From assembly GCA_013817245.1 (NCBI GenBank), contig JACDDA010000006.1, positions 62,001-126,000 on the forward strand: a DNA stretch of 64,000 bases, read 5' to 3'. Made by a program: the position numbers and the translations under genes. The DNA comes from Gammaproteobacteria bacterium (GTDB taxonomy: Bacteria; Pseudomonadota; Gammaproteobacteria; HTCC5015). Below are positions 1 to 64,000 of the stretch, in pieces. Numbering within the stretch: the first letter of the stretch is position 1; each line of letters begins with the position of its first letter. The notes under the pieces are model-generated. The model did not search any database. It was not told where the DNA came from and worked only from the letters and a program-made list of their open reading frames with translations.

Positions 1-235
1 CTTCTAAACCCCGCAGCTCGGCAAAACTCGGATGCGCGTTAAAATCCAATTGATTGGTAAATAATTGATCAATATAAGGACTACCAAATACCCCTGCCGG
101 CAGGCTGATGTTGTGTAAAACAATCAAATCCATCTCACACGCCAAGCCCGTGTGCGGCCGCGGCCGCAGATCGGCATTCGGCGATTCGACTCGCCGTGCA
201 CCTTGCAACCAATGATCATCTGTTATGGAAAACAT
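1..235 (-). CDS. ampD: AmpD, 1,6-anhydro-MurNAc-L-Ala amidase (N-terminal part)
   Basis: Reverse-strand reading from an ATG at 235 gives 78 codons that run off the left edge, so only the N-terminal part is present. The peptide starts MFSITDDHWLQGARRVESPN and contains LHNISLPAGVFGSPYIDQLF and NAHPSFAELRGLE. This is the characteristic AmpD start; the His of the HNISLP segment corresponds to a zinc ligand in the family. AmpD is a cytoplasmic zinc amidase that removes the stem peptide from anhydro-muropeptides during cell-wall recycling, and this fits the mpl gene at 18.5 kb, which re-uses the released tripeptide. It is divergent from rep with 84 bases between the starts. The start fits the family length but has no strong Shine-Dalgarno. 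Confidence 0.9.
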   Translation of the reverse strand, partial: MFSITDDHWLQGARRVESPNADLRPRPHTGLACEMDLIVLHNISLPAGVFGSPYIDQLFTNQLDFNAHPSFAELRGLE

Positions 236-319
236 CAAGCCCTATCTCCACCTGTCATTTTAAGTCACTCTAAAAATCAAGCGTGTGATTTTCACCACCA
301 TCAGTACAATGCCCACGCG

Positions 320-2344
320 ATGAGCAGCCTCAATCCCCAACAACACGCCGCAGTACAAACCACCGACCAGCATTTATTGGTGCTTGCGGGTGCGGGCAGC
401 GGTAAAACCCGCGTCATCACCGAAAAAATCGCCCACCTTATTAATGATAGGCAGATTGATCCGGCGCGCATTGTCGCTGTGACCTTCACCAACAAAGCCG
501 CGCATGAAATGCGCCAGCGAATTAGTAAACGTCTTAGCGGTAAAACGCCCAAAGGCCTCAGCATTTCGACGTTCCATACCTTGGGTCTGACTATTCTACA
601 ACGCGAATACAAACCTGCGGGTTATAAAGCGCGCTTCAGTATTTTTGACGCGACCGACGCACAAACCATTTTGCAAGAACTCATCAAAGAAAGTCACGAA
701 GGTTATATCGGCGATGCACAAAATGCCTGCTGGGCGATTTCACGTTTAAAAAATGATCTGATTTTTCCCGAAGCCGCACTGGTCGACGCCGCCGATGCAC
801 AAGCCATGTCGCTGGCAAAACTCTATGCCCGTTATCAACGTCAATTAGTCGCGTATAACGCGGTGGATTTTGATGACTTATTATTGCAACCGGTGCGCGT
901 GTTGCGCGAACAAGGCGAAGTATTGGATCGCTGGCAAGGCAGCATTCGGCATTTATTAGTTGATGAATACCAAGATACCAACGCCGTGCAATACGCATTA
1001 GTGCAATTACTGATCGGCCCCTACGCAAAACTCACCGCCGTCGGTGATGACGATCAATCCATCTACGCATGGCGTGGTGCGCGCCCGGAAAATCTCCAAC
1101 GTTTAACGGAAGATTATCCCGATTTAAAAATTATCAAACTCGAACAAAACTATCGTTCGATGGGACGCATTTTAAAATGCGCCAATCACGTCATCGCCAA
1201 CAATCCACACACCTTTGAGAAAAAACTCTGGAGTGAATTAGGTTACGGTGATCCCATTCGCGTGTTACCCAACGCCACAGCAGATGAAGAAGCCGAACGT
1301 GTCATCAGCGAAATTTTGCATTTAAAATTTCAAACACGCTGCCGCAATCGCGACATCGCCATTTTGTATCGCGGCAATCATCAATCACGGCCGTTTGAAG
1401 CTTGCTTACGCTTGCATGATTTACCTTACAAAGTCAGCGGCGGCACGGCCTTTTTTGAACGCGCAGAAATCAAAGACATCATCGCGTATTTGCGCATCAT
1501 TACTAACCCCGATGACGATGCTGCATTTTTGCGCGTCATCAACACACCGCGTCGCGAAATCGGCGCGGGTACTTTAGAAAAACTCGGCCATTTTTCTCGT
1601 GAGTTACACAGCTCACTCGGCGTTGCGGCAGAACACAACGGTGCGCGTCATGTATTAGGCAGCGCCGCGTATGGGCGCCTGGCGGGCTTCACCGATAGCA
1701 TTCGTGAATTTCGTTTAGCCACTGAACACCAAGATGCGCATAAATTAATTTGTCGACTAGTGGAAGACATTGAATACAGCGATTGGTTATTGAGCGTATC
1801 GAAAGACAAACCCACCGCCGAAGCGCGCATGAAAAACGTGCAAGACTTATTAGACTGGATCCACAATCTTTGCAAACGCGCAGACGAACCTTTAACACTA
1901 GAAGCCTTGGTGAATAAATTATCGTTGATGGACATCATCGAACGTAACGAACAAACCCAAGATGAAGATTCCGTACAACTCATGACGCTGCATGCGGCTA
2001 AAGGCTTAGAATTTCCACACGTGTTTTTAGTCGGCATGGAAGATGGCGTGTTACCGCATCATAGTCACACGCAAGCAGATAGCGAAAACACCCAAGGCTT
2101 AGAAGAAGAACGCCGTTTGTTATACGTAGGCATTACGCGCGCACAACGCACGCTCACCATCACTTACGCTGGCAATCGCAAACGCCAAGGCGAACTGATG
2201 AGCTGCGAACCCAGCCGCTTTCTTGAAGAATTACCACTAGACGAAATTGAATGGTTAGGTAAAACCGCCGACATCGCGCCTGAAGAAAAAATCGCGCGCG
2301 GTAATTCGCGTTTAGATTCATTGCGCGAACTATTAAACAGTTAA
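320..2344 (+). CDS. rep: ATP-dependent DNA helicase Rep
   Basis: A superfamily 1A 3'-5' helicase that helps replication forks pass bound proteins. The ATG at 320 gives 674 residues, almost exactly the length of E. coli Rep. Reading further upstream would overlap ampD and adds no family sequence. Visible motifs: Walker A AGAGSGKT at residues 23-30, the FTNKAA motif Ia, STFHTLG, DEYQDT (motif II, about 215-220), GDDDQSIYAWRGA (motif III), QNYRS (motif IV), LMTLHAAKGLEF (motif V) and YVGITRAQ (motif VI). ISTFHTLGL, LGYG and CxxRGNHQSRPFE-like stretches point to Rep rather than UvrD/PcrA. The rnd gene follows after 38 bases and may be co-transcribed. Confidence 0.95.
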   Translation: MSSLNPQQHAAVQTTDQHLLVLAGAGSGKTRVITEKIAHLINDRQIDPARIVAVTFTNKAAHEMRQRISKRLSGKTPKGLSISTFHTLGLTILQREYKPAGYKARFSIFDATDAQTILQELIKESHEGYIGDAQNACWAISRLKNDLIFPEAALVDAADAQAMSLAKLYARYQRQLVAYNAVDFDDLLLQPVRVLREQGEVLDRWQGSIRHLLVDEYQDTNAVQYALVQLLIGPYAKLTAVGDDDQSIYAWRGARPENLQRLTEDYPDLKIIKLEQNYRSMGRILKCANHVIANNPHTFEKKLWSELGYGDPIRVLPNATADEEAERVISEILHLKFQTRCRNRDIAILYRGNHQSRPFEACLRLHDLPYKVSGGTAFFERAEIKDIIAYLRIITNPDDDAAFLRVINTPRREIGAGTLEKLGHFSRELHSSLGVAAEHNGARHVLGSAAYGRLAGFTDSIREFRLATEHQDAHKLICRLVEDIEYSDWLLSVSKDKPTAEARMKNVQDLLDWIHNLCKRADEPLTLEALVNKLSLMDIIERNEQTQDEDSVQLMTLHAAKGLEFPHVFLVGMEDGVLPHHSHTQADSENTQGLEEERRLLYVGITRAQRTLTITYAGNRKRQGELMSCEPSRFLEELPLDEIEWLGKTADIAPEEKIARGNSRLDSLRELLNS

Positions 2345-2382
2345 TCACACTTCACCACCCACTTCACCATAAGCGAACGCTC

Positions 2383-3522
2383 ATGACGCAACTCATCACC
2401 TCCGCCGCCGAATTAACCACCTTCGCGCAACTGCTCAACACTTCATCGTGGATCACTATCGACACCGAATTTGTCCGTGAAAAAACCTATTATCCCGAAT
2501 TGTGTTTAATTCAAATTGGCAACGCCGAACACAGCGCCGTCATTGATACGCAAGCGTTTGACGATTTAAGCGGATTAGAAAATTTATTATTTAATCCTAA
2601 CATTATTAAAGTGGTGCACGCCGCCAGCCAAGACATGGAAATATTTTATTATCGTTTCAAACGCATGCCTGCACCCATGTTTGATACACAACAAGCGGCA
2701 GCACTATTAGGTTTTGGTGAACAAATTGGCTATGCCAACTTAGTTGAAAAATTGCTCGGCGTGATCGTCGACAAATCACAAACACGTACTGATTGGTCAA
2801 AGCGGCCGTTAAGCGAAGCACAAATCGAATACGCCGCTGATGACGTACGTTATCTTGCGCAAATTTATCCGATGTTGATCGCCGATCTTGAAAAACGTGG
2901 CCGACATGCGTGGCTACACGAAGACTTCGCGGCTTTAAGCGACATTCAACGTTACGAAGTTCATCCAGAAAATTTATGGCAGCGCATCAAACAAGTTAAT
3001 CGCCTGCGCGGCGTAGAAATTAATGCGTTAAAATATTTAGCCGCATGGCGTGAAAATATTGCACAACAAGAAAATAAACCGCGCAAATGGTTAATTAGTG
3101 ATGAAGTCTTATTAGACATTGCGCGTATCAAACCCCGCACCGTCGCCGACTTCGCACGTTTACGTGGTTTAGAACCCAGCAAATTACAACGTTATGGCGA
3201 CACGCTTTTAAATTTAGTTACGCAAGCACTCGCAGAACCAAAAGAAGTTTGGCCGCAATTAGAAAAATCACCACAAGCCAGCGTTGCACAAGAAGCGATC
3301 GCCGATGCACTCATGGCCATCGTGCGCATGCTCGCAGCAGAACACGACATCGCACCCGGCGCATTAGCCAGCCGCAATGATTTATTACAACTCGCGATGG
3401 GCGCACGTGATGTCGCATTACTCACTGGCTGGCCACGCCACGTCGCGGGCGATGCGGCATTAAAATTTTTGAATGGTGATAGTGATTTAAAAATAGAAAA
3501 TAATACTTTGAAGCTTTTGTAG
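2383..3522 (+). CDS. rnd: Ribonuclease D
   Basis: A 379-residue 3'-5' exoribonuclease that trims tRNA precursors and other stable RNAs. The N-terminal DEDDy exonuclease domain shows DTEFVREKTYYPELCLIQIG (Exo I), VHAASQDMEIF (Exo II), the VEKLLG helix and EYAADDVRYL (Exo III, with the diagnostic Tyr). An HRDC nucleic-acid-binding domain follows at about residues 210-290 (WQRIKQVNRL; LAAWRENIAQQENKP). Length and order match E. coli RNase D. It lies 38 bases behind rep in the same direction and is followed by a long palindrome-rich intergenic stretch that may end its transcript. Confidence 0.94.
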   Translation: MTQLITSAAELTTFAQLLNTSSWITIDTEFVREKTYYPELCLIQIGNAEHSAVIDTQAFDDLSGLENLLFNPNIIKVVHAASQDMEIFYYRFKRMPAPMFDTQQAAALLGFGEQIGYANLVEKLLGVIVDKSQTRTDWSKRPLSEAQIEYAADDVRYLAQIYPMLIADLEKRGRHAWLHEDFAALSDIQRYEVHPENLWQRIKQVNRLRGVEINALKYLAAWRENIAQQENKPRKWLISDEVLLDIARIKPRTVADFARLRGLEPSKLQRYGDTLLNLVTQALAEPKEVWPQLEKSPQASVAQEAIADALMAIVRMLAAEHDIAPGALASRNDLLQLAMGARDVALLTGWPRHVAGDAALKFLNGDSDLKIENNTLKLL

Positions 3523-3528
3523 TTGTAG

Positions 3529-3573
3529 GGCGCAATAAGCGCAGCGTGAAATACCCGTAGGGTACATTGCGCC
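3529..3573. repeat. Interspersed-type palindrome after rnd
   Basis: An 8-base perfect outer stem (GGCGCAAT / ATTGCGCC) encloses a second small hairpin (TACCC gta GGGTA). It starts 6 bases after the rnd stop. This layout resembles the short palindromic units scattered between genes in many gammaproteobacteria. It could also slow or end the rnd transcript, although the T-run behind it is short. Confidence 0.6.
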
Positions 3574-4388
3574 GCATCTTTTAAAAACATAAGCGTTTCG
3601 CTCGTCCGCCGGAAGTATGGAGGCGTAAATCAAAGTCTTAGGCGAGCAACTTTGACTGCCAGGGATGGCATGAATGCAGATTTTGCAGGAGCAAAAATCT
3701 GCGGTCGTAACAACAATTTGAATATTCTTATAAAAGCAGAAGCGTTTCGCTCGTCGCTACGCGACTACAGCGAGTAACTTTTTGTCGTAACAAAAAGTCA
3801 CCAAAAAATACTCCCCCGATGCCACGTACGAGAATGAAACAAAACTTCATTCTCGTATTCCCTCGTCATCTTTAAAGGCTCACGCGTCGCCTCAACGTAA
3901 CATCGTGTTGCGATCGGCTCACATGAACATCCCTGTTCATGTGTCGCTAGCCTTTAAACATGCCTCGACGTGTCATAACGGGGTATCGTTCCTTTGTTTT
4001 AATACAATGATATTTTCAACATCTCAAATGCTTATCAATTTCGTGAGTTTAAACAAAGTAACATCCCCCTTATGGCTCGCTGAGTATTGCGGTGCTTGTA
4101 GGGGAAAACAAACAGGATGTTTGTTTTAGTTCCGCCGCGACAAGGACGTCGCGTCGGAACGACCCGTTACAAGCGCTGCAATACGAAGGAACTGCGCGTG
4201 TTGTTTACGCGCAGCGAGACATCGGGGAGCGCTTCTTTGGTTACTTTCTTGTCGCGACAAGAAAGTAACCGCCCGCCGGTGCGCAACCGGCTAATAGAAT
4301 GCTTTTACAGAAAACACGCTGCACTTAATACATTAAAAGATATAATCAAAAAATAGTTAGTTAAATTTATCACACAGGCCAACAATCC
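3574..4388. other. Palindrome-rich intergenic region without genes
   Basis: About 815 bases between rnd and the esterase. Two short open frames here have no recognisable protein features and run through the palindromes, so I do not call them. The stretch AGCGTTTCGCTCG occurs twice (about 3592 and 3741), each followed some way on by GCGAGYAACTTT. A stem-loop at 3676-3702 pairs GCAGATTTTGC with GCAAAAATCTGC. A larger inverted-repeat element fills 3772-4270, and a small hairpin (CCGGT gcgca ACCGG) lies at 4276-4290. The region looks like accumulated repetitive palindromic DNA, not a decayed gene. Confidence 0.6.
3772..4270. mobile_element. Putative MITE-like element with about 53-base inverted ends
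   Basis: The left end (3772-3825) and right end (4218-4270) are imperfect inverted copies: the reverse complement of the right end aligns with the left along its whole length, through the TAACTTT, TTGTCG, ACAA(A/G)AAAGT and CTCCCCGATG blocks. Each end is itself a hairpin; on the right, 4239-4270 is a perfect 32-base palindrome. Inside are nested perfect inverted repeats: 3827-3857 (12-base arms), 3871-3880 with 3949-3958 (TTTAAAGGCT / AGCCTTTAAA), and 3920-3943 (10-base arms). There is no transposase gene. I see no clear target-site duplication, so the mobile interpretation is inference; it may instead be a compound palindromic repeat. Confidence 0.45.
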
Positions 4389-5048
4389 ATGCCCGATTTA
4401 CCTTGTATTACATTAGAACCCGCAACCACCGCAACTGCATCTATTATTTGGTTGCATGGTCTCGGCGCAGATGGTCATGACTTCGAAGCGATTGTGCCAG
4501 AGTTGCGTTTGCCGAAAACGCTGCCGATTCGTTTTGTGTTTCCAAATGCGCCGTCGATTCCGGTGACGATTAATAATGGTTATGTAATGCCGGCGTGGTA
4601 TGACATTTTAGAAATGAACGTGGAGCGCAAGCTCAATGAAAAACAATTAATCGCATCTGCTGATGCGGTGCATGGTTTGATTGATCGTGAGATTAAACGC
4701 GGTGTTGCGAGTCAGCGAATTATTCTTGCGGGTTTTTCGCAAGGCGGTGCGGTGAATTATCACGCGGCGTTAACGTATCCGCATAAGTTAGGTGGTTTGT
4801 TAGCCCTTTCAACTTATTTTCCTACTGCGGATTCGGTAGTGCGAAAAAATGCGGATCTCGCGTTGGATATTTTGATTTGTCATGGTACGCAAGATCCAGT
4901 GGTGCCGGAGTTGTTGGGACAAAAAAGTGTGAAGTCTTTAAGCGCGATGGGTTATAGGCCGCAATATAAAACGTATCCGATGCCGCATTCGGTGTGCGCG
5001 GAAGAAGTGGTAGATATTTCTATCTGGATACAAAAAGTATTGGCATAA
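4389..5048 (+). CDS. Carboxylesterase of the acyl-protein thioesterase/phospholipase family
   Basis: A 219-residue alpha/beta hydrolase of the small esterase family that includes Pseudomonas carboxylesterase II. Signs are IIWLHGLGADGHDFE near the N-terminus (oxyanion loop), the nucleophile elbow GFSQGG with the Ser near residue 117, the acid in HGTQDPVVP (Asp near 169) and the His in MPHSV near 200. There is no signal peptide, so it should be cytoplasmic. The natural substrate cannot be read from sequence; relatives cleave short-chain carboxylic esters or acyl thioesters. It stands alone between the palindrome-rich region and ilvD. Confidence 0.88.
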   Translation: MPDLPCITLEPATTATASIIWLHGLGADGHDFEAIVPELRLPKTLPIRFVFPNAPSIPVTINNGYVMPAWYDILEMNVERKLNEKQLIASADAVHGLIDREIKRGVASQRIILAGFSQGGAVNYHAALTYPHKLGGLLALSTYFPTADSVVRKNADLALDILICHGTQDPVVPELLGQKSVKSLSAMGYRPQYKTYPMPHSVCAEEVVDISIWIQKVLA

Positions 5049-5209
5049 ATAAGCTGCTTGTCTGCGCGGTCATTTTGCTGCCGCTGATGTGACAGTTTTA
5101 TTGCACAGATGACGGGCAGAATCGCGCTGCTTTAATTCAAAACGTCTTGTGTTGCTCATGTTAGCTTGGTTTAATGCGCGCTCTTGATCTGCAACACGTA
5201 GGTATTCTC

Positions 5210-6922
5210 ATGAGCAAAAAATCCGGTAAATCTAAATCTGATATTCGCAAATTTTCTTCACAAGTGGTGGATGGTATTGAGCGTCTGCCGAGTCGCGCGA
5301 TGTTGCATCCGGTGGGTTTCACCGATGCGGATTTTGAAAAACCGCAGGTGGGTATTGCGTCAACGTGGAGTATGGTGACGCCGTGCAATATGCACATTAA
5401 TAAACTTGCTGATGCAGCGTGCGCGGGTGCGGATACGGCCGGTGGCAAAGGCGTTATTTTTAATACCATCACGGTGTCAGACGGCATTTCGATGGGCACT
5501 GAAGGCATGAAGTATTCGCTGGTATCGCGTGAAGTGATCGCGGATTCAATTGAAACGGTTGTGGCCGGCCAAGGTTTTGATGGCGTCGTCGCGTTTGGTG
5601 GCTGCGATAAAAATATGCCCGGTTGCTTGATCGCGCTGGCGCGTTTAAATCGCCCGGCGGTTTTTGTTTACGGCGGTACGATTTTGCCCGGCGTACATAA
5701 TGGTAAAAATATCGACGTGGTTTCCACGTTTGAAGTGGTCGGCGCATTCGCCAACAAAACTATCGAAATCAAAGAAGTAAAAGAAATCGAACACGAAGCG
5801 ATTCCAGGCGCGGGTTCTTGCGGCGGCATGTACACCGCGAACACGATGGCCTCTGGCATTGAAGCCTTGGGCATGAGTTTGCCGAATAGCTCGGCGCAAA
5901 ATGCGGTGTCTCAAGACAAACTCAACGATAGTCGCGCCGCAGGCGTTGCGGTCGTGAATTTACTGAAGCTCGACCTCAAACCCCGCGACATCATGACCAA
6001 GAAGGCCTTTGAAAATGCCATCACCGTCATCATCAGCTTGGGTGGTTCTACCAATGCCGTGTTGCATTTATTGGCGATGGCGCATGCTTGCGGCGTTAAA
6101 TTACAGCTTGATGATTTCACCCGCATCGGTAAAAAAGTCCCGGTACTGGCGGATCTGCGCCCCAGCGGTAAATACATGATGTCCGAGCTGATCAAAATTG
6201 GCGGCATTCAGCCCTTGATGAAAATGCTGCTGGATGCCGGTTTGTTACACGGCGACTGCATGACTGTCACCGGCAAAACCTTGCGAGAAAATCTCAAAGA
6301 CGTACAGCCTTATCCGGCCGGTCAAGACGTGGTGCGCAGTTTGGACAATCCCATCAAACCCAACAGTCACTTGGTCATTTTGCGCGGTAATTTGGCGCCC
6401 GAAGGTGCCGTTGCCAAAATCTCTGGCAAAGAAGGCCTGGCCTTCACCGGCAAAGCCAAAGTTTTCGATTCTGAAGAAAAAGCTCTGCAAGCGATTCTGG
6501 CCGGCAAAATTAAAAAAGGTCATGTCGTGGTCGTGCGTTACGAAGGCCCCAAAGGTGGCCCTGGTATGCGCGAAATGTTATCGCCCACCGCCGCGATCAT
6601 GGGTCGGGGATTGGGTGGCGACGTTGCTTTAATTACCGACGGCCGTTTTTCTGGCGGTAGCCATGGTTTCGTTGTTGGACACATCACACCCGAAGCGTAT
6701 ACCGGTGGGCCATTAGCGCTGGTGCAAAACGATGACGAGATCACCATCGACTCGACTAAGCGTAGCCTGCTGTTAAACGTATCGGAAAAAGAACTCAAAG
6801 CGCGCAAAAAAGCGTGGAAACAACCGAAACCTCGTTATACCCACGGCGTATTAGCGAAATACGCAGCATTAGTAGGCTCAGCATCGGAAGGTGCGGTGAC
6901 CGATAAAGATTTAGAGCTTTAG
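5210..6922 (+). CDS. ilvD: Dihydroxy-acid dehydratase
   Basis: Converts 2,3-dihydroxy-isovalerate and dihydroxy-methylvalerate to the 2-keto acids of valine and isoleucine synthesis, using an Fe-S cluster. The ATG at 5210 ([11 protein letters not shown]) gives 570 residues, the usual length; an upstream ATG at 5174 would add 12 residues without family similarity. Cluster-ligand motifs are visible: CDKNMPGC at about 132-139 and [12 protein letters not shown] near 204; also [19 protein letters not shown] in the C-terminal domain. It is monocistronic here, with a palindrome just downstream. I see no leucine-rich leader peptide or other attenuator in the 160 bases upstream. Confidence 0.95.
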
Positions 6923-6957
6923 TTTTACCCTCCTTAAGTCCTCTCCACGTACCACAA

Positions 6958-6992
6958 CTCTCATACTTGTTTTTAAAAAACAAGTATGAGAG
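6958..6992. terminator. Perfect palindrome between ilvD and the Fic gene
   Basis: CTCTCATACTTGTTTT pairs with AAAACAAGTATGAGAG, a 16-base perfect stem with almost no loop. It lies 36 bases after the ilvD stop and 46 before the Fic start. It lacks a T-run after the right arm, so a classical intrinsic terminator is not certain. An operator or a transcript-end stabilising hairpin are alternatives. Confidence 0.5.
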
Positions 6993-7037
6993 ACTCATGA
7001 TCGCTTATAATTCATTGTTTTTCCTAGAGTATTGACC

Positions 7038-8402
7038 ATGCAACTGCCGGTAGATCCGCCCCCTTTTGAACATTTATTGCAGGAGGTTATGAGCCAAGAC
7101 CCTGCACTCATCAGCCGCTTGCTCAATGAATTCAGCGAAGTAGATGCGCAAGGCCGTTATCTGCATTGGGATAAATTTCGACACTTACCAGTACCCGCGG
7201 ATTTGACGGCGGAACAATGCTGGCTAGGCATTAAAATAGCTAGGCGTAACAACTATAAATCCTTGTCTCTGCACAACAAACACGGACATAAGTTTCGCTA
7301 TTGTCTACCCGCGGTTATCCAACAAGAACTCCATTACTTAGATCGACACGCAGCAGGTTCCATCCAAGCAGAAAAAGCCATTACAGATTCAGAAACGCGT
7401 ACAACGTATCTGATTCGCGGTTTGATTGAAGAGGCGATTAACTCCAGCCAACTAGAAGGCGCATCGACCACACAAAATGTTGCCAAAGAAATGATTCGGC
7501 AAGCGCGCACGCCGACTAATAAAAGCGAGCACATGATTTTTAATAACTATCAAGCGATGCATTTTATTCGCGAATCTAAAAACGATCTTTTAACGCCATC
7601 AATGATTTTTGAATTACACCGAATCCTGACAAAAAACACGCTGGACACAGAAGATCAAAGCGGCCGTTTTCGTTTAGCAAATGAAGATATTAATGTCGTT
7701 GATAACGCTAGTCAGATAATACTGCATCAACCACCACACGCCGACGAATTACCTAAGCGCCTGCAAGCCCTATGCGATTTTGCCAATACCGATGTTTTAC
7801 AATCGGCGACGCCAGATATTTTTTTACATCCCGTAATAAAAGCAATTACACTGCATTTTATGCTGGGATACGACCATCCTTTTTGTGATGGTAATGGCAG
7901 AACCGCACGTGCAATATTTTATTGGGCAATGGTGCGGCAAGGTTATTGGTTAGCTGAGTTCATTTCCATATCCGGCATTATCAAACAAAGTCCCGCACAA
8001 TATGGCAAAGCCTATTTACATACAGAAACTGACGATAACGACCTCACCTATTTTTTAATCCATCAATTAGATGTTATTCATCAAGCTATTGCCGCGCTAC
8101 ATGAATTCTTACGCACTAAAATGCAAGACATTAACGCCGCTGAGCAAATACTGACACAAAATATACGACTAAAAAACCGGCTTAATTTTCGACAGCTTGC
8201 TTTATTACGACATGCATTAAAGCATCCACGCTTTGCTTATGTCATAGAAGAACATCAACGCTCACACGGCATTTCATATGACATTGCTAGAAAAGATTTG
8301 TTATTCATGGCCGAAGAATTGAAATTACTCACCAAAACAAAAGACGGAAAACGTTATTTATTTATAGCTCCCGACGATATCGCGCAGAGAATTCGTAAAT
8401 AA
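7038..8402 (+). CDS. Fic family protein (probable AMP transferase)
   Basis: A 454-residue Fic protein. The complete catalytic motif HPFCDGNGRTAR lies at about residues 280-291; His is the base and the Gly-Asn-Gly-Arg loop binds the nucleotide phosphates. An inhibitory motif SSQLEG, fitting (S/T)xxxE(G/N), lies at about 136-141, so this is an N-terminally self-inhibited (class II) Fic protein. A winged-helix-like C-terminus follows (GISYDIARKDLLFMAEEL). These enzymes usually transfer AMP to a hydroxyl side chain of a target protein. The ATG at 7038 is preferred over a TTG two codons upstream. No small antitoxin gene lies next to it, as expected when inhibition is built in. The target is unknown. 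Confidence 0.88.
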   Translation: MQLPVDPPPFEHLLQEVMSQDPALISRLLNEFSEVDAQGRYLHWDKFRHLPVPADLTAEQCWLGIKIARRNNYKSLSLHNKHGHKFRYCLPAVIQQELHYLDRHAAGSIQAEKAITDSETRTTYLIRGLIEEAINSSQLEGASTTQNVAKEMIRQARTPTNKSEHMIFNNYQAMHFIRESKNDLLTPSMIFELHRILTKNTLDTEDQSGRFRLANEDINVVDNASQIILHQPPHADELPKRLQALCDFANTDVLQSATPDIFLHPVIKAITLHFMLGYDHPFCDGNGRTARAIFYWAMVRQGYWLAEFISISGIIKQSPAQYGKAYLHTETDDNDLTYFLIHQLDVIHQAIAALHEFLRTKMQDINAAEQILTQNIRLKNRLNFRQLALLRHALKHPRFAYVIEEHQRSHGISYDIARKDLLFMAEELKLLTKTKDGKRYLFIAPDDIAQRIRK

Positions 8403-8406
8403 AAAA

Positions 8407-8433
8407 CAGCCACTGCGAAAATCCCAGTGGCTG
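8407..8433 (-). terminator. Intrinsic terminator between convergent genes
   Basis: CAGCCACTG and CAGTGGCTG form a 9-base perfect stem with a 9-base loop. On the minus strand the stem is followed by TTTTTTATTT, so it is a strong terminator for the DUF4153-like gene. It may also act on the Fic transcript from the other side, where the T-run is weaker. Confidence 0.8.
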
Positions 8434-8454
8434 TATGTTTAATTTCAACAAAAC

Positions 8455-10236
8455 CTAATCATTACAATCTTTTGTTGCAAAGCTAGCTTGGTACTCAAGA
8501 TTACCTATCTTGAGAGTTTTAAACATCGCTGGCACGGCTTGATATTCCCCTTTCATTAAAGAGTCTCGTAAATTTTTCGCACAACCGCTGCTCTTTGTTA
8601 GGCTCGCAATCTGAGACCACTCAGAATTTTTGGTGTTAAAAGAAAAAACATAACCGTTGGTATTATAGTAATAATCTTTTAACAGCACCCATTCACTATC
8701 AGGATAGTTGTCCATATTAATATTAAACAAATAACACTTATTACCCGCTTCCAAACACCTATTCATTAAGTCTATTTCTTTTGTTTCAAGATATTGTCGA
8801 AAATCTTCAGGGATCGCCTGGTTAACAGGAATCAGCGTAATATAATCTTCTATTTCACTGTCCTTCGCCGCATCTTCCACTTCTCGCTTTTTTTGCTTTA
8901 ATAAGCGATCAATATCAATTACCAACGATGCAGAACCTTTTTTTTCGTAAAATATTTTTAATTTCTCTAATTGTTTAACGCCCGCTCTACCTAAATTAAA
9001 ACGCAGATAACGCAATTCTTCAATGGTAGGTTCCACGGGATTCTTCAAAATACGCTGCGCCTGACTATGCGCTGAAATGGCATAAAAATTTACTGCGGGC
9101 GTATAAGGCGCTATTAGCAACACCAACAATACTAAACTCAACATATAATTGGCGGGTTTTAAGAAACGATTCCAGTGCACGCCATATCGCGCAGCCAATA
9201 TTGCATAACTTAAAGCAAATAAACTGGCTGCAATACAAACCCAAACACCCCATAAACGATCAAGCGTCCAACCATATTGGTTAATGCGCAGATACACGGC
9301 ATAAGCAGCAAGCCCGCAATAAATCGGCAATGCCAACAAACCTAACCATGAAAGATTACGAACTAATTTGCGCCACCCTGTTGCAGCTAACTGATTGCGT
9401 TCGGCTAAGTTAAAAAATGTAATGGATAAAACTATCAGCCATAACATAGTTGCGGCCGCCGTTTTGGTTTCCCATAAAGGCTCTAAACCAGTAAAAGGTA
9501 AAACGACAACAAACGTTAAGCTAAGCAATGCCAAAACAGGACTCAATACGCGACCCGAAAAAGCAAACACTTTATCAATCAACTCTTCGTGTAGTTTTAC
9601 TTGACGCAGAACAATCAGCAGGACAGCACCAAATACACAACAAAATACAATCGCGAAGTTATAATCAAAAAATAGATCTTTAAAAAAGCTTATTTTTACA
9701 ATTTCAAACAATGAAGCCCATAACCACAACACACCCCAACTAATTAACTCCAAAAACAATACGGACGCTAATAAGCTGGCGACTCCTACGCTTTGTTCAC
9801 ACAAATCCGGCCACTGCGGCATTCGTCGCGAAAATGTAGGATTAGCCCACAACAGACCAATTAAAACAAAAGCAGCAATACTTAATACGGAAAGGCAAGA
9901 AAAAATAAAACTATTTCCGTAAAAATCATTAACGCCATCAATATATCGACTAGCGTCGATAAACATCATGCCAGCAAAAATTAATCCGTACACTAACGCG
10001 GCGATTGCAGCCTTATTTTTTTCTAAACGCAACAAACTCAGCATCACCACCGTCGGGACTATGCTGAGCCATGCATACAAAAAAGTAATGACGTATTCAG
10101 GAAGATTTTTTAATCCTTCAGAATCATCTGCATATTTCACCCATAACAAACCTAAAGCTTGTAATAAGCTAACGATAATTATGAAACCATGATTTTCGCG
10201 ACTTAACCAAGCTTGGGTTTCTTTAATGATGTTCAT
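8455..10236 (-). CDS. Multi-spanning membrane protein, DUF4153-like
   Basis: A 593-residue protein with about twelve hydrophobic segments across the first 390 residues, then a soluble C-terminal domain of about 200 residues. The arrangement, the stretch ATMLWLIVLSITFFNLAE, and the late motif YLRFNLGRAGVKQLEKL agree with the uncharacterised DUF4153 family of inner-membrane proteins. The C-terminal part has a charged helix (RLLKQKKREVEDAAKDSE) and several Cys. Function is unknown. It is followed by dedA 28 bases further along in transcription order upstream, so the two may share a transcript. Confidence 0.6.
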   Translation of the reverse strand: MNIIKETQAWLSRENHGFIIIVSLLQALGLLWVKYADDSEGLKNLPEYVITFLYAWLSIVPTVVMLSLLRLEKNKAAIAALVYGLIFAGMMFIDASRYIDGVNDFYGNSFIFSCLSVLSIAAFVLIGLLWANPTFSRRMPQWPDLCEQSVGVASLLASVLFLELISWGVLWLWASLFEIVKISFFKDLFFDYNFAIVFCCVFGAVLLIVLRQVKLHEELIDKVFAFSGRVLSPVLALLSLTFVVVLPFTGLEPLWETKTAAATMLWLIVLSITFFNLAERNQLAATGWRKLVRNLSWLGLLALPIYCGLAAYAVYLRINQYGWTLDRLWGVWVCIAASLFALSYAILAARYGVHWNRFLKPANYMLSLVLLVLLIAPYTPAVNFYAISAHSQAQRILKNPVEPTIEELRYLRFNLGRAGVKQLEKLKIFYEKKGSASLVIDIDRLLKQKKREVEDAAKDSEIEDYITLIPVNQAIPEDFRQYLETKEIDLMNRCLEAGNKCYLFNINMDNYPDSEWVLLKDYYYNTNGYVFSFNTKNSEWSQIASLTKSSGCAKNLRDSLMKGEYQAVPAMFKTLKIGNLEYQASFATKDCND

Positions 10237-10264
10237 TTTATAGCCTCTGTTTTTTATAAAAAAT

Positions 10265-10861
10265 CTAGGGAGTATCGTCTTTATTTAGAGAAGCAATTTT
10301 CCGATACACAATCCATCCTGCCATTAAAATAATTATTAATAGACCTGCTGCCATCAACCAAGGATTAATATGAAACCGCTGTAACATTTCGCGCATAAAT
10401 TCACCCGCCCAAAACCCTAACGCGGTGACGGCAATGCTCCATATCAAACCACCGATAACATTAAAGAGCGTAAAGCGCAGTGCGGGAATACCGGCGGCGC
10501 CAATCATTAAGGGGGTGATAGCACGGCAACCAATCATGAAACGAAAACCTAGCATTAATATATATTGATGTTTGTGCAGCCAACCAGACACTATGCTAAT
10601 GGGTTTTTGCCAACGACTTTGCTGAATTATGTGTTGGTTAATCCACGTGCGGCCTTGATAATCTCCGACGTGATAAAGTGCTTGAATCGCAATAATCGTG
10701 GCTATAAAAGCAATAGCGCCCACGTACTGTATGTTGAAATAACCTTGCGCTGCCATAAAAGCGGCGATGAATAAAACTATTTCGCCTTCAAACATAACGC
10801 CGAGGAAAATCGCCCAATATCCATATTGGTTAATCCAGTTTTGCCAATCAATTTCAAACAT
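10265..10861 (-). CDS. DedA family membrane protein
   Basis: A 198-residue inner-membrane protein of the DedA/SNARE-associated (VTT) family. It has the N-terminal re-entrant region with the acidic residues of GVMFEGEIVLFIAAF and the conserved GFRFMIGCRAITPLMIGAAGI segment, in which the Arg residues are essential in studied members. Family members act in membrane homeostasis; some flip undecaprenyl phosphate or phosphatidylethanolamine, and which lipid this one handles cannot be told. It sits just upstream of the DUF4153-like gene on the same strand, 28 bases apart, suggesting co-transcription. Confidence 0.85.
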   Translation of the reverse strand: MFEIDWQNWINQYGYWAIFLGVMFEGEIVLFIAAFMAAQGYFNIQYVGAIAFIATIIAIQALYHVGDYQGRTWINQHIIQQSRWQKPISIVSGWLHKHQYILMLGFRFMIGCRAITPLMIGAAGIPALRFTLFNVIGGLIWSIAVTALGFWAGEFMREMLQRFHINPWLMAAGLLIIILMAGWIVYRKIASLNKDDTP

Positions 10862-11022
10862 CTGATAATCTCAATAATTAAGGTGAGTTTGCATTTGTCG
10901 CACGACAACAGCGCTGAACATACACGTGGCCACCCTTAAAAAGCAACAATGCTGTTCGTTATTTTGCTGAACCCGTTATACTTTTAACTTGACAGCATGC
11001 TTACCCTCTACATGGATATTTT

Positions 11023-12192
11023 ATGAGCAATTCGATAGCGTTTGATTTGCCAGATTTAAAAACCTTGGTGCAACAACTGATCGCAAAACCGTCGGTGAGC
11101 AGTGTGTTGCCGGAATATGACAGCAGTAACCAAAGTGTGGTTGAGTTGCTGGATATGTGGTTTCGTACCGCAGGTTTTAAAACCGAGATTCAAGCGATTG
11201 CGGGTTATCCGGGTAAATACAATTTAATTGCGGTGAAAGGCCAAGGTGATAATGGTTTGGTGTTAGCCGGTCATACGGATACGGTGCCGTTTGATGAGCA
11301 GCTGTGGCAACAAAATCCTTTTCAACTAACGGAACGTGATCAACGTTGGTATGGTTTGGGTACGTCCGATATGAAAAGTTTTTTTGCGCTGATTTTAGAA
11401 GCGCTGCGCGAGATGGATACACAGCAACTAAAAGCGCCATTGATTGTGTTAGCGACGGCAGATGAAGAAAGCAGTATGTGTGGCGCACGTGCGTTGCTCG
11501 ACAGTGGTAAACCACGCGCACGTTATGCGGTGATTGGTGAACCTACCGGATTAAAACCGATTCGCATGCACAAAGGTGTGTTGATGGAACGGATTGCCGT
11601 GATCGGAAAAACGGGGCATGCCAGTGATCCTGCGTTAGGTCATAACGCAATTGATGGCGTGTTAAAGGTATTACAAGCCTTACAGCAATTACGCGAACAA
11701 CTCGCCAAACAGTATCAACATCCGGGGTTTGAAGTAACGACGCCGACGCTAAACTTTGGCCACATTCACGGCGGCGATAATCCGAATCGCATTTGCGGTC
11801 ATTGCGCATTGGATATTGATGTGCGTTTATTGCCCGGCATGGCGATTGATGAAACACGCGCTTTGATTTATCAACATGCGACGCTCGCATTAGAGAACAC
11901 GCCATTCACTATTCATTGCGAACCTTTATTCGAAGGTTTACCGGCGATGGAAACATCGGCGGATTCCGCGTTAGTCAAAGCGGTTGAGCAATTAACCGGA
12001 CACGACGCGATGTCGGTAGCCTTTGGCACTGAAGCGCCCTATTTCCAACAAATGGGTATGGATGTGGTGATTCTCGGCCCCGGTGATATTGCGGTTGCGC
12101 ATCAACCGAATGAATATCTTCGTTTGCAAAACCTAAATCCCTGCATTGATCAATTGCGTCAGTTGATTCAACGGTTTTGTATTGGCACATAA
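11023..12192 (+). CDS. argE: Acetylornithine deacetylase
   Basis: A cytoplasmic M20-family metallohydrolase of 389 residues that removes the acetyl group from N-acetylornithine to give ornithine. Metal-ligand motifs are GHTDTVPFD (His and Asp), GTSDMKSF (bridging Asp), TADEESSMCGA (Glu pair) and the late VAHQPNEYL (His). The dimerisation domain carries HIHGGDNPNRICGHC. argA follows 52 bases downstream in the same direction, so the first and a middle step of linear arginine synthesis are encoded together, while argD and argF lie 12 kb away. Confidence 0.94.
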   Translation: MSNSIAFDLPDLKTLVQQLIAKPSVSSVLPEYDSSNQSVVELLDMWFRTAGFKTEIQAIAGYPGKYNLIAVKGQGDNGLVLAGHTDTVPFDEQLWQQNPFQLTERDQRWYGLGTSDMKSFFALILEALREMDTQQLKAPLIVLATADEESSMCGARALLDSGKPRARYAVIGEPTGLKPIRMHKGVLMERIAVIGKTGHASDPALGHNAIDGVLKVLQALQQLREQLAKQYQHPGFEVTTPTLNFGHIHGGDNPNRICGHCALDIDVRLLPGMAIDETRALIYQHATLALENTPFTIHCEPLFEGLPAMETSADSALVKAVEQLTGHDAMSVAFGTEAPYFQQMGMDVVILGPGDIAVAHQPNEYLRLQNLNPCIDQLRQLIQRFCIGT

Positions 12193-12244
12193 AAGCCAGC
12201 TTCGTTAGAATCACCCTCTTACCGTACGAATTATTGAGCACATC

Positions 12245-13561
12245 ATGAGCAAAAGCCAAAACAGCTTGCCGCATATTCACTGGTTCCGCAGCGCTGCGCC
12301 CTATATCAATGCGCATCGCGGCAAAACTTTTGTAATTTGTTTTACTGGCGAAGCGGTGCAATCAACCGAATTCAGCGCCATGGTGAATGACATTGCATTG
12401 CTGCACAGCTTAGGCATTCGTTTAGTGTTGGTGCATGGCGCACGTCCACAAATTGATCAACGCTTAAACGAACACGGTCTGGTGCCACAATACGCCGATG
12501 ATTTACGCATTACCGATGACGCTGCATTACCCTTAATAAAACAAGCGATTGGTGAGACACGTTTAGAAATTGAAGCGCGTTTATCAATGGGTTTAATCAA
12601 CACGCCCATGGCTGGCAGTCAGTTGCGCACCGCTTCCGGCAATTATGTCATCGCTAAACCGTATGGCGTACGTAACGGTATAGACTTTTGTCACACCGGT
12701 GAAATTCGCCGCATTGATCACGAAGCGATCAGCAATTTATTAGATAACGGTTACATCGTTTTATTATCACCGCTGGGTTATTCATCGACGGGCGAAGTGT
12801 TTAATCTGCGTTATGAGGACATCGCGCAAGCAACCGCAGCAAGTTTGTGTGCCGACAAATTAGTTTTATTGCTTGAAGATCACGCACTGCATAAGAATCG
12901 TCAGCCATTACGGCAATTAACCTTGAAAGAAGTGCAACAGTTAGTAAGCCAAGCCAAACAAGATGTGCGCACTCAGTATTATTTACAACTGGCCAGTCAA
13001 GCGTGTCAAGCAGGTGTCGCGCGCGTGCATTTGCTGAATCGCAAACAAGATGGCGTGATGCTGCAAGAATTTTTTACGCGCGATGGCGTCGGCACTTTAG
13101 TCACTAATGAAAAATACGAAGAATTACGGAATGCCAGCATTCAAGATGTCGGCGGTATTCTAGAATTGATTCAACCATTAGAAGCCGACGGTATTTTGGT
13201 GCGGCGTTCGCGCGAACAATTAGAACTAGAAATTAATCGTTTCACCGTCATTGAACGCGATGGGATGATCATTGGTTGCGCGGCACTGTATCCTTATATA
13301 GAAGAAAAAATGGGTGAACTCGCCTGTATCGTTGTGCATGCCGATTATGCAGGTGCCGAACGCGGCAAAGCATTGTTTATGGCGCTGGAATCACATGCGC
13401 AACAATTAGGTTTAAAACAATTATTTGCGCTCACCACGCATACCGCACATTGGTTCCGCGAACATGGTTTTGTGCCGACCGACATTCAAGCATTACCCAT
13501 GAAAAAACGCGCGCTGTATAACTATCAGCGTAATTCGAAAGTTTTACTAAAAACACTATAA
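12245..13561 (+). CDS. argA: N-acetylglutamate synthase (kinase-like plus GNAT)
   Basis: Catalyses acetyl-CoA + glutamate to N-acetylglutamate, the committed step of arginine synthesis. The 438 residues contain an amino-acid-kinase-fold domain (about 1-280; LVLVHGARPQID, GNYVIAKPYGVRNGID) that binds arginine as feedback inhibitor in relatives, then a GNAT acetyltransferase domain (about 290-438; IGCAALYPYIEEKMGELACI and the GAERGKALF acetyl-CoA loop). The length matches E. coli ArgA (about 443). It follows argE and precedes three small membrane-protein genes in the same direction with short gaps. Confidence 0.95.
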   Translation: MSKSQNSLPHIHWFRSAAPYINAHRGKTFVICFTGEAVQSTEFSAMVNDIALLHSLGIRLVLVHGARPQIDQRLNEHGLVPQYADDLRITDDAALPLIKQAIGETRLEIEARLSMGLINTPMAGSQLRTASGNYVIAKPYGVRNGIDFCHTGEIRRIDHEAISNLLDNGYIVLLSPLGYSSTGEVFNLRYEDIAQATAASLCADKLVLLLEDHALHKNRQPLRQLTLKEVQQLVSQAKQDVRTQYYLQLASQACQAGVARVHLLNRKQDGVMLQEFFTRDGVGTLVTNEKYEELRNASIQDVGGILELIQPLEADGILVRRSREQLELEINRFTVIERDGMIIGCAALYPYIEEKMGELACIVVHADYAGAERGKALFMALESHAQQLGLKQLFALTTHTAHWFREHGFVPTDIQALPMKKRALYNYQRNSKVLLKTL

Positions 13562-13572
13562 GAGACAATGTC

Positions 13573-13992
13573 ATGACTGATCAAATAGAAACACCTCGCT
13601 ATGCAGGATTTTGGATACGCGCATTAGCTTCATTAATTGATACCTTTATCTTCGTGATAATATTATCTATCGTAGGCATGAGCATCGAACGTCCGGCCGT
13701 CATGTTTTCTTCCTATGACCTGATGTTAAATTTAGGCTTTGTGGTACTCGTGCTGATATTTTGGGAACTCAAACAAGCCACACCCGGCAAGATGGTATTA
13801 GGTTTAAAAATTGTTGATGCGAAAACGCTAGGAAAACCTTCTACCGCGCAAAACGTTGGTCGTTATTTCAGCTACCTACTTTCAACCGTCGTGTTGTTTT
13901 TGGGATTTTTCTGGGTAGGTTGGGACACACGCAAACAAGGCTGGCATGACAAATTAGCCGGCACTTTAGTTATTCACAAAACCAAAGAATAA
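13573..13992 (+). CDS. RDD family membrane protein
   Basis: A 139-residue protein with the RDD-family pattern: YAGFWIRALASLIDTFIFV at the start, in which Arg and Asp of the first membrane segment are the name-giving residues, a second hydrophobic segment, the TPGKMVLGLKIVDA motif, and a third segment near the C-terminus before WHDKLAGTLVI. RDD proteins are poorly characterised; some have been linked to Na+/H+ exchange. It begins 11 bases after argA and ends 10 bases before the Gdx gene, so it is probably part of one transcript. Confidence 0.85.
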   Translation: MTDQIETPRYAGFWIRALASLIDTFIFVIILSIVGMSIERPAVMFSSYDLMLNLGFVVLVLIFWELKQATPGKMVLGLKIVDAKTLGKPSTAQNVGRYFSYLLSTVVLFLGFFWVGWDTRKQGWHDKLAGTLVIHKTKE

Positions 13993-14002
13993 AATAATTT
14001 TC

Positions 14003-14335
14003 ATGCAAAAATCATGGTGGTTATTATTGACCGCAGGCGCTTTAGAAATCGTCTGGTTGTTAGCGCTTAAATATAGCGAGGGCTTCACGCGGTTGTGGCC
14101 CTCGATTTTATTTGCAGTCTCATCACTGTTGAGTTTTTATTTATTAGCCATGGCCATTAAACATATCCCCATCGGTACTGCTTACGCGGTGTGGACGGCG
14201 ATTGGCGCAGTAGGTAGTGCAGCGGTAGGTATCATTTTATTCCAAGAAGCCGCTACTTTTTTAAGAGTGCTGAGCATTCTATTTATTGTTGCAGGCATTG
14301 TCGGCCTAAAACTTAGCGCACAACAAACAGGCTGA
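14003..14335 (+). CDS. gdx: SMR-family exporter, Gdx (SugE) type
   Basis: A 110-residue protein of four membrane helices. The essential Glu is at residue 15 in AGALEIVWLLALKYSEGFTR; the LKYSEGFTRLWPS and GTAYAVWTAIGAVG stretches are typical of the Gdx/SugE branch, which exports guanidinium, and not of EmrE. Members work as dual-topology dimers driven by protons. No guanidine riboswitch is possible in the 10-base gap upstream, so expression should follow the preceding genes. A LemA-like gene starts 2 bases after its stop. Confidence 0.85.
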   Translation: MQKSWWLLLTAGALEIVWLLALKYSEGFTRLWPSILFAVSSLLSFYLLAMAIKHIPIGTAYAVWTAIGAVGSAAVGIILFQEAATFLRVLSILFIVAGIVGLKLSAQQTG

Positions 14336-14337
14336 TT

Positions 14338-14835
14338 ATGTGGTTTTTTATTACAGCTTTATTATTGGCTTTATTTGCATTTCAATCTCGCGTGCTGCAT
14401 CAAACCCGGGTTCGCACCTTATCGCACTGGCAGGCCTTAGATGAAAGCCTCAAAAAACGTTTGCCCTTATTAGAACAATTAAACTTGATTGCCAAACAAT
14501 ATGCCATCAACACGGAATTATTGGAAAAAGAATTAACATTACTACAGAACGTGCGCACGCTCGAACTTTCTCAAATTCGCAAACGCGCCGCTTTAGAAAC
14601 TCGTCTTTACGAATTATCTTCACCTATTATTCATAATGAAGACCTACGCACTGCGTCAGCGCACGCCGTATTTTATGAACAATGGTGGAAAATTGATAAT
14701 GAATTTCGAAATGCACAGTGGGCTTATAATTTGGCGGCCAGCAAATTAAATAGCATGACTACTTTATTTCCCATTAGCTTAATTGCAAAACCCATGGGTT
14801 GGACTCAAGCGCCCTATTTTGAATTGGATGCTTAA
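14338..14835 (+). CDS. LemA-like membrane-anchored helical protein
   Basis: A 165-residue protein with one N-terminal hydrophobic anchor (residues 1-17) followed by a long helical region. The pattern WQALDESLKKRLPLLEQL, then NAQWAYNLAASKLNSM, a Pro after a hydrophobic stretch (LFPISLIAKPMGW) and PYFELD at the end follows the LemA family, but the match is divergent and the usual YN/GF residues are only partly kept. LemA function is unresolved. It begins 2 bases after the Gdx stop, last in the argE-argA plus-strand run. Confidence 0.6.
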   Translation: MWFFITALLLALFAFQSRVLHQTRVRTLSHWQALDESLKKRLPLLEQLNLIAKQYAINTELLEKELTLLQNVRTLELSQIRKRAALETRLYELSSPIIHNEDLRTASAHAVFYEQWWKIDNEFRNAQWAYNLAASKLNSMTTLFPISLIAKPMGWTQAPYFELDA

Positions 14836-14844
14836 TCGTTACGA

Positions 14845-15522
14845 CTAATGAATTTTTACTCTAGCAGCCACTTCATCCAGTTCTTCGCTCATTGTTTCGC
14901 CTAATTCAACCGTCAGTTGTGCCATCGCCGCATCTAATACTGCCATGCGTTCTTGCGAATCATCGGTTAATAACAAGGCTTGTTTCACATCTAAACGCAG
15001 CGGCAACATTTCTGCTAAGCGTGCACTCACCCAACCTGCATCTTGAAAATCGGGTTTAATATATTGCATCATCGTTTCACCGTAGTGCTGCATCCAATCT
15101 GGCCAAGCACGTTGCAATAACTCCACCAAATGTTGGTGTTGCGGATGAATCGTTTGCGCTGACTCCGTCGCTAATAATGTGATATTGCCGAGCAACAAAT
15201 TATCATGATTAATACGCGTACTGTTAATTTCAAATTTTTGCTGACCTTGCACTAAGATTCCTAACAAACCATCGGGCAAAGATTTAAAGTCAATAATATT
15301 AACCAAGGTCCCCACACGATGAGGCGTGGCCACTTGCCCCGATTCATCAACTATTTCTTTACCGGCAGCAATAGCGCAAATACCGAAGGGTTGATTCTCA
15401 CGCATGCAGCGACTCATCATATCCACATAGCGCGGCTCAAAAATACGCAAGGGCAATAAACCGCCGGGGAAAATCAGCGCGTGCAAAGGAAACAAAGGTA
15501 AATCAATAAAAGATTGGGTCAT
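14845..15522 (-). CDS. LON N-terminal (substrate-binding) domain protein
   Basis: 225 residues made only of the Lon N-terminal (LAN) domain: LPLFPLHALIFPGGLLPLRI followed by EPRYVDMMSRCM and GTLVNIIDFKSLPDGLLGILVQG. There is no ATPase or protease domain, so it cannot be a Lon protease; such stand-alone LAN proteins are common in gammaproteobacteria and uncharacterised. Its ATG overlaps the stop of the upstream membrane-protein gene by 4 bases (ATGA), suggesting translational coupling. Confidence 0.85.
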   Translation of the reverse strand: MTQSFIDLPLFPLHALIFPGGLLPLRIFEPRYVDMMSRCMRENQPFGICAIAAGKEIVDESGQVATPHRVGTLVNIIDFKSLPDGLLGILVQGQQKFEINSTRINHDNLLLGNITLLATESAQTIHPQHQHLVELLQRAWPDWMQHYGETMMQYIKPDFQDAGWVSARLAEMLPLRLDVKQALLLTDDSQERMAVLDAAMAQLTVELGETMSEELDEVAARVKIH

Positions 15523-15998
15523 TTTTCAAAATGGTTTTTGTGCACGGCTAAACGCACAATAACTTCATCCACAGTAGCCACTTGCACAAGATAACCTTTT
15601 TGAATATTAAAATACTTTGCCTGAAAACCTAAACGATGCGGCATCACTAACGGCGAGTAACGAAAACGTTCCTCTGCGGTATCAAAAAAACTAAAGCTCT
15701 GCGTTTCACCTAAACGCCAAACAATGCCAGCAAATTGATTAGCGCGGCCTGCTTCTAATTCGATTTTTAAATGCTGGTAAGATTTATAAAAAGGATATTG
15801 ATATGCTCCGTACGACACAGCAATGAGCAAAAATACGCTAACGCCCACATACCGGAACAACCGATCTTCTACATCTTTTGCTGTTTTATACAACAAAATA
15901 ATACTGACCAATAATAATGAAACGAACACTAGCAGCGCTTGATATTGGTCAACATAACCCGCTTGGCTTATGTCATAGACTGTTACAAAATCATTCAT
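15519..15998 (-). CDS. Conserved-looking two-helix membrane protein, unknown
   Basis: 159 residues that I do not recognise. Two hydrophobic helices at about residues 21-37 and 51-66 flank a short charged loop (YKTAKDVEDRLFR); the following 90 residues should face the periplasm or cytoplasm and include FAGIVWRLGETQSFSFFDTAEERFRY. Strong codon coherence and the 4-base ATGA overlap with the LON-domain gene support it as real. msrB follows upstream in the run, 14 bases away. Confidence 0.65.
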   Translation of the reverse strand: MNDFVTVYDISQAGYVDQYQALLVFVSLLLVSIILLYKTAKDVEDRLFRYVGVSVFLLIAVSYGAYQYPFYKSYQHLKIELEAGRANQFAGIVWRLGETQSFSFFDTAEERFRYSPLVMPHRLGFQAKYFNIQKGYLVQVATVDEVIVRLAVHKNHFEK

Positions 15999-16012
15999 TG
16001 CATTTATGCCTT

Positions 16013-16411
16013 TTAAGAGTCGGCTTTAAAATCTAATGATGCAGAGTTAATGCAATATCGCAAACCGGTGGGTTGCGGGCCATCAGAAAACACATGACCT
16101 AAATGCGCATCACAACGTGCGCACAACACTTCTTCACGGCGCATGCCATGACTACTATCAACTTTAACAATTAACGCCTTGTTATCGGCGGGCGCAAAAA
16201 AACTTGGCCAGCCAGTGCCAGAATCAAACTTTGTATCCGACGAAAACAAAATAGCATCGCAACACACGCAGCGATATTGACCGTCTTTTTTATTATCCCA
16301 ATACTCGCCTGTGAAGGCGCGCTCGGTACCATGACAGCGTGCGACTTGATATTGTTCTGGATTTAATTCGGCCTGCCATTCTGCGTCAGTTTTTTCAATT
16401 TTATCCGTCAT
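16013..16411 (-). CDS. msrB: Peptide-methionine (R)-S-oxide reductase
   Basis: Repairs methionine-R-sulfoxide in proteins. The 132 residues contain two zinc-binding pairs (CVCC-type near residue 49, CARC near 98), the substrate loop DSGTGWPSF, and the catalytic cysteine in [13 protein letters not shown] near the C-terminus. There is no signal peptide, so it acts in the cytoplasm; no MsrA domain is fused. The start lies 2 bases after the ubiX stop, so it is probably in one transcript with ubiX. Confidence 0.94.
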
Positions 16412-16413
16412 AC

Positions 16414-17067
16414 TTATTGCTCCTCAGCACTCTCTTCTATATCAGCATGTCCCCAACGTGGGGCTATATGTTGCGTTATGTGTAACTGATCCAAAATTTT
16501 CGCGACCATAAAATCAATTAATTCATCTATCGTCGTGGGCCGATTATAAAAACCCGGTGCGGGCGGCATAATCACCGCACCTGCTAATGTTAGTTTGTGC
16601 ATATTATCGATATGAATTAATGACAGCGGCGTTTCTCGTACGACCAAGATTAACGGTTTTCGTTCCTTTAACATCACATCACCTGCGCGATGAATTAAAT
16701 TATCGCTATAACCGTTTGCAATAGCGGCCATCGTGCCGGTTGTACAAGGACACACCACCATCGCATCCGCTGCACCTGAACCACTTGCAACTGGCGCCGT
16801 CCATTGGTTACGATCAAAAACTGCAAGCTGTCCCTGCGCAGCTGAATAATGCTCTGTGAAAAAACGTTCTATTTCACGCGGACGACTGGGTAATTTTAAA
16901 TCCGTCTCCATACCAATCACGACTTGCGCGGGTTGCGATAACATCAAATAAACTTGATGACCATCGCGCAATAAACATTCTAATAAACGCAAACCATATT
17001 GCGCACCCGATGCGCCTGTCATCGCTAAGGCAATCGTTTTTGGTATTTGTTGTATTATATTATTCAT
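16414..17067 (-). CDS. ubiX: Flavin prenyltransferase UbiX
   Basis: Makes prenylated FMN, the cofactor of the decarboxylase UbiD in ubiquinone synthesis. In 217 residues it shows [20 protein letters not shown] (FMN site), [49 protein letters not shown] and [11 protein letters not shown], all hallmarks of the family. ubiD is not in this window. Upstream, in the same direction, is the Ser/Thr kinase-cNMP gene, 11 bases from the kinase stop, while msrB follows after 2 bases. Confidence 0.95.
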
Positions 17068-17077
17068 GAGGATCGCT

Positions 17078-18469
17078 TTAATTTTTTGCGGAAAGTCGCG
17101 CGCTGGTTAACGCGAGTCGATAAATAAGCGTTTCAGTAAATACTTTGTAGTAATGCAACTGACAATCTTTAGAAACCGTATCCATAGCCGCTGCATTCAC
17201 TTTTAATACGAGCACTTCATTTTTAGCAACAATCGAAGCAGTTCGTTTGCTCGCCATTAAAAACCCGATTTCACCAAAACAGTCACCTTGATGCAAAGTA
17301 TCAATCAACGTTTTAGCTTTGCGCACTTCGGCATCACCGCGCACGAGTATATAGAAAGAAGCATCAATATCCCCTTCTTGAATAATGACACTATCGGCAT
17401 CAAAACGCAGCATGGTGCTGGCCGTCATGATTTCATCAATTTCACTGTCGGAGAAACCATCAAAAAATTGTAAATTTTTCAAAGCATCACGATTTTCGCG
17501 TTTAGATATTTTGCGTTCAGTAAATCGCAGCCGATCATGCGCCGCCATTAATTGTGCAGCAAACTCATTACCTGTTTGAAAACGTTCTTGCGGATTTTTA
17601 CGTAACGCTTTTTCAACGATGTCAGAAATAATGGGCGGCAACTCGGGGCATAAATCTTTTACTTTGGGTGCCTCTTGATACAAAATTTCGCGGAACACGC
17701 CGGTTAAATCTTCTGATTTAAAAGGTCGTTCACCGGTTAACAGTTGAAACATCACTGCGCCCAGAGAATACAAATCACTCGCGGGGCCAATATCTTGTTT
17801 GCGGATTTGCTCGGGTGCCATGTAGCTCGGTGAGCCTATTACGGAATCCGGTTTAAATACTAATGATTGCGTTACTTCGGCAATACTAAAATCCATTAAT
17901 TTAGTATCGCCATCTTTGCGCAACATGATATTGCTGGGTTTAATGTCGCGATGAATGACGCCTTGTTTATGCGAAAAATCTAAGGCTTTGCAGCATTTGT
18001 ACATGCATTCAATAACTTGTTCCGGTGTCAGGCGTTTACGCGCACTGCGGCAATACTCTAATAAACTTTCGCCTTCAATATATTCCATAACAATGTAGCT
18101 GATATCTGCTTCAATACCTGCGTCATACAAAGCCACGATATGCGGATGTTGCAACTTACCTGCGGCATGCGCTTCAACAAAAAAATCACGTTGGATTTTA
18201 CGCGTAGTGTCAGGTTTTAATGAAGGCTCGCTGAGGGCGATTTTTATCGCGACTTCGCGCTGCACAAAAGGATCGTAACCTTTATACACAATGCCGCAAG
18301 TGCCCTGACCGAGCTTTTCTTTAATGTCGTATTTGCCGACTTTTTTAGGCGCTTTAAAGACTTGCAAACGTTGTTGAGTTAATTCTAATACTTTCGCATC
18401 ACCGTGCGCTAAAGTCGCAATTTCTGCGCTAGCGGTCTGTGCAGATTTGCCGATTTTTTTATCGTCCAT
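17078..18469 (-). CDS. Ser/Thr protein kinase fused to a cyclic-nucleotide-binding domain
   Basis: 463 residues from the ATG at 18469; a GTG three codons upstream is also possible, and neither has a clear Shine-Dalgarno. The kinase domain (about 47-305) has the Gly loop GQGTCGIV (54-61), the VAIK lysine (76), a helix-C Glu (99), HRDIKPSN (173-180) and SYMAPEQI. The DFG motif reads DFS (193-195): the metal-binding Asp is kept, the Gly is replaced. The C-terminal cNMP-binding domain (about 330-450) carries FGEIGFLM...RTASIVA, with the Glu and Arg of the phosphate-binding cassette. There is no membrane segment. It probably senses cAMP or cGMP and phosphorylates an unknown target. Confidence 0.85.
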   Translation of the reverse strand: MDDKKIGKSAQTASAEIATLAHGDAKVLELTQQRLQVFKAPKKVGKYDIKEKLGQGTCGIVYKGYDPFVQREVAIKIALSEPSLKPDTTRKIQRDFFVEAHAAGKLQHPHIVALYDAGIEADISYIVMEYIEGESLLEYCRSARKRLTPEQVIECMYKCCKALDFSHKQGVIHRDIKPSNIMLRKDGDTKLMDFSIAEVTQSLVFKPDSVIGSPSYMAPEQIRKQDIGPASDLYSLGAVMFQLLTGERPFKSEDLTGVFREILYQEAPKVKDLCPELPPIISDIVEKALRKNPQERFQTGNEFAAQLMAAHDRLRFTERKISKRENRDALKNLQFFDGFSDSEIDEIMTASTMLRFDADSVIIQEGDIDASFYILVRGDAEVRKAKTLIDTLHQGDCFGEIGFLMASKRTASIVAKNEVLVLKVNAAAMDTVSKDCQLHYYKVFTETLIYRLALTSARLSAKN

Positions 18470-18511
18470 ATTTTTCACTTTTGCTTATAAACATTATTGC
18501 GCAAAATAAAT

Positions 18512-19858
18512 TTATAAAGCATCTAATAAACGCGCATGGATATTACCAAAACCACCATTGCTCATGACTAACACATGATCGCCCGCTTTTAATTTATTCG
18601 GCAACTCTTTAACAATATCATCAATATTATTACGAATATTGACGCGTTCCGCACCACTCAACGCCCAGTCTGTATTCGGTGGCAAATATAACCAAACATC
18701 ATCCGCTATTGCCAACGATGCAATTAACGTGTCTTTATGTATGCCCATGCGCATGGTGTTTGAACGCGGCTCTAACACGGCAATAATGCGCGCGTTTCCG
18801 ACTTTGTCGCGCAAGCCTTGTAATGTTGTGCGAATCGCAGTGGGATGATGCGCGAAATCATCGTACACGGTAATTTCATTAACAGTCCCACGAATTTCCA
18901 TGCGCCGTTTAATGCCAATAAATTCTGCTAATGCCGCTACGGATACATTTACCGGCACGCCAACATGTTGTGCCGCGGCAATCGCTGCCAGGGTATTTAA
19001 ACGATTGTGTTCACCTAATAATGACCACTGTACTGGATATATTGGCTGCGCCGGTTGATTTATCGCTTGCACTGTAAAATCATTATTTTCATTTACTTGC
19101 ATCTGCCAATCAGCCGTCGCACTTGCACCAAAACTCACACGCTGACTCCAACAACCTTTTGCTAAGGTATCTGCTAATGCTTGATCCTGCGCATTAACAA
19201 TAATTTGACCGTTACTGGGTACGGTGCGAATCAGATGATTAAATTGCTGTTGGATGGCCGCGAGATTTTCAAAAATATCGGCGTGATCAAATTCGAGGTT
19301 ATTCAAAATCAAAGTGCGCGGATGGTAATGCACAAACTTGGAACGTTTATCAAAAAACGCAGTGTCGTATTCATCGGCTTCGATTACAAAAAAAGGCGTG
19401 CTGCCTAACCGCGCCGAAATACCAAAATTTTCCGCAACGCCGCCAATTAAAAAACCCGGTTGCATACCTGCGTATTCTAGGATCCACGCCAAAATACTAC
19501 TGGTCGTGGTTTTGCCGTGCGTGCCGGCCACCGCTAAAACCCAACGACCTTGCAAAACATTTTCGGCTAACCATTGCGGGCCAGAGGTATACGGTATGTC
19601 GCTATTCAATATTGCTTCTACTAAAACATTGCCGCGTGACATAGCATTACCAATCACGATGCAATCTGGTCGTCCCCACTGCGTTAATTGCTGCGGATCA
19701 TAACCTTCGATAACGTCAATACCGGCCGCGGCTAATTGTGTGCTCATCGGCGGATAAACATTTTGATCACAACCGGTAACCGTATGACCTTGCGCACGCG
19801 CGAGCTGAGCGATACCACCCATGAACGTGCCACAAATACCCAAAATATGAACGTGCAT
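18512..19858 (-). CDS. mpl: UDP-MurNAc:L-Ala-gamma-D-Glu-meso-DAP ligase
   Basis: Reattaches the recycled tripeptide to UDP-MurNAc; this is the step after AmpD action, and ampD lies at the left edge. The start MHVHILGICGTFMGGIAQLA at 19858 gives 448 residues, close to E. coli Mpl (457); a start 8 codons upstream adds nothing conserved. Motifs: the ATP loop VAGTHGKTTTSSILAW, GVAENFG, the EADEYDTAFFDKRSKFVHYH signature that separates Mpl from MurC, LNNLEFDHADIF, EHNRLN and DDFAHHPTAI. Mpl acts in the cytoplasm. Confidence 0.95.
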   Translation of the reverse strand: MHVHILGICGTFMGGIAQLARAQGHTVTGCDQNVYPPMSTQLAAAGIDVIEGYDPQQLTQWGRPDCIVIGNAMSRGNVLVEAILNSDIPYTSGPQWLAENVLQGRWVLAVAGTHGKTTTSSILAWILEYAGMQPGFLIGGVAENFGISARLGSTPFFVIEADEYDTAFFDKRSKFVHYHPRTLILNNLEFDHADIFENLAAIQQQFNHLIRTVPSNGQIIVNAQDQALADTLAKGCWSQRVSFGASATADWQMQVNENNDFTVQAINQPAQPIYPVQWSLLGEHNRLNTLAAIAAAQHVGVPVNVSVAALAEFIGIKRRMEIRGTVNEITVYDDFAHHPTAIRTTLQGLRDKVGNARIIAVLEPRSNTMRMGIHKDTLIASLAIADDVWLYLPPNTDWALSGAERVNIRNNIDDIVKELPNKLKAGDHVLVMSNGGFGNIHARLLDAL

Positions 19859-20184
19859 GCTGGCCTCATGAATATGGCGCACTAACAGCGCCAGCAGGAT
19901 TTAATTTATTTCGCTTATAACATCGATGTGAACATACGCAAGAATATAACATTAATAAAGCATATAGATGGCAAACAATGCGCTAACGCAGCGCCGACTG
20001 GTACCGCCGTGTATAAAAAACATTAGGGTAACGGGAAGGAGTTATCAGGCTACATATATATAGTGTCAGCGCGCAGAAGATCGCGCTATTGCCGTTCAGG
20101 AAGGAAAGAAAATATGTATAAATTGGTTAGCTAAAGGCGCTTAAAAAATGCTTCATGCCGAATTACTTTGGGATCACTTTGGCA
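19859..20184. other. Intergenic region between mpl and the GST gene
   Basis: 326 bases upstream of mpl and downstream of the GST gene. Two small GC-rich stem-loops can be drawn: GGCGC actaaca GCGCC near 19877 and GCGCT aacgc AGCGC near 19981. A single copy of ACATTAGGGTA (20020-20030) resembles the 11-base unit repeated at 20805-20866. A 6-codon or 22-codon plus-strand frame ending near 20133 has a purine-rich stretch upstream, but nothing supports it as a gene. The region should also hold the mpl promoter, which I cannot place. Confidence 0.5.
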
Positions 20185-20784
20185 TCACTCTGGCATCGTT
20201 GCCAGCCACCAAGCGTGTTGCGACCAACTCGCATAATACTGCGCTAATTGAGGCGCCTGCCCACGCCAATCAATTTCGGGTAAACGAAAATCCCAATAAC
20301 CCAACGCGCAGACGATGGCTAATGCGCCGATATGTTGTGCATTTTGCAATTCCTCACACTGCAATTCTATGGTTTGAATGGCGCGCTGCATTGCCGCTAA
20401 TTGTCGATCCCGCCACTGCGGTGATTGCTGGCTTAATGGTCGACGATTTTCTATAACGCATTGCACCGCCGCATCGGCAATCCCATCGCCCAACGCTTGG
20501 TAACGTAAGGCCGACCACCGCGCGGTTGCATCTTGCGGAAACCATTTGTGTTCTTGATGCAGACTATCTAGATATTCACAAATCACGCGAGAGTCATATA
20601 AACTGCTACGGTCTTCCAAAATTAATACGGGGATTTTTCCTAAAGGATTATCACGCGACAAATCTGTGCTTTCATCCCAAGGATTCGTTAATAACGGGGT
20701 GATGCGTGACCACAAACCCGTCGCCATCGCTAAACAACAAACTTTGCGCGCATACGGTGATACGGCGCTATAACGTAATTGCAT
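20185..20784 (-). CDS. Glutathione S-transferase family protein
   Basis: 199 residues with a thioredoxin-like N-terminal domain (MQLRYSAVSPYARKVCCLAM; the SPYARKV segment carries the likely catalytic Ser or Cys position; NPLGKIPVLI cis-Pro loop; YDSRVICEYLD glutathione-binding Ser-Arg) and an all-helical C-terminal domain. This layout is close to YibF-like GSTs. The substrate cannot be inferred. Both flanks hold copies of an 11-base repeat, five to six in tandem before its start and one beyond its end. Confidence 0.85.
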   Translation of the reverse strand: MQLRYSAVSPYARKVCCLAMATGLWSRITPLLTNPWDESTDLSRDNPLGKIPVLILEDRSSLYDSRVICEYLDSLHQEHKWFPQDATARWSALRYQALGDGIADAAVQCVIENRRPLSQQSPQWRDRQLAAMQRAIQTIELQCEELQNAQHIGALAIVCALGYWDFRLPEIDWRGQAPQLAQYYASWSQHAWWLATMPE

Positions 20785-20804
20785 AGTATTAACTCATCCA
20801 CAAA

Positions 20805-20866
20805 ATATTAGGAAAACATTAGGAAAACATTAGGGAAACATTAGGGAAACATTAGGGAAATATTAG
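20805..20866. repeat. 11-base tandem repeat at the end of the barrel gene
   Basis: About six head-to-tail copies of ACATTAGG(G/A)AA with period 11. The units at 20827, 20838 and 20849 are identical, and the outer copies differ at one or two positions. The last partial copy overlaps the TAA stop of the outer-membrane gene (20863-20865). The period is not a multiple of three, and copy-number change would occur outside the coding sequence. Confidence 0.85.
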
Positions 20867-21822
20867 AAGCCCCAAAAATACGACACGCCAACACTGCCAC
20901 GCGAATATTCTTTATTTTGAACAGTAGCCGTTTGCATATAATCAACAAACACATCAACAGAATGATGTTTTCCTAATGCGTAATTAGTGCCAATACCTAA
21001 TTTATTAGCGTAGCCACGCACTTTATAAGAACGCAACCCCGTGCCAGCGTACGCTGCATCATGACAGGCCGCTTCACAACTTTCCGGTGGTTTACGAGAA
21101 GATACGATGTGGCCTTTGTTATAACTATAATCTGCATACACAACCCAATTCGCTTGCAGATTGTAATCAGCGTGCGCAAAAAAACGCGCTTGATTGGTGT
21201 CATAAATAACTTTTTGTTTTTTAATAATGGCATTAGCCGAATCCACACCCGCGCCTAATTCTTGTACAAATTGTGCAATCACCGCATCGGGAGCCGTATC
21301 ACCTTGCGCATTAACAGTCTCGCCATCTAAGCCAAACACGGCATTAATACGATCGGTAAAACGCTGATTCATAACAAAACCTAAACGCGCAAAATCGGCA
21401 TCGCGATTGTCAGTAGCCACATCGCGTTTACCACCACTGAATTTTATTGAATAAATGGGTTGCGTAAAACCGCGTGCTAATTGAAAACGTTGCTCTAAAC
21501 CAAAAGTAAGTTCTTGTTTATCTAAGCCTGTATATTCATTAAACCAGCGTTGCTGATAATCAAGCTTCATTATTAATGCATTCGCAGGTGAAAATGACCA
21601 AGCCTGCGCCACGCCTACATCTACAGTAGTAAATTGATCTTTAATCCGCCAACTATCTTCTGCAGTATTACCTAAATTATTATCATACTGATAATTAAGC
21701 GCGCTATTAAAATTAATATCACCTGCCTGGCTATTTCCCAAGCTTGCAATACCGCTCAAGAAAATGAGTGCGCTGCTGATTACAAACTGACGACAAAAAA
21801 TGATTCGCTGACTCGACAACAT
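20863..21822 (-). CDS. Outer-membrane beta-barrel protein, unknown
   Basis: 319 residues: a signal peptide (residues 1-33, cleavage after NSQA), then alternating amphipathic strands rich in aromatic residues and ending SVGVSYFWGF. A C-terminal Phe preceded by alternating hydrophobics is the usual BAM recognition signal. The mature start GDINFNSALNYQYDNNLGNT is typical of proteobacterial surface barrels of unknown role. A loop contains a Cys pair (PESCEAACHDA), likely a disulfide. It is divergent from a FecR-domain gene, 201 bases apart, suggesting shared control. No specific family is recognised. Confidence 0.7.
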   Translation of the reverse strand: MLSSQRIIFCRQFVISSALIFLSGIASLGNSQAGDINFNSALNYQYDNNLGNTAEDSWRIKDQFTTVDVGVAQAWSFSPANALIMKLDYQQRWFNEYTGLDKQELTFGLEQRFQLARGFTQPIYSIKFSGGKRDVATDNRDADFARLGFVMNQRFTDRINAVFGLDGETVNAQGDTAPDAVIAQFVQELGAGVDSANAIIKKQKVIYDTNQARFFAHADYNLQANWVVYADYSYNKGHIVSSRKPPESCEAACHDAAYAGTGLRSYKVRGYANKLGIGTNYALGKHHSVDVFVDYMQTATVQNKEYSRGSVGVSYFWGF

Positions 21823-22023
21823 AACGACACCTAAAATGGGCCTGCGTTGCTTCCTGCTTGCAAGAAATTTAACGGGACTTGATCGGGACTCTCGCTTGCG
21901 TGCATTCTAACTGAAAAATCATTCAAAACTGTGAACCAAGTGCAATAGAAGCCACTTTTTACGATGGCTTTTGCGCATTTGCTAAGCCTATACTTGAAGC
22001 ACATCTCCCTAAAGGACTAACCC

Positions 22024-22764
22024 ATGAATACGCATGATGATCTTGAATTTGAAATGCGTCGCGCTTTTTTAGTACGCATGTTAACCATCGGCGCATTTGC
22101 CAGTATGCCACTTAGCTGGAGCAATTTAGCCGCGGCGGATCTCTTCGGTAAAAAACCTTATCGCATGCCGAATAACAAATCTATTTTTAATCTACAAGGC
22201 ACTGTGCACGTTAACGGTTCAACGGTTGGTTATGACACTTTAATTAAAGCCAATGATGTTATTAAAACCGGACCCAAAAGCGGTATCGTTTTTGTAGTCG
22301 GTAAAGATGCTTTTATTATGCGCGCTGACAGTGAATTACATTTAAACGGCACTGAGTTTATTTTAAATCAAATGCGTTTAGTCTCCGGCAAAATTTTATC
22401 GGTGTTTGGTAAACGCGATCCAAAAGAACGTTTAGCATTATCGTCTACCATCGCCACTATTGGTATTCGTGGCACGGGCGTATATATGGAAGCGGATCCC
22501 GAACAAACCTATTTATGTACTTGTTATGGGAAAACAATGCTGAGTTCAATTCAAGACCCTAGCAGTGAAATTATAATCAACGCTCAACGTCATGACTCAC
22601 CCCGTTATATTTTAGCGAAAGGTGCAAAAGGCGAACGCATTAAACCCGCACCAATGATTAATCACACGGATCTAGAACTCGGTTTAATAGAAGAGCTGGT
22701 CGGTCGCACGCCGCCGTTTGATGTTAAAGATATGAACTACGGTGCGCCGCGTCGTAGTTATTAA
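22024..22764 (+). CDS. FecR-domain protein with probable Tat signal
   Basis: 246 residues. The N-terminus FEMRRAFLVRMLTIGAFASMP has twin Arg (12-13) before a hydrophobic stretch, resembling a Tat export signal. A FecR-like beta domain follows: LQGTVHVNGSTV, GYDTLIKANDVIKTGPKSGI, ADSELHLNG and STIATIGIRGTGVYME, then a CTC pair at 165-167 (TYLCTCYGK). This is not the anti-sigma FecR of TonB signalling, since no TonB receptor or ECF sigma gene is near. Such periplasmic FecR-domain proteins are usually of unknown function. AAGGA precedes the ATG. It is divergent from the barrel gene, and a product interaction is possible but unproven. Confidence 0.75.
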   Translation: MNTHDDLEFEMRRAFLVRMLTIGAFASMPLSWSNLAAADLFGKKPYRMPNNKSIFNLQGTVHVNGSTVGYDTLIKANDVIKTGPKSGIVFVVGKDAFIMRADSELHLNGTEFILNQMRLVSGKILSVFGKRDPKERLALSSTIATIGIRGTGVYMEADPEQTYLCTCYGKTMLSSIQDPSSEIIINAQRHDSPRYILAKGAKGERIKPAPMINHTDLELGLIEELVGRTPPFDVKDMNYGAPRRSY

Positions 22765-22779
22765 ATTATATTTTTGTTA

Positions 22780-22818
22780 CACACCGACTTAGTTATGCGC
22801 AAATAACTGGTCGGTGTG
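22780..22818. terminator. Two-part stem-loop after the FecR gene
   Basis: CACACCGAC pairs with GTCGGTGTG (9 bases), and inside it AGTTAT pairs with ATAACT around a GCGCAA loop. It lies 15 bases after the FecR-domain stop and 44 before rnt. There is no T-run on its right side, so termination strength is uncertain. Confidence 0.55.
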
Positions 22819-22862
22819 CCCGCAATTCTCTACAATCGCGCTTTGCTTACTGATTATTTCTC

Positions 22863-23555
22863 ATGAATGATATTGCGCGACCTTATCGTATTGCACAACG
22901 CTTTCGCGGCTTTTTGCCGGTGGTCGTCGATGTTGAAACCGGTGGCTTTAATAAAGAAACCGATGCCTTGCTCGAAATCGCAGCCATTATTCTCGACATT
23001 AATGAACAAGGCCAATTGTTTCCCGCAGAAACGATTTCCGCTCATGTAGAACCTTTTCCTAACGCAAACATTGAACCCAAAGCTTTAGAAATTACCGGCA
23101 TTAAACCGTTTAGTCCTTTGCGCATGGCGATGCCCGAAAAAGATGCGCTGCAACATATTTTTCAACCGATTCGTCGTGCGTTACGCGACCAACGTTGTAA
23201 TCGCGCAATTTTGGTCGGACACAATGCTTTTTTTGATTTAGGCTTTTTAAATAAAGCGGTAGAACGCAACGCGATAAAACGTAATCCGTTTCATTTGTTT
23301 AGTCAGTTTGATACGGTTTCGTTAGCAGGTATGGCATACGGTCAAACGGTATTAGCACGCGCGGTGGAAGCAGCAGGCTTAACGTGGGATAACAAAGAAG
23401 CACATTCCGCTGTTTATGATGCAACACAAACAGCGGCGTTATTTTGTAATATTATTAATCGTTGGAATCATGTTTATCCGCCGTTACTCAGCCAATTGGC
23501 TGAAGATCCCATTTCGGAACTAGGTGCGGAACTCACTAATGAACCTGACAATTAA
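22863..23555 (+). CDS. rnt: Ribonuclease T
   Basis: A DEDDh 3'-5' exoribonuclease for tRNA CCA-end turnover and 3' maturation of stable RNAs. 230 residues with [20 protein letters not shown] (Exo I Asp-Glu), [12 protein letters not shown] (Exo II Asp) and [14 protein letters not shown] (Exo III His and Asp). The basic patches are typical of RNase T, which works as a dimer. It is convergent with grxD, with only 4 bases between the stops. Confidence 0.94.
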
Positions 23556-23559
23556 CGAT

Positions 23560-23880
23560 TTACGATTTGTTAACAGTCGCTAATAATTTTTGCAATTCGC
23601 CGGTTTGAAACATATCCGTCACAATATCGCAGCCGCCCACTAATTCACCGTTAACATATAACTGCGGAAATGTAGGCCAATCCGAATACTTCGGCAAATT
23701 CGCACGAATGTCTTGATCGAGCAAAATATTCACATACGCAAATTCTTTGCCGCATTGTTTTAATGCATCCACTGTGCGACTAGAAAAACCACACATAGGA
23801 AATTGCGGCGTTCCTTTCATATAAAGAATGATCGAATTCGTTTCGACCTGTTCTTTAATACGCGCCATGACATCATCCAT
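23560..23880 (-). CDS. grxD: Monothiol glutaredoxin GrxD
   Basis: 106 residues from the ATG at 23880 (MDDVMARIKEQVETNS), preceded by GAGGTG; an earlier ATG would add 13 residues foreign to the family. The CGFS active site appears in KGTPQFPMCGFSSRTV, with WPTFPQLYVNGELVGGCDI further on, which contains the glutathione-binding region. Such proteins coordinate a bridging [2Fe-2S] cluster, pair with BolA proteins and deliver clusters. bolA is not in this window. Confidence 0.95.
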   Translation of the reverse strand: MDDVMARIKEQVETNSIILYMKGTPQFPMCGFSSRTVDALKQCGKEFAYVNILLDQDIRANLPKYSDWPTFPQLYVNGELVGGCDIVTDMFQTGELQKLLATVNKS

Positions 23881-24140
23881 CGCACTCACCTCATTCATCA
23901 ATACTATCGAGACCGGCATTTTAGCGGGTTCTGCGCAATAAATTCACCTGTTCTACACACAATAAAAATTTCATTTCATCCAGACAAAGAATACCCATAG
24001 CTAATACAAGGACAAAATAGCCAGCCCTAACCACGACTTTTTACCCGCAAGTTTTATTGCAAGCCTACAGCCAAGCCAATACACTTAGCCGCACTTAACC
24101 CCCACACTTCACACCGACACTTCACTTATAAGAGGACATC

Positions 24141-24752
24141 ATGAATCCATTAAATTCGATTCTAGGTACCATCGTTTCAGGCTTTATCGCTGCCGCATTG
24201 GCTTGGCTGGTATTGCACACCCCCGCGGGCGATACACTCGTCAAATTCAATCTGTGGTCTTTAGCCGTATGGTTCCATGTCTTAGCCGGCATTACCTGGA
24301 TCGGTTTATTGTATTACTTCAATTTCGTGCAAACCCCCGCCATGGCACAAGCCACGGCTGACGGTACACCTGGCCCTGCTGCTATTAGCAAATACGTCGC
24401 ACCCCGCGCTTTATTATGGTTCCGTTGGTCAGCTGTTGTGACCTGGTTAACCGGCGCAATGGCATTAGAAGCTATGCATGCGGGTCCTGGTAGCGGTGTA
24501 ACCGCAGCGTTCACTTTTGTTGAAGGCTGGCGCATTATTGGTTTGGGCGCTTGGTTAGGCACCATCATGTTATTTAACGTATGGGTTTTAATTTGGCCAA
24601 ACCAAAAGAAAATTCTCGGTATCGTGCCTGCAACCGATGCGCAAAAAGCGACCGCTCGCAAAGTCGCGGCAATGGCTTCACGCACCAACGTTTTATTATC
24701 GATCCCGATGTTATTGTGCATGACCAGCCAATTCCACGGCTTACCTTTCTAA
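24141..24752 (+). CDS. PuuD-type (urate oxidase N-terminal) membrane protein
   Basis: 203 residues with about five hydrophobic helices. The segment VWFHVLAGITWIGLLYYFNFVQTPAM and the later FRWSAVVTWLTGAM agree with the membrane domain of PuuD-like urate hydroxylases (Urate_ox_N family). The C-terminal cytochrome c domain of true PuuD is absent, so urate oxidation should not be assumed. Histidine and tryptophan residues in the helices could bind haem. It is preceded by GAGGA and ends at an intrinsic terminator, so it is a single-gene unit. Confidence 0.7.
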   Translation: MNPLNSILGTIVSGFIAAALAWLVLHTPAGDTLVKFNLWSLAVWFHVLAGITWIGLLYYFNFVQTPAMAQATADGTPGPAAISKYVAPRALLWFRWSAVVTWLTGAMALEAMHAGPGSGVTAAFTFVEGWRIIGLGAWLGTIMLFNVWVLIWPNQKKILGIVPATDAQKATARKVAAMASRTNVLLSIPMLLCMTSQFHGLPF

Positions 24753-24780
24753 ACGCTGTAAATTTAATTGGTACTACTCT

Positions 24781-24810
24781 GAAGCCCGCACTGCGGGCTT
24801 CATTTTTTCT
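24781..24810 (+). terminator. Intrinsic terminator after the PuuD-type gene
   Basis: GAAGCCCGCA and TGCGGGCTTC form a perfect 10-base GC-rich palindrome, followed by ATTTTTTCT. It starts 28 bases after the stop codon. Confidence 0.88.
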
Positions 24811-24897
24811 AGCTAAAAATCCGCGTTATTTGCCTGAATACGCCTTAATACATAAAAACTACGAAACAATGCTGGCTGATGTTTTTTAGCATCGAGT

Positions 24898-24906
24898 TGT
24901 TATAAT
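24898..24906 (+). promoter_or_regulatory. Extended -10 promoter of argD
   Basis: TGTTATAAT is a perfect extended -10 element (TGn followed by TATAAT), 52 bases before the argD start. No good -35 hexamer is present at 17 bases, as is common with extended -10 promoters. The expected transcript start is near 24912. Confidence 0.6.
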
Positions 24907-24915
24907 GGACGTTCT

Positions 24916-24944
24916 CGGCAGCCTTCCGCTGCCGTTTTTATTTT
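24916..24944 (+). terminator. Terminator-like hairpin in the argD leader
   Basis: CGGCAGC and GCTGCCG form a 7-base stem with a CTTCC loop, directly followed by TTTTTATTTT. It lies only a few bases behind the predicted argD transcript start and ahead of the argD ATG, so it either ends a transcript from upstream or acts in the argD leader. Confidence 0.65.
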
Positions 24945-24957
24945 CTAGGTTAAGTTA

Positions 24958-26139
24958 ATGCAGGATGACAGTGTAATGCCTACTTATAAACGGCTCCCCG
25001 TGGCGTTCAGTCATGGTGAAAATGTCTGGCTGTACGATACCGAAGGTCAGCGTTATTTAGATGCGCTCGGCGGCATCGCAGTATGTGCTTTAGGTCATGC
25101 GCATCCTGCTATTAGTCACGCTATCTGCGAACAAGCGGGTCGTTTATTACATTCATCAAACTTGTATGAAATTCCTTTGCAAAGCGCATTAGCCAACAAA
25201 CTCTGTCAGTTAAGTGGTTTAGATAAAGTATTTTTTTGTAACTCAGGCGCAGAAGCGAATGAAACGGCGATTAAAATCGCACGTCGTTACGCGCATCAAC
25301 GCAATATTACGGCGCCCGTGATTGTTGTCATGGAGGGTGCGTTTCATGGTCGTACCTTAGCGACACTCACCGCGACGGCCAATCCAAAAGCGCAAGAAGG
25401 TTTTGGACCTTTAGTCCCAGGGTTTTTACGCGTTGCGTATGACGATATAGCGGCGTTAGAAGCCTTACAAGATTCCAACATCGTCGCCGTTTTAGTAGAA
25501 CCCATTCAAGGCGAAGGTGGCATTCGTGTTCCCCAAACACATTATTTAAAACGTTTGCGTGAATTATGCGATCAACGTCAGTGGTTGCTAATGTTAGATG
25601 AAATTCAAAGCGGTATAGGACGCACCGGACAATGGTTTGCGTTTCAACACGATAATATTTTACCCGATGTCATGACTATCGCTAAAGCGTTAGGTAATGG
25701 TGTGCCGATCGGCGCATGTTTAGCGCGCGGTGTTGCGGCTGAACAATTACAAGCCGGTAGTCATGGCACGACGTTTGGCGGCAACCCTTTAGCTGCACGC
25801 GCGGCGTTAGCAGTGATTGAAACTATTGAAAACGAAAGTTTGATTGTTCGTACTAAAAGTTTAGGCGAACGCATGCTCCGTTATTTTCAAAAGGCTTTTG
25901 CACAACAACCGCGCGTCACCCGAATTCAAGGTAAAGGTTTAATGCTCGGCATTGAACTGGATCGCGATTGTCCTGAATTAGTTACGCTCGCGTTAGCTCG
26001 CAAATTATTAATTAATGTAACGGCGGGTCGTGTGATTCGTTTATTACCACCTTATATTTTGACTGATCAAGCAGCTGATGAGATCGCAGAACAAGTAGTT
26101 GCACTGGTCAATGATTATTTAACTCAGCATCCTGCGTAA
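24958..26139 (+). CDS. argD: Acetylornithine aminotransferase
   Basis: A PLP-dependent class III aminotransferase of 393 residues that makes N-acetylornithine from N-acetylglutamate semialdehyde; many homologues also serve as succinyl-DAP aminotransferase. Motifs: [18 protein letters not shown] (phosphate loop), [35 protein letters not shown] (Asp binding the PLP ring nitrogen), [14 protein letters not shown] (Schiff-base Lys) and [17 protein letters not shown]. An alternative ATG six codons in is possible. argF follows after 10 bases, so the two form an operon. Confidence 0.94.
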
Positions 26140-26149
26140 GGAATTCAGC

Positions 26150-27064
26150 ATGCCGGTACAACATTTTTTAAGTTTATTAGATTTAAGTCCTCAAACATTA
26201 GATGACTTACTGAATCGCGCAATCGAATTAAAACAGTGGCAACATCAAGGTAAAAGTCATACACCGTTACCGCAAAAAGTATTAGGCATGATTTTCGAAA
26301 AAGCCTCTACGCGCACGCGGATTTCTTTTGAAGCCGGCATGATTCAACTGGGCGGCCAAGCCATATTTTTAGCACCCGAACATACTCAACTCGGTCGTGG
26401 CGAACCGATCGCTGATACTGCACGCGTGTTATCACGCATGGTGGATATCATCATGATTCGCACCTTTGCACATAAAACTGCAGAGCAACTGGCCGCGCAT
26501 TCAACCGTACCTGTGATTAATGGTTTAACGGATTTATTTCATCCCTGCCAATTGCTCGCAGATTTACAAACCTATCGCGAACACCGCGGCAGCATTAAAG
26601 ACAAAACTGTGGCATGGATTGGTGACGGCAATAATATGTGCAACTCTTATATTAACGCTGCGCATCAATTTGGTTTTACGCTCAACATTGCTTGCCCCGC
26701 GGGTTATGAACCCTCATCGGCGATACAAGCGATTGCAAAAAATCGTATTAACCTGAGTCACGATCCATTTATTGCTGCGCATAATGCAGACTTAGTGGTA
26801 ACCGATGTCTGGGCCAGTATGGGCAGTGAAAATGAAAAAGCAATCCGCGAACAAGCTTTTAAACAGTATCAAGTCACTAGCGACGTAATGGCCACCGCTC
26901 ACCCCGATGCTTTATTCATGCATTGTTTACCGGCGCATCGCGGCGAAGAAGTAGCGGCTGACGTGATTGATGGAAAACAAAGCGTGGTGTGGGATGAAGC
27001 CGAAAATCGTCTACATGCACAAAAAGCTTTATTAGAATATTTATTAATGACCGCCAAGAAATAA
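26150..27064 (+). CDS. argF: Ornithine carbamoyltransferase
   Basis: 304 residues; makes citrulline from ornithine and carbamoyl phosphate, the latter supplied by carAB at 59-64 kb. Carbamoyl-phosphate site [15 protein letters not shown], then [23 protein letters not shown], the ornithine loop (DVWASMGSE) and [12 protein letters not shown] with the catalytic Cys. It works as a cytoplasmic trimer. It is co-directional with argD, 10 bases behind it. The hairpin downstream has its T-run on the other strand, so argF termination is weaker. Confidence 0.95.
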
Positions 27065-27087
27065 AAACGCCCGCAAGCTGCGGGCGT
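27061..27087 (-). terminator. Terminator of the phoU-pst transcript
   Basis: ACGCCCGCA and TGCGGGCGT form a 9-base stem with a 3-base loop. On the minus strand it is followed by TTTTTAT, so it serves phoU. It sits between the convergent argF and phoU and may also affect argF. Confidence 0.8.
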
Positions 27088-27134
27088 AATATTAAAATTT
27101 ATCTAAAAATTAATAATTATAATATTTATAAAAA

Positions 27135-27848
27135 TTAAGAACGGCCGTGTACAACTGCTTCAATTTGTTCCAAGCTAACGTGACGCACGTCTTTACCTTT
27201 CACCATAAAAATTACATATTCACAAATGTTCTTGGCGTGATCGCCAATACGCTCTAAAGCGCGAGCGCACCACATCACTTGTAACACATGACGAATCGAA
27301 CGCGGATCTTCCATCATATAAGTAATTAACTGACGCATTAAGCCTTCAAACTCAGTATTCACAGCCTCGTCTTCTGCGGCCACACGTACCGCTTGTACAT
27401 CGTCCATACGCGCAAAGGCATCTAACGCATCGTGCAATTCTTTACGCACGTGATGACCCAGATGTTTAAGCTGCGTAAAATAACCAGGTGCACGATCTGT
27501 AGTGGCTAACTCTACTGAAAAACGTCCAATTTTTTCAGCTTCATCACCAATACGTTCTAAATCAGTAATCGTTTTTAATATCGCAACGATTGCACGCAAA
27601 TCACTCGCCGCAGGCTGACGCAGTGCAATAACTTTTGTGCACAGTTCATCAATCTCTACTTCCATAGCATTTACTTTAAAATCAGACGCCGCCACGATAC
27701 CGCCTAAAGCGCCATCACTATCAATTAATGCCTTTAAACCATCGGCCACTTGTTTTTCTACCAAGCCACCCATCGCGAGTACTTTATTGCGTACCATTTC
27801 CATGTCTTGTTCGAACTGATGCGAAGTATGTCCGCCTAATTTATTCAT
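27135..27848 (-). CDS. phoU: Phosphate signalling protein PhoU
   Basis: 237 residues of two tandem three-helix PhoU domains; the repeated pattern appears as [20 protein letters not shown] in the first half and [19 protein letters not shown] in the second, each with the metal-binding E-x-x-x-D type motif. PhoU links the Pst transporter state to PhoR and holds the Pho regulon off when phosphate is plentiful. It is last in the minus-strand pst run, 45 bases after pstB. Confidence 0.95.
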
Positions 27849-27893
27849 AAACGTATCCCTTAAACTGTAGTGACGGTTACAATCGAAATGGTT

Positions 27894-28760
27894 TTAACCA
27901 AAACGGCCCGTAATATAATCTTCTGTTAATTTATGCGATGGATTCGTGAAAATATCAGACGTTGTACCTACTTCAATTAAACGTCCCATATGAAAGTAGG
28001 CTGTGCGTTGCGATACACGTGCGGCTTGTTGCATAGAATGCGTCACAATCGCAATGGTGTAGTTCTGCCGTAACTCGGTCATCAACTCTTCAATTTTAGC
28101 AGTGGCAATAGGATCTAATGCCGAACAAGGTTCATCCATTAAAATCACATCAGGACTAACTGCAATGGTGCGCGCAATACATAAACGTTGTTGTTGACCA
28201 CCTGACAAACCCGTGCCGGCTTGATCTAAACGATCTTTAACTTCATTCCATAAACCCGCTCTTTCCAACGACGTCGTCACAATTTCATCTAGTTCTGCTT
28301 TGTGTTCTGCTAAACCATGAATGCGGGGACCATAAGCAACATTGTCATAAATTGATTTAGGAAAAGGATTCGGTTTTTGGAAGACCATACCGATGCGGGC
28401 GCGCAACGGTACTACATCTAATTTTTTATCATGAATATCTTGGCCATCTAATTCAATTTTACCGGTCACACGACAGCTATCAATCGTATCATTCATGCGA
28501 TTTAAGCAACGTAAAAAAGTTGATTTGCCGCAACCTGATGGGCCAATCATCGCAATCACTTGATTCGCGCCAATATCCAAACTGACATTTTGAATAGCTT
28601 GTTTTTCGCCGTAATACACATTGACATCACGGATCACCATACGCGGATTAGCGGCGGTAATGTCACCGACTGTGCCCTCAAACGCAATATCTTGACCACC
28701 AGAAAAATCACTCATTTTGCTCTCACCTATATCAAAGGCACTTGATGCTACTGTGCTCAT
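27894..28760 (-). CDS. pstB: Phosphate ABC transporter ATPase PstB
   Basis: 288 residues; Walker [21 protein letters not shown]-loop [20 protein letters not shown], signature [16 protein letters not shown], Walker [14 protein letters not shown] and the H-loop [11 protein letters not shown]. It powers phosphate import together with PstA and PstC. The N-terminal 35 residues before [17 protein letters not shown] are longer than in E. coli; the ATG at 28760 has AGGAA upstream, so the extension is probably real. pstA lies 34 bases upstream. Confidence 0.95.
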
Positions 28761-28794
28761 ATTTTATTCCTCATCTAACATCGTATCAAAAGGC

Positions 28795-30084
28795 TTACCA
28801 ACGGCGCTCAAATCTTTTACGTAATAAGACCGCGAATAAATTCATCGTTACTAAAAAAGCCAACAAAACCATAATCGCCGCCGAGGTCAATGCCACAAAA
28901 CCTCGTTCTGGACTATCAGACCACAAATAAATTTGTACCGGCAACACGGTTGCTGCTGACAATGGATCAGTAGGAATATCAACAATAAAAGCGACCATAC
29001 CAATCATTAACAACGGTGCTGTTTCACCTAACGCATGGGCAACACCAATAATGGCGCCAGTTAACATGCCTGGCATTGCTAACGGTAATACGTGATGCGT
29101 AACAACTTGCATCTTTGATGCACCAATACCGAGTGCTGCTTCTCGAATAGAAGGTGGTACGGATTTAATTGCAGCACGACCGGCGATAATAATCGTCGGC
29201 AATGTCACCAACGCCAACACAATACCGCCCACTAACGGCACCGAGCGCGGCATGCCAAAGAAATTTAAAAATACCGCTAGACCCAATAAACCGAATACGA
29301 CAGAAGGCACTGCAGCAAGATTATTGATATTGACTTCAATCATGTCAGTCCAAATATTTTTAGGCGCAAATTCTTCCAAATAAATTGCGGCCGCAATACC
29401 AATGGGGAATGCCAACAACAAGGTCACTAAAATCGTATACAAAGAACCAATTAACGCGCCTTTAATGCCTGCTAATTCTGGATCGCGCGAATCACCGGCA
29501 GTAAATAAGGTCCAGTTAAAGCGGGCTTCAATAGCATTTTCTTGTTCTAACTGTTTTAACCACGTTAATTGATTATCATTTAAACGACGATCAGCTTCAG
29601 CGCCCGTCGTGTCCATCAAACCTTTATGATAGGTGTCGACGTCATCATCAGCCAATATCCAAATACTTTTTTGCGTGTTTAACCATTGTGGATTATCTAG
29701 AAATTGATCGCTTAATTTATAAGAAGCACCTGTACTGACCATGCTATTAAGCTGTCTTTTTGCTGCTCTATCAGTAGCCTCCGGAAATTTATTCCGTAAC
29801 GCTTCTCTAATCACGCCTTGAAAATCAGCTTGTTGAACAGCTGCTTTATCATTGACATCATTAATACCTAAGGTAGCCGCATCAAAAACGATATCTAGCT
29901 TAATGTAGGTTTGATAAAACGCAGGCAAACCGCTACTGACTATAGACGTCAATAAAGTCGCTAAAAAACCTAAAGCTAAAATAATCGACAATAAACCTAA
30001 AAAACGGAAGCGTCGTTCAGAACGATAGCGTTTTTTCAAACTCGCTTCGACGCGTTCTGCGGTATTTTTAATTTTATTACTCAT
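28795..30084 (-). CDS. pstA: Phosphate permease subunit PstA, long form
   Basis: 429 residues against about 296 in E. coli. After the first membrane helix (about 28-50) comes an extra region of roughly 130 residues, largely hydrophilic and probably periplasmic, that resembles the DUF3333 extension of some PstA proteins; the six-helix permease core begins near GALIGSLYTILVTLLLAFP. The cytoplasmic coupling motif is EAALGIGASKMQVVTHHVLPLA. The ATG has GGGAG upstream and overlaps the pstC end by 8 bases. Confidence 0.93.
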   Translation of the reverse strand: MSNKIKNTAERVEASLKKRYRSERRFRFLGLLSIILALGFLATLLTSIVSSGLPAFYQTYIKLDIVFDAATLGINDVNDKAAVQQADFQGVIREALRNKFPEATDRAAKRQLNSMVSTGASYKLSDQFLDNPQWLNTQKSIWILADDDVDTYHKGLMDTTGAEADRRLNDNQLTWLKQLEQENAIEARFNWTLFTAGDSRDPELAGIKGALIGSLYTILVTLLLAFPIGIAAAIYLEEFAPKNIWTDMIEVNINNLAAVPSVVFGLLGLAVFLNFFGMPRSVPLVGGIVLALVTLPTIIIAGRAAIKSVPPSIREAALGIGASKMQVVTHHVLPLAMPGMLTGAIIGVAHALGETAPLLMIGMVAFIVDIPTDPLSAATVLPVQIYLWSDSPERGFVALTSAAIMVLLAFLVTMNLFAVLLRKRFERRW

Positions 30085-31465
30085 ACTGCTCCCGATATTT
30101 CTTCACTATATGTAATGCAAATATATTCAAACACAAAGTAATAAAGAACAACAACAAACCTAAGGCAAATGCCGCTAAGGTTTTCGGACTATCAAATTCT
30201 TGATCACCTACTAACAACGTCACAATCTGCACTGTCACCGTGGTTACCGATTCCAATGGATTCGCGGTTAGTTTTGCCGATAGACCAGCGGCCATTACTA
30301 CAATCATGGTTTCACCAATCGCTCGCGAAGCCGCTAACAAAATACCGCCCATCACACCGGGTAAGGCCGCGGGCAATACCACTTGGCGTATCGTTTCTGA
30401 ACGAGTAGAACCCAACGCATACGCGCCATCGCGTAATGATTGCGGCACTGCATTTATCACGTCATCTGATAATGATGAAACAAACGGAATAATCATAATC
30501 CCCATGACCACGCCTGCGGCTAGCGCACTTTCCGATGACACATCTAATCCCATCGATGTACCCCAACTACGAAACAGCGGAGCAACAACTAACACTGCAA
30601 AAAAACCGTACACCACGGTAGGAATACCGGCCAACACTTCGATTAATGGTTTTACATAAGTACGCACACGCTTATCGGCATACTCTGCCAAATAAATTGC
30701 CGACATTAATCCAACAGGGACTGCAACCACCATCGCGATAAATGAAATTAATAAAGTACCTGCCACCAACGGCACGGTACCAAAAGCACCTGACGAACCC
30801 TCTTGATCGGCACGAATCGCCATTTGTGGTGACCATTGCAAACCAAATAAGAATTCAGTCAGTGGCACTATTTGGAAAAAGCGAATCGATTCAAATAAAA
30901 CCGATAACAAAATACCTAACGTCGTTAAAACCGCAATAGTTGAACTTAAAATTAAAAAAAGTTTAATAAAGGTTTCAACATGGGTGCGTGCGCGTAAGGT
31001 CGGTCGAATCCGACTAAACGTTAAACCGGCGCCCAACGCTGCAATTAATAAAACCAACACAGCTTTAGCTGCGTCAGCCGTCTGCACTAAGGATTTATAA
31101 CGTTGTGCAGCCGCTTGGATAAATTCTTCGTAACTGGATAAATTTTCAACACTGCTTTGTGCAGCATTTTTAATATCATTAATTACCAAACTCATTCTTG
31201 CGTCGTCTAAATGCGCTTGTTCCGCAGGTAATTCACGGACTACTAATTGAGTAATAATTTGATCTTGAAATACCATCCAAACCAACAAAAACAACACCGC
31301 AGGTACGGCGCACCATAATGCGGTTAGATGGCCGTAATAGCCCGGTAACGCTGCTAAGTCGCGCGTTTTACCAGGGCCAACGACCGCGAGCGAACGCTTT
31401 AATCCAAAATAATAAGCTAACAGTGTGCAGCCGAGAATCAGCAAAACCAATGTTGATGTATTCAT
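30077..31465 (-). CDS. pstC: Phosphate permease subunit PstC, long form
   Basis: 462 residues, longer than E. coli PstC (about 319). Two N-terminal hydrophobic helices bracket an extra segment of about 90 residues with helical, charged content (RELPAEQAHLDDARMSLVINDIK), and another helix follows before the core. The core has AVPVGLMSAIYLAEYADKRVR and the coupling loop DGAYALGSTRSETIRQVVLPAALPG. It overlaps pstA by 8 bases. An intrinsic terminator in the 154-base pstS-pstC gap suggests that the permease genes are expressed less than pstS. Confidence 0.93.
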   Translation of the reverse strand: MNTSTLVLLILGCTLLAYYFGLKRSLAVVGPGKTRDLAALPGYYGHLTALWCAVPAVLFLLVWMVFQDQIITQLVVRELPAEQAHLDDARMSLVINDIKNAAQSSVENLSSYEEFIQAAAQRYKSLVQTADAAKAVLVLLIAALGAGLTFSRIRPTLRARTHVETFIKLFLILSSTIAVLTTLGILLSVLFESIRFFQIVPLTEFLFGLQWSPQMAIRADQEGSSGAFGTVPLVAGTLLISFIAMVVAVPVGLMSAIYLAEYADKRVRTYVKPLIEVLAGIPTVVYGFFAVLVVAPLFRSWGTSMGLDVSSESALAAGVVMGIMIIPFVSSLSDDVINAVPQSLRDGAYALGSTRSETIRQVVLPAALPGVMGGILLAASRAIGETMIVVMAAGLSAKLTANPLESVTTVTVQIVTLLVGDQEFDSPKTLAAFALGLLLFFITLCLNIFALHIVKKYREQYE

Positions 31466-31529
31466 ATGTTTTTCTATCCAAATCTACAATTGCTAAACGA
31501 ATTATAAAATTGCATCGCTTTTTAACACT

Positions 31530-31560
31530 TAAAAAACTGGGCGATTCATCACCGCCCAGT
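31530..31560 (-). terminator. Intrinsic terminator between pstS and pstC
   Basis: On the minus strand ACTGGGCGG and CGCCCAGT pair around an 8-base loop and are followed by TTTTTTAAG. It lies 60 bases after the pstS stop and 65 before the pstC start. Partial read-through would yield many pstS transcripts and fewer pstCAB-phoU transcripts. Confidence 0.8.
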
Positions 31561-31619
31561 CATTTTTAGATCGCTCATCCTTGTGCACTGTGTTATTCAC
31601 ACCGTAATTTTTCAAATAA

Positions 31620-32672
31620 TTATTTCAATTCTTTACTATAGAGCTTGGTTTTAGCTTTAACACTAGACACTACAGCTTTGTATTTATCAGCTGGCAACGG
31701 TACTAAACCACGTTCGGTTAAGTAGCCTTCTTCGCCCATCGCTTTTTCGCTGATGAACTCTTCAACGTATTCAAACAAACCTCGTACACGACCGATATGG
31801 TCTTTCTTCACATAGAAGAACATAGGACGCGCAATAGGATATTTGCCAGAAGCGATACTTTCAAAAGTAGGTGCATTACCATCAATAATAGAACCCTGAA
31901 CCTTGTCAGCATTTTGATCTAAGAAACTAAAACCAAACACGCCTAAAGCATGCGGGTTCGCGCCTAATTTTTGTACGATTAAGTTATCGTTTTCACCGGC
32001 TTCGATGTAATGACCATCTTCACGCAACGTGCGGCAAGATTTTTCCCAGGCTTTTTTATCGATAATGAGGGTTTTCACTGCAGGAACTTTTTTGCAGCCG
32101 CCTTCGATTGCCAATTCATTGAAAGAATCACGGGTACCTGAAGTAGGCGGCGGTCCGATAACTTCAATTTTTTCTTTAGGCAAGCTTGGGTTTACATCGC
32201 TCCACAACTTATTGGGATTAGGAATCATTTTTTTGCCGGCTGCATCGGGCACTTCACGTGCTAATGCCAAATAAAGATCCTTCAAGCTAATGTTCCATTG
32301 TTTAGCGGTTTTTGAATTTGCAATTACAATGCCGTCATAACCAATTGGAACTTCAATAATATCTTTCACGCCATTTTCACGGCATTTTTCGAATTCGCTT
32401 AATTTAATACGACGTGACGCATTCGCTATATCAGCATACTCAACGCCTACACCTTCGCAAAACAATTTCAAACTACCACCGGTACCGTGTGATTCCACTT
32501 TAGGGGTTTTAAAGCCACTGCTTTTACCAAATTTTTCAGCAACGACTGTTGAAAAAGGATAAACAGTTGAAGAGCTAACAATAAATACATAATCACGAGC
32601 TGCTGCCAACGCGCTGGTTGACATAACGGCCAACAACGAAAGCGCTGTCACTGCTGTTAATAGTTTTTTCAC
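31620..32672 (-). CDS. pstS: Phosphate-binding periplasmic protein PstS
   Basis: I choose the GTG at 32672: GGAGG lies 5 bases before it, and it gives a clean signal peptide (MKKLLTAVTALSLLAVMS, cleavage near STSALA). An ATG 11 codons upstream would disrupt both. The mature protein has 350 residues including the signal and shows the phosphate-site blocks VSSSTVYPFSTVVAEKF, GTGGSLKLFCEGVG, NASRRIK and PPTSGTRDSFNELAIEGGC. It delivers phosphate to PstCA. A PhoB box with a -10 lies about 190 bases upstream, and the leader contains a long inverted repeat. Confidence 0.92.
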   Translation of the reverse strand: MKKLLTAVTALSLLAVMSTSALAAARDYVFIVSSSTVYPFSTVVAEKFGKSSGFKTPKVESHGTGGSLKLFCEGVGVEYADIANASRRIKLSEFEKCRENGVKDIIEVPIGYDGIVIANSKTAKQWNISLKDLYLALAREVPDAAGKKMIPNPNKLWSDVNPSLPKEKIEVIGPPPTSGTRDSFNELAIEGGCKKVPAVKTLIIDKKAWEKSCRTLREDGHYIEAGENDNLIVQKLGANPHALGVFGFSFLDQNADKVQGSIIDGNAPTFESIASGKYPIARPMFFYVKKDHIGRVRGLFEYVEEFISEKAMGEEGYLTERGLVPLPADKYKAVVSSVKAKTKLYSKELK

Positions 32673-32705
32673 AAGAACCTCCAAAAAAGACATTAGAAAG
32701 AACAA

Positions 32706-32807
32706 GAACCACTAAGTAGAGCGACTTTCACTGCATCAAAAGAAACTGCGGGGGAACAGTATTTACATCCATTTACACAGCAGCGAAAGTCTCTCACTTA
32801 GAGGTTC
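32706..32807 (-). repeat. Long inverted repeat in the pstS leader
   Basis: The arms 32706-32734 and 32780-32807 are complementary over about 28 bases with two mismatches and a one-base slip (GAACC...ACTAAGT...GACTTTC...CTGC against its reverse). The loop is 45 bases. It lies between the predicted pstS transcript start (about 32837) and the GTG, so it would fold in the pstS mRNA leader. Confidence 0.75.
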
Positions 32808-32843
32808 CCGTACTGGCTGGCAGTGTCCATTTACCGCGTAACA

Positions 32844-32877
32844 AGTGTATGTATTAAATGTGACAGATTTGTTACAA
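32844..32877 (-). promoter_or_regulatory. PhoB box and -10 of pstS
   Basis: Minus-strand TTGTAACAAATCTGTCAC (32877-32860) matches the E. coli Pho box CTGTCATAWAWCTGTCAY at 15 of 18 positions. After exactly 10 bases comes TACACT (32849-32844) as -10. The 10-base spacing equals that of E. coli phoA. Confidence 0.75.
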
Positions 32878-32897
32878 AAACCGGTTTTTAGGTCTGC

Positions 32898-34202
32898 CTA
32901 GCGCGGTTGCACCACGACCCGATGCGCTGGAAAAACGACCCGGAATTGGCTGCCCACGCCGGCCGTGCTGTGAATATCAAAAGTCGCTTGGTGACGGGCA
33001 ACGACGTGTTTAACAATTGATAAACCCAAGCCACTACCGCCTTTATCCCGCGCCCGACCGGCATCAACGCGATAAAAACGTTCGGTTAACCGCGGTATAT
33101 GCTCTATCGGAATGCCGGGACCTTGGTCAATCACTTCAAAAATCGCACCCTGTTCACCGTGCAAATGCCAATGCACTTGCACCGCCGTATCGGCAGGCGT
33201 GTGTCGAATAGCGTTGTAAACCAGATTTGATAATAAACTGCGCAATTCCGTGTCGGCGCCCAATAGACACAGGCTTTCATCCACGTCCCAGGTCAGTTTA
33301 TGCCCCGTATTGGCTGTCAGATGCAGGGCTTCTTCGCGCAAACTCGCCAATATAGAAGGCACATGGACACGTTGTTCGGGGGCCGCGCGGCCATCGTTTT
33401 CAAGGCGAGATAATTCTAATAAATCATGCACGATGTGTTGCAAACGCAAACCTTGTTGACGCACCGAACGCAAAATATGACGTTGTTCTTCATCAAAACT
33501 TTCGTCATCGGCCAAGGTTTCAAGATAGCCTGTCATCACGGTCAGCGGTGTGCGTAGTTCATGCGACACATTGGCCACAAAATCTTTGCGCATGGTTTGC
33601 GCGCGCATTAAGGTGCTGACATCACGCGCAGTAAACAAACGCGAATCATCAGCAAACCGAATCACGCGGATGTTTAAGGTCATGCGTTCATCAACAGGCG
33701 CCAATAAATTCAAGGTTTCTTCCGTATCAGGACCGGTAATATATTCATGAAACGCAGGATCACGAATCAAGTTATCAATGCGTTGACCAAAATCTTGCGG
33801 CGTGCGAATGCCGAGTAATTGCTCAGCGGTATTATTAGCCCATTCGATTTCTAAATTATTGCGCAATAAAACCGTGGCATCGGGTAATGCGGCGGCAGTG
33901 GCTTGAAAACGTTGTAACACTTGGCGTAGATGTTGTTTGCGTTGTTGATGTCGACGTTGAATGCGAAACACATAACGCGCCAGTTGTTCCCATACGCCTG
34001 AAAAATCCGGTACTCGATCAATATCTGCACCACTTTCTAACCAACGGGATAAGCGTTTCGCTTGATAAAAATGCCAGGCCAACAATAAGGCCGATGCCAC
34101 TCCTAAGCCTAAACTCCACAATCCTGTCAATAAACCGAATAACAATGCGAAAAAAAGCGCAACTACAATGCGCCAGCGTTCGACAATCCAATATTCGATC
34201 AT
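32898..34202 (-). CDS. phoR: Phosphate regulon sensor kinase PhoR
   Basis: 434 residues. Two membrane helices near the N-terminus (about 12-45), a linker, a PAS domain (about 95-200; ATVLLRNNLEIEWANNTAEQLLG), then HisKA with FVANVSHELRTPLTVMTGYLE (phospho-His) and the HATPase domain with NLVYNAIRHTP (N box), VIDQGPGIP (G1) and GGSGLGLSIVKH (G2). In the phosphate-starved state it phosphorylates PhoB; it is controlled by Pst and PhoU. phoB lies 57 bases upstream in transcription order, so phoB-phoR are co-transcribed. Confidence 0.95.
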   Translation of the reverse strand: MIEYWIVERWRIVVALFFALLFGLLTGLWSLGLGVASALLLAWHFYQAKRLSRWLESGADIDRVPDFSGVWEQLARYVFRIQRRHQQRKQHLRQVLQRFQATAAALPDATVLLRNNLEIEWANNTAEQLLGIRTPQDFGQRIDNLIRDPAFHEYITGPDTEETLNLLAPVDERMTLNIRVIRFADDSRLFTARDVSTLMRAQTMRKDFVANVSHELRTPLTVMTGYLETLADDESFDEEQRHILRSVRQQGLRLQHIVHDLLELSRLENDGRAAPEQRVHVPSILASLREEALHLTANTGHKLTWDVDESLCLLGADTELRSLLSNLVYNAIRHTPADTAVQVHWHLHGEQGAIFEVIDQGPGIPIEHIPRLTERFYRVDAGRARDKGGSGLGLSIVKHVVARHQATFDIHSTAGVGSQFRVVFPAHRVVVQPR

Positions 34203-34259
34203 AAGTAATAGCCGTTGCTGTTGAGTATGTTGTTAACGTCGTAAAGCTGAATCTTGCTT

Positions 34260-34970
34260 TCACTTAAAAGAAAAGCGATAACCCGACCCGCGTACCGTTT
34301 GAATTAAAGCATCGAAATTATACGGCTTTAAGAGCTTGCGTAGGCGTAAAACATGCACGTCGACGGTACGATCTTCGACATAGGCATTGCGCCCCCAGAC
34401 GTGATCTAACAATTGCGCGCGATTATAAACACGATCAGGGTGATTCATAAAAAATTGCAGTAAACGAAATTCGGTCGGACCCATGTTAATTTCTTTATTT
34501 TTCGCTAAGACTCGATGCGCACTAGGATCTAAAACTAAATCGCCAAACGCCAAGGAAATCCCTTGTTCCGTAGGTTCTATGCGCCGTAATAAAGCGCGAA
34601 TACGGGCGACGAGTTCTTTGGGTGAAAAAGGTTTGGTTAAATAATCGTCGGCACCTGAATCTAGCCCGTGGACTTTATCGTCTTCATCGCCACGGGCGGT
34701 CAACATAATGATCGGAATTTGGCGGGTCAATTCATCGCGTTTAAAACGGCGGATTAATTCGATGCCACTGACGTCGGGTAACATCCAATCCATCAAAATC
34801 ACATCGGGCAATTTATCCGCAAGCTGCACTTGCGCCCGCTGCCCATCGGCAGCTTCTAAACACTCCAAACCTGCACGGCGCAAGGCAAAACTAATCATTT
34901 CCCGAATCGCTTGTTCGTCTTCAACGATCAATACGCGTTTGCCGCTCATTGCATTGTTCATAGCATTCAT
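34260..34970 (-). CDS. phoB: Phosphate response regulator PhoB
   Basis: 236 residues: a receiver domain (VLIVEDEQAIRE with the acidic pair, DVILMDWMLPD with the phospho-Asp, IIMLTARGDE, YLTKPFSPKEL) and an OmpR-type winged-helix DNA-binding domain (GPTEFRLLQFFMNHPDRVYNR, EDRTVDVHVLRLRKLL, TVRGSGYRFS). Three in-frame ATGs occur close together; 34970 or 34949 could be used. A Pho box and good -10 lie about 70-105 bases upstream, indicating autoregulation. Confidence 0.95.
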   Translation of the reverse strand: MNAMNNAMSGKRVLIVEDEQAIREMISFALRRAGLECLEAADGQRAQVQLADKLPDVILMDWMLPDVSGIELIRRFKRDELTRQIPIIMLTARGDEDDKVHGLDSGADDYLTKPFSPKELVARIRALLRRIEPTEQGISLAFGDLVLDPSAHRVLAKNKEINMGPTEFRLLQFFMNHPDRVYNRAQLLDHVWGRNAYVEDRTVDVHVLRLRKLLKPYNFDALIQTVRGSGYRFSFK

Positions 34971-35041
34971 ACGATATCGTTCCCTAATGTTAACCCTAGC
35001 TAGACCCGATGCAACAGCATCGAACCTTTTTAGCAGGGCTG

Positions 35042-35075
35042 ATTCTATGAAGCGAAAATGACAATTCCGTGACAG
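35042..35075 (-). promoter_or_regulatory. PhoB box and -10 of phoB
   Basis: Minus-strand CTGTCACGGAATTGTCAT (35075-35058) has both 7-base half-sites of a Pho box (CTGTCA and TTGTCA in 11-base register). Ten bases later TAGAAT (35047-35042) matches the -10 consensus at 5 of 6 positions. This predicts autoregulation of phoBR. Confidence 0.75.
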
Positions 35076-35148
35076 TTAAGAAGTTTTGTCATATCTATTA
35101 AGTATCTCCAGACGTATTCACCTAGTCTGTCCTAAGCCTTTCATGGTT

Positions 35149-35182
35149 ATGTCATAAAACTATCACATTCAGATTATAGATT
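35149..35182 (+). promoter_or_regulatory. PhoB box and -10 of the aquaporin-arsC pair
   Basis: ATGTCATAAAACTATCAC (35149-35166) matches the Pho box consensus at 16 of 18 positions. Exactly 10 bases later comes TAGATT (35177-35182) as -10. The start codon follows only 6 bases behind the -10. Confidence 0.75.
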
Positions 35183-35188
35183 ACTCAC

Positions 35189-35872
35189 ATGCGTGCTTAT
35201 CTTGCGGAATTACTCGGAACCTTTGGTCTGGTGCTGGTCGGCACGGGCGCCATTATCGTTAATGATGTCAGTGGTGGTCTACTGGGCAATGCGGGCATTG
35301 CACTGGCCTTTGCGGTAATCGTATTCCTTATGATATGTAGCTTTGCCCATCTCTCCGGCGCACATATTAATCCGGCGGTTAGCATGGTCTTCGCGCTAAC
35401 GGGCCATTTGGCGTGGCGCAAGCTAGGTAACTATTGGTTGGCGCAATGTTGCGGCGCTTTACTTGCCAGCGGCTTATTACACTTACTGTTTCAACATGCC
35501 ACTTTAGGCGCTACGGTGCCTACGCCTAAATATCCAGCACTCTTAGCCTTTGGCTTAGAAATCGTCATTAGCAGTATTTTGATGCTGAGTATTTTTTATG
35601 TAATACAGCAACATTTTTCACGTATCAAAAGTGCGGCCTTAATTGGTAGCGTAGTAGGTTTAGCGGCTTTTTTGGTAGGCCCGCTAACGGGCGCATCGAT
35701 GAATCCTGCACGATCGTTAGGTCCCGCTTTAATCAGCGGTCATTTTCAACATTTATGGATTTATTTAACCGCGCCGATATTAGGCATGTTGTTGGCGGTG
35801 CCCGCCTGCCAAAAAATTACCCGTAAAACCCTCTGCGCCAGTGGCGCTTGCTGTAATGAGGTCCCCGCATGA
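35189..35872 (+). CDS. Aquaporin (MIP family), AqpS-like
   Basis: 227 residues, six membrane helices and two half-helices with NPA motifs: GAHINPAVSM (NPA 61-63) and GASMNPARSLGP (NPA 172-174, with the selectivity-filter Arg at 175). The start MRAYLAELLGTFGLVLVGTGA is the usual one, so the ATG at 35189 is firm although no Shine-Dalgarno is visible. The C-terminal tail has an unusual LCASGACC cysteine cluster (C216, C221, C222). Its stop overlaps the arsC-like start (ATGA). The pairing resembles the AqpS-ArsC arsenic module known in Sinorhizobium, so it probably lets arsenite leave the cell; this is inference. Confidence 0.85.
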   Translation: MRAYLAELLGTFGLVLVGTGAIIVNDVSGGLLGNAGIALAFAVIVFLMICSFAHLSGAHINPAVSMVFALTGHLAWRKLGNYWLAQCCGALLASGLLHLLFQHATLGATVPTPKYPALLAFGLEIVISSILMLSIFYVIQQHFSRIKSAALIGSVVGLAAFLVGPLTGASMNPARSLGPALISGHFQHLWIYLTAPILGMLLAVPACQKITRKTLCASGACCNEVPA

Positions 35873-36282
35873 AAACCACGCTGCCACTGAATACATCTAA
35901 AAACGTCGTGTTCGTTTGTGTTGAAAACAGTTGCCGCAGTCAAATAGCCGAAGGTTTTGCGCGTTTACACCAACGCGCTGACGTGATTATTTATAGCGCG
36001 GGTTCGAAGCCTTCTGGCGTTATTAATCCGCGCGCCATTCAATTTATGCAAGAAGTGGGCAGTGATCTGACGAGGCAAGGCTCTAAATCATTAGACGAGA
36101 TTCCCGATATCGTTTATGACGCAGTCATCACCATGGGCTGCGGCGATGCGTGTCCGTTTTTGCGTGGCAAATTCCGCGAAGATTGGGGTTTGGCCGATCC
36201 TAAACATTTAAGCGACGATGAATTTCGCGCCATTCGTGACACTATTCAAACGCGTGTTGCCGCACTGTTCCAGCAAATCTAA
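35869..36282 (+). CDS. arsC: Arsenate reductase of the LMW-phosphatase (thioredoxin-coupled) type
   Basis: 137 residues with the low-molecular-weight phosphatase loop CVENSCRSQ (nucleophile C17, loop C22, R23) that resembles the CTGNSCRSQ loop of plasmid pI258 ArsC. A second cysteine pair occurs in MGCGDACPF (C91, C95), placed like the redox pair of thioredoxin-dependent arsenate reductases, and DWGLADPK supplies the acid Asp. It should reduce arsenate to arsenite; a protein-tyrosine phosphatase role is the alternative, less likely with these Cys. It is coupled to the aquaporin by a 4-base overlap and shares its Pho-box promoter. Confidence 0.82.
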   Translation: MKTTLPLNTSKNVVFVCVENSCRSQIAEGFARLHQRADVIIYSAGSKPSGVINPRAIQFMQEVGSDLTRQGSKSLDEIPDIVYDAVITMGCGDACPFLRGKFREDWGLADPKHLSDDEFRAIRDTIQTRVAALFQQI

Positions 36283-36387
36283 AAAACTTATACGGCTTTA
36301 GGTCATAACGACGTATCTAATAGGGCGACAATTGCGCTCACCATGGCATAAAATCCACACACTGACTTTGCATCTGCCGGTGTCCCT

Positions 36388-37242
36388 ATGAATGCCTTGC
36401 GTTTACCTAACTTAGATATTATTCGCGAAAACGTCCGCGCCGCTTTAGCTGAAGATATTGGCAGTGGCGATGTTACCGCACGCTTATTAACCAGCGCCGA
36501 GTGGTCAGAAGCCACTATTATTTGCCGTCAAGAAGCGGTTATCAGCGGCATTGAATGGGCACGCGAAACCTTTACGCAAGTTGATCCACGCATTGAAACG
36601 CAATGGTTGATTCATGACAGTGATCGCTTATCCGCCAACACGCAAGTCGCCCGCTTACGCGGACCCGCCGCGAGCTTGTTAACGGCTGAACGTACCGCGT
36701 TAAATTTTTTACAAACATTAAGCGGTACTGCAACACAAGCGCGACAACTTGTTGATTTAATCGCCGGCACCCACGTCACGCTGTTAGACACACGCAAAAC
36801 AATTCCAGGTTTACGGGCTGCACAAAAATACGCCGTTACTTGCGGTGGCTGCGAAAATCATCGGCATGGTTTATACGATGCCATTCTGATTAAAGAAAAC
36901 CATATCACGGCAGCGGGCAGCATTACTGCCGCTATTCATTTAGCGCGCGCGCAATCACCGACTATTTTCTTAATTGTCGAAGTTGAAACGTTTGAGGAAT
37001 TAAAAGCAGCTTTAAGCGCTAAGCCTGATCGTATTTTGCTGGACAACTTCACCCCCACTGCTTTACGCGAAGCAGTGACACTCACCGCCGGCAGAATTCC
37101 CTTAGAAGCATCCGGCAATATTCGTCGCGACAATATTCGTTTATTTGCTGAAACCGGCGTCAACTACCTTTCGATGGGAACGTTGACCAAAGATATCAAA
37201 GCCATCGATTTATCTTTACGCCTGACTAACGCACGATTCTAA
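36388..37242 (+). CDS. nadC: Nicotinate-nucleotide pyrophosphorylase (quinolinate PRTase)
   Basis: 284 residues; converts quinolinate and PRPP to nicotinate mononucleotide in NAD synthesis. Visible: EDIGSGDVTARLL, RLRGPAASLLTAERTALNFLQ, LDTRKTIPGLRAAQKYAV, GGCENHRHGLYDAILIKENH (substrate-binding His, Arg and Lys), EVETFEEL, LLDNFTP and EASGNIRRDNIRLFAETG. It is separated from arsC by 105 bases without a clear promoter or terminator. The Pho box of ppk lies just behind its stop. Confidence 0.95.
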   Translation: MNALRLPNLDIIRENVRAALAEDIGSGDVTARLLTSAEWSEATIICRQEAVISGIEWARETFTQVDPRIETQWLIHDSDRLSANTQVARLRGPAASLLTAERTALNFLQTLSGTATQARQLVDLIAGTHVTLLDTRKTIPGLRAAQKYAVTCGGCENHRHGLYDAILIKENHITAAGSITAAIHLARAQSPTIFLIVEVETFEELKAALSAKPDRILLDNFTPTALREAVTLTAGRIPLEASGNIRRDNIRLFAETGVNYLSMGTLTKDIKAIDLSLRLTNARF

Positions 37243-37255
37243 ATTTAGTAGAGAG

Positions 37256-37289
37256 TTGTAACAAATCTGCAACATAATGTGTTTACAAA
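37256..37289 (+). promoter_or_regulatory. PhoB box and -10 of ppk
   Basis: TTGTAACAAATCTGCAAC (37256-37273) shares its first 14 bases exactly with the pstS box, and its second half-site is weaker. After 10 bases TACAAA (37284-37289) fits a -10 at 4 of 6. It lies 51 bases before the ppk start and 13 after the nadC stop. Confidence 0.65.
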
Positions 37290-37323
37290 GTAGCCTCTAT
37301 CCCTATTACCCCGAGTTGTTTTT

Positions 37324-39504
37324 ATGGCAATGCCAGCGGATTCTTTTATGCCCAATGCAAGCTTAGATCCTGTTCACTTAGATGATCCGTCTTTATATCT
37401 TAATCGCGAACTGACGTGGTTACGCTTTAACGAACGTGTTTTGCATGAAGCAGAAATTGCCAGCAATCCGTTGTTGGAAAAATTAAAATTTATCGCCATC
37501 GTAAGTTCTAATCTAGACGAATTTTTTATGAAACGCATTGGCGGCTTAAAAGAACAAGTCGGCGCCGGCGTACAAGAGCTCACCCTTGACGGTCGTAATC
37601 CGCAACAACAAATTGATGAATGCGCTGAACATGTACGCGCACTGGAAGCCCGCAAATCTCAATTATTACCCAAAATTCTTAATGACTTGCATAATGCGGG
37701 TATTCGCATTTTGAATTATCAAGATTTAAAAAAATCGAAATGCGCATTATTACGAGACTATTACATTCATAATATTTTCCCCTTAGTAACGCCGCAATCA
37801 ATTGATCCTGCACATCCGTTCCCTTTTATTTCAAATTTATCGTTAAATTTATTGGTGACTCTGCGTCATCCAAAAAACCAACAAGCTTTATTAGCTCGCG
37901 TTAAAGTACCGATTGGAAATGGCATTCATCGTTTCATCGCTTTAGAAAAAGAAGATAGACAACAAAACTACGTTGAATACGTGCGTCTTGAAGACATTAT
38001 TGGCAACAATTTAGATATTTTATTTCCAGGCATGGAAGTGCTGGCTTACGAGTGTTTTCACGTCACTCGAAATTCCAACACGGAACGTGATGAATCCAAT
38101 GCCGATGATTTATTAGAATTGATCGAATCCGAATTACGTGATCGCAAATTTGCACCGATTGTACGTATTGTTGTAGAGCACAATATGGACACACAACGAC
38201 GTCAATTCCTGATTAACGAATTAGGTTTGCAGCAACAAGATGTTTATGACACTGAACACATGATGGCCTTGCGCGATTTATGGGAGCTGGTTGGGATTGA
38301 ACGCCCTGATTTACATGACACGCCGCATCATCCTTTAGATCATCCCTTGCTCAGCGCGCATCAATCTATTTTTACTGCTATTCGCGAAAACAATGGCATT
38401 TTTTTACATCATCCTTACGATAGTTTTGCCACATCAGTAGAACGCTTAGTGAAAGAAGCGCGCCATGACCCGGCCGTACGCGCGATTAAGATGACGATTT
38501 ATCGCACGTCAAAAGACACTAAAATTATTGAATATCTAATTGACGCCGCGCGTAACGGCAAACAAGTTGCGGTAGTGATGGAATTAAAAGCGCGCTTTGA
38601 TGAAGCCGCCAATATTCATTGGGCGAACAGTTTAGAAGAAGCCGGCATCCACGTAACCTATGGCGTGGTCGGACTCAAAACTCATGCAAAAGTTATTTTA
38701 GTTGTACGCCAAGAGGAAGAAGGTTTGCGCCGTTACATGCACATCGGCACGGGTAATTACCATGCGGGCACCGCACGTTTATATACGGACGTGGGTTTAT
38801 TAACATGCGATACGGATATTGCGCATGATGTCAGCGAATTATTTAATTTTTTAACCACGGGTTATACGCCAAAACGCGATTACCGAAAATTATTACCCGC
38901 GCCTACTTTATTAAAACAAAATTTAATAAAAAAGATTAATCGCGAAATCGCGCATGCCAAAGAAGGCAAAAAAACCGCCATTCAATTCAAAATGAATGCG
39001 CTGGAAGATATTGATATTTGTAAGGCCTTGTATCAAGCCTCACAAGCTGGCGTGACAGTGCAGTTAATCGTGCGTGATACGTGTCGTCTGCGTCCTGGGA
39101 TTAAAGACATTTCAGATAATATTCATGTCATCAGTATTGTTGGAAGATTTTTAGAACACGCGCGGATTTATTATTTTTATAATAATGGTCAAGAAGAATA
39201 CTATATTGGTTCTGCCGATCTAATGATGCGCAATTTAGAACGACGCGTTGAAGTAGTAACGCCGGTAGAACCTGAACATTTGTCTCAACATTTACGAACG
39301 ATCTTAGATATTAATTTAGCGGATCAGCGTAATGTCTGGGAGATGCAAGCAGATGGGCATTATCTGCAACGCCAACCTAAAGACGCTGAAACAAAAGGTT
39401 GTCAGGAATTATTTATCGAGCTTGCCCAAAAACGCGGAAAAACTCGTTTGGCTAAAAGCAACAAAGGTCTCTCAAAAAAACGTCGCAAACGTCAAGGCGT
39501 ATAG
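37324..39504 (+). CDS. ppk: Polyphosphate kinase PPK1
   Basis: 726 residues; transfers the gamma-phosphate of ATP to polyphosphate. N-terminal domain with YLNRELTWLRFNERVLHEA, the head domain with SSNLDEFFMKRIGGL, and two phospholipase-D-like C-terminal domains. The catalytic His residues are near 454 (VVGLKTHAKV) and near 612 (RFLEHARIYYF), with the same spacing as His435/His592 of E. coli. The C-terminal tail is basic (KGLSKKRRKRQG). A Pho box upstream indicates PhoB control. Its 3' end overlaps sixA by 13 bases, tail to tail, and ppx lies 0.5 kb further on. Confidence 0.95.
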   Translation: MAMPADSFMPNASLDPVHLDDPSLYLNRELTWLRFNERVLHEAEIASNPLLEKLKFIAIVSSNLDEFFMKRIGGLKEQVGAGVQELTLDGRNPQQQIDECAEHVRALEARKSQLLPKILNDLHNAGIRILNYQDLKKSKCALLRDYYIHNIFPLVTPQSIDPAHPFPFISNLSLNLLVTLRHPKNQQALLARVKVPIGNGIHRFIALEKEDRQQNYVEYVRLEDIIGNNLDILFPGMEVLAYECFHVTRNSNTERDESNADDLLELIESELRDRKFAPIVRIVVEHNMDTQRRQFLINELGLQQQDVYDTEHMMALRDLWELVGIERPDLHDTPHHPLDHPLLSAHQSIFTAIRENNGIFLHHPYDSFATSVERLVKEARHDPAVRAIKMTIYRTSKDTKIIEYLIDAARNGKQVAVVMELKARFDEAANIHWANSLEEAGIHVTYGVVGLKTHAKVILVVRQEEEGLRRYMHIGTGNYHAGTARLYTDVGLLTCDTDIAHDVSELFNFLTTGYTPKRDYRKLLPAPTLLKQNLIKKINREIAHAKEGKKTAIQFKMNALEDIDICKALYQASQAGVTVQLIVRDTCRLRPGIKDISDNIHVISIVGRFLEHARIYYFYNNGQEEYYIGSADLMMRNLERRVEVVTPVEPEHLSQHLRTILDINLADQRNVWEMQADGHYLQRQPKDAETKGCQELFIELAQKRGKTRLAKSNKGLSKKRRKRQGV

Positions 39505-39971
39505 CGCTCGATTAAATACGCGGCGCCTGCGGATAAATTTGGCCACGCGCCTTGAAATTGAAAAATAACTGCACCCGCCGTTGGTAATGCAGGCATGCTC
39601 TTATTTACTAACACATTGGCAAGATCGCTCAAGCCGGGATTATGACCAATTAAAATCACATGATGCGCGGCGGCGGGTAAACCTTGTAAGCTTTTTATCA
39701 AATGATCTGTATTAGCTAAATACAAGTCTGCACGATAATCCACGTTAATATCGCTAAATCCAGCCAACAACGCTGCGCACGTTTGGCGAGTGCGTATCGA
39801 TGACGAACACAAAACATAATCTATCGCTTGACTACGTGCGGCGAACCATGTGTTTAGCGCCGCCATGCTCTCTTGTCCGGTCGCACTCAAATTACGCTGA
39901 ATATCAACACTGGCCTCTACCGCTTCGGCATGCCTAATAAGACAAAGGGTTTTTTGTGCTCGCTCTGGCAT
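39492..39971 (-). CDS. sixA: Phosphohistidine phosphatase SixA
   Basis: 159 residues of the histidine phosphatase superfamily: TLCLIRHAEAV (nucleophilic His in the RH motif), YVLCSSSIRTRQTCAAL (second Arg), and VILIGHNPGLSDLANVL (second His). Lengths and motifs fit SixA, which in E. coli dephosphorylates the nitrogen-PTS protein NPr. It sits tail-to-tail with ppk (13-base overlap) and is divergent from ppx with 45 bases between the starts, which must hold both promoters. Confidence 0.9.
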   Translation of the reverse strand: MPERAQKTLCLIRHAEAVEASVDIQRNLSATGQESMAALNTWFAARSQAIDYVLCSSSIRTRQTCAALLAGFSDINVDYRADLYLANTDHLIKSLQGLPAAAHHVILIGHNPGLSDLANVLVNKSMPALPTAGAVIFQFQGAWPNLSAGAAYLIERYTP

Positions 39972-40016
39972 AATAAAACAATAACTCTTTAATATAAGTA
40001 ATGCATTGGATACTAA

Positions 40017-41507
40017 ATGTTTGATAAAACCAAATTAATCGTAGTAGTGGATCTAGGTTCCAATAGCTTTCACATGACCGTCACACGGTCTCATGATGGC
40101 CAGCTTACCGTAATCGATAGCTTAAAGGAAAGTGTTCGGCTCGCCGCCGGCGTGACTGCTGAACACACGCTCGATACCGTCACACAAAAACGTGCCTTAG
40201 AATGTTTAGCGCGTTTCGCGCAACGCTTACAAAATATTAAACATGATGGTATACGCGTCGTCGGTACTAATGCACTGCGCCAAGCTCATCAAGCCGAAGA
40301 CTTTGTGGCATTAGCAGAAAAAACGTTAGGCCATCGAATTGACATTATTTCTGGTATTGAAGAAGCACGGTTAATTTATGCCGGTGTTTATCAAGATCAT
40401 CCCTTACCTGAACGCCGCAACTTAGTCATTGATATCGGTGGCGGCAGTACCGAATTTATTATTGGTGAAGGTCCAACCCCGCGTACGCTTGAAAGTTTAT
40501 ACATGGGCTGCGTTAATTTTACGCGCCGGTTTTTTGACGCCGGTTATTCGCATAAACGTATGCAACAAGCGATTACCGCTGCACGTCAAGAACTAGAACC
40601 CATTGAAATTTCTTTTCGTGCATTAGGCTGGCAACATGTATTAGGTTCTTCAGGCAGCATTCGCAGCATTGAAGATACCTTGTTGCAACTTAAACTCAGC
40701 GAGCACGGTATTACTGCCAGTGGACTTAAAAAATTGCATCAACTGCTAGCCAAAGACGACAGATTGCCGAACTTAAGCGCTGATCGCCGGCCGGTGTTTT
40801 TTGGTGGTTTAGCTATTTTAACTGCTGCATTTGATGCTTTAAATATTGAACACATGGAATATTCTAACAGCGCATTACGCGAAGGCGTATTACATGAATT
40901 GCTCGGTCGGCAACGCCAAAATGATGTGCGCAATACTACCATTCAACATTTTGTACAACGTTATGCAATTGATAAAACCCATGCGCAACGTGTGCAAAAA
41001 ACCGCGCGATCTTTTTATCAACAAGCTCAAATCAATTGGTTATTGAGTAACGATAATAAAGAACTAGCGGATTACCTAGATTGGGCGGCGCAGTTACATG
41101 AAATCGGTTTGGCCGTGGCGCACAGCGGTTATCATCGCCATGGCGCTTATTTATTACGCCATTCTGATATGCCGGGATTTTCGATACGCGAACAAAAATA
41201 TTTAGCGCTACTCGTCAATGCGCATCGTCGAAAAATTCGTGCTGAGTACTTCAAAGAAATCTCCAGCGTAGAGCGGCCTATTTTATTAAAATTATTATTA
41301 ATACTGCGTATATCCGTGCTACTACATCGCAATCGATTAGATAATTTTTTACCTGACTTAAAAATCAGCGCGCATTTACAAGGGATAACATTGTCGATTG
41401 CAGAAAAATGGTTGCAAGAACATCCGTTGACCTTGGCGGATATCCAAGAAGAACAAAAACACTGGAGTAATAATGGTTTTGAGTTATTGCTTAAAACTCA
41501 GCTCTAA
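40017..41507 (+). CDS. ppx: Exopolyphosphatase
   Basis: 496 residues of the Ppx/GppA family (actin-like ATPase fold): VVDLGSNSFHMTVTR, VVGTNALRQA, ISGIEEARLIYAGV (catalytic Glu), VIDIGGGSTEFIIGE, LGSSGSIRSIE, then the C-terminal HD-like domain (AAQLHEIGLAVAHSGYHRHGAYL). It releases phosphate from polyphosphate ends; the GppA activity on pppGpp is possible but the length and position near ppk favour Ppx. No Pho box is seen in the 45 bases upstream, so the degrading enzyme may not be phosphate controlled in the way ppk is. Confidence 0.92.
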   Translation: MFDKTKLIVVVDLGSNSFHMTVTRSHDGQLTVIDSLKESVRLAAGVTAEHTLDTVTQKRALECLARFAQRLQNIKHDGIRVVGTNALRQAHQAEDFVALAEKTLGHRIDIISGIEEARLIYAGVYQDHPLPERRNLVIDIGGGSTEFIIGEGPTPRTLESLYMGCVNFTRRFFDAGYSHKRMQQAITAARQELEPIEISFRALGWQHVLGSSGSIRSIEDTLLQLKLSEHGITASGLKKLHQLLAKDDRLPNLSADRRPVFFGGLAILTAAFDALNIEHMEYSNSALREGVLHELLGRQRQNDVRNTTIQHFVQRYAIDKTHAQRVQKTARSFYQQAQINWLLSNDNKELADYLDWAAQLHEIGLAVAHSGYHRHGAYLLRHSDMPGFSIREQKYLALLVNAHRRKIRAEYFKEISSVERPILLKLLLILRISVLLHRNRLDNFLPDLKISAHLQGITLSIAEKWLQEHPLTLADIQEEQKHWSNNGFELLLKTQL

Positions 41508-41522
41508 ATTCTGCAACACAAT

Positions 41523-42209
41523 TTATTTAGACAAGGGCAAACGCTGCGCTAATTTAGCAAATATGTTTTGCAACAGAATGGTTTCACTGGGCGGTGATGG
41601 AAATAAATTTTCTGGATATTGATCATTTTGTTTCAAGTTAGCTGCAGGTTGATCAGTTACCTGCGAGGCGCTTGCTGCATCAGCCAAAGACCAACCGCTA
41701 GCAACACGACCACTTAACTGCGCATCATAAACCACAATTTTTACCGCTATTTGGCGCGTGGTCGTAAACGTCGTTTTTTTGTTTTTTTCAGCAACATCTT
41801 GAGTTATCCATTGACCCTCAATATTTGCAAATAGCCAATAGCGAATGGGTAACTTTTCTTTAGCCATGCGCAACATACCGCTGCTAGCAGTGCCTTGAAA
41901 AGCAAAGCTATCCAACATCTGTGTGTGCACACTACTACCGATCGCTAAGCGAGCGTCGCGATACGCAACATAGCGATATTCTGGTCGCTGCGTTTGATAC
42001 GCCTTATACAACATAGTGGCATGCCCTTCGCGATCTTCCTTAATATTCATGCCACTGTTAGCTACTACGCCAACGATAACCATGCCACCTGCGCGTAAAG
42101 TCTCTGCGCTCCATGCGCGTTGACCTTCGTACAAAACACTTTGACTGCCGCACGCGGTTAAAATCAACAAGAGTGCCGACCCAAAAACGGTACGTATTAT
42201 TTTTTTCAT
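41523..42209 (-). CDS. Lipoprotein, unknown
   Basis: The start is the ATG at 42209, giving MKKIIRTVFGSALLLILTAC with a lipobox LTAC and Cys at residue 20 (228 residues in all); an upstream start 34 codons earlier would overlap nhaD and lacks a signal. The mature part shows RAWSAETLRAGGMVIVGVV, a middle RYVAYRDARLAIG, and a beta-rich KIVVYDAQLSGRVASGWSLAD, but I recognise no family. The lipoprotein should be attached to the outer or inner membrane. It lies 26 bases behind nhaD and is convergent with ppx. Confidence 0.75.
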   Translation of the reverse strand: MKKIIRTVFGSALLLILTACGSQSVLYEGQRAWSAETLRAGGMVIVGVVANSGMNIKEDREGHATMLYKAYQTQRPEYRYVAYRDARLAIGSSVHTQMLDSFAFQGTASSGMLRMAKEKLPIRYWLFANIEGQWITQDVAEKNKKTTFTTTRQIAVKIVVYDAQLSGRVASGWSLADAASASQVTDQPAANLKQNDQYPENLFPSPPSETILLQNIFAKLAQRLPLSK

Positions 42210-42235
42210 ATGAATATCTATAAGCGCATCATTGA

Positions 42236-43657
42236 TTAAAAATATTTTGCATTCAGCCAAAAATGACAAGCAATACTCGCGGCATACCCTAACGCAATTG
42301 CCCATGTCCATTTAAGGTGTGCAAAAAATGTATAAGTGCCACGAGCTTGCCCCATCACGGCAACACCCGCAGCTGAACCAATTGATAATAAAGAACCGCC
42401 AACACCCGCAGTCAGTGTTACCAACAACCATTGACCATGACTCATATCAGGCAACATCGTTAACACCGCGAACATCACAGGAATATTATCAACCACGGCT
42501 GAAATAATACCGACCAATATATTTGCCTGAGTTGCGCCTAATTGACCGTACATCATATGCGACATGACTCCCAGATAACCTAATGCACCCAAGCCGCCCA
42601 CACACAAAATGATGCCGTAAAAAAACATCAGCGTGTCCCACTCAACACGTTCCATGGATTGAAAAATATTAAATTGAGAAGCCGGTTGACCGGGTACTGA
42701 TAAGGCTTTTTCACCTAAATAATGATCGTTGGCAATTCGCATATCACAACGTTTTAGATAATAGCCATAAAATTTTAACAACCCTAAACCGGTCATCATG
42801 CCTAGCACTGGTGGCAGATGTAAGAAGTTATGTCCACATACTGCCAAAATAATGGTTAAAACAAATAAAGCAACCACCGTCCAAGCGCCTTTACGCACAT
42901 CGGCGTTCATATTTTGTGCAGGCGGTTTTTCTTTGCCTACAGTGAAACTCATAATAATTGCGGGTACAAACCAGTTGACTAAAGAAGGCAAAAACAAAAC
43001 AAAAAATTCATGGAATTTAAGCACGCCTTTTTGCCATACCATTAAGGTCGTAATATCACCAAAGGGACTAAAGGCTCCACCTGCATTTGCGGCTACCACG
43101 ACATTGATACAAGCCACTACAATAAACTTTTTATTATCAGCCGCCAGCGTTAGTACTACGGCCGACATTAATAAGGCCGTCGTTAAATTATCTGCAACGC
43201 CTGAAATGAAAAACGCCAAAATACCGGTAATCCAAAATAATTGACGCAAAGAAAATCCGCGGGATACCAACCACACACGTAATGCTCTAAATACACCACG
43301 TTCATCCATGGTGTTAATATAAGTCATCGCTGCCAACAAAAATAAAAACAATTCACCATATTCTAATAAATTATGTCTAACAAATTGCCCTGCACTGTGC
43401 GTGTCACCTGACTGCACTAACACCCCGGCAACCAACGCCCAAATAATACCGGCTGCCACTACTACAGGTTTTGATTTGCGCAAATGCAAATGCTCTTCCA
43501 TGATAACCAAAGCATACGCAAACACAAAAATAGCCAAACAAAGATAACCAACCCAATGCGTGGTTAAATTTAATGCAGGTAATTCTGCAGCCGCATTTGC
43601 AACGCCAGACAACAATGTTAGCAGCGTTAATAAAAGACCTTTTTTTGACCAAGCCAT
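42236..43657 (-). CDS. nhaD: Na+/H+ antiporter NhaD
   Basis: 473 residues with about twelve membrane helices. Diagnostic regions of the NhaD/ArsB superfamily are LFLLAAMTYINTMDERGVF, FFISGVADNLTTALLMSAV, AANAGGAFSPFGDITTLMVW and IISAVVDNIPVMFAVLTM; the DNLTTA and DNIP segments form the repeated core. The N-terminus looks like a cleavable signal (SGVANAAA), as in other NhaD proteins. It exports Na+ (or Li+) for H+. The lipoprotein gene follows on the same transcript side after 26 bases. Confidence 0.92.
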   Translation of the reverse strand: MAWSKKGLLLTLLTLLSGVANAAAELPALNLTTHWVGYLCLAIFVFAYALVIMEEHLHLRKSKPVVVAAGIIWALVAGVLVQSGDTHSAGQFVRHNLLEYGELFLFLLAAMTYINTMDERGVFRALRVWLVSRGFSLRQLFWITGILAFFISGVADNLTTALLMSAVVLTLAADNKKFIVVACINVVVAANAGGAFSPFGDITTLMVWQKGVLKFHEFFVLFLPSLVNWFVPAIIMSFTVGKEKPPAQNMNADVRKGAWTVVALFVLTIILAVCGHNFLHLPPVLGMMTGLGLLKFYGYYLKRCDMRIANDHYLGEKALSVPGQPASQFNIFQSMERVEWDTLMFFYGIILCVGGLGALGYLGVMSHMMYGQLGATQANILVGIISAVVDNIPVMFAVLTMLPDMSHGQWLLVTLTAGVGGSLLSIGSAAGVAVMGQARGTYTFFAHLKWTWAIALGYAASIACHFWLNAKYF

Positions 43658-43719
43658 AGATACACCTTTATGCAGGGTAATAAATTATGATTAATTAACT
43701 TACCTATACGTCGTCATAC

Positions 43720-44622
43720 TTAAAAAGCTGCACGTAAGCCTAAACGAAATGCTAATTGATCCCACTGTCCACCATTTAAATCAGTAGAATATTCATTACC
43801 ATCCGCTGCATAAATCGTGTCGGTGCCTTCGAGAATTTCACTGCTAGCCCACATAAGATTGGTCGTCAAATATAAATGCTCCACTAACATTACTTCAGCG
43901 CCGCCATTTAATTCATATCCAAGATAAGCGGAATCATGATCAAAACTTTTAGGATGACTAAAGTCGCTACGTAAATTCCAGTTTGCGTAGCCATAATAAT
44001 CACCCGTGCGTAACAAAAATTCGGCATTAAAACGTACACGCCGCAAATCGACATTCGCGCGCGCGCCTACCCACAAGCCCTTCCACTCAGAATTATAGGT
44101 GGAATTAAGGCCATCAAAAGGACCATACGCAGGAATAGTTTGGAAACCATCGGTCATGACTAAATTTAATTCGCGATATTCAACACCCGCTAAAGGTATC
44201 AAGCTCACATGCCGACCTATTTTAAATTGATAACCCGCACCGATTCGCATATCTAAGGTATCGCCATCGCTCGCATTATTATTGGACCGAGAATATTCAC
44301 CACGACGATCATCGAAGTCATAATCCGAATCTTGATTTTGGCCACTAGTGATCGTGCCATAACCGAGCGTGCCATAAACTGCCACACCAATAGGCGCAAC
44401 AAATTGTGTATCAAGCCGTAATTCGGTAATTTCTAAATTACTCCACGTTAATTCTGATAAGACATTCGGCTCATAACCATAAGGCGCGGCGATATTCCAA
44501 TCAAAGTTATCTTCACGCGCACCTACTTGCAAGCCAACGTTAACTGCGGCTTGTGCTTGGATGGCGAATAACGACAAACTAGCTAAAATTATTGCAGTGA
44601 TAGTTAATTTAAAACGTACCAT
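43720..44622 (-). CDS. Outer-membrane beta-barrel, omptin-like
   Basis: 300 residues with a signal peptide (MVRFKLTITAIILASLSLFAIQAQA) and many aromatic-rich strands ending in AFRLGLRAAF with terminal Phe. The order SELTWSNLEI (56-65), an acidic loop DSDYDFDD (98-105), AGVEYRELNLVM, SEWKGLWVGARANVDL and NGGAEVMLVEHLYLTTNLMWA follows the omptin protease barrel. In omptins an Asp pair and an Asp-His pair form the active site; an Asp-rich loop is here, but the Asp-x-His pair is not clear (SDFSHPK). It may be an inactive or differently working relative. Upstream, GGAG precedes the ATG. Confidence 0.6.
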   Translation of the reverse strand: MVRFKLTITAIILASLSLFAIQAQAAVNVGLQVGAREDNFDWNIAAPYGYEPNVLSELTWSNLEITELRLDTQFVAPIGVAVYGTLGYGTITSGQNQDSDYDFDDRRGEYSRSNNNASDGDTLDMRIGAGYQFKIGRHVSLIPLAGVEYRELNLVMTDGFQTIPAYGPFDGLNSTYNSEWKGLWVGARANVDLRRVRFNAEFLLRTGDYYGYANWNLRSDFSHPKSFDHDSAYLGYELNGGAEVMLVEHLYLTTNLMWASSEILEGTDTIYAADGNEYSTDLNGGQWDQLAFRLGLRAAF

Positions 44623-44681
44623 TAGTATTTCTCCTTAGTATTTCTCGGGCTGATCGGATCAGTCAATTTTTAAAAATAAAA

Positions 44682-46034
44682 CTATTCACCGGCTATCATC
44701 ATGCTTTTTAACAAAATAGAACCGGTGCACACATTACTACGCCGATCAATGTCGTTACCAATAGCTTCAATATTTTGAAACATTAGCGGTAACTGTCCAG
44801 CAATCGTAATTTCTTGTACGGGATATGCGATCTCGCCGTTTTCAATCCAAAACCCTGCGGCGCCACGCGAATAATCACCCGTGACTAAATTTACACCTTG
44901 TCCCATTAATTCTGTGACCAACAAACCGGTGTTCATCACACGTAACAAATCCGTGAATGAATGTCCGGTAGATTCAACCTGTAAATTGCGCACGCCGCCG
45001 GCATTGGCGGTCGTTATCAAGCCTAAACGTCGTGCGCTATAACTGTTTAATACATAGGATTGCAAAATACCTTGCTCAACAAAAGTCCGTGCTTGGGTAG
45101 CAACACCTTCAGAATCAAACGGCGCACTGCCTAACGCTTTTAATAAATGCGGTTGCTCATGAATTTTAACAAACGTCGGAAAAATATTTTTGCCGAGGCT
45201 ATCCACTAAAAAACTAGATTGTCGATACAAGGCGCTACCGCGAATTGCGCCAAGAAAATTACCAATCAAACTCCGCGCCGCTTCCGGTGCAAATAACACC
45301 GGTACTTGTCCGGTGGGAATGCGTTGTCCACCTAAACGTGCTTTAGCACGCGCTGCTGCTTGTAAACCAATGGCTTCTGCAGTTTCTAGCGCAGCAGGAT
45401 AACGCGCGGTACTAAACCAATAATCTCGTTCCATTAAACCTTGTGCATCACTCGCAATAACCGAACAAGAAATGCTATGGCGCGTACCGGCGTAACCGCC
45501 TAAAAATCCATGCGTGTTGCCGTACAAACTTAAGGCTTCACCAATGCTAACTGACGCGCCTTCTGAATTCGTTATCAGCGGATCACGCAACGCAGCTGCT
45601 TCACATTCTTTGGCTAATTGAATGGCGGCCGCCGTTGATAAATCCCAAGGATGATCTAATTGCAAATCAAGAATACTGTTCGCTAATAATTCAGCCGGTG
45701 CTAAACCCGCATAAGGATCTTCTGCGGTATAACGCGCAATACCTAATGCTGCGTTAACGGTAGCACGTAAACCTGCAGGCGTTAATTCCGATGTGCTAGC
45801 AGAACCTTTACGCTGACCTTGATACACGGTGATAGATAAACCGCGATCACGATGATGCTCTAAGGTTTCAATTTCACCTTTGCGTACCGTAATGCCTAAA
45901 CCTTGACCTAAACTTAAACTCGCTTCTGCAGCGGTCGCGCCTAAGCGTGTGGCTTCATGCAAAGCAAATTCAACATGATCGGCGAGTTGCGTAGGAGAAA
46001 AACGTTCTGGTATTTGCAGTAATCGTGAAGCCAT
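44682..46034 (-). CDS. pmbA: Metalloprotease subunit PmbA (TldE)
   Basis: 450 residues of the TldD/PmbA (U62) family; the partner subunit without the zinc motif. Visible: TAAEASLSLGQGLGITVRKGEIET near the N-terminus, QVPVLFAPEAARSLIGNFLGAI, SYVLNSYSARRLG, GLLVTELMGQGVNLVTGDYSRGAAGFWIENGEI and the final GSILLKSMMIAGE. With TldD it forms a heterodimer that degrades unfolded peptides and matures microcin or leader peptides. Its start is 3 bases after the tldD stop. Confidence 0.95.
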   Translation of the reverse strand: MASRLLQIPERFSPTQLADHVEFALHEATRLGATAAEASLSLGQGLGITVRKGEIETLEHHRDRGLSITVYQGQRKGSASTSELTPAGLRATVNAALGIARYTAEDPYAGLAPAELLANSILDLQLDHPWDLSTAAAIQLAKECEAAALRDPLITNSEGASVSIGEALSLYGNTHGFLGGYAGTRHSISCSVIASDAQGLMERDYWFSTARYPAALETAEAIGLQAAARAKARLGGQRIPTGQVPVLFAPEAARSLIGNFLGAIRGSALYRQSSFLVDSLGKNIFPTFVKIHEQPHLLKALGSAPFDSEGVATQARTFVEQGILQSYVLNSYSARRLGLITTANAGGVRNLQVESTGHSFTDLLRVMNTGLLVTELMGQGVNLVTGDYSRGAAGFWIENGEIAYPVQEITIAGQLPLMFQNIEAIGNDIDRRSNVCTGSILLKSMMIAGE

Positions 46035-46037
46035 AAA

Positions 46038-47497
46038 TTATGCAGCAGTGCCACCTACAGTAAGTGAATCTATTTTTAAGGTCGGCTGACCTACACCGAC
46101 GGGTACGCTTTGGCCTTCTTTACCACAGGTGCCCACACCGCTATCAAATTTTAAATCATGACCGACGCGTGAAATACTTTGCATGACTTCAGGCCCGTTA
46201 CCAATTAACGTCGCGCCTTTAACGGGTGCAGTAATTTTACCGTCTTCGATTAAATAAGCTTCAGCCGCAGAAAATACAAATTTGCCACTGGTGATATCGA
46301 CTTGGCCACCACCAAAATTAACTGCATATAAACCCCGTTTTACGGAACGAATAATATCGTGTGGATCATCTTGTCCGGCTAACATATAAGTATTGGTCAT
46401 ACGCGGCATAGGTAAATGCGCATACGATTCACGCCGTCCACTACCGGTAGAATTTTTACCCATCAATCGTGCATTGTGTTTATCGAGTAAGTAACCTTTT
46501 AAAATACCGTTCTCGATTAAAATATTATGCTGGGTCGGTGTGCCTTCATCATCAACATTTAAAGAACCACGTCGACCCGTTAAAGTGCCATCATCGACTA
46601 CCGTGCATAAAGGTGAAGCAACTTGTTCGCCGATACGACCGGAAAATGCGGAACTACCTTTACGATTAAAATCACCTTCTAAACCATGACCCACCGCTTC
46701 ATGTAATAAAACACCGGGCCAACCCGACCCTAATACCACCGGCATCACACCGGCAGGTGCATCAATGGCTTCTAAGTTTAATAATGCTTGGCGCACTGCG
46801 TCTTGAACATAAACATCCACTTGCGTCGCATCAAATAATTGCAAGCCAGTACGTGCGCCGCCGCCCGCGCTGCCTTGTTCACGACGCTTACCTTGTTCAA
46901 CAATCACGCTAATATTAAAACGCACGAGTGGGCGAACATCTGCCGCTAAGGTGCCATCTGTATTAATCACTAACATAATATCGTGCACCGCAGCCAAACT
47001 AACAAATACTTGTTTGACACGCGGATCTTGCGCACGCGCTAAGCGATCAGCACGTTCTAATAAAGCAATTTTTTCTTGGGTAGGAATACTTTGCAGTGGA
47101 TCGAGCGCATCATATAAAACATGCGGTGTAGTCGCGTGTAATTTTTTAGTTACACAACGACCGACGCTGCCAATGTTACGCGCAGTACGCGCCGCTTCAA
47201 GTAAAGCGGGTAGTTGTAAATCTTCAGAATATGCAAAACCAGTTTGTTCGCCATATACTGCGCGTAAACCTGCACCTTGTTCACGGCTATAACTACCTTC
47301 GCGGACAATGCCATCTTCTAACATCCAGCCTTCGGATTGACTCAGCTGAAAATAAACATCACCAAAATCAATTCGCGCATGCGCTAATTCGTTTAAGATT
47401 TTTTGTAACGCTTGATCGTCTAAATCATACGGCGCTAATAATTGCGCACGCGCGAGTGCTATTGTATTAGCAGAACCAGCACTGCGCGGTTGCTCAC

Positions 47498-47501
<4 letters not shown>
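46038..47501 (-). CDS. tldD: Metalloprotease TldD
   Basis: 487 residues with the zinc-binding motif HEAVGH at 267-272 ([21 protein letters not shown]) and family stretches [57 protein letters not shown] and [13 protein letters not shown]. Catalytic partner of PmbA, encoded next. The ATG overlaps the preceding amidase gene by 4 bases (ATGA), so yhdP-side genes, amidase, tldD and pmbA likely form one operon. Confidence 0.95.
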
Positions 47502-48331
<830 letters not shown>

Positions 48332-48359
48332 AACACATCCATCATCAAGTGAGTTATTG

Positions 48360-48698
48360 TTAGGGCTGCACAGACAATATTATCTGATCTGCGCGCGCGC
48401 TGCCCGGTAAAAGTCGAATCTGTGTTTGTGGCACACCCAAACTCGTTAACCAATCCGCTAATTCATCTGACCACAATACGCCAGTCTCGCCTCCAGGATA
48501 TTGGATTTGCAAAAACTGTTGTGGATTCAGGGTCCATGCCTGCACCGCGGCTTTTACGGCGGGTAGTTCAATAATATAAGCAGCACTGCGCGGGCGCGCC
48601 CAATCATCCCACGCGACTGTATATTCTTCGCTTGCTAAAACAGCTTGCTGCATCAGCAAGCAAAATAGACCGCTCCAATATATTATTTTTTTCATCAT
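48360..48698 (-). CDS. Small exported protein, unknown
   Basis: 112 residues with a signal peptide (MMKKIIYWSGLFCLLMQQAVLA, cleaved before SEE). The mature 90 residues contain VAWDDWARPRSAAYIIELPAVK and LPGSARADQIILSV; the latter resembles the end of OmpA-like or flagellar/pilus-type small domains only loosely, so no family is claimed. It lies between yhdP and the amidase with 17- and 28-base gaps and reads in the same direction. Confidence 0.65.
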   Translation of the reverse strand: MMKKIIYWSGLFCLLMQQAVLASEEYTVAWDDWARPRSAAYIIELPAVKAAVQAWTLNPQQFLQIQYPGGETGVLWSDELADWLTSLGVPQTQIRLLPGSARADQIILSVQP

Positions 48699-48715
48699 GC
48701 GCCTGTTTGTGTACG

Positions 48716-51700
48716 TTATTTATTATCTACTGGTTTTAACTCAGGATTATCCCAGCTTCCCCTTAATTGATAGGTGCGCCGTCCTAATTCGTCACTGTCT
48801 TGACCTAATAATTTCGCAACCTGATCTACCAACAAAACGCCGGCGCCACCCACAGGCCCAGCGACTAATGTGCCAATCACCGGCAAGGTATTAGATACGT
48901 CGGGCAAAACGGTCACGCGCTGATCATAATCTCGCGTCGCAATCCCGACACGACCTTTCAACTGAATTTTTGCAGCCGGCGCTTTAAGTTCAAAGTTTGT
49001 CGTCTGCGCTTGGCCTTGAGCAATATTAAAGTCACCTTTAATACGATCAAAACTAAAACCTTCGGCAAACACATCGCGGAAATCAAACGCCAAACGCCGC
49101 GGCAAGGCTTGCACACTTAATAAACCAAATACTCGGCCCGCATTCCCCGCATCAAGTTCCAATAATTCGCCATCTTCTATATGCATACTGACAAAACCAT
49201 TTAATTGATTCGCGCTGTAATTTTGCGGTGATGATTGCCAATTAATCGAGGCATCAATTTTCCCGTGTCCTGCCGCAATCACGCGTTGATAACCCAATTG
49301 CGCTAATCCTACACCTAAATTATTACTGTTTATTTGCAACTCAAATTCAGAACGATGTTGGCCTTGTGCATTAATCGACCACAGCCCTTTGCCAGTTACA
49401 TTCAGCGCCGGATCTTTCGCCTGTAAAACATTAAAAACATAACCTTCCGGTTTAGCCGCCACTGATGTATTTGGCGCATTTGTTTTACTCGTTGCGACAT
49501 TTAATTGCGGCGTCGCATTAATCAACACATTATTTAACTGCCAACGATTAAAAATTAATTTGCCGACTCGCACGCGCAGCGGTGGAATATTTCGCGGATC
49601 AATAGACGCTTTACTATTTTTAACAGATGCAATAGGCAGCCACGTATCTACATTAAAGTTTTTAAAATCCAAATCAATACCGCGTTGCTGCAAATTATCA
49701 AACGGTAAACCAATCGCACCTTGACCTTGTAAAGCATCAAGCTCAATTGTCCAATGATCCTGCTTTTGTTGTAGCTTAGCATTCACGCGCTCAGCCCTGC
49801 GTCCTAAATAAACCAATTCATTTACTGACAAATTAGCGGTGCGCAATACCGGTAATTTTAAAGATGCCGATGAAGATACGGGCGAAGAGGTAGTTTTTAT
49901 CGCAGGCAATGTCGTCGTTTTTGCTTCTATTAATAAGGGCAACCATTGATCTACATTCAAATAACTAACCTGTCCGTTAATATGTAAACCATTTACGGGA
50001 GGAGCCTGCACCACGTCATCATCCCCTAACACAATATTAGCGCGCTCAAGCCGTAACATATGATCACGTGATTCAAATCCGATCCACGTGTTAATGCGTT
50101 GTGCAATTTTAGTTTGTAAAACCAGGCGACCCCCCGATTCAATACGTAACTGCACTTCACTAGGCCACGCTTGTTCCGCTGACTTATTAAAGGGTGCGGG
50201 CAATTCACTCGTAATGCCTAATAAATCGCTACGCATTTCCAATAATGGCGGCAATGGCCCCTTTTGCATATTAAATCCAAATGCTAATTGCATCGGCGTG
50301 CGTCCAGCAATACGATCAAATCCCAACCAATTCGCTTTCTTGAATGCTATCTCTTGCAAGCCCAACGTACTATCGACTTTAACGCTTACACGATGCGCAG
50401 CGTCTTTATGTGCGGTACTAATATTCAACTGCGCTTTTTGCTTATTTAACAAGACCTGCGTCAGCGGCATTACAATGCCATCTAGATTCCAAGCAAACGA
50501 AGTCGTAAGCTCGCTGAACTTTACACCCACATCACGAAAATCAAATTCAGCCGCCTGTAAATCAGTCGATGCTTGCGCCCAAAATAGCACTTGAGGATCG
50601 TACGGAATTTCCATCGACAATAAACTAGTTTGCCAACCCTTCGCCTCTAATTGATTAAAGCCGGTCCATAATTTATTTTTTAAAGAAGTGGCTTGTAAAT
50701 AACGCACCGCATCACCTAGCTCACTGCTAACCTGCGTCTGTAACAATACTTTATGCTCATGATAATGTGGTATCACCATGCGCACATCCGTCAGCAATAA
50801 TTTATTAATATTAGCTTCATAAATATCAGCGGCTAAACCATCATTCTCAAAACGTAGGTGCAAACGCATATCGCTAGCGGCAGGCCAATCGCGCAAATAC
50901 GCTAACTCCATATTTTCAATCCAGGCATCAATTCGGAAAATGCCTTCACCTTTTTTAAACGGGAATTTTTCAAGATCACCTTTTAAACGCATCCACGCCT
51001 GCCGCACATCGGCACGGCGCACACCATACTCCAACCATTTTACTAAATTCGGCCCCATAATCGTGGTGGGCAAATACCGTGCAATTTGACGGCCATCGCC
51101 TTTTTCAATCAAAGAGAACATATCAATAGTAGGTGTTTGATTTACTTTTAAAATCAAATCGAGCCAATGCCTGGTTTTAGCATCCGTCGTATTAAACACT
51201 AAATCACGACTGCGAATTTCTAACTGCGTATCTTTAGCCAACAAATAAATTTCGCCCGTTATTTTTTCTACGGGCCAAGCACTACGAAATAAATCTGGAT
51301 AATTAAATGCCTGCGGCGTACTGCTAAATTTCACCAAGCCTTTGTCTTTATAAAAATACAATTGACCCGCTACATTATCTAAATGCGGCACCCAACGACC
51401 CGCTTGTATGCCGAAGTGATGAAATGCAGCGCTGCCTTGAAAACCCGCTTCTTTATCCCATTGCAATTGTACTTTTTCTAAATCTAAACGTGGCTGCAAA
51501 CTTTGCACGACCTCAAATCCAGGAGGCAATGTAGCTTGCCACCAATACATTAAATTCAATAGATTCTCAGCACGCAAAAAATCAAACGCTAGCTCCACTT
51601 TATGCAATCCCAAGGTATTTCTATGCAGGCGTAACTGCAAGCCATTTTGCGGCCAAATACTATCGCCTTGATTTAGGAATAAATTTTCCAAATTTAAATC

Positions 51701-52663
51701 CATAATCTCAGCAGTTGCTTGCCAACGAATATCACTTTCTATTTTATTAACCCGCCAACTCTTTTCTATTTTTTTAATTTTATGAACTAACCAAACATTT
51801 TCAACCTTAACATGCCCTGACAAAGAACGTAACTCACCATTCCATTCGCCCCATAACTGGGCATTCAAGCGCCCCGTCTGCAATGCAGGAAAAATCTTTA
51901 AATCTTGAATAATTTTCGCTACATTTACTTGCTGTGTATTTATATAAAATCGACCATGAAGGTTTTTTAGATTTTTAGGGATGCCTTGTAATTCCACACC
52001 CACGTCAATCCGTTCACCCAAATGCTGCGGCAACACCATGCTCATATAAGCATCATGCTGTTTGCCATCCGTTTTAAAACTACCGCTAACATCAGGAAAA
52101 TTATAATTTTTATTTAATTTATCATCTTGATACTGCACATGCGCAGAATGCACGCGCAGGGTGCGGCCTCGCAAGAAAGTCGGAATAACTATTTCTTTAT
52201 CCGCCGATTGGTTCAACGGAATACCTTGAATAAAAAATTCACCGGCTTTGTTGCGTTGTATTTTTACGTCTACTTGATGCACCACAATATCACCAAACAC
52301 CGAACCCCAACGCCAGACAGAAGCAAAAATATCGATAGCAACCGCTAGTTCTTTGGTTTGTATAATCGGTTTTTTTATATCGCCAATAGTTACATCATGC
52401 AGCAATATATAAGGCTGTAAACCTGTCCACGCGACATCAATGCTCTCTATATGAACGGGATAGCCTGTTTTTTGGGTCGCTTTTTGTTCTATCGTTAAAC
52501 GATATTGTTCTGCAAAAGGCAATATCAAACGCAAGCCACTAAATATCAACGCAATTAAAACTAACGACAAGCCCGACAATAAAAATAAACGATGCCAAGC
52601 ATTACGCAATACATTGCGCTGATGTGGCGTGAGATTAAATTTAAAAGCAGGAAGCCAGCGCAT
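48716..52663 (-). CDS. yhdP: YhdP family AsmA-like protein
   Basis: 1315 residues. One N-terminal membrane helix (about 27-48: LFLLSGLSLVLIALIFSGL) then a very long periplasmic beta-rich region, with the AsmA-like C-terminal block (VGIATRDYDQRVTVLPDVSNTLPVIGTLVAGPVGGAGV). This is the layout of YhdP, one of the bridge-like proteins that carry phospholipids from inner to outer membrane in E. coli (with TamB and YdbH). It lies 2 bases behind rng, as in many gammaproteobacteria (rng-yhdP-tldD). Confidence 0.93.
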   Translation of the reverse strand: MRWLPAFKFNLTPHQRNVLRNAWHRLFLLSGLSLVLIALIFSGLRLILPFAEQYRLTIEQKATQKTGYPVHIESIDVAWTGLQPYILLHDVTIGDIKKPIIQTKELAVAIDIFASVWRWGSVFGDIVVHQVDVKIQRNKAGEFFIQGIPLNQSADKEIVIPTFLRGRTLRVHSAHVQYQDDKLNKNYNFPDVSGSFKTDGKQHDAYMSMVLPQHLGERIDVGVELQGIPKNLKNLHGRFYINTQQVNVAKIIQDLKIFPALQTGRLNAQLWGEWNGELRSLSGHVKVENVWLVHKIKKIEKSWRVNKIESDIRWQATAEIMDLNLENLFLNQGDSIWPQNGLQLRLHRNTLGLHKVELAFDFLRAENLLNLMYWWQATLPPGFEVVQSLQPRLDLEKVQLQWDKEAGFQGSAAFHHFGIQAGRWVPHLDNVAGQLYFYKDKGLVKFSSTPQAFNYPDLFRSAWPVEKITGEIYLLAKDTQLEIRSRDLVFNTTDAKTRHWLDLILKVNQTPTIDMFSLIEKGDGRQIARYLPTTIMGPNLVKWLEYGVRRADVRQAWMRLKGDLEKFPFKKGEGIFRIDAWIENMELAYLRDWPAASDMRLHLRFENDGLAADIYEANINKLLLTDVRMVIPHYHEHKVLLQTQVSSELGDAVRYLQATSLKNKLWTGFNQLEAKGWQTSLLSMEIPYDPQVLFWAQASTDLQAAEFDFRDVGVKFSELTTSFAWNLDGIVMPLTQVLLNKQKAQLNISTAHKDAAHRVSVKVDSTLGLQEIAFKKANWLGFDRIAGRTPMQLAFGFNMQKGPLPPLLEMRSDLLGITSELPAPFNKSAEQAWPSEVQLRIESGGRLVLQTKIAQRINTWIGFESRDHMLRLERANIVLGDDDVVQAPPVNGLHINGQVSYLNVDQWLPLLIEAKTTTLPAIKTTSSPVSSSASLKLPVLRTANLSVNELVYLGRRAERVNAKLQQKQDHWTIELDALQGQGAIGLPFDNLQQRGIDLDFKNFNVDTWLPIASVKNSKASIDPRNIPPLRVRVGKLIFNRWQLNNVLINATPQLNVATSKTNAPNTSVAAKPEGYVFNVLQAKDPALNVTGKGLWSINAQGQHRSEFELQINSNNLGVGLAQLGYQRVIAAGHGKIDASINWQSSPQNYSANQLNGFVSMHIEDGELLELDAGNAGRVFGLLSVQALPRRLAFDFRDVFAEGFSFDRIKGDFNIAQGQAQTTNFELKAPAAKIQLKGRVGIATRDYDQRVTVLPDVSNTLPVIGTLVAGPVGGAGVLLVDQVAKLLGQDSDELGRRTYQLRGSWDNPELKPVDNK

Positions 52664-52665
52664 AT

Positions 52666-54138
52666 TTACATCATGACCACATCATATTGCGCTTGGTTAT
52701 AAAGATGCTCCACTTGCAAACGAATGGGCACCTCCACAAATGCTTCCAGCTCAGCCAAACCATGTGACTGTTCGTCTAATAACAAATCCACCACCGCTTG
52801 CGATGCCAAGACCGTTAAATTATGCGGATCGTATTGCCGCACTACGCGCAGAATTTCCCGAAAAATTTCATAACATGCAGTTTCAGTGGTTTTAACAAAA
52901 CCACGTCCTTCACAAGCAGGGCACGGCTCACATAACACATGCTCCAAACTTTCGCGCGTACGTTTACGCGTCATTTCTACTAAGCCTAACTCTGAAACTT
53001 CGGACACGTGAGTACGAGCATGATCTTTTTCTAATGCTTTACCCAGCGCACGCAGTACTTGACGCTTATGCTCTTCATCTAACATATCGATAAAATCTAT
53101 AATAATAATGCCGCCGAGATTGCGTAGTCTTAATTGTCGCGCGATGGCTTGCGCAGCCTCTAAATTAGTTTTGTAAATGGTTTCTTCTAAATTTCGACTA
53201 CCTACAAATCCACCCGTGTTGACATCAACCGTGGTCATTGCTTCGGTTTGATCAATAATTAAATATCCGCCCGATTTTAAAACTACTTTGCGTTCCATGG
53301 CTTTTTGAATTTCATCTTCTACGCTGTGCATATCAAACAAAGGGCGATCCGCTGAATAATGACTGATGCGTGCTTGCATATCGGGCATATATTGCGCAGA
53401 AAATTCGCGCATAGCGACAAATGATTCTTTGGAGTCGACTATGATGCTGTCGACACTACCATCGACAATGTCACGTAAAGTGCGTAACGCCAACGGTAAA
53501 TCTTCATGCACTAAACCTGGCGGTTTTACGATTTTGCTACGCTCGTGAATAGCTAAGCCGATTTTTTGTAAAAACAATGCGTCGCGTTGCAATTCTTCTG
53601 TGCTGGCGTTTTCGGCAACCGTGCGTACGATATAACCACCCGTGCTATTCGGTGGACGCGCATTTTCCATGATGGCGCGTAACGTTTGACGCTGTTCATC
53701 ATTTTCTATTTTAGTTGACACACCAATCGCAGTAGCACTGGGCAACAACACTAAATAACGCGAAGGAATCGTTAATTGAGTAGTAACACGCGGGCCTTTA
53801 CTGCCCAAAGGATCTTTCACCACTTGCACCAGCAGCTCTTGGCCTTCACGCAAAATCTGCGTGATCGGCAAACGCTTAGCTTGTTGATCAGGAACAACAT
53901 CGCCCATGGTCGGCATCTCAATGTCAGACACATGTAAAAACGCGGCTTTATCTAAACCAATATCAACAAATGCAGCATCCATACCCGGCATCACACGAAT
54001 GACTTTGCTCTTATAAATATTGCCGACCAAACCGCGCCGATTAGCACGCTCGACAAATAATTCTTGTAACACACCATTTTCTAAAATCGCTACGCGTGTT
54101 TCTTGTGGTGTAATATTTACTAGAATTTCATGCGGCAT
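52666..54138 (-). CDS. rng: Ribonuclease G
   Basis: 490 residues; endoribonuclease for 16S rRNA 5' maturation and mRNA decay. The S1 domain (about 39-128: GNIYKSKVIRVMPGMDAAFVDIG), the DNase I-like catalytic domain with MTTVDVNTGGFVG and GGIIIIDFIDM (metal-binding Asp pair), and the Zn-link CPACEGRG near residue 420. The length of RNase G, with no long scaffold tail, distinguishes it from RNase E. maf lies 28 bases upstream. Confidence 0.95.
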   Translation of the reverse strand: MPHEILVNITPQETRVAILENGVLQELFVERANRRGLVGNIYKSKVIRVMPGMDAAFVDIGLDKAAFLHVSDIEMPTMGDVVPDQQAKRLPITQILREGQELLVQVVKDPLGSKGPRVTTQLTIPSRYLVLLPSATAIGVSTKIENDEQRQTLRAIMENARPPNSTGGYIVRTVAENASTEELQRDALFLQKIGLAIHERSKIVKPPGLVHEDLPLALRTLRDIVDGSVDSIIVDSKESFVAMREFSAQYMPDMQARISHYSADRPLFDMHSVEDEIQKAMERKVVLKSGGYLIIDQTEAMTTVDVNTGGFVGSRNLEETIYKTNLEAAQAIARQLRLRNLGGIIIIDFIDMLDEEHKRQVLRALGKALEKDHARTHVSEVSELGLVEMTRKRTRESLEHVLCEPCPACEGRGFVKTTETACYEIFREILRVVRQYDPHNLTVLASQAVVDLLLDEQSHGLAELEAFVEVPIRLQVEHLYNQAQYDVVMM

Positions 54139-54166
54139 ACATTACACCTGTAATAACTTCGTCGTT

Positions 54167-54754
54167 TCAAACAAACGAAAACCCATAAGATCGGAATAAT
54201 TGCGCGGTTTCAAATAAAGGTAAACCCATAACACCGGAATAACTGCCGCTTAGATGTTCAATAAAAACCGCTGCTTGTCCTTGAATCGCATAAGCACCCG
54301 CTTTATCTAAGGGTTCTTCAGTCGCACAATAATCTTTAATTTCATTATCTGTCATCACGCGAAAACGCACGTCGCTAATGGAGACTAAGGTTTTTTGTTG
54401 CTGACCATGCGCCACGCTAACAGCTGTCATCACTTGATGCGTGTTACCCGATAATTGCAATAACATGTCACGGGCATGCGCTGCATCACGGGGCTTACCT
54501 AAAATCTGTTGATCTAAAACCACAATCGTATCCGCGCCTAAGACGGGGTTTCCATCTGCGCATTGCGCAGCACCTGCTTGGGCTTTTTGCTGCGCCAAGC
54601 GTGTTACATAATCCTTAGGTAATTCATCTTTATATTGAGCTTCATCAATCGCGGCATTGATGACGGTAAATGAGACCGCTATCTGACTTAATAATTCACG
54701 ACGACGAGGTGATTGTGAGGCTAAATAAATAAAAGGATATTTCATATGACGCAC
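54167..54754 (-). CDS. maf: Maf-like nucleotide pyrophosphatase
   Basis: 195 residues from a GTG at 54754 or 192 from the ATG at 54745; GAAGG lies 4 bases before the GTG. The GTG immediately follows the rlmH stop codon and is in the same frame. Motifs: YLASQSPRRRELL (nucleotide site), DTIVVLDQQILGKPRD (Asp/Lys) and SGSYSGVMGLPLFE. Members hydrolyse non-canonical or specific NTPs and are linked to septum control. The YhdE-type or YceF-type specificity cannot be decided from sequence alone. Confidence 0.9.
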   Translation of the reverse strand: MRHMKYPFIYLASQSPRRRELLSQIAVSFTVINAAIDEAQYKDELPKDYVTRLAQQKAQAGAAQCADGNPVLGADTIVVLDQQILGKPRDAAHARDMLLQLSGNTHQVMTAVSVAHGQQQKTLVSISDVRFRVMTDNEIKDYCATEEPLDKAGAYAIQGQAAVFIEHLSGSYSGVMGLPLFETAQLFRSYGFSFV

Positions 54755-55228
54755 TCAACCTTCACGATGATAAGGATGGCCACTATGCAAGGTCCATGCT
54801 CGATATAAGGTTTCAGCTAATACCACCCGCACTAAGGGATGCGGTAACGTTAATGGCGATAAAGACCAGGTTTGTTCAGCACGTTGTCGACAACTTTCGG
54901 CTAAACCTTCTGGACCGCCGACTAATAAAGCAACATCGCGACCTTGCATTAACCACTGCGCTAATTGTTGCGCCAATTGTTCCGTCGACCACGGTTTACC
55001 GTGGACTTCTAATGCAACGACAAAAGCGCGTTCGGGAATTCGCGCCAACATGACCTCACCTTCTTGTTGCACGATGCGTTGTAGATCTTGTGATTTGCTG
55101 CGTTTGGACGCAGGGATTTCGTTAAGTTGTAAACGACATTCAGGTGGAAAACGTCGTGCGTATTCATCAAAACCACTGTTCACCCAGGCGGGCATTTTAG
55201 TGCCGACGGCCAACAGATGAATTTTCAT
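54755..55228 (-). CDS. rlmH: 23S rRNA pseudouridine-1915 N3-methyltransferase
   Basis: 157 residues of the SPOUT (alpha/beta knot) family; methylates pseudouridine 1915 of 23S rRNA on the 70S ribosome. It starts [16 protein letters not shown], has the knot glycines in [13 protein letters not shown], and ends HPYHREG, the conserved C-terminal tail. It is followed directly by maf, and preceded by rsfS with 36 bases between. Confidence 0.95.
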
Positions 55229-55264
55229 GATAGCCGTCCGTAACTAATGACGCCGTTAAACATG

Positions 55265-55651
55265 TTAACGTTTTTGTAAGCGTGCCGGTTTAACCATACG
55301 TGCTTTTAAAACTTCTTCGGTTGTTTCTAATTGCGGATCCCATAATTTTTCTAAATTATAAAAAGCGCGAACCGTGGGTTGCATCACGTGTATCACTACA
55401 TCGCCCAAATCTACCAAGATCCATTCTGCTTCGCGTTCACCTTCAACACCTAAAGGACGCACACCCGCAGCTTTACTTTTTTCTGCCACGCTGTCCGCCA
55501 ACGCTTTTACATGGCGCGAAGAAGTACCGCTCACCACAATCATCCAATCCATCACACTGGTTAATTTTTTTACATCTAACACAGTAATTTCATTACCTTT
55601 CACATCTTCCAATGCCGCTACTGCGAGCGCTTTTAATTCATCAGTTTTCAT
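55265..55651 (-). CDS. rsfS: Ribosomal silencing factor RsfS
   Basis: 128 residues. Binds uL14 and blocks 50S-30S joining in starved cells. It has the family pattern ALEDVKGNEITVLDVKKLT, MDWMIVVSGTSSRHVKALAD and GEREAEWILVDLGDVVIHVMQ, followed by REFYNLEKLW-type FYNLEKLWDP. It lies 20 bases behind nadD; the nadD-rsfS-rlmH order is standard in bacteria. Confidence 0.95.
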   Translation of the reverse strand: MKTDELKALAVAALEDVKGNEITVLDVKKLTSVMDWMIVVSGTSSRHVKALADSVAEKSKAAGVRPLGVEGEREAEWILVDLGDVVIHVMQPTVRAFYNLEKLWDPQLETTEEVLKARMVKPARLQKR

Positions 55652-55671
55652 AATGTTGCTAATCTCGTATT

Positions 55672-56346
55672 TTAAAATGATTGATAAATATTATTAGTAG
55701 CCAACCATTGACCCACCGTCGGCGGCAGCCAATGATCCGGTAATGATTCGCCGGCGTTTAAATAAGCTCTGATTGCGGTAGATGAAATTGCATATTCCGG
55801 CGTTTCCAAAAAAATAATAGCACCAGCTTTGCGCGTACGTAATTCCTTAAACTGTTGTATCGATAAACCGTGTTGCTGATACCACTCGTCTGCTAAGCTT
55901 TGCGGATCTAAACGATAGTTCGGTCGCGCCATGACGATGATATACGTGAGTTGTAAAATATCAACAGCACGATGCCATGTTGGAAAATGTGCAAATGCAT
56001 CTTGTCCCATTACCAAACACAATTGCGCGCCAGGATAGTCATGCGTTAATTCTTGCAAGCTATCAAACGTATAACTAGCACCTACTCGTGTTAATTCGCG
56101 CTCATCAATCTGCATCTGCGGAAATTCAAGACAAGCGAGTTGCAACATGTGCAAACGTTGCGCAGCATTTGCAATTGGCGGCGCACGATGCGCAGGCTCG
56201 CCACAAGGCATTAATAACAACCTATGTAAATTTAAAGTTTGAATTACCGCTTGCGCGGAGCGCAAATGACCGTAATGCACAGGATCAAAAGTACCGCCGA
56301 GAATGCCGATGAATTGATTAGCGAATAAAGTGTTGCTCAGCGTCAA
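55672..56346 (-). CDS. nadD: Nicotinate-nucleotide adenylyltransferase
   Basis: 224 residues; makes NaAD from NaMN and ATP, the step after NadC (36.4 kb). The nucleotidyltransferase motif GGTFDPVHYGHLRSAQ lies near residue 17, and the C-terminal signature SSTAIRAYLNAGE is present. It is in the holA-proA-nadD-rsfS-rlmH run with 16 bases between proA and nadD. Confidence 0.95.
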   Translation of the reverse strand: MTLSNTLFANQFIGILGGTFDPVHYGHLRSAQAVIQTLNLHRLLLMPCGEPAHRAPPIANAAQRLHMLQLACLEFPQMQIDERELTRVGASYTFDSLQELTHDYPGAQLCLVMGQDAFAHFPTWHRAVDILQLTYIIVMARPNYRLDPQSLADEWYQQHGLSIQQFKELRTRKAGAIIFLETPEYAISSTAIRAYLNAGESLPDHWLPPTVGQWLATNNIYQSF

Positions 56347-56362
56347 CGATATTCACGTCCGC

Positions 56363-57652
56363 TTATTGGCGGATATGCCCCTCGCCTAACACAATATATT
56401 TCTGCGTCGTTAAACCTTCTAAACCTACCGGTCCACGCGCATGGAGTTTGTCGGTACTAATACCAATTTCCCCGCCCAAGCCATATTCAAAACCATCTGC
56501 AAAACGTGTCGAAGCATTAACCATCACTGAACTTGAATCAACTTCACGTAAGAAACGTCGCGCGCGCGCATAATCTTCCGTGACAATTGCGTCGGTATGA
56601 TGTGATCCATAATGATTAATAAACATAATCGCTGCATCTATATCTGCAACTATCTTGATTGCTAAAATCGGCGCTAGATATTCTGTATACCAATCATCTT
56701 CTGTAGCGGCATTGATGTTTGGCAAAATCGTCCGCGTTGTTGCACAGCCGCGCAGCTCTACGCCTTTCGCCAAATAATCTTTTGCTAAGATGGGTAATAA
56801 TTTATCGGCCAGCGGTGCCGCGATTAATAAGTTCTCCATCGCATTACAAACACCATAACGATGCGTTTTGGCATTCACGGCGATCTTCAGGGCTTTTTCT
56901 AAATCTGCTTTATCATCAATATAAACATGACAAACGCCATCCAAATGTTTAATCACCGGAATTTCTGCTTCTGCGGTCACGCGCTCAATTAACGATTTAC
57001 CACCGCGCGGAATAATAACGTCGACATATTCTTTCATTTTTAATAATTGACCGACCAAAACACGATCCGCGCTTTTTAAAACTTGCACCGCATCCGTCGT
57101 TAAACCTGCCGCTTGCAAACCCGCGTGAAAACAATCCGCTAACGCTAAATTCGAATACAAAGCTTCTGAACCACCGCGCAAAATAGTGGCGTTGCCGGAT
57201 TTCAAACATAAAGCGGCGGCTTCAATCGTAACGTTGGGACGGGATTCATAAATAATACCGATCACGCCTAAAGGCACACGCATTTTGCCGACTTGAATAC
57301 CGGAAGGCCGATAACTCAAATTCGTTATTTCACCAATCGGATCCGCTAAATTTGCTACTTGTTGTAAACCTTCCGCCATCGCAGCAATACGCGCCGGATT
57401 TAACGCTAAGCGATCTAAAGACGCCGCATCTAAATTTTTGGCTTGTGCCGCACTGAGGTCTTTTTCATTCGCCGCCAAAATTAAAGCTTCATGCTCACGC
57501 AATAATTGCGCAGTTGCCAATAACGCTTGGTTTTTAATGTGCGTGTCCGCATAGGCCAACAGCCGAGATGCGGCTCGCGCCCGCGCGCCTACCGCTAACA
57601 TATAGTCAACTTGGTCTTGGGCGGTTTTGCTGGCTACTGCATTCATCGTCAT
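56363..57652 (-). CDS. proA: Glutamate-5-semialdehyde dehydrogenase (gamma-glutamyl phosphate reductase)
   Basis: 429 residues; reduces glutamyl-5-phosphate in proline synthesis. Conserved stretches: [67 protein letters not shown] (catalytic Cys), [39 protein letters not shown]. The start may be the ATG at 57652 or two codons later. proB is not nearby. It lies between holA and nadD. Confidence 0.95.
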
Positions 57653-57683
57653 TCCAATGGTGGTTCTAATTTATTAAGACACT

Positions 57684-58820
57684 CTATCTATAGGTAGTAG
57701 GCGATCTATTCTGGCGGGCGACCACCGAACTCAACGCAGGTTCTAAGCCAAACGGGCCGCATAATTCCAAACAAAGGCCGGTTAATACTACCCAAGGTTG
57801 CTGGCTACCTAAACCCAAAGCGGAGTTGCCATTGGCCATGCTACTGGCCCAACCCGCGCCTTTACTTACTTGATCCGCGCGCGCTGCTAAGCGCATGAGT
57901 ATACCCCATGTCTTTAAACCCGTAGCCTCAGGCCGGATACGTTTTAATGCGGCTTGGACTAAGGGTTTACGTTTTTCCCACACCGCCGCAAAGACACTCG
58001 CCGCCGGCCGACCTTGCGCTAGCGCCATGGCCATGGTGGTTAAACCGCGAATTTCGTTGGCCAAGGCCCAGGCCACTAAAGCCGGCGTCTCACCTTCCGC
58101 GCGCAGACCATTTAATATGCGCAGGGTTTTGGCGGTTTTACCTTCCAACGCCGCATCGACCAGATCGTAAACACTAAAGCGGGCGCTATCGGCGACGGCT
58201 TCCGCTACCTCGCGGACATTCACCTTTACCGGTTGCGCGGCACTCGCGGACTTTAACAAAACCAATTTATCAATTTCTTGCGCAGCCGCCAGCAGATTGC
58301 CTTCTACTCGCAATGCCAATAACTCCACTGCTTCGCGATCCGCTTGTAAACCACGGGCTTGCAAACGTTCATTAATCCACTGCGGCATGCGATTACTGGC
58401 CACTGGCCAAATCGTCACGATCACACCGACTTTATCTAAGGCTTTATACCAGGCAGCACCTTGCGAACGTTTATCCAATTTAGGACATTGCACCAATAAC
58501 ACGGTGTCATTCGGCAAACGTTCGGTGTATTCCTGCAAAGCTTCACTGCCCGCTTTACCGGGCGAACCCTGAATGCGCAAATCCAATACGCGACGATCCG
58601 CAAACAAGGACAAACTATTCGCGGCTAATAACAAATGTTGCCAATCAAAATCGCGGCCCGCTTCAAATACTTCTCGATCTAGATAAGCTTGCGCACGCGC
58701 CGCTTTACGCACCGCATCCGCCGCTTCCATCATTTGCAATGGTTCATCACCCGTCAATAAATACACGGGCGCGAGCCGTTGCTGTACCGATTTTTCAAGT
58801 TGTGCGGGCGCTAATTGCAT
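57684..58820 (-). CDS. holA: DNA polymerase III delta subunit
   Basis: 378 residues of the clamp-loader delta subunit. The N-terminus MQLAPAQLEKSVQQRLAPVYLLTGDEPLQMMEAADAVRKAA and the LFADRRVLDLRI block are typical, followed by the AAA+-like lid and a helical C-terminal collar. It has no Walker A, as expected. Its C-terminus (after GLCLELCGPFGLEPALSS) is longer than in E. coli. It is first in the minus-strand run; lptE, often upstream, is absent here and greA lies there instead. Confidence 0.92.
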   Translation of the reverse strand: MQLAPAQLEKSVQQRLAPVYLLTGDEPLQMMEAADAVRKAARAQAYLDREVFEAGRDFDWQHLLLAANSLSLFADRRVLDLRIQGSPGKAGSEALQEYTERLPNDTVLLVQCPKLDKRSQGAAWYKALDKVGVIVTIWPVASNRMPQWINERLQARGLQADREAVELLALRVEGNLLAAAQEIDKLVLLKSASAAQPVKVNVREVAEAVADSARFSVYDLVDAALEGKTAKTLRILNGLRAEGETPALVAWALANEIRGLTTMAMALAQGRPAASVFAAVWEKRKPLVQAALKRIRPEATGLKTWGILMRLAARADQVSKGAGWASSMANGNSALGLGSQQPWVVLTGLCLELCGPFGLEPALSSVVARQNRSPTTYR

Positions 58821-58932
58821 ATATAACAGCTCAAATTATTTAATCGTCATTATTCGCTAATCAATTGATTGCCGCAAATAAGCCTTACATCAAGACCACT
58901 TCTAACGCAGCCACTAGATTTAATTGCCGAAT

Positions 58933-58956
58933 AAAAAAGCGGCCAATGGCCGCTTT
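58933..58956 (-). terminator. Intrinsic terminator after greA
   Basis: Minus-strand AAAGCGGCC and GGCCGCTTT with a short loop are followed by TTTATT. It lies 25 bases after the greA stop and separates the carAB-greA unit from holA. Confidence 0.85.
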
Positions 58957-58980
58957 ATAAAAACCTGCGACCCTAACCTT

Positions 58981-59457
58981 TTAAATATACTTTACATCAA
59001 CCACTTCGTATTCTTTAATGCCACTGGGTGCTTTTACTTGCGCGACATCATCCACTTCTTTACCAATCAACGCGCGCGCAATCGGCGAGCTAATCGAAAT
59101 AAAACCTTGCTTAATATCAGCTTCGTCATCGCCTACAATTTTATACGTAACTTCAACACCACTAGCAACTTCTACCAACTCTACCGTAGCGCCAAACACG
59201 ATGCGGCCATTGGCATTAATTTTAGTAACATCAATAATTTCAGCATTCGATAATTTTGCTTCTAATTCTTTAATACGGCCTTCTGCAAAACTTTGTTGTT
59301 CACGCGCCGCATGATATTCAGCGTTTTCTTTTAAATCGCCGTGCGCACGCGCATCCGCAATCGCTTGAATAATTCGCGGCCGATCAACATTTTTAAGTTT
59401 TTCTAATTCGCTGCGCATTTTTTCTGCGCCTTGTACTGTAATGGGTACCTTTCCCAT
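58981..59457 (-). CDS. greA: Transcription elongation factor GreA
   Basis: 158 residues: a coiled-coil N-terminal domain ([48 protein letters not shown]; the tip DLKENAEY carries the acidic residues that stimulate RNA cleavage in a backtracked polymerase) and a C-terminal FKBP-like domain ([18 protein letters not shown]). It is 3 bases behind carB, the usual gammaproteobacterial arrangement. Confidence 0.97.
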
Positions 59458-59460
59458 AAA

Positions 59461-62400
59461 TCACCCCTTATTAGCATCCTGGTGAGAATCTTGAGTCAAC
59501 GTCTGATGCAAATCCTGCAATCGATTTACCTGATAATTATCAACATAGTCTAACGCCATACAGCTTGCACGTGCACCTGAAATGGTCGTGGTTAATGTCA
59601 CTTTATGATTCATCGCTTCTCGACGAATCGCAAATGAGTCACGAATCGCTTGTTTACCTTCAGTGGTATTCACAATCATCGCTATCTCATCATTCTTAAT
59701 CATATCCACAATATGCGGTCGACCTTGTGTAACTTTATTAACACGTTCACAAGCCACGCCCGCACGTGTCAATACTTCTGAAGTTCCATCAGTGGCTAAA
59801 ATTTTAAAGCCGCGTTTAATTAATTCGCGCGCCACGTCAATAGCAGCTGGCTTGTCGGCTTCGCGTACACTAATAAACGCCACACCGCTTTTCGGCAAAT
59901 TCACACCCGCGCCAAACATACTTTTACAAAATGCTTCACCAAAAGTACTGCCAATGCCCATGACTTCGCCCGTCGATTTCATTTCGGGGCCAAGCAAGGC
60001 ATCTACGCCAGGAAATTTAGTAAATGGAAACACAGATTCTTTCACAGAATAAAATCCAGGTATCACTTCATGCGTAATGCCTTGCTGGCGCAGACTTTGT
60101 CCCGCCATACAACGCGCCGCAATTTTTGCTAAAGGTCGACCGGTCGCTTTTGAAACAAAAGGCACCGTGCGTGACGCACGCGGATTTACTTCTAAAACAT
60201 AAACCGTCTCGCCTTGAATCGCAAACTGCGTGTTCATTAAGCCAATAACTTTTAAACCCTTTGCCATTTGCGCTACTTGCGTACGCAATACATCTTGCAC
60301 TTGTTTGCTTAATGTATAAGGCGGAATTGAACAAGCGGAATCACCTGAATGAATGCCGGCTTCTTCAATGTGCTCCATGATGCCGCCAATGATGACATCA
60401 GTGCCGTCACAAATCGCATCGATATCAACTTCAATCGCATCATTTAAAAAACGATCTAACAACACGGGCGAATCATTAGATACTTTAACGGCTGCACGCA
60501 TATAACGCTGCAATTCATCCGGACCAGAAACAATTTCCATACCACGGCCACCTAATACATAAGAAGGCCTTACTACTAACGGATAACCAATTTCATCAGC
60601 GAGTTTTAAAGCTGCTTCAGCAGTTTTTGCAGTACGATTCGGCGGTTGTTTTAAACCCAAATCGTTAATGAGCTTTTGAAAACGTTCACGGTCTTCTGCC
60701 AGATCAATTGAATCAGGACTGGTGCCAATAATAGGCGCGCCGGCTTTTTCTAAAGCGCGCGCTAATTTCAATGGCGTTTGACCGCCGTATTGCACAATCA
60801 CACCAAAAGGTTTTTCAACGTGCAAAATTTCTAATACATCTTCTAATGTCAGGGGTTCAAAATACAAACGATCAGAAGTATCGTAATCCGTTGAAACAGT
60901 TTCGGGATTACAATTTACCATGATGGTTTCATAACCATCTTCACGCAAAGCCAATGCCGCATGCACACAACAATAATCAAATTCAATGCCTTGACCAATT
61001 CGATTAGGCCCACCGCCTAACACCATAATTTTTTTACGCTGCGTAGGCTGCGCTTCGCATTCTTCTTCATAAGTCGAATACATATACGCGGTCGTCGCAG
61101 TAAATTCTGCAGCACAACTATCCACACGTTTATAGACTGGTCGAATATTGCACGACCAGCGATATTCGCGCACCGAGTGTTCGTCAATATTCAACACTGT
61201 CGCTAAACGACTATCAGAAAAACCTTTGCGTTTTAATTTACGTAATTCATCTGCGTCAATGCTTTTTAAACTACGACCCACTAAGGCTTGTTCGATGCGC
61301 ACTATTTCTTCGATTTGCACTAAAAACCAAGGATCAATCCAGGTTAACTGCTGCACTTCCGCAAGACTAAAGCCATTACGAAACGCATCGGCGACATACC
61401 ATAAACGTTCAGCACGTGGTTCGCGCAATTCGCGAATTAACGTATCACGCCAATTTTCATCGGCAATGCTCGCGTCTAACAAAGGTGTAAAACCATCCAC
61501 ACCAATTTCTAATCCGCGCAACGCTTTTTGCAATGATTCTTGAAAAGTGCGGCCTATCGCCATCACTTCACCGACCGATTTCATTTGTGTGGTTAAGCGA
61601 CTGTCCGCAGCAGGGAATTTTTCAAAAGCAAAACGCGGCACTTTCGTAACAACGTAATCAATGCTGGGTTCAAATGATGCTGGCGTTGCGCCGCCGGTAA
61701 TTTCATTTTGCAACTCATCTAAGGTATAACCTACCGCTAATTTAGCGGCCACTCTAGCAATCGGAAAACCCGTGGCTTTAGAAGCTAAGGCAGAAGAACG
61801 CGATACACGCGGATTCATTTCAATAACAATCATTTCACCATTTGCAGGATTCACCGCAAACTGTACGTTAGAGCCGCCCGTGTCCACGCCGATTTTACGT
61901 AACACCGCAATCGAAGCATTGCGCATGATTTGATATTCTTTATCCGTCAACGTTTGCGCAGGCGCAACGGTTATTGAGTCACCGGTATGCACGCCCATCG
62001 CATCAAGATTTTCAATCGAGCAAACAATGATGCAGTTATCTTTACGATCACGCACCACTTCCATTTCATATTCTTTCCAACCGAGCACTGATTCTTCTAA
62101 TAATAATTCATGCGTCGGCGACAAATCTAAACCACGCACCACGATTTCTTCAAACTCTTCGCGGTTATAAGCAATTCCGCCGCCTGTGCCACCCATCGTA
62201 AATGACGGACGAATAATTAACGGAAAACCAATTTCCGTAATCGCAACGCGCGCTTCTTCAATGTTATGCGCGATGATGGCACGCGGTGTCGCCAAACCAA
62301 TTTCTGTCATAGCTTGTTTAAAGCGCTCGCGATCTTCGGCCATATCAATCGCGTCTTCATTGGCGCCGATCATTTCTACGCCATACTCGGCTAACACACC

Positions 62401-62715
62401 GTTATGATGTAAATCTAAAGCGCAGTTCAACGCAGTTTGCCCGCCCATTGTGGGTAACAATGCATCGGGTTTTTCTTTTTTAATAATTTCCGCAACAGTG
62501 CGCCAATTAATCGGTTCAATATAAACCGCATCCGCCATATCAGGATCCGTCATGATGGTGGCAGGATTCGAGTTCACTAAAATAACGCGATAACCTTCTT
62601 CACGCAGTGCTTTACACGCTTGCGCGCCGGAATAATCAAACTCGCACGCTTGACCAATCACAATAGGACCTGCGCCGATAATCAAGATACTTTTTATATC
62701 AGTCCGTTTTGCCAT
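59461..62715 (-). CDS. carB: Carbamoyl-phosphate synthase large chain
   Basis: 1084 residues; two ATP-grasp halves make carbamoyl phosphate from bicarbonate, ammonia and 2 ATP. The first half starts [24 protein letters not shown] with [13 protein letters not shown], and the second starts [19 protein letters not shown] with [14 protein letters not shown]. The C-terminal allosteric domain (about 940-1084) carries the effector-binding region ([27 protein letters not shown]). The product feeds argF and pyrimidine synthesis. It lies 2 bases behind carA. Confidence 0.97.
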
Positions 62716-62717
62716 GA

Positions 62718-63884
62718 TTACGCTGTAGCCCGTTGTTGCATAAATTCAATAAACTGATCAAACAAAGGCGCAACATCATGCGGCCCTGGACTTGCTTCAG
62801 GATGACCTTGAAAACTAAATGCGGGTTTATCTATATGACGAATACCTTGTAACGATTGATCAAACAACGAGCGATGCGTCGCAATCAAATTTGCCGGCAA
62901 GGTTTTTTCATCTACTGCAAAACCATGATTCTGACTGCTAATCATCACTTGACCCGTACTTAAATCTTGCACCGGATGATTGCCGCCGTGATGACTAAAT
63001 TTCATTTTGATCGTGTTTGCACCGCAGGCTAAACCTAATAATTGATGTCCTAAACAAATACCAAAAATAGGTATTTCAGTTTCTAACAAACTGCGAATAG
63101 CTTCAATGGCGTAATCACAAGGCTCTGGATCACCCGGACCATTCGATAAAAATACACCATCCGGTTTTAATGCTAAGACTTCAACTGCAGTGGTCTGTGC
63201 GGGTACTACCGTTACGCGACAACCGCGCTCAACTAACATACGCAAAATATTGCGCTTGATGCCATAGTCATAGGCGACCACATGAAATTGACTATTCGCA
63301 GGAATAGGATGACCCACGCCTAATTGCCACACACTTTCTTGCCATTGATAAGATTTTTTGGTGGACACTTCTTTAGCCAGGTCTAAACCTTTTAAACCAG
63401 GGAAAGTTTTAATGGTTTGCAAAGCAGGCTGTAGTTGTAGCTGAGTTTGATTTTGTTTTAACAAAGCTTGCGCATCGGCACCCGCAAAAATAGCGCCTGC
63501 TTGAGCGCCTTTTTCACGCAAGATCCGTGTTAAGCGGCGCGTGTCGATATCCGCAATCGCGAGCACGCCACGGCGCTGCAAATACGCGGATAAGGTTTCC
63601 GTAGAACGAAAATTGCTGGCCACCAAGGGCAGATCACGAATCACTAAACCGGCGGCATATAAATCACTGGCTTCTTCGTCCTCGGCATTCATGCCGACAT
63701 TGCCAATATGCGGATACGTCAGTGTGATAATTTGGCGAGCATAAGAAGGGTCAGTGAGAATTTCTTGATAGCCCGTCATGGCCGTATTAAATACCACTTC
63801 GCCAACGCTAGTGCCGTCTGCGCCGATTGAAATACCTCGAAAGACACTACCATCTTCGAGTACCAGTACCGCCAGCTTACTCAA
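62718..63884 (-). CDS. carA: Carbamoyl-phosphate synthase small chain
   Basis: 388 residues; the glutaminase subunit. The N-terminal domain ([41 protein letters not shown]) is followed by a class I glutamine amidotransferase with [14 protein letters not shown] (nucleophile Cys) and [13 protein letters not shown] (His-Glu). The start codon is TTG at 63884 with GGAGG 4 bases upstream, and it leads into [12 protein letters not shown]. carB follows after 2 bases. Confidence 0.96.
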
Positions 63885-63916
63885 ACTGCCTCCGAATCGT
63901 GCCGAGTCTAGATGTG

Positions 63917-63977
63917 AAAAACGGGACGAGCCAGGTGCGACCCCAATAAATGAAGGTCTCAGAGGCTCATCCCGTTT
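63917..63977 (-). terminator. Long hairpin upstream of carA
   Basis: On the minus strand AAACGGGATGAGCC pairs with GGCTCGTCCCGTTT (14 bases with one G-U) and is followed by TTTTTCAC. Loop of about 30 bases contains a further short stem (GACC/GGTC). It may end a gene outside the window or act as an attenuator of carAB. Confidence 0.65.
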
Positions 63978-64000
63978 CAGGAATGCGTTGACGCGTGGTG

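Follow-up and report, generated by a model that had tools for sequence, protein, structure and literature searches.

Known channel-reductase systems and their links with phosphate

In textbook arsenic resistance, the genes are switched on by arsenic itself, via ArsR. AqpS-ArsC pairs and fusions are an established variety of arsenate resistance in which a MIP channel is coupled to an arsenate reductase (PMC6205960; PMC4531530; PMC4435449). The pair of Sinorhizobium meliloti and the fusion of Salinispora tropica both release arsenite through the channel and not through a pump, and both are described within ars operons (PMC6205960; PMC4531530).

A coupling between arsenic genes and phosphate starvation has also been reported. 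In the SAR11 strain Pelagibacter HTCC7211, a LMWPc_ArsC gene is followed downstream by AqpS, and arsC is upregulated 2.3-fold upon phosphate starvation; moreover, SAR11 arsC becomes more frequent as ocean phosphate falls (PMC6426599). The arsenite oxidase genes aioBA are under the control of PhoB in Halomonas HAL1 (PMC4563254) and in Agrobacterium (PMC7533571), and arsenic islands carrying pst operons are known (PMC3834237). In Nodularia, a gene group comprising arsJ, GAPDH and sphX responds modestly to phosphate limitation (PMC9846622).

The locus discussed here lies in a 64-kb stretch of DNA, the window, taken from a genome of 2.27 Mb in 20 contigs that is scored as 100% complete. Like the systems of S. 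meliloti and S. tropica, it consists of a MIP channel with two NPA motifs (aqp) coupled with arsC. Unlike these systems, it has no ArsR in the operon, and predicted PhoB sites precede it beside the pst and phoBR genes. It shares a same-fold arsC and an aquaporin gene with Pelagibacter HTCC7211, but there arsC comes first, and the passages of that report consulted here do not describe a PhoB site or pst synteny, whereas the order in the window is aqp-arsC behind a Pho-type promoter. With aioBA and the arsenic islands it would have in common the action of PhoB on arsenic genes at low phosphate, as well as the neighbourhood of ars and pst genes. Those cases, however, concern arsenite oxidation and specialized, arsenic-induced pst1 copies, while the present one would combine reduction with passive efflux next to pst-phoBR in a small genome. 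We estimate the probability that aqp-arsC is a PhoB-controlled two-gene arsenate detoxification unit, forming part of the phosphate-starvation regulon, at about 0.75. As AqpS-ArsC is known and the induction of SAR11 arsC by phosphate starvation has been published, the locus represents, with good support, a known detoxification pair under variant regulation and not a new system. The idea is also less new than the original prediction implied, since arsenic-Pho coupling has precedents. In the open literature, to which the search was mostly confined, subscription journals lying largely outside it, no description of a Pho box on aqp-arsC or of pst-linked pairs was found.

The aqp-arsC gene pair

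The channel gene aqp (35189-35872, + strand) encodes a protein of 227 amino acids with the PF00230 domain (E-value 1.3e-44). It is followed by arsC (35869-36282, + strand), encoding a protein of 137 amino acids with the fold of low-molecular-weight protein tyrosine phosphatases (LMWPc, PF01451, E-value 1.3e-18). Both reading frames share four bases, ATGA (35869-35872), and a GAGG that is the likely Shine–Dalgarno sequence of arsC, as read directly from the DNA, lies within the 3′ end of aqp (35858-35861, + strand) at a spacing of 7 nt. The pair had been proposed to be a translationally coupled unit of a MIP channel and an arsenate reductase, and both domains, the overlap and the internal GAGG bear this out. 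It is located between the divergent phoB (- strand, start at 34970) and nadC (36388). With a GC content of 0.49 and a GC3 of 0.48, both genes are similar to their neighbors, and GC and GC3 give no signal of transfer. No known RNA families were found in the region, nor was a convincing sigma-70 -35 promoter or a terminator.

In ArsC, the P-loop reads CVENSCRS and CGDAC forms a second pair of cysteines, features that correspond to the CX5R loop and additional cysteines of pI258-type enzymes. The spacing within this second pair resembles that of the Corynebacterium glutamicum enzyme (3t38) and differs from that of pI258. The best matches among solved structures are all arsenate reductases, 3t38 at the top, followed by 2l17, 1jl3 and 1jf8. 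The enzyme had been described as a thioredoxin-type arsenate reductase. The fold and the motifs of an arsenate reductase are indeed present, but thioredoxin is at most a candidate electron donor, as all models of both types stay far below their curated cut-offs: the thioredoxin-coupled, pI258-type models PRK13530 and TIGR02691 give 82.7 of 215 bits and 78.2 of 174.3 bits, respectively, and the glutaredoxin-type model TIGR02689 gives 90.8 bits against an NCBIfam cut-off of 157.6.

For the channel, the best match among solved structures is rice NIP2-1 (Lsi1), a metalloid channel for silicon and arsenic, followed by water channels such as AQP4. The ar/R selectivity filter reads F-A-A-R, while that of the water channel AqpZ, F-H-T-R, is narrower. 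The filter was considered as proof of arsenite selectivity and dropped, because F-A-A-R is near-universal among the MIP relatives compared, whether paired with arsC or not. It therefore argues only against a strict water channel of the AqpZ type.

A predicted Pho-type promoter upstream of aqp

In the 218-bp gap between phoB and aqp, four tandem predicted PhoB half-sites occur on the + strand with a period of 11 bases (35127-35166): CTGTCCT at 35127, CTTTCAT at 35138, ATGTCAT at 35149 and CTATCAC at 35160, separated by the spacers AAGC, GGTT and AAAA. Together the units match the consensus at 23 of 28 positions. This four-unit array has the highest score on either strand of the 64-kb window, the next independent site scoring 19. 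Among 60 random first-order Markov sequences of 64 kb, scanned on one strand, the mean maximum was 17.5 and the highest value 20, and a score of 20 was absent from 20,000 random sequences with the 218-bp length of the intergenic region. The Pho box first proposed here (ATGTCAT-AAAA-CTATCAC, 35149-35166) is real, but represents the last two units of an array larger than described.

At exactly 10 nt past the last half-site lies the -10-like hexamer TAGATT (35177-35182, + strand), which is weak, with four of six matches. A -10 at the correct spacing, as originally predicted, is therefore confirmed. The region upstream of aqp shows the features by which promoters of the PhoB regulon are recognized, i.e., at least two 7-bp repeats with 4-bp spacers and a -10 about 10 nt downstream, no -35 being required, in a genome that encodes PhoB and PhoR. 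In a combined test, a two-unit box with a score of at least 10 of 14 was followed by a -10 with at least four of six matches, including A at the second and T at the sixth position. Six sites in the window passed at spacings of 9 to 11 nt, against about 1.7 per strand expected by chance. Only three have a spacing of exactly 10 nt, and these stand before aqp (35149, + strand), phoB (35058, - strand) and pstS (32860, - strand). The aqp-arsC promoter hence has an architecture in common with two core phosphate promoters.

Since the -10 ends 6 nt before the ATG, transcription is predicted to start close to this codon, giving a nearly or fully leaderless aqp transcript, a feature absent from the original prediction. 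A Shine–Dalgarno sequence before aqp is absent when the DNA is read directly. The channel may then be translated from a leaderless mRNA (35177-35189), and arsC from its own GAGG within the aqp frame.

Genome-wide, the pattern CTGTCAT-N4-CTGTCAT gives 17 matches, compared to four for the reversed pattern. A wider Pho regulon is not claimed from these matches, most of the nine other sites inspected being intragenic.

The phosphate gene neighborhood

The pair had been predicted to lie beside the pst genes, and the genes for PhoB, PhoR, PstS and PstC-PstA-PstB-PhoU are all identified on the opposite strand. The response regulator gene phoB (34260-34970, - strand), divergent from aqp, reaches 347 bits with TIGR02154 (cut-off 296), and the sensor kinase gene phoR (32898-34202, - strand) is above the cut-offs of TIGR02966 and PF11808. 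The predicted Pho box of phoB, CTGTCACGGAATTGTCAT (35058-35075, - strand), matches at 12 of 14 positions and lies 10 nt before TAGAAT (35042-35047). That of pstS, TTGTAACAAATCTGTCAC (32860-32877, - strand), matches at 10 of 14 positions, with TACACT located 10 nt downstream. The high-affinity phosphate uptake operon pstS-pstC-pstA-pstB-phoU, the proposed entry route of arsenate, extends over 27135-32705 (- strand). On the other side, nadC is followed by ppk, a SixA-like histidine phosphatase gene and ppx (37324-41507), so that a phosphorus gene cluster of about 14 kb runs from phoU to ppx.

The sister genus G002 has kept the gene order from pst over phoR and phoB to nadC, but the gap between phoB and nadC is filled by a sodium:alanine symporter gene. 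Since the surrounding order is shared and a different gene occupies the gap, aqp-arsC was probably inserted at this position in the window. The phoB gene of G002 has its own box-like sequence. A strong Pho-like box, TTGTCACAAAACTGTCAT, is also seen there just before the ATG of the symporter gene, on the strand opposite to it (L148, 9250-11142). Another family member, G003, carries an unrelated aqp-arsC pair, with a channel of a different clade and another arsC type, away from pst.

Search for other arsenic genes in the genome

The arsenite pumps that characterize canonical ars operons were not found in the genome, neither ACR3 (TIGR00832) nor ArsB (PF02040), although both models give matches in control genomes. 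The only MIP channel of the genome is aqp. No HTH_5 protein is encoded near the pair, which agrees with the earlier statement that no arsR lies here, and by the models used there is no arsenic-type ArsR in the genome. The one ArsR-family (HTH_5) protein is encoded on another contig in an unrelated operon, beside a SRPBCC-like gene, and has 110 amino acids with, as read, a single cysteine. Should aqp-arsC function in arsenic handling, no other recognizable arsenic system accompanies it in the genome, and with ACR3 and ArsB missing, the channel would be the only recognizable route for arsenite, a passive one.

Recurrence of the pair beside pst genes

To place the pair in a wider context, 99 related MIP loci were compared, mostly from metagenome-assembled genomes. 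They comprise the 80 best of a GTDB scan together with class and Verrucomicrobiota samples, one duplicate having been removed. An arsC gene accompanies the channel in 45 of them, of which 22 are linked to ArsR or DUF6428 genes and four to pst, and a link to pst is absent from all 54 loci that lack arsC (Fisher p = 0.04). Pairs linked to ArsR therefore outnumber those linked to pst, and most paired relatives are linked either to ArsR/DUF6428 genes or to neither these nor pst, with the proviso that the ArsR search used two query sequences, so that the remaining loci may hide regulators. In eight verrucomicrobial loci (L134-L140 and L142), a DUF6428-like gene is regularly found ahead of aqp-arsC. 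In the high-GC gammaproteobacterium G562, a VOC-family gene lies just upstream of an arsC-like locus (L119, 981-1466), an arrangement that resembles the order ArsR-VOC-aqp-arsC of L078, L083 and L087.

In all four pst-linked loci, the pair directly adjoins the pst genes, and the two ArsR queries give no match. The gammaproteobacterium CSMAG_2548 (L059) has the order pstC-pstA-pstB-phoU-aqp-arsC. In a member of the Verrucomicrobiaceae (L015), aqp-arsC is divergent from pstS-pstC-pstA-pstB, and in a member of the Spartobacteria, also Verrucomicrobiota (L034), the order is pstS-arsC-aqp. In the Caldilineaceae MAG CHL12 (L069), pstSCAB and aqp are followed by ArsC and PhoU in one ORF. Four direct adjacencies compare with about 0.03 expected, a rough figure that assumes three adjacent slots in 4000 genes plus operon numbers. 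Locus L070, from Acidobacteria, lies near a phoB/phoR-like pair; as it lacks pst genes, it was not counted.

In the MIP tree, the four pst-linked loci represent four separate changes, at least three of which are forced by starred branches, and the channel of the window stands apart. The arsC genes involved fall into three motif types. The channel tree and these motif types indicate that the pst-linked pairs have independent origins, and thus a recurrence and not a single inherited block.

The ORF of CHL12 (L069, 6658-7830) is an uninterrupted reading frame of 391 amino acids right behind pstSCAB-aqp, with an ArsC domain (LMWPc) at residues 6-131 and PhoU domains from about residue 182. In this single MAG, it is an apparent ArsC-PhoU fusion within a pst operon.

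The locus of CSMAG_2548 resembles the window in its promoter. Its operon is preceded by TTGTAACAAAACTGTCAT, with TATCAT 10 nt further on, so that box and -10 are arranged as they are before aqp in the window. It also shares the arsC motif type and has linked phoB-phoR genes, located just upstream of the pst operon. In contrast to the window, the pair is found at the end of the pst operon and has no divergent promoter of its own, and the channel belongs elsewhere in the MIP tree. Five genomes from the taxonomic order of CSMAG_2548 gave no second pair. A search for the same Pho box in front of aqp-arsC homologs had been suggested; the locus of CSMAG_2548 is the only one to pass the full box and -10 test. 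Over 88 loci, the gene strand gives two-unit box scores no higher than the opposite strand does, and for these reasons we make no claim that the box itself is conserved. Distant phyla may use other forms of the Pho box.

Proposed mechanism and alternative explanations

As judged from the DNA, the interpretation of the original prediction, i.e., Pho control together with a role in arsenic, is supported. When phosphate is scarce, PhoR would phosphorylate PhoB, and PhoB~P bound to the half-site array of the phoB-aqp gap would turn on phoBR, pst and aqp-arsC. The Pst pump would import arsenate together with phosphate, ArsC would reduce it to arsenite, and the channel would serve as the exit of uncharged As(OH)3 down its gradient. 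The translation of ArsC would be coupled to that of the channel, and phosphate scarcity would take the place of an arsenic sensor. Two proteins with a passive exit would suit a low internal level of arsenite made from arsenate. Such a pair would give no protection from external arsenite, as is the case in S. meliloti (PMC6205960). In this scheme the gene content, the promoter architecture and the recurrence beside pst are observations, while we infer PhoB binding, induction, arsenate as the substrate of ArsC, arsenite as the cargo and flux of the channel, and an arsenic phenotype. Several observations speak against this reading: the -10 of aqp is weak and implies a leaderless start lacking a Shine–Dalgarno sequence, most arsC-paired relatives are tied to ArsR/DUF6428 genes or to neither these nor pst, a Pho box of this architecture precedes one other pair only, G003 has its unrelated pair away from pst, and the F-A-A-R filter is common to paired and unpaired relatives.

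The pair could be Pho-controlled for a purpose other than arsenic, the channel carrying water, glycerol or some other small neutral molecule in lipid or osmotic remodeling during phosphate starvation, and the enzyme acting on phosphotyrosine or small phosphoesters. Phosphatases are abundant in Pho regulons, PF01451 also covers true tyrosine phosphatases, ArsC remains below the curated cut-offs of arsenate reductase models, and, after the metalloid channel, the next solved matches of the channel are water channels. Nevertheless, we hold this to be unlikely: the best homologs with solved structures are arsenate reductases in every case and share the P-loop of the enzyme, whose extra CxxxC pair is missing from tyrosine phosphatases. 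Furthermore, a MIP channel is paired with ArsC in 45 further loci, of which 22 are ArsR/DUF6428-linked, and AqpS-ArsC pairs and fusions are established in arsenate resistance (PMC6205960).

Doubt may also concern the control and not the function. The Pho sites could serve the autoregulation of phoB only, aqp-arsC having been inserted alongside with another promoter or constitutive expression. The weak -10 of aqp would fit, as would the sister genus G002, where phoB keeps its own box with a different gene in the gap. Yet phoB has a correctly spaced box of its own on the - strand, the four-unit array is separate from it and directed at aqp on the + strand, again with correct spacing, and in other lineages the pair is found inside or against pst operons, which leaves this explanation marginally less probable than the previous one. 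That aqp-arsC is a conventional ars unit under a distant ArsR, with a Pho box of little effect, is highly improbable. ArsR is able to act in trans and one HTH_5 protein is present in the genome, but its position beside a SRPBCC-like gene is a common non-arsenic arrangement, it has a single cysteine in 110 amino acids, and neither ArsB nor ACR3 accompanies it.

Biological meaning of the proposed phosphate-linked arsenic pair

If the PhoB-controlled detoxification unit proposed here is induced by phosphate hunger, it would provide feed-forward protection, the cell being armed as the high-affinity pump opens, when the As:P ratio is likely at its worst. Arsenate tolerance is then predicted to be set by phosphate status and phoB, and not by prior exposure to arsenic. 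Somewhat more tentatively, we favor by a small degree the view that bacteria of different phyla have independently recruited aqp-arsC into the phosphate-starvation program, at least four or five times, with no arsenic sensor and up to a physical fusion of ArsC to the Pho signaling protein PhoU. In such bacteria resistance would belong to phosphate scavenging as an anticipatory component and would not be an induced stress response. An aqp-arsC pair in or against pst could be a genomic marker for life at low phosphate with trace arsenate, which would fit the ocean-wide pattern of SAR11 arsC. That unrelated bacteria carry the same pair by their phosphate genes looks as if arsenate poisoning were a predictable price of phosphate scavenging.
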